Source: Micrococcales bacterium
GTDB taxonomy: Bacteria > Actinomycetota > Actinomycetes > Actinomycetales > Cellulomonadaceae
Length of the DNA: 39,257 nucleotides
Assembly (NCBI GenBank): GCA_009779195.1
Contig: WRET01000030.1
Coordinates: 1-39,257 of the forward strand
Reading direction: 5' to 3'
Shown: piece by piece, positions 1-39,257 of the stretch
Numbering within the stretch: the stretch's first letter is position 1
Layout of the letters: the number at the start of each line of letters is the position of its first letter
Translations under genes and position numbers: made by a program
Notes under the pieces: generated by a model
The model's input: only the letters and a program-made list of their open reading frames with translations
Database searches by the model: none
Told to the model about the DNA's origin: nothing

Positions 1-123
1 AAGCCCCAGGGCGACCACAAGGCCAAGGACGGCAAGCCCCAGGGCGACCACAAGGCCAAGGACGGCAAGCCCCAGGGCGACCACAAGGCCAAGGACGGGA
101 AGCCTCAGGGCGACCACAAGGCC
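1..123 (+). repeat. 33-bp tandem coding repeats in the surface protein gene
   Basis: Three almost identical 33-bp units (1-33, 34-66, 67-99) and a partial fourth (100-123) encode the KPQGDHKAKDG repeat. A separate 39-bp unit is duplicated exactly downstream at 127-165 and 166-204. Such near-identical repeats allow unit number to change by slippage. The array starts at the window edge, so its full length cannot be judged. Confidence 0.85.
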
Positions 124-519
124 CAGGGTGACCACAAGGCCAAGAACGACAAGAAGGCCGCCAAGGGTGACCACAAGGCCAAGAACGACAAGAAGGCCGC
201 CAAGTGCGACCCCAAGGCCAAGAAGGGCGACCACAAGGCCAACTGCGACCCCAAGAAGGCCAAGAAGGCCGAGAAGTGCGACCCCAAGGCTAAGAAGGGT
301 GACCACAAGGCCAAGAAGGGCGACAAGGCCAAGAAGTGCGCCACCAAGGCTCACAAGGGTGACAAGCCCGAGGCCGCTGCTGCCAAGGCAGAGCCCAAGG
401 CTGAAGCCACTCTGGCCGCCACCGGCGCCAAGGCTGGCCTCGTGGCCCTCCTCGCGCTGACCCTGGCACTGGCCGGGACCGCAGCCGTCGTGGTCCGCCG
501 CCGGTTCGCAACCCGCTGA
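1..519 (+). CDS. Cell-wall surface protein with Lys/His-rich repeats and LAATG sorting signal (3' part)
   Basis: The frame is open from the window edge, so the N-terminus, presumably with a signal peptide, is missing; 172 residues are visible. The first 40 residues are 11-residue repeats of the KPQGDHKAKDG type. Further Lys/Ala/His/Gly/Asp repeats follow (GDHKAKNDKKAAK, KCDPKAKKG), with five cysteines in the later part, giving a strongly basic, low-complexity chain. The C-terminus is a classic sorting signal: LAATG at 412-426, a hydrophobic stretch (GLVALLALTLALAG), then VRRRFATR. LAxTG is the form recognised by class E sortases of actinobacteria, so wall anchoring is well supported. The function of the basic repeats is unknown. 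A strong terminator follows. The protein at the other end of the window also ends in LAxTG but is acidic and Cys-rich. Confidence 0.85.
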   Translation, partial: KPQGDHKAKDGKPQGDHKAKDGKPQGDHKAKDGKPQGDHKAQGDHKAKNDKKAAKGDHKAKNDKKAAKCDPKAKKGDHKANCDPKKAKKAEKCDPKAKKGDHKAKKGDKAKKCATKAHKGDKPEAAAAKAEPKAEATLAATGAKAGLVALLALTLALAGTAAVVVRRRFATR

Positions 520-535
520 TCCCTACTCACCCGGT

Positions 536-567
536 AAGGGGAGAGACCGTCAAGGTCTCTCCCCTTT
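536..567 (+). terminator. Rho-independent-type terminator of the LAATG surface gene
   Basis: A perfect 13-bp stem (536-548 with 554-566) closes a 5-nt loop (GTCAA) and ends in a short T run, 16 nt after the stop codon. It is the strongest classical terminator in the window. Confidence 0.85.
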
Positions 568-744
568 CCGTTTGCCCACACTCCCCCGCAAGGGCTCCCA
601 GCCCACCGTGACCGAGAACCTCTCACCTCACCCCAGGCACGCAAAGCGGACTCCGACCAAAGCGAGTGCCTCCCATCCAACCGCAACCAGGCGAACCGCA
701 AGCGCTGAGAAGCGCAAACGGCGAGACAGGGACGGTTCCGAGTG

Positions 745-910
745 TCTCGCAGACCTCCGCGGCAAGACGAAAACAGCGAGACGGCGGGAACAGTTCCGTC
801 TCGCAGACCTCCGCGGCAAGACGAAAACAGCGAGACGGTGGGGACAGTTCCGTCTCGCAGACCTCCGCGGCAAGACGAAAACGGCGAGACGGTGGGGACG
901 GTTCCGACTG
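745..910. repeat. Three 54-bp tandem repeats between convergent genes
   Basis: Units start at 745, 799 and 853 (period exactly 54) and contain TCTCGCAGACCTCCGCGG and GCGAGACGG. A diverged fourth unit starts near 911. Each unit ends in a variant of GGGAACAGTTCC or GGGGACGGTTCC. No convincing gene lies in 568-1030; long open frames here are a by-product of the repeat composition. The repeats sit between the convergent surface gene and ftsH. Confidence 0.8.
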
Positions 911-973
911 TCTTGCGGACCTCCGCGGTCAGCGGGGGTCTCGCGAGACTGCGGAACCGTCCCCACCGTCTCG
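885..973. repeat. MITE-like inverted repeat with GGGGACGGTTCC termini
   Basis: Perfect 22-bp arms at 885-906 and 952-973 (CGAGACGGTGGGGACGGTTC plus CG, and its reverse complement) enclose a 45-bp centre that itself contains small palindromes (TCTCGCGAGA). The left arm overlaps the last 54-bp repeat unit. The arm shares GGGGACGGTTCC with the larger element at 16507-16690, and the sequence just inside it (TGTCTTGC) is also shared, so the two look like one family. No transposase is encoded; any mobility would have to be supplied in trans. Confidence 0.6.
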
Positions 974-1030
974 CCCCCGCCCACAGCCAACCGCCGACGT
1001 CCGGCACAGCCGGACGAGGCTCCCCAAATA

Positions 1031-3058
1031 TCAGACGTCGAAAGGCTTGTCGGACGGCACGTCAGACGGCTCGTCGGTTTCGTCGTCACACGCCTTCTCC
1101 GCCGGGCTCTGCACAGGCGGACGCCCCGAGACCTCCCGGTTGTCCCCCGACAACCACACGTCCCGGTCAGGAACCTTGACGACCGCAGCGAACACCTCAG
1201 CGAGCTGCGCAGCGTTGAGCGTCTCTTTGTCCAACAACTCCAGCACCAGCTCGTCCAAGACGTCGCGGTACTGCACGAGGATGTCGCGGGCTTCGTCGTG
1301 GGCCTGCTCCAGCAGCGCCCGGACCTCCAGGTCGATCGCTGCGGCGATGTCTTCGGAGTAGTCGCGCTGGTGCCCGACGTCACGGCCCAAGAACACCTCG
1401 GACGACTCTTGCCCCAACCGCACCGCACCGAGCGTCGCGCTCATTCCGAACTGGGTGACCATCTTGCGGGCCGTCGCTGTGGCTTTCTCGATGTCGTTGG
1501 CCGCACCAGTCGTCGGGTCGTGGAACACCAGCTCTTCGGCGACCCGCCCACCCATGGCGTACGCGAGCTGGTCGAGCAGCTCGTTGCGGGTGGTGGAGTA
1601 CTTGTCTTCGGTGGGCATCACCATGGTGTAGCCCAGTGCCCGCCCACGCGGCAGGATCGTCACCTTCGTCACCGGGTCGGTGTACCGCAGGGCCGCGGCG
1701 ACCAGGGCGTGCCCGCCTTCGTGGTACGCGGTGATCTTCTGCTCTTTGACGTTCATGACCCGGGTGCGTTTTTGCGGCCCGGCCACGACGCGGTCGATCG
1801 CCTCGTCCAGGGCGTGGTCGTCGATGGTCTGCCCGCCTTGGCGTGCGGTGAGCAGCGCCGCCTCGTTGAGCACGTTCGCCAGGTCAGCACCGGTGAAACC
1901 GGGGGTGCGACGGGCCACGGCGACCAGGTCCACACCCGGGGCCATCGGTTTGCCTTTGGCGTGCACGTCGAGGATCTGCTCGCGACCTTTGAGGTCAGGG
2001 GGTTCGACGGCGACCTGCCGGTCGAACCGGCCCGGGCGCAGCAGCGCAGGGTCGAGGATGTCGGGCCGGTTGGTCGCGGCGATCATGATGACGTTCGTCT
2101 TGACGTCGAACCCGTCCATCTCGACGAGCATCTGGTTGAGGGTCTGCTCACGTTCGTCGTGCCCGCCGCCCAGGCCCGCACCACGGTGGCGGCCCACAGC
2201 GTCGATCTCGTCGACGAAGATGATCGCCGGGGCGTGCTGTTTGGCCTGCTCGAACAGGTCCCGCACCCGTGAGGCCCCGACACCGACGAACATCTCCACG
2301 AAGTCCGAGCCGGAGATCGTGTAGAACGGGACTGACGCCTCGCCGGCCACAGCCCGGGCGAGCAGGGTCTTGCCGGTCCCTGGCGGTCCGTACAGCAGCA
2401 CACCTTTGGGGATCTTCGCCCCGACGGCTTGGAACTTGGCTGGTTCGGTGAGGAACTCTTTGATCTCGGCGAGCTCTTCGAGGGCTTCGTCGACCCCTGC
2501 CACGTCGGCGAACGTCACCTGTGGGGACTCTTTCGTGACGAGCTTGGCCCGGGACTTGCCAAAGCTCATCACCCGCGACCCACCGCCCTGCATGTTCATC
2601 ATGAGGAACCAAAAGATGGCCAAGATGATGACGAACGGCACGATGACGGTGAGCATGGACGCCCACCACGACTGGGACTCCACCACCGAGGTCCAGCCCT
2701 TGGCAACCTCGATGTCGCCGATGGCCCGTGCGACCTGCGACCCCTGCGCCGACACGTAGTAGAACTGGACGTTCTTGCCGCGGTCCTTCTCCTTGCCGTC
2801 GACCTTCTTCACGAACGGCTTGGTCAGCGTCAGGTCCACACGCCGGTTCGGGTCGGTGATCTTGGCCTGCTCGACCGTGCACGAGCCCGTGTCGGCCTGT
2901 TTCGCCTCGGCCGTGCACGCCGCCAGCAGCTTCAATCCGTCCGAGGTGTCGATACGCTTCGTCGACGACCCTTGGGTGAGGAACGCTGCCAGTCCGACGA
3001 GCGCAACCGCAACCACGATCCAGACCACGGGTCCGCGTAGGAGTTTCTTCACGTTCAT
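1031..3058 (-). CDS. ftsH: ATP-dependent zinc metalloprotease FtsH
   Basis: The 675-residue product is a membrane AAA+ protease that extracts and degrades membrane and regulatory proteins as a hexamer. Order: N-terminal transmembrane helix (about 12-28), an extracytoplasmic segment with two Cys, a second helix (about 135-155), then the AAA module with Walker A GPPGTGKT (about 224-231), Walker B FVDEID (about 283) and the second region of homology [19 protein letters not shown]. The M41 peptidase has HEGGH (about 446-450) and a third-ligand region [11 protein letters not shown]. The acidic tail ends in PSDKPFDV. The ATG start is preceded by a palindrome. In many relatives ftsH follows tilS-hpt; here it stands alone, facing away from the STAND gene, and hpt is 24 kb away. 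Identification is secure. Confidence 0.97.
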
Positions 3059-3062
3059 GGGC

Positions 3063-3091
3063 GAGGGACGTCCCTCATCCTCCGCAAGGTA
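3063..3091 (-). promoter_or_regulatory. ftsH promoter candidate and palindromic leader
   Basis: On the minus strand TACCTT (plus-strand 3086-3091) could be a -10 element. The resulting leader of about 20 nt contains the perfect 14-bp palindrome GAGGGACGTCCCTC (3063-3076), which ends 4 nt before the ATG and overlaps the only purine-rich stretch usable for ribosome binding. It could be an operator or a hairpin that hides the ribosome binding site. The reading is from sequence only. Confidence 0.35.
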
Positions 3092-3276
3092 GAGATGCTC
3101 AGATCTCGAAGGTACACGTTCGGCCCCCCAATCCCGTACCCAGGCTCCCCCTGTTCACCCAAGGCACAGCCCACCCGCAACCACACCACGCGGTTCCCGC
3201 AACGTTCACCCCCCGACCGCACCGTCGCACAGCGACCCACCACTGGCACCACCCGGCGGGGCGGTGACGTCCACGA

Positions 3277-3282
3277 TAGGGT
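3277..3282 (+). promoter_or_regulatory. -10 candidate for the STAND NTPase gene
   Basis: TAGGGT fits the actinobacterial TAnnnT -10 pattern and lies 24 nt before the GTG and 30 nt before the ATG start candidates. No clear -35 element or Shine-Dalgarno sequence is visible. Confidence 0.3.
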
Positions 3283-3305
3283 GTTGACCTGCGGATCTAG
3301 ACATT

Positions 3306-6300
3306 GTGACCATGCGGACGGAGGTGGGGCCGGTGTCTGCGTGGCGACCAGTCGTCAATGCCGCCGTGCAGGGCGTAGCAGCGTTCGGGGGTGCTGCGGC
3401 AACCGCCATCACCGGCGACCTGGCGATCGGAACACAAGTCGGGCTCGGCATCGCTGCTACGACTGCTGCCGTCGGGGCGCTCGGTGAAGACGCAGTAGAC
3501 AAGGTCTTCATCCCCAAGAAGCGCGACGAGATCTCCCAGCAGGTCGACGCAGCCATGGCCGCCCGGTTCCCTGGGAGCAGCCGCAAACAGCTCAGTCCAG
3601 GCAGAGACCTGGCCCGCACGGTCCTGGAGAAGCACCACCTGACGTTGGAAGAGTGGGCAGCACTGGACTGCGACCCCACCCGGTCAGCCCAGGCTGTCCT
3701 CGCACATGCCCTCGCCGCAACGTTCGCCAATTTCGACGACCACCCAGCCTCCTATGTGGCCCACGCTGGTATCGAAGAGACCTACCGTGCGATGGCAGCC
3801 CACGAGATGTCGTTGGGACCTGCGGTCCGCGAGGCCCTGGTCCGCCTGCGGCGTATCCAAGGTGTCCTCGTGAACCACGCGACCGTGGTGGAGCGCCACC
3901 TCGACGACCACGCAGACCGCCTGCAGCGCCTCCAGACAGGTATTGAAGGCGTCCAGCGCAGCGCCGACGACCAGGCAGCCATCCTGCGAACCGCCCTTTC
4001 CTACCGACCTCCGGACGAACCTCCAGCTGCGGTGGTGTGCGGTGGTCCACCCCAGCCAGCGGTGGCTTTCCAGGACCGCACCGAGGCCGAGTCCGCCATT
4101 GACGCAGCCTGGGCTGCCGACGCCCGTACTGTCGTGCTCACCCAGGTGGTACGCGGCGACGGCGGTGTCGGCAAATCTCAGCTGGCCAGCAAGTACTTTG
4201 ACGCTTCGTCCGCCCCTGTGCGGGTATGGGTAGAGGCATCCACCGACGACGCGCTGGTCTCCGGTTACGCCCAAGCAGCAATCGCCCTAGCCGAAGCCCG
4301 CCACCTGCCCCCTGGCTTTGCCCACGAGTGGCGTGAGAACACCCGCGCCGCTGCCCAGGCGTTCTGGCAGTGGTTGCACACCACCGGCATCCAGTGGTTC
4401 CTGGTGCTCGACGATCTCAACGTCCCCGCCGCAGCCCTGAACGACTGGTGGCCACAGGGCGTCGGCCGCACCCTGGTCACCACCCGCTTGGCCGACCACG
4501 CCTACGACGACTACTTCACCAACCTTGTCCCGTTGGATGTCTTTTCCCCCACCCAGGCCGAGGGTTATCTCACCGAACGCCTGGCCAAACTGCCACCCGC
4601 CCACCTGGTCGGAGCCGCTGACTTAGCCGCTGCCCTCGGCCACCACCCGCTTGCCCTGTCCCTGGCCACCGCGCTCATCCTCGGCCAAGGACGCACCATC
4701 ACCGAGTACCTGACCCTGTTTCGTGAGGTCCCCCTGCCCAAGGCTCTGCCTGGCCGCGACCGCAGCGGAGTCGACGACGTCATCACCAGGACCTGGTTGC
4801 TGAGCATCAAACGCGCCGCCAAGGTCTACCGGCAAAGAGGGGGTCGCGAAGGTCGGTCAGGTCAACCCGTCCGGGCCCTAGCCAACCTCATCGCTTTCGG
4901 CCACCCCACCCAGACCCCCCGCTGCCTGTACTTCACCAAAGCCGCCCGCACCTACCTCGCCCACGCAGCCACTCCCGACGCCCCACCCCTGTCGCCCAAC
5001 GAGACCTGGGAAGCCCTGGCCGTCCTAGCCGACTTTTCCCTCATCACCTGCCCCAACGACGACTGGTCCCCCGTCCCTGTCCACGCCCTCGCCCAACGCA
5101 CCATCCGCGAACTCCTGGACGACGACCATCACACCGCAGCCGCCCAGGCTCTCGCCGACGCGATCGAGGAAGCCTGGCCCGAGATTGACACGAAATCCCA
5201 CGTCTTGGCGACGTCTTCAACCACCAGCGGCACGCAGACCATAACCTCCGGCGCCATCCTGCGTTCCGTCGCCCAAGAACTTCTCCGCATCGCCGAACCA
5301 GCCCTCATCACCCCCACAGGAGTCCACCGCGTCGTTATCCACATCTCCGACTCCCTGGAGGAGGCAGGCCGAGCAGCCGAGGCCGTGGCCTACAGCGAGC
5401 ACCTGCTCTCCCGCCTAGGTGCGCTTGATCCCGACCACCATGACGTCTTGACTGTCCGCGCCAACCTCGCCAGCTGCCGCGGCTGCTCCGGCAATGTCAC
5501 CCAGTCCCTCATCGAATACCAACACCTTCTTCCCAACCAAGAGCGGGCTCTGGGCGACGACCACCCCGACACCCTGACCACCCGGGCCAACATCGCCAGA
5601 TGGCGCGGCACGTCCGGCGACACCACCAGCGCTCTGACCGCACTCGAAAACCTCCTCACCGACCAGATACGCGTCGTAGGCGACGACCACCCCGACACCC
5701 TGACCACCCGGGCCAACATCGCCAGGTGGCGAGACGTGTCAGGCGACACCACCGGCGCCCTGACTGCCTACGAAGACCTCCTGACCGACCAGGTAGGCGT
5801 CGTAGGCGACGACCACCCCGGCACTCTGGCCACCCGGGCCAACATCGCGAACTTGCGAGGCCAGTCCGGCGACACCACCGGCGCTCCGACCGCACTCGAA
5901 AACCTCCTCACCGACCAGGTACGCGTCGTAGGCGACGACCACCCCGGCACTCTGGCCACCCGGCGCAACATCGCGAACTTGCGAGGCCAGTCCGGCGACA
6001 CCACCGGCGCTCTGACCGCACTCGAAAACCTCCTCACCGACCGGGTGCGCGTCCTGGGCGCCGACCACCCCGACACCCTGACCACCCGGCAGGACATCGC
6101 CTGGTGGAGAGGCCAGTCCGGCGACACCACCGGCGCCCTGACCGCACTCGAAAACCTCCTCACCGACCAGATACGAGTCCTGGGCGCCGACCACCCCGAC
6201 ACCCTGACCACCCGGCGCGACATCGCCAGGTGCCGACGCCAGTCCGGCGACACCACCGGCGCCCTGACCGCACTCGAAAACCTCCTCACCGACCAGATAC

Positions 6301-6854
6301 GAGTCCTGGGCGACGACCACCGTCACACCCTGGCCACCCGACACACGATTGCTAACGTGCGAGGCGAGCTCGGTGAAATTGCCGGCGCCCTGGCCGCCCT
6401 CGAAAACCTCCTGCCCGACCGGGTGCGCGTCCTGGGCGACGACCACCCCGGCACTCTGATCACCCGGGCCTGCATCGCCTGGTGGAGGGGCGAGTGCGGC
6501 GACACCACCGGTGCCCTGACGGCCCTCGAAAACCTTCTGACCCACCAAGTACGGGTCCTGGGAACCGACCACCCCCACACCCTGATGACCCGGCACAACA
6601 TCGCCTACTGGAGAGGCGAGTCCGGCGACACCACCGGCGCCCGGACCGCACTCGAAGACCTCCTGCGCCACCAGGTGCGCGTCCTGGGCGCCGACCACCC
6701 CGACACTGTGCGCACCCGGAACGACATCGTCCATTGGAAGGCGAAGGCTGGGCGTCATTCCAACGACATGAACAGCCTGGAGGGTCTTGGCGAACTGCGG
6801 GAAGACTGCCCGACTGAGGATGACCGGGGTGGAGACGTCGGATCGGTGGCCTGA
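3306..6854 (+). CDS. STAND-type NTPase with C-terminal tetratricopeptide repeats
   Basis: The 1182-residue product has three parts. Residues about 10-60 are Gly/Ala-rich with small-residue spacing (AAFGGAAATAITGD, GLGIAATTAAVGALG), resembling glycine-zipper membrane segments; a helical region follows to about 235. The central NTPase has a P-loop GDGGVGKSQLA (about 283-293), a Walker B-like WFLVLDDLN (about 364-372) and a sensor-like RTLVTTR, as in NB-ARC/STAND proteins. From about residue 749 come ten 42-residue repeats of the form LGDDHPDTLTTRANIA...GDTTGALTALENLLTDQ, typical of kinesin-light-chain TPRs. STAND proteins act as ligand-triggered oligomeric switches, and many bacterial ones are antiphage sensors; that role is inferred. 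Start is GTG 3306 or ATG 3312. No partner gene is adjacent. Confidence 0.85.
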   Translation: MTMRTEVGPVSAWRPVVNAAVQGVAAFGGAAATAITGDLAIGTQVGLGIAATTAAVGALGEDAVDKVFIPKKRDEISQQVDAAMAARFPGSSRKQLSPGRDLARTVLEKHHLTLEEWAALDCDPTRSAQAVLAHALAATFANFDDHPASYVAHAGIEETYRAMAAHEMSLGPAVREALVRLRRIQGVLVNHATVVERHLDDHADRLQRLQTGIEGVQRSADDQAAILRTALSYRPPDEPPAAVVCGGPPQPAVAFQDRTEAESAIDAAWAADARTVVLTQVVRGDGGVGKSQLASKYFDASSAPVRVWVEASTDDALVSGYAQAAIALAEARHLPPGFAHEWRENTRAAAQAFWQWLHTTGIQWFLVLDDLNVPAAALNDWWPQGVGRTLVTTRLADHAYDDYFTNLVPLDVFSPTQAEGYLTERLAKLPPAHLVGAADLAAALGHHPLALSLATALILGQGRTITEYLTLFREVPLPKALPGRDRSGVDDVITRTWLLSIKRAAKVYRQRGGREGRSGQPVRALANLIAFGHPTQTPRCLYFTKAARTYLAHAATPDAPPLSPNETWEALAVLADFSLITCPNDDWSPVPVHALAQRTIRELLDDDHHTAAAQALADAIEEAWPEIDTKSHVLATSSTTSGTQTITSGAILRSVAQELLRIAEPALITPTGVHRVVIHISDSLEEAGRAAEAVAYSEHLLSRLGALDPDHHDVLTVRANLASCRGCSGNVTQSLIEYQHLLPNQERALGDDHPDTLTTRANIARWRGTSGDTTSALTALENLLTDQIRVVGDDHPDTLTTRANIARWRDVSGDTTGALTAYEDLLTDQVGVVGDDHPGTLATRANIANLRGQSGDTTGAPTALENLLTDQVRVVGDDHPGTLATRRNIANLRGQSGDTTGALTALENLLTDRVRVLGADHPDTLTTRQDIAWWRGQSGDTTGALTALENLLTDQIRVLGADHPDTLTTRRDIARCRRQSGDTTGALTALENLLTDQIRVLGDDHRHTLATRHTIANVRGELGEIAGALAALENLLPDRVRVLGDDHPGTLITRACIAWWRGECGDTTGALTALENLLTHQVRVLGTDHPHTLMTRHNIAYWRGESGDTTGARTALEDLLRHQVRVLGADHPDTVRTRNDIVHWKAKAGRHSNDMNSLEGLGELREDCPTEDDRGGDVGSVA
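5550..6805 (+). repeat. 126-bp tandem repeats encoding the TPR array
   Basis: Ten consecutive 126-bp (42-codon) units encode the TPR sensor region. Middle units (about 5800-6310) are nearly identical at DNA level, while the last units diverge, especially the eighth and the final one, which loses the GDTTGAL core. This pattern points to recent expansion or homogenisation of the middle units. Confidence 0.9.
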
Positions 6855-7169
6855 CGGACTGAGGCAGTCTCGTGGGAGCGGCGGCAGGCGCGAGTAAACG
6901 TCATTCGACGGTCAGGTCGCCCACCTGCAGCACTGTGAGACGCTCACGCTGCGCCACCCGCGTGTCACTAAAGCGGGTGAGATCCGTCGGTCGTGGGGTG
7001 GTCTGGTGAGCGGTGGGCAGCGTCGTGCCGGGGCGTGGTGAAGGCACTGGTCGGCCCTGCGAACGCATGGTCGCGCCGGTGGTGCCGGGTGGTCTGTGGC
7101 GCCGAAGGTTGCCGGGTGATGGACAGAAAACGTTCACGTATTGGACGGTACTTCGTCACACAGGCACGT
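6855..7169. other. Intergenic stretch without recognised feature
   Basis: A small stem (GACTG, loop AGG, CAGTC) right after the STAND stop codon may help end transcription. Otherwise I see no gene, tRNA or repeat. The short minus-strand frame at 6901-7137 has no ribosome binding site or recognisable domain. Confidence 0.5.
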
Positions 7170-7175
7170 TACCGT
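7170..7175 (+). promoter_or_regulatory. -10 element of a leaderless start (DUF1992 gene)
   Basis: TACCGT lies 7 nt upstream of GTG 7183, with no Shine-Dalgarno sequence. The same hexamer and near-identical spacing precede the histidine kinase start at 12964. Confidence 0.5.
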
Positions 7176-7182
7176 GGATGAC

Positions 7183-7755
7183 GTGAACACCACCGACGCA
7201 CGCCGCATCGCGGCCTCGTACTGGTTCGAACGCGAGGCGGGCGAACCACACGAGACCATGGACGACACGACGCCGACCCCTGCCGGCCCACCCGAGGCCG
7301 TCGGCCAGATGGACAGCCGGGGAACATGGGTGGAGCTCATCGTCGACCACGCCGTCCGCCGCGGCGACTTCGACAACCTGCCCCTGGCCGGGCGGCCCCT
7401 GCCCGACCTGGACTTCGGCGACCCCGACTGGTGGATCAAGTCCAAGGTCCGCCACGAAGGTCTCACGGGCGAAGGTGTGCTCCCTGAGGCGCTGGTCCTG
7501 CGCACCGAGGACGAGCGTATGCACACCCGCCTGGACGACCTGCGCAACGAGCACCAGGTCCGCGCGACCCTCGCCGAGTTCAACCACCGCATCATCGAAG
7601 CCCGGCGCCAGCTCACCGGCGGCCCACCCGTCGTCACGCCCCTGCGCGACATCGACTCCGAGGTCGCTGCCTGGCACGAACGCCGCACCGCCCGCACCGT
7701 GACCCACGTGCCTGCCCAACGCCCCCGCTGGCTAGCCCGCTTCCTGGGCTGCTGA
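7183..7755 (+). CDS. DUF1992 (DnaJ-homologue subfamily C member 28-type) domain protein
   Basis: The 190-residue protein contains the conserved core of the DUF1992 family: the region LIVDHAVRRGDFDNLPLAGRPLPDL followed by a WWIKSKV-type segment and a charged helical region with EFNHRIIEARR. Members occur in bacteria and eukaryotes; their biochemical role is not established. No J domain or membrane segment is present. The start is set at GTG 7183 because TACCGT lies 7 nt upstream, as expected for a leaderless message; upstream in-frame alternatives are GTG 7174 and TTG 7141. A long perfect hairpin begins 16 nt after the stop. Confidence 0.8.
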   Translation: MNTTDARRIAASYWFEREAGEPHETMDDTTPTPAGPPEAVGQMDSRGTWVELIVDHAVRRGDFDNLPLAGRPLPDLDFGDPDWWIKSKVRHEGLTGEGVLPEALVLRTEDERMHTRLDDLRNEHQVRATLAEFNHRIIEARRQLTGGPPVVTPLRDIDSEVAAWHERRTARTVTHVPAQRPRWLARFLGC

Positions 7756-7770
7756 CGGTCCGGCCCGTTC

Positions 7771-7844
7771 TGACGACGTCGTTCATCAATCACCATCACG
7801 TTCACTATTGTGAACGTGATGGTGATTGATGAACGACGTCGTCA
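7771..7844. repeat. Perfect 35-bp-stem hairpin
   Basis: Bases 7771-7805 are the exact reverse complement of 7810-7844, with a 4-nt loop TATT. The stem begins TGACGACGTCGTTCATCAAT. There is no T run after it, and it is far longer than an ordinary terminator. It lies in the 311-bp gap (7756-8066) between the DUF1992 gene and the HNH pseudogene; apart from this hairpin and a promoter candidate near 8017 I see nothing else there. It may be a young inserted element, a cruciform-forming site or an RNA hairpin ending the DUF1992 transcript. Confidence 0.9.
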
Positions 7845-7994
7845 TGCGCCGCTGTCCGGGTCCTGCCTCTGCCGAACAACCTTGTTGCCTTAGGCATTGT
7901 CTTGCGCAGGGCAGACAGGGCCGACACCTGTGTCACGCCGACAAACACGAGGCAAGATGTGACTCATCTCACCGAAAACTCCTCGATAAAATCG

Positions 7995-8022
7995 TCTGAC
8001 ACCGCCGTCATTGGGGTATGAT
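7995..8022 (+). promoter_or_regulatory. Promoter candidate for the DUF222-HNH gene
   Basis: TATGAT (8017-8022) is a good -10; TCTGAC (7995-8000) 16 bp upstream is a weak -35. The leader to GTG 8067 is about 38 nt and includes purine-rich stretches (GGAGGACGG, GAGGGGG). Confidence 0.5.
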
Positions 8023-8066
8023 CGGTCTCAGGAGGACGGCAGGTCTAAACATCGAGGGGGTGCAGG

Positions 8067-9114
8067 GTGCTGACGCAGACAATTCCTGCGGCGATCGTGC
8101 CGGTACAAACCCCCGCGCCAGATTCTGCGGCGCATGATGCTGCTGCTCTTCTCGAACAAGCGCTGGGCGCGTTACGTGCCGCACGCAGTGCTGTGTCGGG
8201 CGACCTTTCTGCCCGCACGCACCAACGGCTGCTGGGACTGGTTGAGCAGGTCGAAGCTGCGGCTACGGCAGTGCGCTGCGACGTGCTCACCGCGGTCGAC
8301 GAGAACGGGACGTGGGCGCTGCACGGCGACCGAGACCTTCCAGCGTGGCTTGGGCGCACCACCCGCGCTGGGACTGGTGCAGCTTTCGGGCAGGTCCGCG
8401 ACGCAACGGTCGCTGGACACACCTAAGGCACGGCTGTCATCCGAACGCCCCCACATCTCGCTTGTCGTGTCCGAAGACACCTGGAACGCTGTGCGGAGCC
8501 ACGGCACTGGTCGCGCTGGGACCGGGTCGGCGGCAGCGCTGGTCTCGGCCCTCACCGGGCACGAACCCGTGCGTGACATTGATGGCATCGTGTGGCCCGC
8601 CTCCGAGCTCGCCACAACCATCTGCGACGCGGAGGTCACACCCATGGTCTTGGATTCGACGGGCAACGTCCTGGACGCCGGGCGGTCCATCCGGTTGTTC
8701 TCCGGACACCAACGACGAGTCATCACCACCCGCGACGGAGGCTGCGGTTGGCCTGGCTGCACCATGCCCGTGCGCTTCACCGAGCTGCACCACATCGACT
8801 GGTGGCAACGCGACAACGGATCCACCCGCATCGACCGAGGCGTGGCCCTCTGCTCGCACCACCACCACGTCCTGCACCGCCTCGACCTGACCATCGAACG
8901 ACTACCACGGACGGCACCAGGCCTCGGCGGACAACGCACGGCCGTCTACCGAATCCTGCGACGTGACGGAACCGTTTTCCTCGACCCAGACGACCCGCCA
9001 CCCGAACCGTTACCACCAAGCCCACCATCTCGACCATCCCCGTGTGAACCATCGGCACGCACAACCCCCTGTTCTGATTCGGAGGTCAGTCGGAGGGTGG
9101 GCGTTCGCCGGTGA
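8067..9114 (+). pseudogene. DUF222-HNH endonuclease family gene, broken by internal deletion/frameshift
   Basis: The 5' frame (8067-8426, 119 codons) encodes a DUF222 N-terminus: LLGLVEQVEAAATAVRCDVL, then AWLGRTTRAG and GQVRDATV, and then runs into a stop. A second frame covers the rest to 9114, picking up at SSERPHISLVVSEDTW and containing an intact HNH nuclease region: DGGCGWPGCTMP, ELHHIDWW, CSHHHHVLH. In intact family members well over 100 residues separate these parts, so a middle segment has been lost and the frame changed. DUF222-HNH genes are often multicopy in actinobacteria and their role is uncertain. The 3' end overlaps the convergent cation transporter gene by 29 bp. Whether the HNH half is still made is unknown. 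Confidence 0.75.
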
Positions 9115-9739
9115 GGGTGGCTACGGGTTGGGTGCATGTTTCGCCTTGCCAGGCTTCGCGGCCTTCGCGGACGGCGAAAGCAGCGATGACCAGGGCAGCG
9201 GCGGAGTCGGCCCAGGTCCAGCCGAACAGGGAGTTGGCCAGCAGGCCCAAGAGCAGGGCTGCCGACAAGTAGGAGCAGACCAGGGTTTGTTTGGAGTCGG
9301 CTACGGCTGAGGCTGAACCTAGTTCCCGGCCGGTGCGTCGTTCGAACCAAGAGAGGAAGGGCATGACGGCCAGGCTTGCCGAGGCCAGGACGATCCCGAC
9401 GGTGGTGTGCTCGGGTTCGCGGACGCCAGCCAGGGCGAGGGCTGCTTCGACGGTGACGTAGGCGGCGAGGGCGAAGAAAGACCAGGCGATCACGCGCAGG
9501 GCGGCACGTTCGCGACGTTCGGGGTCGGGGGCGGCGAACTGCCAGGCTACGGCTGCGGCCGAAAGGACCTCGACCACCGAGTCCAGGCCGAAACCGATCA
9601 GGGCTGCCGAGGACGCGGCACCACCGGCTGTCAGGGCCACGACCGCCTCGACGACGTTCCAGGTGATCGTCACCGCCACGACGATGCGGATCCGCCGTCG
9701 CAGCACTGCGACCCGGGCGGGGACAGGTCCGGGGCTCAC
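9086..9739 (-). CDS. Cation-diffusion-facilitator-like integral membrane protein
   Basis: The 217-residue protein has about six hydrophobic segments, for example VVAVTITWNVVEAVVALTAG, FFALAAYVTVEAALALAGV and LVCSYLSAALLLGLLANSL. Acidic residues lie inside or beside membrane helices in GFGLDSVVEVLS and ADSKQT, the kind of paired sites that bind the metal in CDF transporters. It lacks the usual C-terminal cytoplasmic domain, as do related short cation transporters. The substrate is unknown; Zn, Fe or Mn efflux is possible. GTG 9739 is preferred over GTG 9745 because TATCGT lies 7 nt upstream on the minus strand. It is followed by the HNH pseudogene on the other strand, with overlapping ends. 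Confidence 0.75.
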   Translation of the reverse strand: MSPGPVPARVAVLRRRIRIVVAVTITWNVVEAVVALTAGGAASSAALIGFGLDSVVEVLSAAAVAWQFAAPDPERRERAALRVIAWSFFALAAYVTVEAALALAGVREPEHTTVGIVLASASLAVMPFLSWFERRTGRELGSASAVADSKQTLVCSYLSAALLLGLLANSLFGWTWADSAAALVIAAFAVREGREAWQGETCTQPVATLTGERPPSD

Positions 9740-9746
9740 GTACACG

Positions 9747-9752
9747 ACGATA
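9747..9752 (-). promoter_or_regulatory. -10 element of a leaderless start (cation transporter)
   Basis: Minus-strand TATCGT, 7 nt before GTG 9739. There is no Shine-Dalgarno sequence. Confidence 0.4.
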
Positions 9753-9779
9753 GAGGCTGTCCGCGTCAGCGGTGACTGG

Positions 9780-11114
9780 TCACCTCGTCGTGCGTGCGGG
9801 GTTCGTCGTGCTCCTTGGCGTGCGGGGTTTGTCGTGCTCGGCAGGGATGGTGGGCATGATGGCTCGGGTGACCAGCAGGGAGACGATGAACAGGGGGACC
9901 CAGACGAGGCCGGGGCCTTTGAGGCCCTCTTTGGCGGACATGAGGTTGGTGAGGACTATTGCGGCCAGGCCGGCCCAGGCGACGAGCTGGCGGCGGGGGG
10001 TCAGGGGGGCGGTCTTGGCGTCCCACCAGGGGATGGGGGTGTTCTCCAAAGGCTGCAACAGCCAGAACAGGACGCAGGTGAACGCGTACAGGGCGACGAG
10101 CTGGATCGCGACGAGCCACCAGAAGCCGGGTTGGGTGCTGGCGACACGGTCGTGACCCAGGGCGTGGCTGACGGCAAAGATGATGATGAGGGCGAGCAGG
10201 TGCCACAGGTACAGGGTCATGGCACCGCGGTTGCCGATCGCCACGAACCACCAGACGCGGGCGTTGGCGGCGAAACGGTTGATCGCGGGGGCGGCCCAGA
10301 TCGCCATACCGCACAGGAACAACATGTGGCCGCACAGCACCAGGCTCGGCGGGGTCATGTTCGACAGTTCTTGCCCCGGGACTGTCACCAGGCTCAGCTC
10401 GTACGGTCCGAACGCGACGAGCACAGTGTTGGTGGCGATGGCACCCAGGGCGACAGCCAGGGCGGTGGTGCGGGGCACCAGCCGGTGGGCGTAACCGACG
10501 CCGAGCACCCCGGCGACGTACCAGGCTGCAAAGTTCACGTAACCGACCAGCTCGGGTCCGCCAGCGATACGGACCTGGTCGACGAACGCGACCACGGCGA
10601 CCATGACAGCCACGGTGGTCCACAAGGCGCGGGGGGTGCGGATCTGGCGCATCGCGGGCACGCCCAGCAAGACGAGCATGTACGCACCGAGGAACCAGGT
10701 CAGCTGGATACCAACCCCTGCGACGTTGTTGTACGCCTGGTCCGACAGGTAGTGCGCGGCGATCGCCAAGGTGACCAGCCAGGCGGCCACGTAGTAGAAC
10801 ACCGGCCGGTACAGGCGCTGCACCCGGCGGAACAACCACCCGGCGCCGTCACGGTCCGCGTCGGAGAACATGCTCGCTGCGACACCTGCGAAGAAGAACA
10901 GCGGCATGACCTGGAACAGCCAGGTCAACAGCTGCAGGCGTTCTGAGCCGGCCAGGACGTTGCCGAACCTCCACCGGTCCGGGCTGATATCCACCAAGAG
11001 CATGAACCCGTGGCCGCCGATGACCACGAGCAAGGAGGACAGCCGCACCACGTCGACGAACCGGTCCCGGGCCGCAGGGGTTGCGGCTGCCACCTGCTGC
11101 ACCGACGGAATCAC
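9780..11114 (-). CDS. Acyltransferase 3 family membrane protein
   Basis: The 444-residue polytopic protein has about ten transmembrane segments, as in the acyltransferase 3 family, which O-acylates sugars or other surface molecules at the membrane. The family start is visible: RDRFVDVVRLSSLLVVIGGH, with the basic/acidic residues and conserved His of the first helix, followed by PLFFFAGVAASMF. Other hydrophobic stretches include GNRGAMTLYLWHLLALIIIF. The short Arg/Thr-rich C-terminus (TTNPARTTR) is cytoplasmic or disordered. The acceptor is unknown. The GTG start is supported by TAATGT 6 nt upstream. It is not obviously co-transcribed with the regulator genes, since a hairpin lies between. Confidence 0.85.
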   Translation of the reverse strand: MIPSVQQVAAATPAARDRFVDVVRLSSLLVVIGGHGFMLLVDISPDRWRFGNVLAGSERLQLLTWLFQVMPLFFFAGVAASMFSDADRDGAGWLFRRVQRLYRPVFYYVAAWLVTLAIAAHYLSDQAYNNVAGVGIQLTWFLGAYMLVLLGVPAMRQIRTPRALWTTVAVMVAVVAFVDQVRIAGGPELVGYVNFAAWYVAGVLGVGYAHRLVPRTTALAVALGAIATNTVLVAFGPYELSLVTVPGQELSNMTPPSLVLCGHMLFLCGMAIWAAPAINRFAANARVWWFVAIGNRGAMTLYLWHLLALIIIFAVSHALGHDRVASTQPGFWWLVAIQLVALYAFTCVLFWLLQPLENTPIPWWDAKTAPLTPRRQLVAWAGLAAIVLTNLMSAKEGLKGPGLVWVPLFIVSLLVTRAIMPTIPAEHDKPRTPRSTTNPARTTR

Positions 11115-11120
11115 ACTCCG

Positions 11121-11126
11121 ACATTA
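11121..11126 (-). promoter_or_regulatory. -10 element of a leaderless start (acyltransferase)
   Basis: Minus-strand TAATGT, 6 nt before GTG 11114. It lies downstream of the regulator hairpin, so the acyltransferase probably has its own transcript. Confidence 0.5.
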
Positions 11127-11206
11127 CGACCTGGCAGAGCCCGGGTCGACGCCTTCCGACGACCCATTTTTGCGCTTTGGTGCCCTTGGGGTGTATAGGG
11201 CCGAGA

Positions 11207-11228
11207 CGGTGGGACCTCGTCCCCACCG
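11207..11228 (-). terminator. GC-rich hairpin after the two-component operon
   Basis: Bases 11207-11215 pair with 11219-11228 (CGGTGGGAC with GTCCCCACCG, one bulged base) around a 3-nt loop, 21 nt beyond the response regulator stop. It lacks a T run, so it may be a Rho-assisted or weak terminator. Confidence 0.4.
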
Positions 11229-11249
11229 GCGTGCCCGGCGCCGCCACTT

Positions 11250-11918
11250 TCACCTGGGATCGCCGGTCACACCCCACTCATAGGCGCGGGCGACCAGCTG
11301 GGCACGCGAGACGCAGCCTGTGCGTGACAGCAGACCGTGCACCTGGGCTTTGACGGCCGACTCCGACAGACCCAGCTCGGCGCCGATCTGACGGTTCGTG
11401 CGGCCCCGGGCCAAGGCGGACAGCACATGGCGGTCCCGGTCGGACAGGTCCACGGGGGCTTCGCGGGGTTCGCCGTCGGGAGCTGCGGCGTCGAGGGTCC
11501 GCCAGCGGCGTACGAGGCTGCCGGTGATCTTCGGGTCCAGCACGTTCTCGCCGCGGAACACCGCACGGACGGTCTCGGTGAGCGTGGCCGGTTCTGAGTC
11601 CTTGAGCAAGAACGCGTCCGCGCCGGCACGCAGGGCTCCGACCAGGTAGTCCTCGTCGTCGAAAGTGGTCAGCACGAGGATGCGCACCGAAGCCGTGCGA
11701 GGGTCGGCGCGCAGCTGGCGGGTCGCCTCGACACCATCCACCCCAGGCATACGCACGTCGAGGACGACCACGTCAGGGCGTGAGTCCAGCACCGCGGCGA
11801 CACCAGCGGCACCGTCACCAGCCTCACCGACAGTCTCGATATCTGGTTCGTGGTCGAGGATCATGCGCAGGCCGAGGCGGATCGTCGGCTGGTCGTCCAC
11901 GACGAGCACACGTATCAC
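11250..11918 (-). CDS. Response regulator, NarL/LuxR family
   Basis: The 222-residue regulator starts VIRVLVVDDQPTIRLGLRM. The receiver has the acidic pair in VVDD, the phospho-acceptor Asp in VVLDVRMPG (about residue 54), the Thr in LVLTTFDD and the Lys in FLLKDSEPATL. The C-terminal LuxR helix-turn-helix (about 155-215) reads LSDRDRHVLSALARGRTNRQ then IGAELGLSESAVKAQVHGLL. The GTG start has a fine Shine-Dalgarno sequence (GGAGGAACC directly upstream), overlaps the kinase stop by 4 nt (GTGA) and excludes the longer upstream frame. It is translationally coupled to the kinase. Target genes are not evident; the downstream acyltransferase is a possible but untested target. Confidence 0.93.
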   Translation of the reverse strand: MIRVLVVDDQPTIRLGLRMILDHEPDIETVGEAGDGAAGVAAVLDSRPDVVVLDVRMPGVDGVEATRQLRADPRTASVRILVLTTFDDEDYLVGALRAGADAFLLKDSEPATLTETVRAVFRGENVLDPKITGSLVRRWRTLDAAAPDGEPREAPVDLSDRDRHVLSALARGRTNRQIGAELGLSESAVKAQVHGLLSRTGCVSRAQLVARAYEWGVTGDPR

Positions 11919-12964
11919 GGTTCCTCCGTCTGTTCTGGGTCCGTCTCGGGTGGGCTGGTGCCCGTCTTGTCTGGGGCGCTGATGGGGACCTCCAGGACGA
12001 CCAGCCAGCCAGGCCAGTCCGGTCCGGCCTCCAGCGTCCCGGCGGCTGACGCGGCACGTTCGCGCATATGCATCAGCCCGTGGCCACCTGAGGACTCGTC
12101 GTGGGCCAACGGAGGGCCGGGGTCGGCCACTCCCAGCTGCAACCGGTCGTCGACCACGTCGAGCCACAGCTCAGCCCTCGTGGCCTGCGAGTGCAACAAG
12201 ACGTTGGTCAGCGCTTCGGCGGCGATACGTACGACCGCCAGCTCGGCCGCCGCCCCGAGACGCGGCAGCGGGTCCGGCAGGTGGGCGTCCACCTGCAGGC
12301 CGGCAGCCGCCACGCGGGCGACGACGGCGGGCAGCTCGGCCATCGTGTCGGTGGGGTGCCACTCCGCGTCGAAAGCCGGCCCCTCTTCGGGTGGTGGCGC
12401 GTCGGCCGGGTCACGCAGCATCCGTACGACAGACCGCACCGCGTCGAGCGCTTCACGGCCAGCGTCGGCGATGGCTCTGACGGCCGCACGGGGCTCGGCG
12501 GGGTTGTCGTCGGCGACGAGGTCCGCGGCGTCGGCCCGCAGGACGATCCCCGAGATGTGGTGGGCGACGACGTCGTGCAGCTCACGGGCGATGCGGGTGC
12601 GTTCGGCGCGCACCTCGGCCTCGGCGTGCTCGTCACGGGCGGTGACCAGCTCGGCGTCGCGGGCAGCGAGAGCATCACGTGTCGCCTCGAGCCGGTGCAC
12701 GACGAACACCAGCGCCACGACCAGGAGGCTGCCCAACACCTGCGGTGCGGGGAACCACGACGAGACACGACCCGCCAGCTCCAGGGCACCGAACCACACC
12801 ACCGCGACGACGCCTGCGCGCACCAGGTCGCGGCGTGTCGTGCCGTGCAGCACCGTCAGCGCACCACGACGCAGGTCTGCCCAGACCGTGCGGACCAGAC
12901 CGTCGCTCTTGTCGCCCTCGACACCGCCGCGGCGCGGCACGCGGGCCAGGTCGGACGTCGTCAC
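11915..12964 (-). CDS. Sensor histidine kinase, HisKA_3 (NarX/DesK-like) type
   Basis: The 349-residue kinase has two predicted transmembrane segments (VRAGVVAVVWFGALELAG and VLGSLLVVALVFVVHRL), a short coiled-coil linker rich in Ala/Glu/Arg, the dimerisation/phosphoacceptor motif RIARELHDVVAHHISGIVL, and a C-terminal HATPase with EALTNVLLHS (N box), DPGPPL (G1-like) and GGHGLMHMRERA (G2). There is almost no extracytoplasmic loop, so it probably senses a membrane or intracellular signal. GTG 12964 was chosen because TACCGT lies 6 nt upstream; a longer frame reaches 13048. It pairs with the response regulator. Confidence 0.9.
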   Translation of the reverse strand: MTTSDLARVPRRGGVEGDKSDGLVRTVWADLRRGALTVLHGTTRRDLVRAGVVAVVWFGALELAGRVSSWFPAPQVLGSLLVVALVFVVHRLEATRDALAARDAELVTARDEHAEAEVRAERTRIARELHDVVAHHISGIVLRADAADLVADDNPAEPRAAVRAIADAGREALDAVRSVVRMLRDPADAPPPEEGPAFDAEWHPTDTMAELPAVVARVAAAGLQVDAHLPDPLPRLGAAAELAVVRIAAEALTNVLLHSQATRAELWLDVVDDRLQLGVADPGPPLAHDESSGGHGLMHMRERAASAAGTLEAGPDWPGWLVVLEVPISAPDKTGTSPPETDPEQTEEP

Positions 12965-12970
12965 GAGCCA

Positions 12971-12976
12971 ACGGTA
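12971..12976 (-). promoter_or_regulatory. -10 element of a leaderless start (histidine kinase operon)
   Basis: Minus-strand TACCGT, 6 nt before GTG 12964, with no Shine-Dalgarno sequence. This is the best promoter candidate for the two-component operon. Confidence 0.5.
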
Positions 12977-13071
12977 CGCAGTTGTTGGGCCAATACGTCC
13001 CGGTTGGCCCATGAATGATCGTTCGATTGTCGGGAAACTCACACACAAACGGACGCTAGTACCACGCGCAT

Positions 13072-13087
13072 GGCCGATGGATCGGCC
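13072..13087. promoter_or_regulatory. Palindrome in the divergent kinase/helicase intergenic region
   Basis: GGCCGAT, two G, ATCGGCC: perfect 7-bp arms in the gap between the divergent kinase operon and the helicase. It could be an operator; nothing identifies the protein that would bind it. Confidence 0.3.
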
Positions 13088-13246
13088 ACACTAGGTCCTC
13101 GTGACCACTCCTGAGGGACGCCGAGAGCCGCAGCTACGGCGGCGCGTGCTCATCCTCGGAGGGCTGGGGGCTGCTGTCGTGGTGCTGCGGCTGCTGTCGT
13201 CGTGCGCCGCACCTGGGCCGGGACCGGCCAGTGCGACACTGAACCT

Positions 13247-15535
13247 GTGGTCGGATCCCGTGAGCTGCTCGACGTGCTCGTCGCTGGAGGTGCCCGGGCC
13301 GACCGTGTGACGCACATCCGCGTCCTGCCGGCTCGTCCTGGGCGCACTGCTCCCTGGCCGTCGTGGGCCGACGCCGACCTCGTCGCCGGGTACCAGAGGC
13401 TGGGTGTCGACGCTCCGTGGTGCCACCAGGTGCAGGCCGCCGACGCCGTGCACGACGGTCACCACACAGTGCTGGCCACGTCCACCGGATCGGGCAAGTC
13501 CTTGGGGTTTTGGCTTCCTGCGCTGACTGCTGCTGAGCGTGCTTCGACGTTGTACATCGCCCCGACCAAGGCCTTGGCCGCTGACCAGACCGCCGCGTTG
13601 CAGCGCCTGGTCACCTCAGCCCACAGCCGGGTATGCCTGGCGACCTGTGATGGTGACACGCCCTCGTCGGACCGGCGGTGGATACGCGAGCACGCGGACG
13701 TCGTGGCGACCAACCCCGACTTCTTGCACTTCAGCCTGCTGCCTGGGCACCGGCGGTGGGCCCGTCTGCTGGGGCGTTTGCGGTACGTCGTGGTCGACGA
13801 GTGCCACGCCTTCCGTGGGGTGTTCGGCGCGCACGTGGCGTTGGTGCTGCGGCGGCTGCGGCGGGTGGCGGCGTCCTATGGTGCGGACCCGGTGTTCGTG
13901 TGCGCGTCGGCGACGACAGCCGACCCGCAAGTGTCGGCGGCACGGCTGGTCGGGGTGTCGCCTGACGAGATGGTGGCGGTCACCGAAGACAGCTCGCCTG
14001 CTGGTCCGCGCACTATCGTGTGCTGGCGTCCGCAGGGCCACGACCAGGCCCCACGCACGGCGACAGCCGAGACTGCCGAGCTCTTGGCGGACCTTGTTGT
14101 GGCTGGGGGGCGGGCGTTGGCGTTCAGCCGGTCGCGCCGCGGGGCCGAGTCCGTCGCGACGACCACCCGTGAGCGTCTGGCTGGCACGGCCATGGCCGAT
14201 CGGGTGCGGGCCTACCGCGGCGGGTACCTGCCCGAAGAACGCCGCGAGCTGGAGGCCGGGTTGCGCGACGGCAGCGTGCGGGCCCTGGCCACGACCAATG
14301 CGCTGGAGCTGGGGATCGACATCACCGGGCTGGACGCGGTGCTCGTCGCGGGGTTCCCTGGGACGCGGGTCTCGTGGTGGCAGCAAGCAGGACGCGCCGG
14401 ACGTGCTGGGACACCGGGGTTGGTGGTGCTCGTCGCCCGTCAGGACCCTCTCGACACGTACCTCGTCGGCCACCCGCACGCTCTGCTGGACGCGCCTGTC
14501 GAACCGGTCGTCCTCGACCCCGACAACCCTGCCGTCCTCGCCAGCCACCTGGCGGCGGCAGCAGCCGAGATCCCTGTGTCCGCCGACGAGGTTGAGCGCC
14601 AACCCGACGTGTTCGGCCCGTCGGCGGCAGGGGTGCTCGACGAGCTGACCGAGCACGGTGTCCTGCGGCGCCGCGGACGCACCTGGTACTGGACGCACGC
14701 CCAACCAGCCACATGGCTGACCGACCTGCGCGGCGGCGGGACGCCTGTGCAGGTCGTGGAACGCACGACGGGTCTGCTGCTCGGCACGGTCGACACTGCC
14801 TCGGCCGACGCGACGTGCCACCCCGGCGCGGTGTACGTGCACCAGGGTGCGACGTTCGTCGTCGACGAGCTTGTCCACGACGAGCAGACAGCCCTGGTCA
14901 GCGCACGTGAGGTGGACTGGCGCACGTGGGCGCGGTGGACGACAACCATTGATGTCGTCGAGGTCCGTGACCAGACGTCGTGGGGTCCGGTGACCTGGGC
15001 GTACGGCATCGTCGACGTCACCACCCAGGTCGTGTCCTTCCTGCGCCGACGCTTGCCCGACATGTCGGTCATCGGCTCGTCTGCCCTGGACATGCCTGAA
15101 CGCACCTTGCGCACCGCTGCTGTGTGGTGGACCGCCCCAGCGCCGGTGCTGGCTGCGGCTGACATCACGGCGACCACGGCTCCGGGTGCCCTCCACGCCG
15201 CCGAGCACGCGTCGATCGGGTTGCTGCCGTTGCTGGCGACCTGTGACCGCGGCGACCTCGGCGGTCTGTCGACCCTCGTCCACCCCCACACCGGCGAGGC
15301 CACAGTTTTCGTCCACGAGTCTTTCTACGGCGGGGCAGGCTTCACCCGCCGGGGCTTCGACCTCGGCCCCGCATGGCTCCAGGCCACCCGTGACGCCATA
15401 GGCGTCTGCTCCTGCACGACCGGTTGCCCGTCATGCGTCCACTCCCCCAAGTGCGGCAACGCCAACGACCCCCTCGACAAACCCGCTGCCCTCCGCCTCC
15501 TCGACGCCGTCGTGGCTCAGGCCTCAGCGGGCTGA
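13247..15535 (+). CDS. DECH-box superfamily 2 helicase with C-terminal DUF1998 zinc-binding domain (MrfA/YprA type)
   Basis: The 762-residue helicase matches the DECH-box helicase of the actinobacterial helicase/secretion neighbourhood. Visible motifs: motif I ATSTGSGKSLGF, Ia APTKALAADQ, II VVVDECHAFRG, III ASATT, and the motif V/VI region TTNALELGIDITGLD and QQAGRAGRAG. The C-terminal domain has the four-Cys cluster CSCTTGCPSCVHSPKCGN typical of DUF1998. The Bacillus family member MrfA works in mitomycin lesion repair, so a DNA-repair role is plausible here. GTG 13247 is preferred: a GACACT hexamer lies 6 nt upstream, and the domain begins soon after. The frame extends back to 13202. Its stop overlaps the convergent TadE-like gene by 12 bp. 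Confidence 0.93.
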   Translation: MVGSRELLDVLVAGGARADRVTHIRVLPARPGRTAPWPSWADADLVAGYQRLGVDAPWCHQVQAADAVHDGHHTVLATSTGSGKSLGFWLPALTAAERASTLYIAPTKALAADQTAALQRLVTSAHSRVCLATCDGDTPSSDRRWIREHADVVATNPDFLHFSLLPGHRRWARLLGRLRYVVVDECHAFRGVFGAHVALVLRRLRRVAASYGADPVFVCASATTADPQVSAARLVGVSPDEMVAVTEDSSPAGPRTIVCWRPQGHDQAPRTATAETAELLADLVVAGGRALAFSRSRRGAESVATTTRERLAGTAMADRVRAYRGGYLPEERRELEAGLRDGSVRALATTNALELGIDITGLDAVLVAGFPGTRVSWWQQAGRAGRAGTPGLVVLVARQDPLDTYLVGHPHALLDAPVEPVVLDPDNPAVLASHLAAAAAEIPVSADEVERQPDVFGPSAAGVLDELTEHGVLRRRGRTWYWTHAQPATWLTDLRGGGTPVQVVERTTGLLLGTVDTASADATCHPGAVYVHQGATFVVDELVHDEQTALVSAREVDWRTWARWTTTIDVVEVRDQTSWGPVTWAYGIVDVTTQVVSFLRRRLPDMSVIGSSALDMPERTLRTAAVWWTAPAPVLAAADITATTAPGALHAAEHASIGLLPLLATCDRGDLGGLSTLVHPHTGEATVFVHESFYGGAGFTRRGFDLGPAWLQATRDAIGVCSCTTGCPSCVHSPKCGNANDPLDKPAALRLLDAVVAQASAG

Positions 15536-15871
15536 GGAGGGGCCAGCGCGGGCTGAGGCTGTGGTGGTGCCGAAGGTGGTGGCGACTGTGACAGCGACAT
15601 GGACGATGCCTGAGCCTTCGTCGGTGCATGCAGTCAGGGACGCGCCGTTGCGGTGGGCGGTCTCCTCTCCCAGTGCGCACGACTCGGCGGTGCTGGCGCC
15701 GGCGCGCAGGTGGGACGCGGTGGCAAGCACGGCCATGTCGGCGGCGCTCTGGGCGCGGGCACGGGCGGCGACCACCTGGCCCAGGCCCGCCAGCGTCGCG
15801 GCCAGCACTGCGGCGACCACGACGATGGCGAGCACCAGGACCGTGCCTGAGCCACGGTCGTCGTACCTCAC
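15524..15871 (-). CDS. Helicase/secretion-neighbourhood TadE-like protein
   Basis: The 115-residue protein has an N-terminal type IV pilin-like helix: DDRGSGTVLVLAIVVVAAVL. This is followed by AGLGQVVAARARAQSAADMAVLA, the hallmark of the small TadE/G-like proteins found beside the DECH helicase. Two Cys lie in the C-terminal half (SCALGE, LTACTD). It would be a minor pseudopilin exported and assembled by a Tad system. The GTG start overlaps the stop of the upstream TadE gene (15868-15871), indicating co-translation. No assembly machinery is encoded near it in this window. Confidence 0.82.
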   Translation of the reverse strand: MRYDDRGSGTVLVLAIVVVAAVLAATLAGLGQVVAARARAQSAADMAVLATASHLRAGASTAESCALGEETAHRNGASLTACTDEGSGIVHVAVTVATTFGTTTASARAGPSSAR

Positions 15872-16212
15872 GGTTCGGTCCGCCCGGTGGCGCTGCCGGT
15901 GGCCCGCAGACCGGTGAACGGCCCTTGGGCCACCAGCGGTGTGCTGACCGTGACGGTGATCCAGCCGTCGGCGCGGGTGGTCGTCACCGTGGCACCAGAA
16001 CCTGCCACGCGTGCTGCCGTGTCACGGACCGACGCGTCGTCTTCGCCCAGTGCCGCAGCCCGGGCAGCGCTGCGAGCAGCGTCGACGCATCGGACCTGCG
16101 CGACAGTCGCTGCGGCCACGGCAAGCACCACCACCAGGACCATGGCGACCGCGACCATCCCGACCGCCAGCTCCGCGGTGACCGAACCGGCCTCACGCCG
16201 TCGCACGGTCAC
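15868..16212 (-). CDS. TadE family type IV pilus minor pilin
   Basis: The 114-residue protein begins MTVRRREAGSVTAELAVGMV, the TadE-type prepilin signature: a Gly, then a hydrophobic helix with a Glu near +5 (GSVTAELA). The helix continues VLVVVLAVAAATVAQVRCVDAARSAARA. The rest is a small beta-rich domain. It should be processed by a prepilin peptidase and act as a minor pilin. It is coupled to both neighbours by 4-nt overlaps (GTGA at 16209-16212 and 15868-15871). Confidence 0.85.
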   Translation of the reverse strand: MTVRRREAGSVTAELAVGMVAVAMVLVVVLAVAAATVAQVRCVDAARSAARAAALGEDDASVRDTAARVAGSGATVTTTRADGWITVTVSTPLVAQGPFTGLRATGSATGRTEP

Positions 16213-16382
16213 CCCAGGGCACGGGTGATGATCCCGAGCAACAACCCCCGGACCTCACCGCCGCTGAGCACCACCAGCAGCAACCCGGCGAACGCTGCCG
16301 CCGCCAAGGTCACCAAGGCGTACTCCGCCGTGGCCATCCCCGCGTCGCCGTCGAGCTCTCCTCGTCTGACCAGTCGTCTCAT
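16209..16382 (-). CDS. DUF4244 Flp-like pilin
   Basis: This very short (57-residue) pilin has a basic leader MRRLVRRGELDGDAG, a prepilin site G/MATAEYALV with Glu at +5, and one hydrophobic helix (LAAAAFAGLLLVVLSGG) ending GLLLGIITRALG. It matches the DUF4244 family, the probable major pilin of actinobacterial Tad loci. The ATG start has a good Shine-Dalgarno sequence (GGGAGGAC, 5 nt before). A longer frame to 16598 exists but its upstream part has no pilin character. This is now the first gene of a three-gene operon. In mycobacteria and many relatives tadC, tadB, tadA and a CpaE-like gene precede it; here pheA and a repeat element do. Confidence 0.88.
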   Translation of the reverse strand: MRRLVRRGELDGDAGMATAEYALVTLAAAAFAGLLLVVLSGGEVRGLLLGIITRALG

Positions 16383-16506
16383 CTGTGTCCTCCCTCGGTT
16401 GCGGCCGGCCCTGTACCGACCACCAACCACCGTGGACCACCACAGACACCCCCGTGGACACCAGTTTCCTGACCCCTTCGCCTCCATGGGCTGGGGACGG
16501 TTCGCC

Positions 16507-16690
16507 ACACTGGGGACGGTTCCTATGTCTTGCCTGGTCAGACGCTTGGTCTGCCGGGACGGGAATCTCGGCCTCTGGTTGCCGACCTCGGCGTTCAACG
16601 ACTTAGGTCAACAGCCGAAGGCTGAAGTCGGGATGAGGTCCCAAAAAGCGGCGCTCTGACCAGGCAAGACATAGGAACCGTCCCCAGTGT
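16507..16690. mobile_element. MITE-like element with perfect 36-bp terminal inverted repeats
   Basis: The arms 16507-16542 and 16655-16690 are exact reverse complements (ACACTGGGGACGGTTCCTAT...). The 112-bp interior contains further short stems (AGCC-GAA-GGCT, GGGAC with GTCCC). A separate partial end (GCTGGGGACGGTTC) lies directly upstream at about 16490. There is no coding capacity. GGGGACGGTTCC-type ends resemble the palindromes associated with REP-associated (Y1) transposases, from memory. The right end stops 2 bp before the pheA stop codon. The rest of the 310-bp gap 16383-16692 holds only the ribosome binding site and a weak promoter region for the pilin operon. Confidence 0.75.
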
Positions 16691-16692
16691 CC

Positions 16693-17646
16693 TCAGCTGG
16701 CGTCGCCGGTGCGTAGGGCGCAGAGCCACTGGTGGGCTTCGGTGAAGGCGTCGTCGCGGGCGGCGGGGACGACTGTGGGGGTGATGGCGTCGGCGCGGGG
16801 GTAGGAGCCGAGGAAGCGGACCTGGGGGCAGGTGCGGTGCAGGCCCATGAGGGCCTCGCCGATCCGGGAGTCGGCGACGTGGCCTTCGCAGTCGATGGAG
16901 AACGAGTAGCGGCCCAGGGCGTCGCCGATGGGGCGCGACTCGATACGCGACAGGTTGATACCACGGACGGTGAACTGCTCGAGCATGTTCATCAGGGCGC
17001 CGGACTCGTCGTCGGGCAGGTGGACGACCAACGTGGTCTTGTCTGCGCCGGTGGGCTCGGGCACGTCGCCCAGGTGCCCGACGAGCACAAAACGGGTGAT
17101 CAGGTCGGCGGAGTCGGCGACCTGGTGGGCCAGGGCGGTCAGGCCGTACGCGTCGATGGCTGCCGGGGGGACGAGAGCAGCGTCGAACGGTGGGGGCGAC
17201 GACGGGTCGCAGCACCCGTCGGCCAGGGCTGCCGCGGGGGCGGTGTTCGACGTGGCCGGCACGTGCACGGCAGCGCTCAGGTGCTCGGTCAGCCACCGGC
17301 GGCACTGCACCCACGCGTGAGGGTGGGCGCTGACGCGGCGCACGTCGCTAAGGGTGGTGCCCGGCGCGGCGGCCAGGTCGAACTGCACCGGCACGAGCAT
17401 CTCGCGCAGCAGCACCAGCGGGCTGCCGGTCGCCAACGAGTCCAGCGTCGCAGTCACCCCGCCCTCCCCGGTGGACTCGATCGCCACCACCGCGAAATCG
17501 GCTTCGCCGCGCCGCACCGCGTCCAGCGCAGAGGTCACGTCCGGCTGGGGAAGGAACTGCGCCTGGTCAGGTGAGACCACCTGCCGCAAGGCCTGTTCGG
17601 TGAACGTCCCCGACGGTCCCAGGTAGGCGTAACGCGGTCGGTCCAT
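16693..17646 (-). CDS. pheA: Prephenate dehydratase
   Basis: The 317-residue monofunctional enzyme converts prephenate to phenylpyruvate in phenylalanine synthesis. The catalytic domain starts YAYLGPSGTFTEQALRQV and contains VVAIESTGEGGVTATLDSL and DLITRFVLVG, which carry the family's Ser-Thr and Thr-Arg-Phe active-site motifs. The C-terminal ACT domain, for Phe feedback, has SGALMNMLEQF (GAL motif) and LSRIESRPIG (ESRP motif). ATG 17646 follows a strong Shine-Dalgarno sequence (GGAGGAG), which rules out the longer frame. There is no operon partner: the upstream neighbour is divergent, and downstream lies the repeat element. Confidence 0.95.
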   Translation of the reverse strand: MDRPRYAYLGPSGTFTEQALRQVVSPDQAQFLPQPDVTSALDAVRRGEADFAVVAIESTGEGGVTATLDSLATGSPLVLLREMLVPVQFDLAAAPGTTLSDVRRVSAHPHAWVQCRRWLTEHLSAAVHVPATSNTAPAAALADGCCDPSSPPPFDAALVPPAAIDAYGLTALAHQVADSADLITRFVLVGHLGDVPEPTGADKTTLVVHLPDDESGALMNMLEQFTVRGINLSRIESRPIGDALGRYSFSIDCEGHVADSRIGEALMGLHRTCPQVRFLGSYPRADAITPTVVPAARDDAFTEAHQWLCALRTGDAS

Positions 17647-17884
17647 CGTCTCCTCCGTGGCTGGCGCTGCCGGCGTGAGTGCCGCACCTGCGCCCTTGTG
17701 GTCGTCAGCGGCTGCCGGACAACCCGAGAGCCTACCTGCGCGGGTGCACCACATCCTGCGCACACCAGCGGGTCTGGCGACGATGGCGCACTGGCGACAA
17801 CAGTTCCTGGGCAGCCGGTGGAGAAGTCGGGTCGCTGTGGTGATGAAGGGGGTCGAATAGGGCGGCTAGGGGGCCGTGCGCACG

Positions 17885-17890
17885 TAGGCT
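17885..17890 (+). promoter_or_regulatory. -10 element of a leaderless start (duplicated membrane protein)
   Basis: TAGGCT, 6 nt before GTG 17897, with no Shine-Dalgarno sequence. Confidence 0.5.
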
Positions 17891-17896
17891 AGCCGG

Positions 17897-20800
17897 GTGC
17901 ACACCCGATTGAGGCGAACGGAGGACGAGCCCGCTCGTCGTACCGCGCCGGTTGAGGGTGTTGACGCGCGCGGCGACGGCGGGGGCCGTGGGCCAGCTCC
18001 GACCGCGGTGCGACGCGTCTGGGCCTTGCGGGTGGCAGCCCTCGGTGTGTTGGTCGTGGGTCTGGTTGCCTCGTTGCTCGCCCCGTCGGCGCCGGCCACC
18101 CTGGCCGCGCCGTTGCCGGTCCCGCCGCCGAACACCGACCCGGTGCCGCCGATGCCCAAACGGCCTTTGCTGCTGCTGGGCACCGCAGGTCTGCGCTGGT
18201 CGGACGTGTCGACGACGAACACCCCCACCCTGGCGGCCCTGGCGGAGACCTGGGGTATCGGGAACATGGCGGTGCGCACCGTGCGCCCGACGACCTGCCC
18301 CGCCGACGGGTGGCTGACCGTCTCGGCAGGCAACCGCACCTCCGACGCGCTGCTCCCTGGTGGGTGCCGCGACATGGGCGGGGTCAGGGCCGGGCGGGTC
18401 GACTGGTGGGACCAGTACCTGCAGGGCGCCCAGACCCCCGACGAGGCGGTGCCGGGCCTGCTCGGTGACGTGCTGACGGTCACCGACGCTCCGGTGGCAG
18501 GTATCGGCCCGGGCGCCGCTGTGGCTCTGGCACGTACCGACGGCACGGCCCCTGAACGGTGGGTGCCACGCCCTGAGGACCCCGAAGACCTGACCCAGGC
18601 CGTGGTCGAAGCCCTCAAAGGTGGGACCCGGGTCGTGGTGGTCGACCTGGGTGTGGTCCACGACGACGCGTCGGCCAAGCAGGTCGACGCGGCGCTGCAC
18701 GCGGCCCTGGCAGGGGCGGGCGGGGCTGACGTGCTGGTGGCGTCTTTGGCGGACCGGCCCGGCGAAGGACCAGACCTGCAGCTGGCAGCGTGGGGGCGCC
18801 CGGAAGGGTCCTCGCCGGGAATGTTGACCTCGGCGTCGACCCGCCAGAGCGGGATCGTGGAGAACACGGACGTGACGGCGACGTTGCTGGGCCGGGTGGG
18901 TATGGGCGGCGAGCTGCGCCCGCCGTGGGTCACGGGCAAGCTGATCCGCCCGCGCGCCCCCGGTGACGGGATCGCGGGCCTGCTCGACGCAGCCGAGCAC
19001 GCCAACGCGGTCCAGCCGCTGGTCTCACGGTTCTACGTGGGCCTGGTCGTGGTGAACGTCGTGCTGTTCGCCGGGGTGTGGTTCGCTCTGGCCCGCCCAC
19101 CGGGACGTCGCACCGACGAGACCCAGCGGCGCCGGGTGCTGCGCTGGTTGCAGGTCGCAGGGCTGGCTGTGGCAGCGGTGCCGATCAGCCTGCTGCTGGC
19201 GAACCTCGTGCCCTGGTGGCGGACGGGCTCGCCAGGTGCGGCGCTCGCTGCCGTGGCGGTGTGCATCGTCGCGGTGCTGGTCATCGTGGCGTTGGCCGGT
19301 CCGTGGCGCCGGTCGGTGCTGGGCCCGGCAGGGCTGCTGGCAGCGGTGACGGCCATCGTCTTGGTCGTCGACGTGACCAACGGGTCACGGCTGCAGCTGT
19401 CGGCTGTGTTCGGTTCGTCGTCGCTGGTGGCACAACGGTTCTACGGGTTCACCAACGCCACGTTCGCTCTGGTCACCGTGGGCACGCTGGTCGCGGTGAG
19501 CGCGCTGGTCGTGCCGTTGGTGCGTTCGGGGCGGCGATGGTGGGCCGCCGCGGTGGTCGTGGCCGCCGGGACCGCGCTGACGGTGGTCGACGGGGCCGGG
19601 TCGATGGGTGCCGACTTCGGCGGTCCGCCCGCTGTGGTCCCAGCGTTCCTGGTGCTGGCGCTGCTGCTGGTCAGGGCGCCGGTCACGTGGCGGCGGGCTG
19701 CCGAGGCGCTGGCGGCGGCGGCAGCGGTCACTATCGTCGCTGCGGTCGTGGTCTGGCTCTTGTCCGACCAGCCCACGCACCTGGGCGACCACCTGGCGCT
19801 GACGCTGGCGACCATCGCCGGGTTCGCGTTCGTCGTGGCAGCGTTGGTACGGCCGGTCCGACGGCTGCTGTCAGACGACCGCGAGCGCTACGCGTGGCTG
19901 TCGCACGGCGCGCCGCTGTCACAGCTGGGCACGGCTGCCCCGACGCTGGTGCCCTGCGTGGCTGCCACCGGCACAGCGCTGGTTGTCGGGCTGCTGTTCA
20001 GCAGCTGGGGTGTCGCGATCCCGGCGCTCGGGGTGGCCATCGTCGTGCCGCTGGTCATCGCCACGTCCGCAGGGTGGATGTCGGGGTTGGCACCGGCCGA
20101 CGGTGCCGGCGCGTTCGCCACCGAACAGGCCCCGGGGCGGTTCGCGCTGGTCGCGGCCCGTGTGCGCCAGGGGGTGCGCCCACCAGTGCTCGTCGTCGCT
20201 GTGGGTGTGGTCGCGCTGGTCGCAGTGCTCGTGCCCACAGCCGTGTCGCCGTCACCACCAGCGCTTTCTTCCACGACGACGACCCGGCCGCTGGTGCTCG
20301 TCGGGGTGGCAGGGCTGCGCTGGGAAGACGTCGGCCTGTTCTCCACTCCTGCGCTGTGGGACCTGTCGCGTGGCCACGCCGTCGGCCAGGTCGTGGTGCG
20401 CTCGGTGCACCCCCGGGCGTGCCCGGTGGACGGGTGGCTGGCGGTCTCGTCCGGCACCCGGCTGGCGGGCCCCCGTCTGGACAACCAGTGCGCGTCGCTG
20501 CGCGATCCGGTCGGTGAGGGCACGTCCGCGTCTGTCAGCGCATGGCCGGACTACGAGGAGTCTGCGGACACGCAGGGGTTCGCCGCCCAGCCTGGGCTGC
20601 TCGGCGACGAGATCCGCGCTGCGCAGGTGAGCGCGACAGCGATCGGCCCCGGTGCGGCCATCGCCATCGCCGACTCGAAGGGCGTCGTCGCTGGGACCTA
20701 CCACCGCCGTCCTGGCCAGCCGGCCGCGACGACGAGCGCTGTCACCGACGCGCTGCAGTCGAGCTCCCTGGTGGTCGTCGACGCTGGGGTGGTCCGCGAC

Positions 20801-22501
20801 CCCGGCTACGCGACCGTCGACCCCGAGCCAGAACCGGGCGAACCGGAGCCGGAACCCGAACCAGGCGAGCCGGAGCGGCCCGCGGAGGACACCGCACCAC
20901 CGCCAGACACGGACGAACCGTCTGGTTCGGTGCTCACCGACCCCGACCGCGCTGGCCAGGTCAAAGCCGTCGACGAGCAGGTCGGTGCCGTCATGGCAGC
21001 GGTCGCCGGCACTGACGCCACCGTGCTGGTCGTGTCGTTGGCCGACTCCGGCCGCGGGTCGTTGCGGCTGGCAGCCATGGTCGGCCCGGTCCCTGGGACC
21101 GACGAACCCGCCCAGGGGCTGCTGACATCGGCGTCTACCCGCCAGGCTGGGCTGTTCCAGGCCGCCGACGTGCTGCCCACAGTGCTGCTCGCCCTCGGTG
21201 TCGAGTCGCCCGGGGCGACGATCACCACGACAGCAGGCTCGGGCACGGCGGCAGGCAGGCTGTTCAGGCTCATGGACACGAACCGGCACGCCGTGCAGAT
21301 CAGCCGGGCCTCTTCCTTGCTGACAGACCGGCTGATGAACGCGTTCCAGCTGTTGATGCTCGTCTCTGCGCTGGTGCTGACCCGTGCCGCGCACCGCTCC
21401 TCTGGTGGCCTCGAGGACCAGCTGCGTCGTTGGACGCTGCTGGGGCTGCGCGCGGTGTCCGTGGTCATCGCTGCTGTACCGGTGTCGGCGTACCTGACCA
21501 ACGTGCTGCCGTGGTGGCAGTCACCCACCCCGCAGAACACCTTCTGGACGGTATTGGTCGGGTTCGTCGTGGGTGTCACCGTCGTGGCCTTCGTGGGGCC
21601 GTGGCGGCGCTCGCTCGTCGGGCCGATGGGTGCGGTGATGGCTGTCACGACCGTGGTGCTCACGGCCGACGCGGCGCTCGGTGGCCGGCTCGTCGTCGAT
21701 GCTCCGTTCGGTGCGCACAGGCTTCTCGGCGCCCGGTTCTACGGGACGAGCAACCAGGGTTTCGCGCTGCTCACCGTCGCGAGCCTCATCTTGGCGGCTG
21801 TGGTGGCACGGGCCCTGCTGGCGCGCGGCGAGCGCACCGCGGCGTGGCTGGCCGTGGCGATGACCGGGCTCGTGGTCGTGGTCGCCGACGGGATGCCAGG
21901 CCTCGGTTCGGACTTTGGCGGCCCGCCAGCCATGGTCCCAGCGTTCGCCCTGCTGGGCGTCGTCGTGGCTGGGCGACGGGTGCGCTGGCCGTTGGTCTTG
22001 GGCGTCATAGGAGCGGCCGTCGTGGTCGTGGTCGGGTTTGCCTGGGCCGACTACCTGCGACCAGCCGCCTCCCGCACCCACCTGGGGCGGTTCGTCGCCA
22101 CTGTGCTCGACGGAGGGCTGCGGCCGGTCCTCGAACGCAAGGCGGCGGTGAACCTGCGGATGCTCTCCGCGGTGCGCTACACGGTGCCGACGGTGCTGAG
22201 CGCAGCTCTGACCCTGTGGCTGGCCGACTGGCCAGGGCGACGACGGCTGCCAGGTCGTCTTCGTGGCCGGCTCACCGCTGTGCTCCAGGCCGAACCTCTG
22301 CTGCGTCCGACCGTCGCAGCGGTGACGGTGGCCATGGTGCTCGGTGTTGCCCTCAACGACTCGGGTGTGGTCATCACGGCCACCGGTCTGGTGCTGGCCG
22401 TCCCCATGCTCGTCGCGGTGTTCGCCGGGCACCTGGGCGACCCGGACGAGGGCGACGACGACGAACCGGCTGACGTTGGGCTCGTTGAGTGCCACGCGTA
22501 A
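17897..22501 (+). CDS. Large polytopic membrane protein made of two fused homologous halves
   Basis: The 1534-residue protein is an internal duplication. Each half has an extracytoplasmic alpha/beta domain followed by a multi-helix membrane domain. Matching pairs: LLLLGTAGLRWSDV (about 90) and LVLVGVAGLRWEDV (about 798); CPADGWLTVSAG and CPVDGWLAVSSG; LTSASTRQSG and LTSASTRQAG; RFYGFTNATFALVT and RFYGTSNQGFALLT; DFGGPPAVVPAF and DFGGPPAMVPAF. The soluble domain's fold pattern recalls the alkaline phosphatase superfamily, but the metal-binding residues are not evident. The second half also carries a Pro/Glu repeat (EPEPEPGEPE). Function is unknown; the neighbouring glycosyltransferase suggests envelope work. 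GTG 17897 has TAGGCT 6 nt upstream. The stop codon is the first triplet of a long palindrome. Confidence 0.8.
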   Translation: MHTRLRRTEDEPARRTAPVEGVDARGDGGGRGPAPTAVRRVWALRVAALGVLVVGLVASLLAPSAPATLAAPLPVPPPNTDPVPPMPKRPLLLLGTAGLRWSDVSTTNTPTLAALAETWGIGNMAVRTVRPTTCPADGWLTVSAGNRTSDALLPGGCRDMGGVRAGRVDWWDQYLQGAQTPDEAVPGLLGDVLTVTDAPVAGIGPGAAVALARTDGTAPERWVPRPEDPEDLTQAVVEALKGGTRVVVVDLGVVHDDASAKQVDAALHAALAGAGGADVLVASLADRPGEGPDLQLAAWGRPEGSSPGMLTSASTRQSGIVENTDVTATLLGRVGMGGELRPPWVTGKLIRPRAPGDGIAGLLDAAEHANAVQPLVSRFYVGLVVVNVVLFAGVWFALARPPGRRTDETQRRRVLRWLQVAGLAVAAVPISLLLANLVPWWRTGSPGAALAAVAVCIVAVLVIVALAGPWRRSVLGPAGLLAAVTAIVLVVDVTNGSRLQLSAVFGSSSLVAQRFYGFTNATFALVTVGTLVAVSALVVPLVRSGRRWWAAAVVVAAGTALTVVDGAGSMGADFGGPPAVVPAFLVLALLLVRAPVTWRRAAEALAAAAAVTIVAAVVVWLLSDQPTHLGDHLALTLATIAGFAFVVAALVRPVRRLLSDDRERYAWLSHGAPLSQLGTAAPTLVPCVAATGTALVVGLLFSSWGVAIPALGVAIVVPLVIATSAGWMSGLAPADGAGAFATEQAPGRFALVAARVRQGVRPPVLVVAVGVVALVAVLVPTAVSPSPPALSSTTTTRPLVLVGVAGLRWEDVGLFSTPALWDLSRGHAVGQVVVRSVHPRACPVDGWLAVSSGTRLAGPRLDNQCASLRDPVGEGTSASVSAWPDYEESADTQGFAAQPGLLGDEIRAAQVSATAIGPGAAIAIADSKGVVAGTYHRRPGQPAATTSAVTDALQSSSLVVVDAGVVRDPGYATVDPEPEPGEPEPEPEPGEPERPAEDTAPPPDTDEPSGSVLTDPDRAGQVKAVDEQVGAVMAAVAGTDATVLVVSLADSGRGSLRLAAMVGPVPGTDEPAQGLLTSASTRQAGLFQAADVLPTVLLALGVESPGATITTTAGSGTAAGRLFRLMDTNRHAVQISRASSLLTDRLMNAFQLLMLVSALVLTRAAHRSSGGLEDQLRRWTLLGLRAVSVVIAAVPVSAYLTNVLPWWQSPTPQNTFWTVLVGFVVGVTVVAFVGPWRRSLVGPMGAVMAVTTVVLTADAALGGRLVVDAPFGAHRLLGARFYGTSNQGFALLTVASLILAAVVARALLARGERTAAWLAVAMTGLVVVVADGMPGLGSDFGGPPAMVPAFALLGVVVAGRRVRWPLVLGVIGAAVVVVVGFAWADYLRPAASRTHLGRFVATVLDGGLRPVLERKAAVNLRMLSAVRYTVPTVLSAALTLWLADWPGRRRLPGRLRGRLTAVLQAEPLLRPTVAAVTVAMVLGVALNDSGVVITATGLVLAVPMLVAVFAGHLGDPDEGDDDEPADVGLVECHA

Positions 22502-22659
22502 GGGCTCGCCGATCAATAACCTGGTCATGTGCGTGGTCCGGGTGCGTGCAGCGCAAGGCGGCTGACCGCTGGAAGACTGGAGGTCTTTCGAGGGTGGCCA
22601 ACGCAGCGATGTGCGTGCCCGGGCTGCGCACATGACTTGGTTATTGATCGGCGAACCCT
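22499..22659. repeat. 159-bp imperfect palindrome after the duplicated membrane protein gene
   Basis: Outer arms 22501-22533 and 22627-22659 match over 33 bp with 3 mismatches (core CGCCGATCAATAACC). The centre is AAGAC-TGGAG-GTCTT (22573-22587), and both share one midpoint (22580). In the inner arms many non-matching positions would be G-U pairs in plus-strand RNA, so a plus-strand transcript could fold into one long hairpin. It may be a degenerate MITE or a structured 3' UTR. The rest of the gap to 22741 shows only the glycosyltransferase promoter. Confidence 0.75.
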
Positions 22660-22729
22660 AAGTCTCGGTTCCGTATGGTCCTGGCCAAATCCGCAGCGTC
22701 GAGCACGGCCACAGCACCTGCAAGCCCGA

Positions 22730-22735
22730 TAGTCT
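22730..22735 (+). promoter_or_regulatory. -10 element of a leaderless start (glycosyltransferase)
   Basis: TAGTCT, 6 nt before GTG 22742, with no Shine-Dalgarno sequence. Confidence 0.55.
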
Positions 22736-22741
22736 TAGACA

Positions 22742-23539
22742 GTGAGCGCTGAAGATCCGACCAACCAGTCTGAGCCATCGAACCCGTCACCCGACTCCTC
22801 GCCGGTGCGCAAGGTGGCCGCGGTGATCCCCGCCAAGGACGAGTCCCGCCGGATCGCTGCCACGGTGCGCGCTGCGCGCGCCATCCCCCATGTGGACCTG
22901 GTGCTCGTCGTCGACGACGGCTCGCAGGACGCCACCCAGCACATCGCCCGCGACGCCGGGGCCGTCGTGGTGCGCCACTCGCACAACCGGGGCAAGGCTG
23001 CGGCGATGGAGACCGGGGCAGCTGTCGTGGCCATGCGCGACACCCCTGACGGTCCGGCCCGTGCGTTGCTGTTCCTCGACGGCGACCTGGGCGACTCTGC
23101 TGTGAACACTGCTGCGCTCGTCCCGCCGGTGCTCGACGGCACGACGGACGTCACGATCGCCAACATCCCGCCGCAACCTGGGGCTGGTGGTCACGGGTTC
23201 GTCATCGGTGCCGCCCGCCGGGCCATCGTCAGCCTGACTGGCTGGACCCCGAACCAGCCCCTCAACGGTATGCGCTGCATGACCCGCGAAGCCTTCGAGG
23301 CCGCCACCCCCCTGGCCCACGGGTGGGGTGTCGAGGTCGCCATGACCATCGACCTGCTCAAAGCCGGGTACAGCGTCGAAGAGGTCCCCTGCGACCTCAA
23401 GCACCGCGCATCCGGCACAGACCTGCGCGGCCAGCTGCACCGTGCCGCCCAGTGGCGCGACGTGCAGATCGCCGTCAACGCCCGGCGCGTGCGGTACGCC
23501 TCCCGGCGTGTGCGCAACACTGTGCGGTCGCGGCGTTAG
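22742..23539 (+). CDS. Family 2 glycosyltransferase
   Basis: The 265-residue GT-A fold enzyme uses a nucleotide-sugar donor. Visible: AAVIPAKDESRRIAATV (N-terminal strand and donor site), LVLVVDDGSQDATQHIA, HNRGKAAAMETG and the metal-binding FLDGDLGD. The later GMRCMTREAFEAATPLAHGW and VEVAMTIDLLKAGYSVEEV are typical of dolichol-phosphate-sugar or glucosyl-phosphoglycerate synthase-like GT2 enzymes. There is no transmembrane helix. Acceptor and donor are unknown; position after a large envelope protein suggests polymer or lipid-linked sugar synthesis. The GTG start is leaderless by the TAGTCT-N6 rule. A small palindromic sequence right after the stop (GCACTGCTGCAGTGC) may be a weak terminator. 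Confidence 0.87.
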   Translation: MSAEDPTNQSEPSNPSPDSSPVRKVAAVIPAKDESRRIAATVRAARAIPHVDLVLVVDDGSQDATQHIARDAGAVVVRHSHNRGKAAAMETGAAVVAMRDTPDGPARALLFLDGDLGDSAVNTAALVPPVLDGTTDVTIANIPPQPGAGGHGFVIGAARRAIVSLTGWTPNQPLNGMRCMTREAFEAATPLAHGWGVEVAMTIDLLKAGYSVEEVPCDLKHRASGTDLRGQLHRAAQWRDVQIAVNARRVRYASRRVRNTVRSRR

Positions 23540-23684
23540 TGCACTGCTGCAGTGCGCTGCTGCGCACATGCTCGCGCACGGACTTTCGTAGGACGAGCCA
23601 GGCTGCGAACCGCCGTGTTCCAACACCCGGACGTCAGCGCCCTCAGGCTGCGGTCTGGGCTGTCTTGCGTAGGCTGGTTGAGCC

Positions 23685-24746
23685 ATGGAGGTTATGTCCG
23701 CGCCGACCCGCCGATCGTTGCGTGCGCCGCGCCCAGGCCCGCGCGTGGTCGAGGTGGATGTGGTCGTCGTCGGGGCCGGACGCTCAGGGCTGGGAGCGGC
23801 GCGGTACCTGCGCCACACAGGCCTGGCCTTGGTCGGAGACGACGGGTGGGACAGCGCACGTTCGACGTTCGTCGTGCTCGACGACTCGGGAGGCGGCGAC
23901 TCCGGACCGTGGCGCAACGAGTGGCTGCCCCTGGCCGCGATGAGCGCGGCGTGCAACCTGCCGGGTCTGCCGCTGGCCGAACCGGACCTGTCGTTGCCGG
24001 CGTGCACCGTCGTGCCGGACTACTACACCCAGTACGAGGCGGCGTACACCTTGCAGGTCCTGCGCCCGGTGCGGGTCGACCAGGTGGCCGACGACGGCGA
24101 GCGTCTGGCCGTCCACGCCCACCAGGGCGATGACGAGGTGATCTGGCGCACCCGCGGCCTGGTCAACGCCACCGGCAGCTGGTCACGGCCGTTCTGGCCC
24201 CACCACCTGGGCCAAGACACGTTCACCGGCCGCCAGCTGCACCAGTGCGACGTGCACGACATCGACGAGCTGGCCGACGGGCACGTCGTGGTCGTCGGCT
24301 CTGGACCAGGTGTGGTGCACCTGGTCGCCGCCTTGGCCCATGTGACGACTGTGACCTGGGTGACGTCCGACTTCCCGCAGGTCACCGACGCAGACTGGAC
24401 CCCCACCGTCCGCGCCGCCTCCGAGTACGGCGTCTTGACCCCCCGCCCCCTGTTCGACCGGATCGGCCGCCACGGAGTGTGGTTCGGCCCCGACGAGGTC
24501 CCCAAAGGCTGGGCCGACGGCCCCGCCCACGTCGTGGCCCGCACGATCGTGTGGGCCACCGGTTTCCGCCCTGCCCTGGCCCACCTGGCCCCCCTGCACC
24601 TGGGGCTCGGCAGCCCCGACACTGTCGACGGCCCCCAGGTCCTGGCCGACCCCCGTATCCAGCTTGTCGGTTCCTGCGCCCCGGTGGTCGACCCCGCCGC
24701 TTCCCGCGTGGCCGTGCGCAACCTGCGCCGCCTCCTGGCCCTGTAG
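23685..24746 (+). CDS. FAD-dependent oxidoreductase, flavin monooxygenase-like
   Basis: The 353-residue protein has an N-terminal Rossmann motif VVVVGAGRSGLGAARYL for FAD and a second dinucleotide motif HVVVVGSGPGVVHLVAAL (about residue 205) for NAD(P)H. Between them is LVNATGSWSRPFWP, reminiscent of the ATG-type motif of flavin monooxygenases, and ATGFRPALAHL follows near the C-terminus. This layout fits the flavoprotein monooxygenase / thioredoxin-reductase-like group; the substrate is unknown. The start is ATG 23685, 9 nt after TAGGCT; ATG 23697 is an alternative. The gene stands alone, 68 bp before the zincin gene, which has its own promoter. Confidence 0.82.
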   Translation: MEVMSAPTRRSLRAPRPGPRVVEVDVVVVGAGRSGLGAARYLRHTGLALVGDDGWDSARSTFVVLDDSGGGDSGPWRNEWLPLAAMSAACNLPGLPLAEPDLSLPACTVVPDYYTQYEAAYTLQVLRPVRVDQVADDGERLAVHAHQGDDEVIWRTRGLVNATGSWSRPFWPHHLGQDTFTGRQLHQCDVHDIDELADGHVVVVGSGPGVVHLVAALAHVTTVTWVTSDFPQVTDADWTPTVRAASEYGVLTPRPLFDRIGRHGVWFGPDEVPKGWADGPAHVVARTIVWATGFRPALAHLAPLHLGLGSPDTVDGPQVLADPRIQLVGSCAPVVDPAASRVAVRNLRRLLAL

Positions 24747-24802
24747 CACCCACAACACCCCTTTTGCCGCCGGTGGGGGCAGTATCTGGCGGCGAGAACG
24801 GC

Positions 24803-24808
24803 TACGGT
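24803..24808 (+). promoter_or_regulatory. -10 element of a leaderless start (zincin-tilS operon)
   Basis: TACGGT, 6 nt before GTG 24815. This fixes the start and rejects the much longer upstream frame, which is antisense-type composition. Confidence 0.55.
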
Positions 24809-24814
24809 GATGCA

Positions 24815-25942
24815 GTGACTTCTGTTGTCGACTGGGACGCCGCCGCCGCACTTGCTGGGCGGTTCGCGCGGCCCGGGCCTGTGGCTGACGGGGCGACGCT
24901 GGCGTACCTGGTCCGTGACCTGCGGCAAGCCGCAGGCGTCGCAGCCGAGCATGTCGCGCAGATCTCTGGTCTTCGTCCGGCCGACGGGCGCGACCCTGCC
25001 CAGGTGTCGACGGTGCGCGTCGTCGACCGGCCCCGCTGGGCGAAAGCCAACACGCAGATGTTCAAGGTGCTCTCTGGCGGGTTGCCGGCACCGTCACGGG
25101 TGCCCGCCGCCACACGCAAGACCACCGCTGTGGAGGTCGCAGCCGTCCTGGGCCTGCTCGCCAGCAAGGTCATCGGCCAGTTCGACCCGTACACCGACGC
25201 CCAGCCCGGCGAAGGCCGGCTGTTGCTCGTCGCCCCGAACGTGCTGGCTGTGGAACGTACGCTCGACATCGTCCCAGCCGACTTCCGGCTGTGGGTCGCG
25301 CTGCACGAGCAGACCCACGCCCTGCAGTTCGCCGCAGCCCCGTGGCTGGCCGAGCACCTGCGAGGACGTATCGACGCCCTCACCACCAGCTTCGACACCA
25401 GTGCTGCCGCTGAGCTGGTCCGCCGGTTGTTCTCGACGAGCGACTGGGTGGCGACCAAGCACGGTGATATGCGTGTCAAGACGGTGACGCTCTTGCCCAC
25501 CGACGCACTGCGCAACCTCAAGGACAACGGCCTGCTCGCCTTGCTCGACGACGACCAACGCCAGGTGTTCGACGAGGTCAGTGCCGTGATGGCCCTGATC
25601 GAAGGGCATGCGGACGTCATGATGGACGAGGTCGGACCTGCTGTGGTGCCCACCGTGGAGTCCATCCGCGCCCAGTTCGAGCAGCGCCGCGACGACGGTG
25701 CCGACACCCGGGGTCCGGCCCGGTTGATACGCCTGCTGCTGGGTCTGGACCTCAAGCTCGCCCAGTACCGCGAAGGGTCGGCTTTCGTCCAGGCTGTGCG
25801 TGCCCAGGTCGGCACCGACGGGTTCAACGCCGTGTGGGGCTCGGCGGCCACGTTGCCCACCGCTGCCGAGATCACCGACCCTGACGCCTGGATAGCGCGG
25901 GTGCTCCCCGACCAGGCCTCCAGCGGTGAGGAGCACAGCTGA
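24815..25942 (+). CDS. Zinc-dependent metalloprotease-like protein, DUF2342 family
   Basis: The 375-residue protein carries a zincin motif HEQTH in [20 protein letters not shown] (about residue 168) and a probable third-ligand region [15 protein letters not shown] (about 265). DUF2342 proteins have been annotated as putative hydrolases or as F420-associated in actinobacteria, but the substrate is unknown. The family sits directly before tilS and hpt in mycobacteria and relatives, and does so here with only 2 nt to tilS. In those genomes dacB lies upstream; here an oxidoreductase does. The start is defined by the TACGGT-N6-GTG arrangement; the domain begins immediately ([15 protein letters not shown]). 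Confidence 0.88.
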
Positions 25943-25944
25943 AC

Positions 25945-27069
25945 GTGACCGGTCCGGCCCCTGCTGTCGCAGCCACCAGGGTCGCAGTCCGCGAGGCGTT
26001 GTCTACTGTGCTGAACCGTCGTTCCTCCTCATCGACGCCACGCGGGGCCCAACCGCCCGTGGCGACGACCTGGCAGCGGGTTCCGGCCACCCCCGGTGGA
26101 CCTGCCACGGGACCCGGCCACGGCCAGACCAGCGCTGGGGGGCTGGTGGTGGTGGCCTGCTCGGGAGGGCCGGACTCGTTGGCGCTGGCCGCTGCCACAG
26201 CGTTCGTGGCGCCCAGGCTGGGGTTGCGCGCCGGGGCGCTCGTCGTGGACCACGGCCTGCAGGACGGGTCGGGCCTGGTCGCTTCCCTCGCCGCCGACCA
26301 GTGCCGCGCCCTGGGCCTGGCACCGGTGCTGGTGTGCCCGGTCGTCGTCGGGACCCACGGCGGCCCTGAGGCGGCTGCCCGCACCGCCCGGTACGCCGCC
26401 CTCGACGGTGCGGCGGCAGCGGTCGGGGCCGATATCGTCCTGCTCGGCCACACCCTGGACGACCAGGCCGAACAGGTCCTGCTCGGTCTGGGCCGCGGGG
26501 CTGGCGCCCGGTCGTTGGCGGGGATGCCGGCCCACCGGGGGGTGTACCTGCGCCCCTTCCTGGCTCTGCGCCGCTCCACGACCATGCAGGCGTGTGCCGC
26601 CCAGGGCCTGGACCCCTGGCACGACCCGACCAACACCGACAGCACCGCCCGGCGCACCCGTGTGCGCACCGAGGTGATCCCGCTGCTCACCGACGTCTTT
26701 GGACCCGGGGTGGTCCTCGCTCTGGCTCGTACCGCCGACCAGCTGCGCGCTGCGGCTTCGGCCCTCGACGACGGCGCCGCCGCGTTGCTGGCCGAAGCAG
26801 CCACCGACGACGGTTCCGTCCTCGTCGCCCCCCTGGCCGCCGCGTCCACTGCGGTGCGCCGCGCCGCCCTGCGTGCCGCCGCCCTGGCCGCTGGGTCTCC
26901 GGCTGGGTCGTTAGGCGTCCGCCACGTCGAGGCCGTCGAAGCCTTGGTCATGGCCTGGCACGGCCAAGGTCCGGTCTACCTGCCCGGACGCGTCCTGGCC
27001 CGCCGCGACCACGGGCGTCTGCGCATCGAACCGTGCCCGCAGGCACCGACCCGTCGGCCACGTATCTGA
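25945..27069 (+). CDS. tilS: tRNA(Ile)-lysidine synthase
   Basis: The 374-residue N-type ATP pyrophosphatase modifies C34 of the CAU-anticodon tRNA-Ile to lysidine, so that it reads AUA and is charged with Ile. The PP-loop is [16 protein letters not shown] (about residues 69-84), with [31 protein letters not shown] and the RPFLALRR and [15 protein letters not shown] segments of the family. The start is GTG 25945, 2 nt after the zincin stop, with GAGGAG upstream inside that gene. The first 65 residues are a poorly conserved, Thr/Pro-rich extension. It is translationally linked to the zincin gene and followed by hpt. Confidence 0.95.
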
Positions 27070-27131
27070 CACCACGACGTTTTCCCCGCCCGGCCAGGTA
27101 GTCTTCAGCACGACGGCTGGAAGGAGCGGCA

Positions 27132-27689
27132 GTGGACGCATCGGATATCAGCGACGACCTGGACCAGGTGCTGCTCACCGAGGACCAGCTGCACCAACGT
27201 CTCGACGAGCTGGCCGCCACGATCGACGCCGACTACGCCGGGCGCGAGCTGCTGCTCGTCGGGGTGCTCAAAGGCGCGGTCATGGTGATGGCCGACCTGG
27301 CCCGGCGCCTGCACGTGCCGGTCCAGATGGACTGGATGGCTGTCTCGTCGTACGGGTCGGGCACCAAGTCGTCCGGCGTGGTGCGCATCCTCAAAGACCT
27401 CGACACCGACGTGACCGGCCAGCACGTCCTCATCGTCGAAGACATCGTCGACTCCGGCCTCACCTTGTCCTGGCTCCTGGCCAACCTGCGCTCCCGCGGC
27501 CCCGCGAGCGTCGAGGTCGCCACCCTCCTGCGCAAACCCGAGAGCGCCAAAGTCTCCCTAGACGTGCGCTACGTAGGCTTCGACATCCCCCCCGCCTTCG
27601 TCGTCGGCTACGGCCTCGACCACGACCAGCGCTACCGCAACCTCCCCTTCGTCGCCACCCTGGCCCCCCACGTCTACGCCGACGACTAA
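27132..27689 (+). CDS. hpt: Hypoxanthine phosphoribosyltransferase
   Basis: The 185-residue type I phosphoribosyltransferase salvages hypoxanthine and guanine with PRPP. The PRPP-binding loop is [19 protein letters not shown] (about residues 99-117). Also visible are [20 protein letters not shown] and the C-terminal purine-binding part [19 protein letters not shown]. The GTG start has AAGGAG upstream, and a TAGTCT -10 candidate at 27099-27104 gives hpt its own promoter. In related genomes ftsH follows; here a convergent orphan GyrB-fragment gene does, separated by an inverted repeat. Confidence 0.96.
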
Positions 27690-27698
27690 CCCCATCGT

Positions 27699-27766
27699 TG
27701 AATGCTGAGGGTTCCGGTGAGAGCTGACGTTGCAGGGTCATCTCTCACCGGAACCCTCAGCTTTCA
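27699..27766. repeat. Inverted-repeat element, copy 1 (between hpt and the GyrB-fragment gene)
   Basis: Perfect 20-bp arms 27704-27723 and 27742-27761 (GCTGAGGGTTCCGGTGAGAG) are extended by short pairs inside and outside. It lies exactly between two convergent stop codons and may act as a bidirectional terminator. Copies 2 and 3 are at 28417 and 31625. Confidence 0.85.
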
Positions 27767-27769
27767 GAC

Positions 27770-28402
27770 TTACGACAGGTCAGAGCGTGGGAGGAAGTAG
27801 GTGTACGCCCAGGGGGGTTCGACCTGGGACAGGTCGACCTGGGTGTCACCGTGGTACGTGGTGGTGTGGACCTTCCCCGCGGCCGTCAGCGCTGCCAGAG
27901 CGCGTCGTGCCTGCGATGCCGTCAGTCCAGAACTCTGCGCCACGTCCGCCAGGGTGGTGCCGTAGTAGTAGGGGTGGTTCTTGTTCTCGTCCGCCTTGGT
28001 GAGTACGGCCAGGACGGCCTGCTGGGTCGCTGCGGGGGCTGGCGCTGCCACCTCGACGACGTGGCGGGTGATGGTCTCGGCCTCCGCCGGGTGGCAGTCC
28101 AACCAGTCGCCGAAGCGCTCGAGGACGACCTTCTGGACGAACATCTTTGCCTCAGGGTTGTCCAGGCAGGTCTTCGTCGGTCCGGCGAACTGGGGGTCGG
28201 GCATGGTGACGTGGACCACGGCGGTCAGGCCCTGGAACACCTCGTCGTCGCTGAGGCCGTCATTGCCCTCACGCAGTCCGACGTTTTGTGCGTACCGGGC
28301 GACGACGGTGGTCACCGCCTCCCGGAACCCTTGTTCGTGAGAACCGCCGTGAGCCCACCCTCCCATTCCCCCAATCTCGCCACCCCATTCGTGATGAAAC
28401 AA
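27770..28402 (-). CDS. Orphan GyrB-like transducer domain fused to a winged-helix-like domain
   Basis: The 210-codon frame reads like the middle of DNA gyrase subunit B. It has HGGSHEQGFREAVTTVVARY (compare EGGTHEEGF in GyrB), then GLTAVVHVTMPDPQFAGPTK and MFVQKVVLERFGDWLDCHP. This corresponds to the transducer (S5-like) domain with the QTK-loop region changed to PTK. The GHKL ATPase in front and the TOPRIM/DNA-binding parts behind are absent. After residue about 130 comes a different domain: YYYGTTLADVAQSSGLTASQ and ARRALAALTAAGKVHTTTYHG, a winged helix-turn-helix pattern. An in-frame stop precedes TTG 28402; ATG 28366 is the alternative start. Either a truncated remnant or a small gyrase-mimicking regulator. 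It is enclosed by repeat copies 1 and 2. Confidence 0.65.
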   Translation of the reverse strand: MFHHEWGGEIGGMGGWAHGGSHEQGFREAVTTVVARYAQNVGLREGNDGLSDDEVFQGLTAVVHVTMPDPQFAGPTKTCLDNPEAKMFVQKVVLERFGDWLDCHPAEAETITRHVVEVAAPAPAATQQAVLAVLTKADENKNHPYYYGTTLADVAQSSGLTASQARRALAALTAAGKVHTTTYHGDTQVDLSQVEPPWAYTYFLPRSDLS

Positions 28403-28416
28403 TCAACCCCCCCCCG

Positions 28417-28486
28417 TTGAATGCTGAGGGTTCCGGTGAGAGATGACCTTGCAGGGTCATCTCTCACCGGAACGCTCGGCACTCAA
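28417..28486. repeat. Inverted-repeat element, copy 2
   Basis: Arms 28417-28448 and 28455-28486 are 32 bp with 3 mismatches, loop TTGCAG; the core TTCCGGTGAGAGATGACC is exact. It directly abuts the 5' end of the GyrB-fragment frame and lies just before the nuclease-type gene, a position where a terminator would not be expected for either gene. Confidence 0.85.
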
Positions 28487-28509
28487 TATGTGGACTATGT
28501 GATCAAGGG

Positions 28510-29460
28510 GTGAGATATGTGTGGGGGGTGGGGCAGGGTGGGGGTGTGGGGATTCGTGAGGGGGCGCCGGTACCTACGCCGGCACGGGTGCCAGAGCTGG
28601 TGCTTGCGCGCGAGCAGGACGAGGCAGTGCTTGCTGAGCGGGTGCGTGCCAAGCAGCTGGTGCGGGTGGGGCGCGGGGCGTACCTGCCGCAGGGTGAGTG
28701 GACGAAGCGGGAGGTGTCGCTGGCGCGGATCGCCGCCATGCACGCGCACCTGGGGGCTGAGCACTGGTTCAGCCATGAGTCAGCGGCGATGCTGTGGGGG
28801 CTTCCGGTGTGGAAGGAGCCACAGTGCGTCCACGTGCGCACGACGACCGCCGGATCGAAGACCGCAGGGTTGTCACGACACCGAGGTGAGCTGCCACCAG
28901 GGACGACCACGCACCTGCACGACCTACCAGTGACGACGTTGCCGCTGACTGTCGTCGACTGCGCCCGCACGTTGCCCGCTCTGCCGGGACTGGTGGTCGC
29001 CGACGCCGCCCTCAGCACGCGTATGTCACGCGACGACGCGGCACAGCTGCTCACCACGTGCCGGGGCAAGGGTGTGCGTCGGGCGGCGACCGTCTTGCGC
29101 TACGCCGACGGCGGTGCCGAGTCGCCGTGGGAGACAGCCACCCGGCTGGTGCTCTTGCGCGCAGGGCTGCCAGCGCCGGTGACCCAGTTCAGGCTCTCCA
29201 CGCGGATCGGCCCTGTGCACGCTGACCTCGCCATCGTCGACTGGCACCTGCTCATCGAGTTCGACGGTCGGCTCAAGTACACCGGCCCCCAGGTCGTCTA
29301 CGACGAGAAGCTCCGCAACGACGCCATCACCGAACAAGGCGGGCACCTGCTGCACATCACCGCCTCCGACCACACTGACACCGAGGATCTGGTCGACCGT
29401 GTCCTTGCCTATGCTCCGCCCGGTTTCCGCCTCACTCCCCGCCCCCACCTGCTGTTCTGA
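28510..29460 (+). CDS. AbiEi-like winged-helix protein with DUF559/Vsr-like nuclease domain
   Basis: The product is up to 316 residues. The N-terminal part (LAERVRAKQLVRVGRGAYLP, then HESAAMLWGLPVW and LPVTTLPLTVVDCARTL) matches the AbiEi-type antitoxin domain and its following region, common in actinobacterial orphan proteins. The C-terminal part (from about residue 205) resembles the restriction-endonuclease-like DUF559/very-short-patch-repair fold: ESPWETATRLVLLRAGLPAP, VHADLAIVDWHLLIEFDGRL and a late GGHLLHI, giving a plausible E...D...E-x-D active site. No AbiEii nucleotidyltransferase toxin is adjacent. The start is uncertain: many in-frame GTG codons lie in a G-rich leader. It is flanked by the repeat copy and the HipBA module. 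Confidence 0.72.
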   Translation: MRYVWGVGQGGGVGIREGAPVPTPARVPELVLAREQDEAVLAERVRAKQLVRVGRGAYLPQGEWTKREVSLARIAAMHAHLGAEHWFSHESAAMLWGLPVWKEPQCVHVRTTTAGSKTAGLSRHRGELPPGTTTHLHDLPVTTLPLTVVDCARTLPALPGLVVADAALSTRMSRDDAAQLLTTCRGKGVRRAATVLRYADGGAESPWETATRLVLLRAGLPAPVTQFRLSTRIGPVHADLAIVDWHLLIEFDGRLKYTGPQVVYDEKLRNDAITEQGGHLLHITASDHTDTEDLVDRVLAYAPPGFRLTPRPHLLF

Positions 29461-29687
29461 CCGGGTCCTGACCCGATCGTCCTCCGCAGCGGTGCCGCCA
29501 CGACGGCTGGTGGAGCGAGCAGCGAGGACGGCGCCGTGGTTGGCGACCTGGCAGCCCTTGCGTACCTTGCACGACGGGTCGGTCCCGACTTTCGCGCTGG
29601 GGTGGTCCACCGGGCGAGCCGCCCTCCCTGAAGACCCTGCGGTACGGACGAAAGGCCAGGTGTGACCGCCCGGTGGGAATCTCTCGG

Positions 29688-29693
29688 TATACT
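29688..29693 (+). promoter_or_regulatory. -10 element of a leaderless start (hipBA-like operon)
   Basis: TATACT, 6 nt before ATG 29700, is the closest to consensus in the window. It sets the antitoxin start at 29700 rather than GTG 29673. Promoter autoregulation by the antitoxin would be expected here; the 29461-29687 spacer shows no obvious operator or gene. Confidence 0.65.
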
Positions 29694-29699
29694 TGTGTC

Positions 29700-30320
29700 A
29701 TGAATGTGGCGGCGGCTGCGCGTGAGCTGGGGGTGAGTCCACGGCGGGTGCGGGCGCTCGTCGCCGCCGGACGTGTCAGCGCCCACAAGGTGGGTGGTCG
29801 TTGGGAGGTCACCGGGCTCGGGCAAGGTGCTCGCCAGCGCCGGCCATTGTCGCAGCGTTCGCGCGCCATCCTCGCCCAGGCGTTGCAGACCCGTAGCCTG
29901 CGTGGGCTCACCGGGCAGGACAGGGCACGCACGGCGGCGCGGATCCGCCAGCTGCGCACATGCGACGACGCCCCGCAGCTGCTGGTGGACTGGTGGGCAG
30001 GGTCGGCGCCTGGGCCCACGGGGCTTGCCGCCAACCTCGTCGAGCACGCCCTGGCTGGCAACCGCGGCTATGTCACCCAGACGCTGGCCCGACGCCCCCG
30101 AGAGTACCTGCGGCGACGCGAAGACCTGGCCGACGTCGTGGCGACCGAACGGACCATCAGAGGTCTCACCCGCCGCCAGCTGGCCGAGTCCGCGGGGGTC
30201 CGGGTCGAAGACGTCCGGGCGGTCGAACGGGCGCAGCCTGTCGCCACGCCTGCGACCAGGCGCGTCCTGCGCGCCGTGGGCGTCGAACCCACGGCCCTGC
30301 CTGACATGGTGGCTTCATGA
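29700..30320 (+). CDS. HipB-like antitoxin with two helix-turn-helix domains
   Basis: The 206-residue protein has an N-terminal MerR/excisionase-like helix-turn-helix (AARELGVSPRRVRALVAAGR then VSAHKVGGRWEV) and a C-terminal XRE/HipB-type helix-turn-helix (LTRRQLAESAGVRVEDVRAV then ERAQPVATPATRRVLRAVG). The middle is helical and Arg/Leu-rich. Classical HipB proteins are about 70-100 residues with only the XRE domain, so this one is enlarged. It overlaps the HipA gene by 4 nt (ATGA), the usual antitoxin-first arrangement, and has a TATACT-N6-ATG leaderless start. Confidence 0.75.
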   Translation: MNVAAAARELGVSPRRVRALVAAGRVSAHKVGGRWEVTGLGQGARQRRPLSQRSRAILAQALQTRSLRGLTGQDRARTAARIRQLRTCDDAPQLLVDWWAGSAPGPTGLAANLVEHALAGNRGYVTQTLARRPREYLRRREDLADVVATERTIRGLTRRQLAESAGVRVEDVRAVERAQPVATPATRRVLRAVGVEPTALPDMVAS

Positions 30321-31513
30321 GGCTCGAGGCGTGGCTCGAAGGCCAGCACGTCGGCCAGTTCGTCTTCGACGAGCCAGTCCGTTTTTGCTACGACCCCGAC
30401 GCCCCGGCCACACCTGTCTCCCTGTCGCTGCCCAGGGACGCGCCCGCGGCTAGGCACGCAGCCGCCGCTTTCCTGGAGAACCTGCTGCCTGACCACGAGC
30501 GGGCCCGCGCACACCTGGCGTCGGCGTACGGTGCCCGCAGCACCCGTCCGGCGGACCTGCTCGCGGCGGCCGGGGGCGATATCGCCGGTGGGCTGGTCCT
30601 GGTGCCCGAGGGCGAGGCCGCCCCGGCCGGTCCTGCGGTCCTCAACCCGGCCCTCGAACGTGACGTCGCCGACAGGATCAACGCCATCAAGATCGACCCG
30701 GACGCCTGGGCTCCCCGGGGTGTGTCCGCACGCTTCTCTCTGGCCGGGACGCAGGGCAAGTTCGCCCTCGCCCGTATCGACGACGACTGGTACTGGTCGA
30801 ACGCGACCGTCCCGTCCACACATATCGTCAAACCCGCGCACCCCGACCTGCGGGGCCTCGAAGCAGCCGAGGCGGCGGCGTTGACTCTCGCGGCGCGGGT
30901 CGGTGTCCCCGCTGCTGCGGCGAGCGTCCTGCACGCTGGTGACCAGACGGCGTTCCTGGTCGGGCGTTTCGACCGGGACCCGACCCCTGGCCCCCTGGCC
31001 CGACGCCTGCACGCCGAGGATTTCGCCCAAGCCCTGGGTGTGCGCCCTGAGGCGAAGTACCAGGTGTCCGCCCGCCAGGCTGCTGCCCTGCTCGCCACCG
31101 TCGACACCGACGGTTCGCTGGTCCGCGCCTTCTTCGCCCAGCTGGTGTTCAACACGGTGATCGCCAACGCCGACGCCCACGCCAAGAACTACTCCGTCCT
31201 GCTGCGCCCCGGCCGCATCCGCATGGCCCCCCTCTACGACGCCGTCCCCATCGCCTTGTACCCCCAGTTCGACCAGGCCCTGGCCATGCGCGTCGCAGGT
31301 GCCCGCCATCCCCGAACCGCCTCGCTCCACCACTGGCGACGCCTGGCCCGCACCATCGCCCTGGACGAAGACGAAGCCACCACCATCGTCACCACCGTCG
31401 CTGCACGGATATCCGACCTCAACGACACCGCCTGGACCACCCTCGACGACGACCAAGCCACCCTCCTGCGCCACACCATCACCCAGAACACCGAAGCCAT
31501 CGCCCGCCCATGA
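30317..31513 (+). CDS. hipA: HipA-family serine/threonine kinase toxin
   Basis: The 398-residue protein has the full HipA layout. The N-terminal couple_hipA-like part includes PVSLSLPRDA and AFLENLLPDHERAR. The kinase core has RFSLAGTQGKFAL (P-loop-like), THIVKPAH (ATP-binding Lys), AEAAALTLAARVGV, FLVGRFDRD, HAEDFAQALGV, the catalytic FNTVIANADAHAKNYSV and the metal-binding MAPLYDAVP. Both catalytic Asp positions are present, so it is probably active. HipA kinases phosphorylate aminoacyl-tRNA synthetases such as GltX and slow growth; the target here is unknown. It is translationally coupled to the two-domain antitoxin. A 112-bp tail leads to repeat copy 3. Confidence 0.88.
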   Translation: MRLEAWLEGQHVGQFVFDEPVRFCYDPDAPATPVSLSLPRDAPAARHAAAAFLENLLPDHERARAHLASAYGARSTRPADLLAAAGGDIAGGLVLVPEGEAAPAGPAVLNPALERDVADRINAIKIDPDAWAPRGVSARFSLAGTQGKFALARIDDDWYWSNATVPSTHIVKPAHPDLRGLEAAEAAALTLAARVGVPAAAASVLHAGDQTAFLVGRFDRDPTPGPLARRLHAEDFAQALGVRPEAKYQVSARQAAALLATVDTDGSLVRAFFAQLVFNTVIANADAHAKNYSVLLRPGRIRMAPLYDAVPIALYPQFDQALAMRVAGARHPRTASLHHWRRLARTIALDEDEATTIVTTVAARISDLNDTAWTTLDDDQATLLRHTITQNTEAIARP

Positions 31514-31624
31514 ACCACCCAGCGGCCAGCTGCGGTCACCCTGGAGATCGGGGGTGGACAGGCCGTCGTGAACGAGCGCCCCGGCCTCAAGATCAGCGGC
31601 GCAGCGCTCACCGAGCTCGACGAA

Positions 31625-31684
31625 GGCTGAGCGTTCCGGTGAGGACTGACCCTGCAACGTCAGCTCTCACTGGAACGCTCAGCC
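31625..31684. repeat. Inverted-repeat element, copy 3
   Basis: Arms 31625-31650 and 31659-31684 are 26 bp with 3 mismatches, loop CCTGCAAC. It has the same GCGTTCCGGTGAG core as copies 1 and 2. It lies between hipA and the TetR gene and marks the right border of the accessory segment. Confidence 0.82.
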
Positions 31685-31733
31685 CTCGGTGACGGCTCCA
31701 CCACGGACGAGATGGGGAGGTGTTGCTGGGGGT

Positions 31734-31758
31734 TGAACGGGTGTATAGGATGTTGAAC
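31734..31758 (+). promoter_or_regulatory. Promoter and possible operator of the TetR-ABC operon
   Basis: TAGGAT (31746-31751) lies 7 nt before GTG 31759, fitting a leaderless start. A direct repeat of GTTGAACG (starting 31733 and 31752) brackets this -10, which is where an autoregulatory TetR protein could bind. Operator function is inferred. Confidence 0.4.
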
Positions 31759-32391
31759 GTGCGTTTAGTTGGGGATCTGAGGGCTCGGGCTCGGATTCGC
31801 GACGCTGCGGTGGGGCGGTTTGCTGTGGACGGGTTTGGGGCGACGGTCCGGGCTGTGGCGGCTGATGCCAGTGTGAGTCCGGGGTTGGTGATGCACCACT
31901 TTGGGTCGAAGGCTGGGTTGCGGCGCGAGTGTGACGAGCATGTGCTGGCGCTGATCAGGGAGGCGAAGGCTGACCGGATCGGGCAGGTTGCGTCGGGGGC
32001 CAGCTTGTTGGAGACGTTCGCCTCTGTGGACGAGTTCGCGCCGCTCGTGGGGTACATCTTGCGGTCGATGCAGGAGGGGGGCGCGGCGGGACGCGAGTTC
32101 GTCGAGCACATGGTCGCCGACGCGCAGGTGTACACCGCCGAGGCCGTCGCCGCGGGGGTGGCCAGGCCTTCGCAGGACGAGGCCGCCCGGGTGCGGTACC
32201 TGGTGCTGTCGTCGTTGGGGGCGCTGCTGCTGTCGGTGACCCTCGACCCGCCCGACGACCCCCGCGACCTGGCTGCGACGGTCCGGCGGTTCTTCGACGA
32301 GTCGTCGGGGCCCATGCTCGAGCTGTTCACCGACGGTTTCTTGACCACTGACCACATGCTCGACGAGTACCGACAACCGAGGACGACATGA
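31759..32391 (+). CDS. TetR family transcriptional regulator
   Basis: The 210-residue regulator has the N-terminal TetR helix-turn-helix: RARIRDAAVGRFAVDGF, then ATVRAVAADASVSPGLVMHH and FGSKAGLRRECDEHV. The remainder is an all-helical ligand-binding domain of the type found beside ABC exporters. GTG 31759 is preferred because of the -10 7 nt upstream; ATG 31750 and GTG 31720 are alternatives. The stop overlaps the ABC ATPase start (ATGA), so the three genes form one operon, probably repressed by this protein until its ligand arrives. Confidence 0.9.
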   Translation: MRLVGDLRARARIRDAAVGRFAVDGFGATVRAVAADASVSPGLVMHHFGSKAGLRRECDEHVLALIREAKADRIGQVASGASLLETFASVDEFAPLVGYILRSMQEGGAAGREFVEHMVADAQVYTAEAVAAGVARPSQDEAARVRYLVLSSLGALLLSVTLDPPDDPRDLAATVRRFFDESSGPMLELFTDGFLTTDHMLDEYRQPRTT

Positions 32392-33368
32392 GCGCCATCG
32401 AGATCCACGACCTGCACAAGTCGTTCGGGACGACCATAGCCCTCGACGGGCTGGACCTGGTCGTCCAACCCGGCCAGATCGCCGGGTTCTTGGGGCCCAA
32501 CGGGTCAGGCAAGTCCACGACCATCCGGGTGCTGCTCGGGCTGCTGCGCCCCGACTCGGGCACGGTCCGGCTGCTCGACGGCGACCCGTGGTCCGACGCT
32601 GTCGCGCTGCACCGGCGCCTGGCGTACGTACCCGGCGACGTGTCGTTGTGGCCGAACCTCACCGGCGGTGAGGCCATCGACCTCATGGGGCGTCTGCACG
32701 GCGGCCTGGACCCGGCGCGCAGGGCTGAGCTGCTGCAACGTTTCGAGCTCGACCCGTCGAAGAAGGCCCGGACCTACTCCAAAGGGAACCGGCAGAAAGT
32801 GGCGTTGGTCGCCGCGCTGGCCTGCGACGCCGAGCTGCTCGTTCTCGACGAGCCCACGTCCGGGCTCGACCCGCTCATGGAGGCGGTGTTCACCGAGTAC
32901 CTGCGTGAGGCCAAAGCCGCAGGCCAGTCAGTGCTGCTGTCGAGCCACATCATGAGCGAGGTGGAGAAGGTCTGCGACACCGTGACCATCATCCGCTCAG
33001 GCCGGGCTGTGGAGTCCGGCACCCTGGCGGACCTGCGGCACCTGACCCGCTCGTCGGTCACCGCCGTGGTTGATGGGGACGCGGGGTCCCTGGCGACGCT
33101 GCCAGGGGTGCACGACCTGGTCACCACCGTCGACGCCTCCGGCACCCGTGTGGCTTTCGACGTGGACAACGACGACATGAGCCCCGTCCTGACGGCACTG
33201 GGCACGATGGGTGTGCTGACGTTCACCGCCAACCCCCCGTCGCTCGAAGAGCTGTTCTTGCGCCACTACGGCGACGAGCTGGCTGCAGCAGGCGTCCCCG
33301 AGCCGACCGCGTCCGCGTCGGCGCGGGCACCTGAGACCAACGACACCGGTGATGAGGCAGCACGATGA
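32388..33368 (+). CDS. ABC transporter ATP-binding protein
   Basis: The 326-residue ATPase has Walker A GPNGSGKST (about residues 38-46), the signature region YSKGNRQKVALVAAL (degenerate LSGGQ, common in drug/lipid exporters of this type), Walker B LLVLDEPTSGLDP, and the H-loop VLLSSHIMSEVEKV. A C-terminal extension of about 100 residues (from TRSSVTAVVDGDAGS on) resembles the accessory domain of natural-product exporters. It powers the permease encoded next, with which it overlaps by 4 nt. Confidence 0.94.
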   Translation: MSAIEIHDLHKSFGTTIALDGLDLVVQPGQIAGFLGPNGSGKSTTIRVLLGLLRPDSGTVRLLDGDPWSDAVALHRRLAYVPGDVSLWPNLTGGEAIDLMGRLHGGLDPARRAELLQRFELDPSKKARTYSKGNRQKVALVAALACDAELLVLDEPTSGLDPLMEAVFTEYLREAKAAGQSVLLSSHIMSEVEKVCDTVTIIRSGRAVESGTLADLRHLTRSSVTAVVDGDAGSLATLPGVHDLVTTVDASGTRVAFDVDNDDMSPVLTALGTMGVLTFTANPPSLEELFLRHYGDELAAAGVPEPTASASARAPETNDTGDEAAR

Positions 33369-35026
33369 CCACCCTCGTCGAACGGGGCCCAGCGCCCACG
33401 GCCCCACCAGCCCGCCTCGCCGACGAGCTGGCCGGCACCTGGCTGCTCCTGCGTTTCATGCTGCGCCGCGACCGGGTGCGCCTGGGGGTGTGGACGGCGT
33501 CGGTCGTCGGGCTGTGGCTGTACGTCGCGGTGGAGTTCACGGCGATGTACGCCGAGCCGGCCGCGCGGGCCGAACGCGCCACGCTCATGCGCACCCCAGC
33601 GTCCGTCCTCATGACCGGCCCCGGCTACGGCTTGGACGACTACACGATCGGCGCGATGTGCGCCAACGAGATGGTGCTGTGGATCGTCATCTGCTTGTCG
33701 GTGATGAGCATCTTGGAGGTGGTGCGCCACACCCGCGCCGAAGAGGAGTCCTCGCGTTCCGAGCTCGTCCGGGCAGCGGTCGTCGGACGCCACGCCCCAG
33801 CGTTCGCCGCTATGGCCCTGGTCGTCGTCGCCAACCTCGTCATCGCCGCGCTGTCAGCCCTGGTGCTCGTCACTGTGGGCCACCTCGCGGTGTTCGACAC
33901 CGTCGTCATGGTGGGCGGGTCGGCGCTGACCGTGCTGGTGTTCGCCGCCGTCGCTGTGGTGGCGTGCCAGCTGACGGCGCACGCCCGTGGTGCGTCGGGC
34001 CTGGCGGTGGGGGTGCTGGGGCTGATGGCGCTCGTCCGCGGAGCCGGTGACATGCGACGTGAGCACGGGTCGGCCCTGTCGTGGGCCTCGCCGATCGCCT
34101 GGACCCAGCAGACCCGAGCTTTCGTCGATGTACGTGCGTGGCCCCTGGTGCTGCCTGTGGTGGCGGTGGTGGTGCTGGTCGTGGTGGCGGTCGTCCTGGC
34201 CGGGCACCGTGACTTTGGCGCCGGGATGTTCGCCGACCGTCGAGGACGCGCCAGTGCCCACCAGGCCCTGCGCTCACCGCTGGCCCTGGCCTGGCGCCAG
34301 CAGCGCACCGCCCTGGCCTGGTGGACCCTGGGCACCGTCCTCATGTGGCTGGCGACCGGGACGTACGTCAAAGACGTCGGCCCGGTGCTCGAAGACATGG
34401 TCGCGCAGAACCCGGTGATCGGGCAGGTCATCGGCGAGAAAGACATGACTGACGCCTACGTGTCGCTCATCATGTTGTACGCGGCGCTGGCGGCGGTGGG
34501 GTACGGGATCTCGGCGGTCCTGCGGGCCCGCGCCGAGGAGGCCGCGGGCCGCACCGAATACGTCCTGGCCGGGCCTGTGGGGCGCGGACGGTGGCTGTCG
34601 GCCCAGCTGGTCGTGGCGGGGGCGGGCGCGGGCGCGCTCATGGTCGCCGAGGGCCTGGCCCTGGGCACCGGGGCGTACCTGGTCGGTGCGCACGACCCTT
34701 CCCTGGGCACCTACGCGCTGGCCGCTGTGGTGTACCTGCCTGCGGTCGCGGTGGTCCTGGGGGTGGCGGCGGCGCTGCTGGGCTGGATGCCGCGGTGGAC
34801 GGGCGCGTCGTGGGCGTTCCTCGTCCTGGCGTTCGTCGTGGGGATGTTCGGCGACGCGTTCCACCTGCCAGACGCCGTACAGCACGTCTCCCCGCTGCGC
34901 TGGGTGCCGCGGGTCCCCGTCGAAGACGTCTCCTGGCTGCCCGTCGCAGGGCTGTGCGTCGTCGCGGCAGTGCTGTTCGCGGGGGCTTTTGCCGGTTTCC
35001 GGCGTCGTGACATCCCGGTGGTGTGA
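33365..35026 (+). CDS. ABC transporter permease, polyketide-exporter type
   Basis: The 553-residue permease is the long form with two sets of six hydrophobic segments, like the putative exporters of polyketide antibiotics in actinobacteria. Segments include VRLGVWTASVVGLWLYVAVE, AFAAMALVVVANLVIAALSA, VLPVVAVVVLVVVAVVLAGH and LAAVVYLPAVAVVLGVAAAL. The halves are related: RLGVWTASVV and ALAWWTLGTV both open with the same pattern. It forms an exporter with the preceding ATPase. The substrate is unknown; a hydrophobic drug or envelope lipid is likely. The stop is at 35026 with no clear terminator. Confidence 0.9.
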   Translation: MTTLVERGPAPTAPPARLADELAGTWLLLRFMLRRDRVRLGVWTASVVGLWLYVAVEFTAMYAEPAARAERATLMRTPASVLMTGPGYGLDDYTIGAMCANEMVLWIVICLSVMSILEVVRHTRAEEESSRSELVRAAVVGRHAPAFAAMALVVVANLVIAALSALVLVTVGHLAVFDTVVMVGGSALTVLVFAAVAVVACQLTAHARGASGLAVGVLGLMALVRGAGDMRREHGSALSWASPIAWTQQTRAFVDVRAWPLVLPVVAVVVLVVVAVVLAGHRDFGAGMFADRRGRASAHQALRSPLALAWRQQRTALAWWTLGTVLMWLATGTYVKDVGPVLEDMVAQNPVIGQVIGEKDMTDAYVSLIMLYAALAAVGYGISAVLRARAEEAAGRTEYVLAGPVGRGRWLSAQLVVAGAGAGALMVAEGLALGTGAYLVGAHDPSLGTYALAAVVYLPAVAVVLGVAAALLGWMPRWTGASWAFLVLAFVVGMFGDAFHLPDAVQHVSPLRWVPRVPVEDVSWLPVAGLCVVAAVLFAGAFAGFRRRDIPVV

Positions 35027-35115
35027 CCCCTCTGGCCAACCCGGAGCCGGGCGAACGTGTGACGATCGCCCCATCTGGGCCGGAACAGAGGTCGCTGCTG
35101 CAACCATCACATCTG

Positions 35116-35154
35116 TAGCATTCTGGGTGTAGTCGGGTGTAGTCGGGCGTAGTA
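35116..35154 (+). promoter_or_regulatory. TAGCAT promoter candidate and three 10-bp tandem repeats before the deacetylase gene
   Basis: TAGCAT (35116-35121) could be a -10 element. Immediately downstream are three 10-bp units GGGTGTAGTC (35125-35134, 35135-35144) and GGGCGTAGTA (35145-35154), spaced by one DNA turn, ending 16 nt before the ATG. They would lie in the 5' leader and could bind a regulator or expand and contract. Confidence 0.4.
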
Positions 35155-35170
35155 GGACATTGAGGTCACC

Positions 35171-37918
35171 ATGAGCCAGCCACCGGAGGGGTCGTCGACC
35201 CCACGGCACGCTGGCGCACCCCAGCCGACCGAGGGTGTCACATACTCCCCCGGCAAGACGCCCACGGTGCCCCCCGTGGCCACGCCCACCACACCACCAA
35301 CGTCGGGGGACCCACAGGCCTCACCTCGACCCCCGCCTGCCCAGATGGCGGCTCCACCACCGGTTTCGCCCCAACCCTCACGTGTGCGACCACCGGCACA
35401 GCTGGCTGGCCCACCGCCACGCGATCCTTCACCACCACCGGTAGCACCTGAGGTCCTGCCGTTACTCCCGCCACCCCCGCCTGCCCCAGCGGCGACACCG
35501 GCCTCTGCGCCGGAACCAGAACCTTCCATCCCCGTCCCACCAGCGCCTGAGCCTCGCTACGGCGCAAGCTGGTGGATCCGGGCCGGGAAGGGAGCCTCGT
35601 CACCAGCTCCGGAACCGGCCATCACGACACCGGCCGAACCTGCACCCAACCCTCCGTGCGCGCCAGCACCCGACGCCGCAGCGCCCGACCCTCCGTCCTC
35701 CCCGCCTGGCGGACCTGACCCGACGGTCGTCATGGAGCGTCCTTCCCGCACGCCCCGACCGTCCGAACCCGCGTCCGAGGCCACAGCCGACCCTCCGCCA
35801 CCCGAACCCGCGTCCGAGGCCACGGCCGAACCTCCAGCACCCACACACGAACCAACACCCGAACCAGAACCCACCCCCCCTCCACTGCCTCCACCAACGC
35901 CTGAGCCTCCTGTTCTCTCCGTGGCGAGCGTGACCCAGTGGATCCAGACCAAGACGGCCACAACCCTGGCCGGACCAACACCAGCACCCGAACCAACACC
36001 AGCACCCGAACCGACGGCCGAGACCACAGCCGAACCTCTGCCACCCGAACCCGCGTCCGGGGCCACAGCCGAGCCTCCGCCAGCACCCACACACGAACCA
36101 GAACCCGAACCAGAACCCACCCCCCCTCCACTGCCTCCACCAACGCCTGAGCCCCCTGTTCTCTCCGTGGCGAGCGTGACCCAGTGGATCCAGACCAAGA
36201 CGGCCACAACCCTAGCCGGACCAACACCAGCACCCGAACCGACGGCCGACGCCACAGCACCCGGCCCTCCGCCCCCACCTGGCGGACCTGACCCCACGGT
36301 CGTCCTGGAGCGTCCCCGCACGCCCCCACTGCCCGACCCAGAGCCGGAGCCAGCACCTGCACCTTCGCCCGCGCAGGCACCCGGCGCCACAGCACCCGAC
36401 CCTTCGCCCACCCCGCCCCACGGACCTGACCCCACGGTCGTCATGGAGCGCCGTCCCCGCACGCCGCGACCGGCCAAACCAGCACCCGTACCCCCGCCCG
36501 CGCCCGGCCCAGCACCGACGCCCGACGCAAGAACACCTCGCCCTTCGCCTACCCCGCCCCACGGACCTGACCCCACGGTCGTCGTGGAGCGTCGTCCCCG
36601 CACGCCGCGACCGCAGGCTCCCCCACCGGTCGCGAGGCCGCAGCCAGCGCGTGCGCCAACGCGCTACCGCTCACCCACGCCGGCGTCCGAGCTGGCACGG
36701 CGCGTCCATGCCTCGGCGTCCAGGCACCAGTCCGACGTCCCGCTCCAGGTGATCCCGCCTGCCCAACAGGTGGCACCGCCTGAAGGTCCGCAGCGCATGG
36801 CCAGGCCCGGGACACCCCTCACAGCGGCACCCCACGTCGTCGAACCTGTGTCGCCCACCGCAGCGGTGAAGAGCGTCGCCGGGGCTGTGACACCCATCAC
36901 CGGGGTCGAGCGCGTCGCGGAGTACGTGACACCGACCTCCGGCAACCCGGTGGTGCCACCGCCCGCGCCCCAGACTGCGCCGCCGCAGCCTGTGCCGACC
37001 CATCCGGCACCCTCAGCCCCGCCCATGGCACCGCACCCCATGCACGACCGGTTGCGGCTCGTCGCTGCGGGCCTGGTCGCGTGTCTCATACTCGTCGGGA
37101 CGGGGATCGTCGTGGCGAAGCAGTTCGTCCACCCCGGCGACGACCAGCAAGCCACCCACACGCCTGCGTCGACCACGAACCCTGTGGTTCTGCCTGAGCC
37201 ACCTGCCAACTGCGCGGCCGTCGCCTGCGTCGCCTTGACGTTCGACGACGGTCCGGGCCCCTACACCGCCGACCTGCTCGACGTCCTCGACGAGAAGAAC
37301 GCCAAGGCGACGTTCTTCGTCCTGGGGTCGAGGGCGAGCAGGAACCGCGACCTGTTGGCCCGGACGGCGGCCTCAGGGCACGCGATCGGCAACCACTCGT
37401 GGTCCCACAAGGACCTGACCAAGATCAGCCGGGACACGATCGACGACGAGCTCGACCGCACCACGGCGGCGATCGTGCAGGTCACGGGCGCGGACCCTGT
37501 CCTCATGCGTCCTCCGTACGGGACGTTGAGCGACTCGGTGCGCGCCGCCGCCGGTGATCACGGCACAGCCCTGGTGCTGTGGGACGTCGACACCGAAGAC
37601 TGGAAGAACCGCGACCCGCAGATCACCACGCAACGTGCGCTGGAGGCCACCGACGGGTCGATCATCTTGATGCACGACATCCACGAGTCGACGCTCGTGG
37701 CCATGCCGGGCATCATCGACGGCCTCCGTGCCGCGGGGTTCACGCTGGTCACCGTGCCTGAGCTGCTCGAGACGCTCAACCCTGGACAGGTGTACTGGAA
37801 CCGGTCGGACGAGGTCGGGTCCACCCAGCCGTACGACGCGTCTGACCCGGCTGACGAGCAGGTCTGCTGGGCACCGCTTCCCGACTCGACACCGCCCGAG
37901 CCGGGTCGCGAACCGTGA
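35171..37918 (+). CDS. Membrane-anchored polysaccharide deacetylase with long proline-rich cytoplasmic region
   Basis: The 915-residue protein has three parts. Residues about 1-620 are Pro-rich and low complexity, with recurring GPDPTVVMER-type motifs (four copies) and two copies of VLSVASVTQWIQTKTATTLA. One transmembrane helix follows (about 630-652, LVAAGLVACLILVGTGIVVA). The extracellular part is a NodB-type carbohydrate esterase 4 domain: TFDDGPGPYTADLLDVL (catalytic Asp and metal Asp), GHAIGNHSWSHKDL (metal His pair), RPPYGTLS, DVDTEDWKN and ILMHDIHEST. Such enzymes N-deacetylate peptidoglycan or similar wall glycans. ATG 35171 has GAGGTCACC upstream. The size and the N-terminal region are unusual for the family; the inside part may be a phosphorylation or scaffold region. 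Confidence 0.88.
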   Translation: MSQPPEGSSTPRHAGAPQPTEGVTYSPGKTPTVPPVATPTTPPTSGDPQASPRPPPAQMAAPPPVSPQPSRVRPPAQLAGPPPRDPSPPPVAPEVLPLLPPPPPAPAATPASAPEPEPSIPVPPAPEPRYGASWWIRAGKGASSPAPEPAITTPAEPAPNPPCAPAPDAAAPDPPSSPPGGPDPTVVMERPSRTPRPSEPASEATADPPPPEPASEATAEPPAPTHEPTPEPEPTPPPLPPPTPEPPVLSVASVTQWIQTKTATTLAGPTPAPEPTPAPEPTAETTAEPLPPEPASGATAEPPPAPTHEPEPEPEPTPPPLPPPTPEPPVLSVASVTQWIQTKTATTLAGPTPAPEPTADATAPGPPPPPGGPDPTVVLERPRTPPLPDPEPEPAPAPSPAQAPGATAPDPSPTPPHGPDPTVVMERRPRTPRPAKPAPVPPPAPGPAPTPDARTPRPSPTPPHGPDPTVVVERRPRTPRPQAPPPVARPQPARAPTRYRSPTPASELARRVHASASRHQSDVPLQVIPPAQQVAPPEGPQRMARPGTPLTAAPHVVEPVSPTAAVKSVAGAVTPITGVERVAEYVTPTSGNPVVPPPAPQTAPPQPVPTHPAPSAPPMAPHPMHDRLRLVAAGLVACLILVGTGIVVAKQFVHPGDDQQATHTPASTTNPVVLPEPPANCAAVACVALTFDDGPGPYTADLLDVLDEKNAKATFFVLGSRASRNRDLLARTAASGHAIGNHSWSHKDLTKISRDTIDDELDRTTAAIVQVTGADPVLMRPPYGTLSDSVRAAAGDHGTALVLWDVDTEDWKNRDPQITTQRALEATDGSIILMHDIHESTLVAMPGIIDGLRAAGFTLVTVPELLETLNPGQVYWNRSDEVGSTQPYDASDPADEQVCWAPLPDSTPPEPGREP
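35862..36243 (+). repeat. Duplicated segment inside the deacetylase proline-rich region
   Basis: Two near-identical stretches lie 246 bp (82 codons) apart; for example TGTTCTCTCCGTGGCGAGCG occurs at 35911 and 36157. Each encodes PPVLSVASVTQWIQTKTATT, the least Pro-like part of the region, which suggests a duplicated functional segment rather than random low complexity. Confidence 0.8.
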
Positions 37919-38018
37919 GCCGCACCGACACGCTGGCACAGCGTCAGCACCGCGTGGGAGCAACGTCGAGACGCGGCGGCGCCCGCCCAGTCCTATAGTC
38001 CAGACACACCGCGGGGAC

Positions 38019-38036
38019 TAGGGTCTGTCGCGACAG
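38019..38036 (+). promoter_or_regulatory. -10 candidate adjoining a perfect 12-bp palindrome
   Basis: TAGGGT (38019-38024) is followed at once by CTGTCGCGACAG (38025-38036). A protein bound to this palindrome would cover the transcription start region. TATAGT at 37994-37999 is an alternative -10. Downstream target: the gene at 38101. Confidence 0.35.
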
Positions 38037-38100
38037 CACCATCGGCACGACGAACCCGTCTCGTCGGCACGTCGACCGACTGACGACGATCTGAGGTCAC

Positions 38101-38664
38101 GTGTCCGCCCAGTCGCGGCACATCAGCGTCCGAACCGCTGGAGGCTTGAGGAACATGATGCACACGTCCACCGTCGTGGCTGGTGCGGTCCACCAGCTCG
38201 GCGAGATCCTTCGCCCACGTCTGCGTGTGCAGAGCACTGGCGTGCGCGACGTGAGCGTCGTGGTGCTCGACGACCGGTGGGCGGTCACCGTCGACCGCGG
38301 TCCGGCCTCTGACCTGCTGGTGACCCAGTGGGAGCGGACCATCGCCGAAGGCTCCGACGGCCAGCGCTGGTCCACCCCCGGCTACCAGACCCTCGCCTTC
38401 GCCAAGACTGGCGAGCTTCCCCCGCGCACCTGGCAACGTGTCGCCTCCGTCGCCCGGACCGAGAACGCTGGTGTGGCTGTGCGGGCCGTGGTCAACGCCA
38501 TCCGCAGCTGTGCGACCGTCGCCCCCAGCTGGCGTTTCGCCTGCGACGCCGCCCACACCTGGGAGCTGACCGCCGGCCAGCCCATCCCCGCGTCGTGCCC
38601 TTCGTGCGGCTCAGGCCGGATCGTCCACGCCGAGCAGGTACAAGCCACGACGGCCGAGACGTAA
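38101..38664 (+). CDS. Uncharacterised protein with C-terminal zinc-ribbon-like cysteines
   Basis: I do not recognise this 187-residue protein. The middle (VSVVVLDDRWAVTVDRGPAS, then LLVTQWERTIAEG) looks like a small alpha/beta domain. The C-terminus has FACDAAHTWEL and later ASCPSCGSGRIVH, a C-x3-H plus C-x2-C spacing that could bind zinc. There is no signal peptide or transmembrane helix. The start is GTG 38101 with GAGGTC upstream; ATG 38156 or 38159 could be the real start, because the first 18 residues look unstructured. The gene's end is shared with a convergent terminator. Confidence 0.7.
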   Translation: MSAQSRHISVRTAGGLRNMMHTSTVVAGAVHQLGEILRPRLRVQSTGVRDVSVVVLDDRWAVTVDRGPASDLLVTQWERTIAEGSDGQRWSTPGYQTLAFAKTGELPPRTWQRVASVARTENAGVAVRAVVNAIRSCATVAPSWRFACDAAHTWELTAGQPIPASCPSCGSGRIVHAEQVQATTAET

Positions 38665-38681
38665 CCTTCACGTCTCGGCCG
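38651..38681. terminator. Bidirectional terminator between convergent genes
   Basis: CGGCCGAGACG (38651-38661) pairs exactly with 38671-38681 around a 9-nt loop that contains the stop codon of the upstream gene. The stem can be extended with one mismatch. It also lies just past the stop of the minus-strand Cys-rich gene. There is no T run on either side. Confidence 0.6.
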
Positions 38682-38693
38682 CCGTAGTTGCGG

Positions 38694-39257
38694 TCAGCGA
38701 GCCCGGCTGACCTGTACCCGACGCCAAGCAACCAGCGTCAAGACGAGCCCCAGCACCGCGAGCGTGCCGCCCATACCTGCCAGCATCGCGCTGTCGCTGC
38801 CGGTCGAGGCCAGCGAGTGCGGCCGGGCCGCTGTCCGCGGACCTCGATGGGCAGGGCCCCGTCCAGAAGGTCCGCTGACCAGCGGCGGTTTGAACAACGG
38901 CGGTTCGACCGACGGCGGACCGTTGCACGGGTCACCTGGACCGCACGGGTCGTTCCCGCAGGTCCAGTCGCACGGGGGGTCGTCGCAAGTCTTGCAGTCG
39001 TCGCAAGTCTTGCAGTCGTCGCACTTGTCGCAGTCGTCGCACTGCTCACAGTCGTCGCACTCATCGCAGTTCTCGCACTGCTCACAGTCGTCGCACTCAT
39101 CGCAGTTCTCGCACTGCTCACAGTCGTCGCACTGCTCACAGTTCTCGCACTGCTCACAGTCCTCGCACTCATCACAGTTCTCGCACTGCTCACAGTCCTC
39201 GCACTCATCACAGTTCTCGCACTGCTCACAGTCCTCGCACTCATCACAGTTCTCGCA
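38694..39257 (-). CDS. Cell-wall protein with poly-(Cys-X-X) acidic repeats and LASTG sorting signal (C-terminal part)
   Basis: The frame is open to the window edge; 187 residues are visible. It starts with 31 consecutive Cys-X-X triplets (38979-39257), mostly CEN CDE CED CEQ, so every third residue is Cys and almost all others are Asp, Glu, Asn or Gln. Then come CDWTCGNDPCGPGDPC, a Pro-rich linker, and a sorting signal: LASTG (38799-38813), the hydrophobic segment MGGTLAVLGLVLTLVAW, and the basic tail RRVQVSRAR. LAxTG is the class E sortase form in actinobacteria, so it should be anchored on the outside of the wall. Function is unknown; metal binding or disulfide cross-linking are possibilities. 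I know of no named family for this repeat. Confidence 0.85.
   Translation of the reverse strand, partial: CENCDECEDCEQCENCDECEDCEQCENCDECEDCEQCENCEQCDDCEQCENCDECDDCEQCENCDECDDCEQCDDCDKCDDCKTCDDCKTCDDPPCDWTCGNDPCGPGDPCNGPPSVEPPLFKPPLVSGPSGRGPAHRGPRTAARPHSLASTGSDSAMLAGMGGTLAVLGLVLTLVAWRRVQVSRAR
38979..39257 (-). repeat. 9-bp/36-bp tandem repeat encoding (CXX)n
   Basis: 31 in-frame 9-bp units form a higher-order 36-bp (12-residue CENCDECEDCEQ) repeat that is most regular toward the window edge and degenerates into CDD/CKT triplets at the 3' end of the gene. The array continues beyond the window. Confidence 0.9.

Follow-up and report, generated by a model that had tools for sequence, protein, structure and literature searches.

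A regular cysteine repeat at the end of a contig

The window, by which we mean the whole stretch of 39,257 nucleotides that was analyzed, is the entire contig C30 of a Micrococcales bacterium assembly (125 contigs, 3.33 Mb; genome 98% complete). On the minus strand, a reading frame is open from the contig end at 39257 to a TGA stop codon at 38694-38696. This feature (38694-39257) encodes the C-terminal 187 residues of a predicted surface protein that also carries a VWA domain and whose N-terminal part would lie on a second contig, C91 (see below). Since the window is the whole of C30, it is the assembly that breaks off at 39257, within the repeat. Residues 1-93 of the C-terminal part (38979-39257, minus strand) consist of 31 uninterrupted C-X-X (CXX) units, encoded by a 36-bp tandem repeat whose unit translates as CENCDECEDCEQ. 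The run is acidic, 44 of its 62 X residues being D or E and 3 being K, and it contains 31 of the 35 cysteines of the 187-residue part (TGC, 21 codons; TGT, 10). A Pro/Gly-rich linker with four further cysteines (PPCDWTCGNDPCGPGDPCNG...; 38814-38978, minus strand) leads from the repeat to the sorting signal. On the same strand, the latter comprises a class E-type LASTG motif (residues 149-153, 38799-38813), a hydrophobic stretch delimited by eye (residues 157-178, 38724-38789) and the basic tail RRVQVSRAR (38697-38723). All three elements of a wall-anchoring C-terminus, L(A/P)XTG, hydrophobic stretch and basic tail, are present, with the NCBIfam model TIGR01167 scoring just below its cut-off (14.3 against 15.9 bits). 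A first-pass annotation of this DNA had proposed both an acidic chain with Cys at every third position and an LAxTG wall-sorting signal, and both proposals hold, the former with its frame confirmed.

No family of Pfam or NCBIfam matched the repeat above cut-off, and assignment to a known Cys-rich family was rejected on this basis. No metallothionein family of Pfam matched, the sole entry being Extensin_1 (E 0.023, below cut-off), and TIGR04201, the Cys-rich repeat of TraA, was absent from the NCBIfam matches at E up to 10. A sequence search of the PDB returned nothing significant (best E 0.072; the insect thermal hysteresis protein 1ezg at E 0.16), Foldseek returned no structural relative (best E 1.1) and a plasmid collection gave no match. 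The single-sequence AlphaFold2 model of this part has residues 165-185 in a helix (block pLDDT 59, 74, 58), and block pLDDT ranges from 52 to 69 over residues 1-90 of the repeat; neither this model nor that of the head (mean pLDDT 34.2) is trustworthy.

A candidate N-terminal half on contig C91

When the same genome was searched at the DNA level, seven matches were obtained: the window itself, the terminal 151 bases of C91 (95% identity, E 5e-63) and five with E values of 0.1 to 1, one of which is also on C91. The ORF at that contig end (locus L010, 7115-9175, plus strand) is 687 amino acids long from its first listed start and runs off the contig in the CXX frame. Its N-terminus has a signal-peptide-like stretch (KYRTAVASAVAALVLVWGSGVAAHADD, judged by eye), such as had been expected upstream of the repeat when only the C-terminal part had been seen. 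A VWA domain follows at residues 297-469 (PF00092, 30.6 bits; cut-off 23.8), then a weak, below cut-off match to a prealbumin-like domain (SpaA_4), then TVVNTELPPDPCADCPCSCEECKCDEC and finally the repeat, with 19 cysteines in register.

The ends of C91 and C30 share an exact 122-bp overlap that preserves the frame; exact overlaps of 14, 50 and 86 bases also exist and differ from it by shifts of the 36-bp register. Joined in the simplest way, the two parts make up 647 + 187 = 834 amino acids with 36 consecutive CXX units. Both values are minima, because assembly collapses any repeat that exceeds the overlap in length, and the join of what are two contigs rather than one is the simplest solution on the basis of that overlap. 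The resulting architecture is a signal-peptide-like start, a VWA domain, a weak prealbumin-like match, at least 36 CXX units, the Pro/Gly linker and LASTG. The joined sequence thus predicts that the CXX repeat forms the stalk of a surface protein with a length of at least about 830 amino acids. The idea of a free-standing surface polymer, put forward in the first-pass annotation, was abandoned given the VWA head supplied by C91.

An orthologue in a termite-gut genome

An orthologue was found at locus L104 (WRCL01000005.1) of Micrococcales bacterium Lab288P3bin128, a metagenome-assembled genome (MAG) that is 67% complete. According to PMC7024585, Lab288 designates the soil-feeding termite Labiotermes labralis and P3 a hindgut compartment. 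The two heads are 68% identical, and PF00092 scores 19.4 in the orthologue, below the cut-off of 23.8. This ORF also runs off its contig within the repeat, and the remainder is on contig 8 of the same MAG, where the C-terminus reads CTTCDDCTDPPSPP...LASTG followed by a hydrophobic stretch and a basic tail; the two contigs share a 78-base in-frame overlap. The orthologue has at least 41 CXX units (26 + 15), with X residues that differ from those of the window.

The neighborhood downstream of the gene is conserved. Contig 8 and the window have four neighboring genes in common, in the same order and orientation and with 70.6-89.8% identity: a TetR gene, an ABC ATPase gene, an ORF without a Pfam match and a convergent ORF of 187 amino acids, also without a Pfam match (38101-38664, plus strand). 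The last of these is 80.9% identical over 162 amino acids and adjoins the CXX gene in the termite MAG. Between the last two common neighbors the window encodes a polysaccharide deacetylase (35171-37918, plus strand), for which contig 8 gave no match. On the upstream side, no gene common to C91 and the MAG contig was detected at the thresholds used.

Comparison of the repeats indicates which positions are kept. The two genomes contain 19 distinct 9-bp units, of which 3 are common to both, and positions 1 and 2 of the Cys codon are the sole invariant positions among them. The third Cys codon position is C in 15 units and T in 4, and all X positions vary, N and Q being common in the window genome and T and G in the MAG. 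Conservation of the cysteines, a point raised by the first-pass annotation, is thus observed in this relative. We attach no probability to this constraint, because repeat homogenization makes the units non-independent.

The cysteine repeat is in the coding frame

Since the DNA is a 36-bp tandem repeat, the issue is its coding frame rather than chance. When 38979-39257 is read in all six frames, 15 stop codons fall in one of them and four alternatives to the CXX frame are open, while no frame in either genome has more than one consecutive GXX. The CXX frame is fixed by three observations: the VWA ORF of C91 reads into the repeat in frame, the frame leads into the sorting signal and there is no GXX alternative. 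The presence of a Cys at every third residue of the coding frame is therefore confirmed.

The absence of a GXX alternative matters when other CXX runs are considered. Surveys with repeat-type queries produced 36 other loci, at 29 distinct places, with a run of at least six CXX. None of the 36 had an L(A/P)X(T/S)G signal after the run within the fetched stretch, only two had D or E at half or more of their X positions, and 28 (21 of the 29 places) overlapped a run of at least six GXX in another frame. Most of these runs are probably misread 9-bp GXX repeats, and the window's run is not of that kind; a misread collagen-like repeat was rejected here, the frame being fixed at both ends with no GXX alternative. 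That the repeat codes for something else in another frame or on the other strand, as the fate of those 28 loci and the four open frames might suggest, is highly improbable, since in two genomes the CXX frame connects VWA on its upstream side with LASTG on its downstream side and neither genome offers a GXX alternative. The long CXX runs found in the GC-rich actinobacterial genomes surveyed (loci L047-L096 and L203-L233) thus mostly overlap off-frame GXX, and can mislead ORF-based searches aimed at Cys-rich proteins.

A CXX run is rare among the related VWA proteins inspected

An alignment of 11 VWA relatives was used to scan the genome contigs of 84,980 species. A relative is encoded at 161 loci, of which the best 80 were kept. 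Only one of these best 80 of 161 loci, the termite-gut orthologue, has a run of five or more CXX units; the other 79 have at most two consecutive units, with the qualification that 20 of the 80 ORFs (the orthologue included) run off the fetched stretch, their C-terminal ends lying outside the view. Within the alignment, the window organism's head is 63% identical to that of a termite MAG, Emb289 (G047), and 36-44% identical to the nine other rows. D155, S157 and S159 are invariant in all 11 rows and form a DxSxS motif, which we take to be that of the VWA metal site. Also invariant are four head cysteines (C146, C338, C426 and C462), as would be expected if the family makes disulfides. The protein shares with the LPXTG/LAXTG wall-anchored VWA proteins of Actinomycetota the VWA domain with DxSxS and the conserved region that follows it, and with many of them a sorting signal; it differs from them in its CXX run.

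In a tree built from 18 heads, two of them from the window genome and the others from 16 of the 80 loci, the window protein is sister to the termite-MAG orthologue (99/96). The next branches are the Emb289 protein, which lacks CXX (96/92), and then a Xylanimonas relative (100/100), which has no CXX in the 780 residues after the head, though the contig end cuts this ORF. On the simplest reading of this tree, the CXX stalk would have had one origin, before the two species split. The second head of the window genome belongs to a paralogue on contig C22 (L034, 1687-5724, minus strand) of 1346 amino acids with LPYTG and no CXX run; in the same tree it groups as a pair with an Emb289 gene.

The segment that links the last folded domain to the anchor, and that by its position in these sequences is the presumptive stalk, varies in the relatives. 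In one of them (G065) the same domain is directly followed by (DDPTEEPTE..)n and LPRTG, and in Emb289 a short linker is followed by LASTG. Elsewhere the segment is often Pro/Thr-rich, and in many relatives further domains come first.

Anchored CXX repeats were then sought at wider scales. They are present in 2 of the 81 genomes of the genus, those of the window and of the termite MAG. No further case was seen among the loci inspected in the family (221 genomes; 30 matched, 25 of 37 rows with a locus), the order (396 genomes; 27 matched, 25 of 38 rows with a locus) or the phylum (396 genomes; 18 matched, 29 of 29 rows with a locus). As a positive control, genome searches with the repeat-type query recovered the orthologue's repeat (E 2.2e-10 and 1.0e-9). 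A scan for the repeat only, in the contigs of the 84,980 species, produced 10 pattern stretches, none confirmed by tblastn, and is weak because it missed the true orthologue; the same scan of viral contigs, likewise weak, produced one stretch, which tblastn did not confirm. Among the papers listed from the open-licence PMC literature, none describes a surface protein with a CXX stalk, as judged by titles and the beginnings of abstracts.

Sortase and oxidative-folding genes

The genome contains two matches to the sortase family PF04203. The one on contig C33 is of class E by NCBIfam (185.3 bits; cut-off 160), so the class E sortase that the first-pass annotation had suggested looking for is encoded. 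LAXTG is given as the class E sortase signal in PMC5148588. The other match, on C6, is best with class F and is below every class cut-off. Neither of the two is a class C pilus sortase, in a genome that is 98% complete, and the possibility that the protein is a pilus subunit was rejected for this reason.

Genes for disulfide formation are also present: a VKOR on C49 (114.1 bits) and four Thioredoxin_4 (DsbA-like) matches on C2. In Actinomyces oris, MdbA and VKOR are reported to catalyze oxidative protein folding and to be required for pilus assembly (PMC5478893). Since VKOR and DsbA-like proteins are encoded, oxidized cysteines are the default expectation.

Possible functions of the stalk

The most likely reading, to which we give about an even chance, is that the repeat is the disulfide-stapled stalk of a wall-anchored VWA adhesin; it is preferred because export and VKOR favor oxidation. 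The protein would be exported by Sec, its cysteines would be oxidized by the DsbA/MdbA-like proteins and VKOR, and the class E sortase would couple it to peptidoglycan. The acidic CXX run would take the place of the Pro/Thr/Asp low-complexity stalk of a relative, and near-neighbor (i, i+3) disulfides could turn it into a stiff, protease-resistant spacer that would hold the VWA head outward to bind a surface. However, mis-pairing could occur among at least 36 equal and evenly spaced thiols, and this speaks against a single, defined pattern of disulfides.

Typical features of metal sites include CXXC pairs and an acidic environment. The main rival, which we regard as rather unlikely, takes up these features together with the density of cysteines (31 of 93 residues): a reduced stalk would bind Zn, Cu(I) or Cd at the wall, with Asp and Glu attracting the cations, and would act with the VWA head as a metal sponge or sensor. 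Against it, the repeat is outside the membrane of a cell encoding VKOR and DsbA-like proteins, so that oxidation is expected; moreover, no metallothionein family of Pfam matches, and no metal gene was recognized among the neighboring ORFs scanned, which are part of those of the window. At about one third Cys, the run does resemble mammalian metallothioneins, for which PMC10334657 gives about 30%, but it differs from them in being long and regular and in being sorted to the wall.

In an extended PPII chain, cysteines at i and i+3 are too distant for intrachain bonds, and a period of three sets them on one face of a chain with three residues per turn. This geometry would suit disulfides between molecules, or to other surface or host proteins, in a cross-linked coat or a redox buffer. 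We consider such a role improbable; neither of the two sortase matches is of class C. About as improbable is a near-neutral, low-complexity spacer, for which any soluble acidic repeat would suffice, the cysteines having spread by tandem duplication with no function of their own. The varied low-complexity stalks of the homologues would fit this, as would an array of identical copies that arose recently by 36-bp expansion; yet two genomes with differing units keep a Cys at every third residue over at least 36 and at least 41 units while X1, X2 and the third Cys codon position vary, a point that homogenization weakens.

Returning to the disulfide-stapled stalk, its closest parallels are of two kinds. 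The nearest in function is TraA of Myxococcus, which, in the account of PMC3325183, combines a PA14 head, Cys-rich repeats that might, as its authors suggest, be a rigid stalk and a C-terminal sorting tag, and so resembles the present protein in having a ligand-type head, a Cys-rich stalk and such a tag. It differs, as described there, in that its repeat (TIGR04201) has three invariant cysteines and no CXX run and its MYXO-CTERM tag is not a sortase signal. The nearest in position are the SD-repeat stalks of the Clf/Sdr adhesins, also an acidic low-complexity repeat between head and LPXTG; that of ClfB, made of Ser-Asp dipeptides, is described in PMC3531522 as flexible. Our searches found no sequence link of the CXX protein to TraA or ClfB. 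We know of no Cys ladder in the SD-repeat stalks.

It is possible, though we put it forward tentatively, that the protein represents a new type of wall-anchored stalk: a (CXX)n rod with at least 36 cysteines, in which the three-residue spacing of thiols is the sole visible constraint, forming either an i,i+3 disulfide ladder or a one-dimensional thiolate-metal array and having arisen a single time in a lineage related to Cellulomonas, one member of which is a termite-gut species. If the cysteines are paired, this would be a genetically encoded rod with a disulfide site at every three-residue step, and a simple model for MdbA/VKOR-type oxidative folding at extreme Cys content and for rigid wall spacers. 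If the thiols are free instead, the stalk would be a naturally occurring thiol or metal polymer of tunable length at the cell surface.

Other repeats in the window

The opposite contig end also carries the C-terminus of a sortase-type protein cut within a tandem repeat (1-519, plus strand). This repeat is K/D/H-rich, (KPQGDHKAKDG)n, and is followed by KGDHKAKNDKKAAK, four cysteines, LAATG, a hydrophobic stretch and RRRFATR; a basic stalk and the acidic CXX stalk thus occur in the same genome. Three 54-bp direct repeats (96% match) lie at 744-906, and a 1182-residue TPR protein (3306-6854, plus strand) contains, at 5550-6706, a tandem array of roughly nine units of 126 bp (83% matches). In the polysaccharide deacetylase mentioned above, the PF01522 domain follows an extensive Pro-rich N-terminal region and what looks by eye like one membrane segment; the gene also contains a 246-bp direct repeat in two copies with a 93% match.
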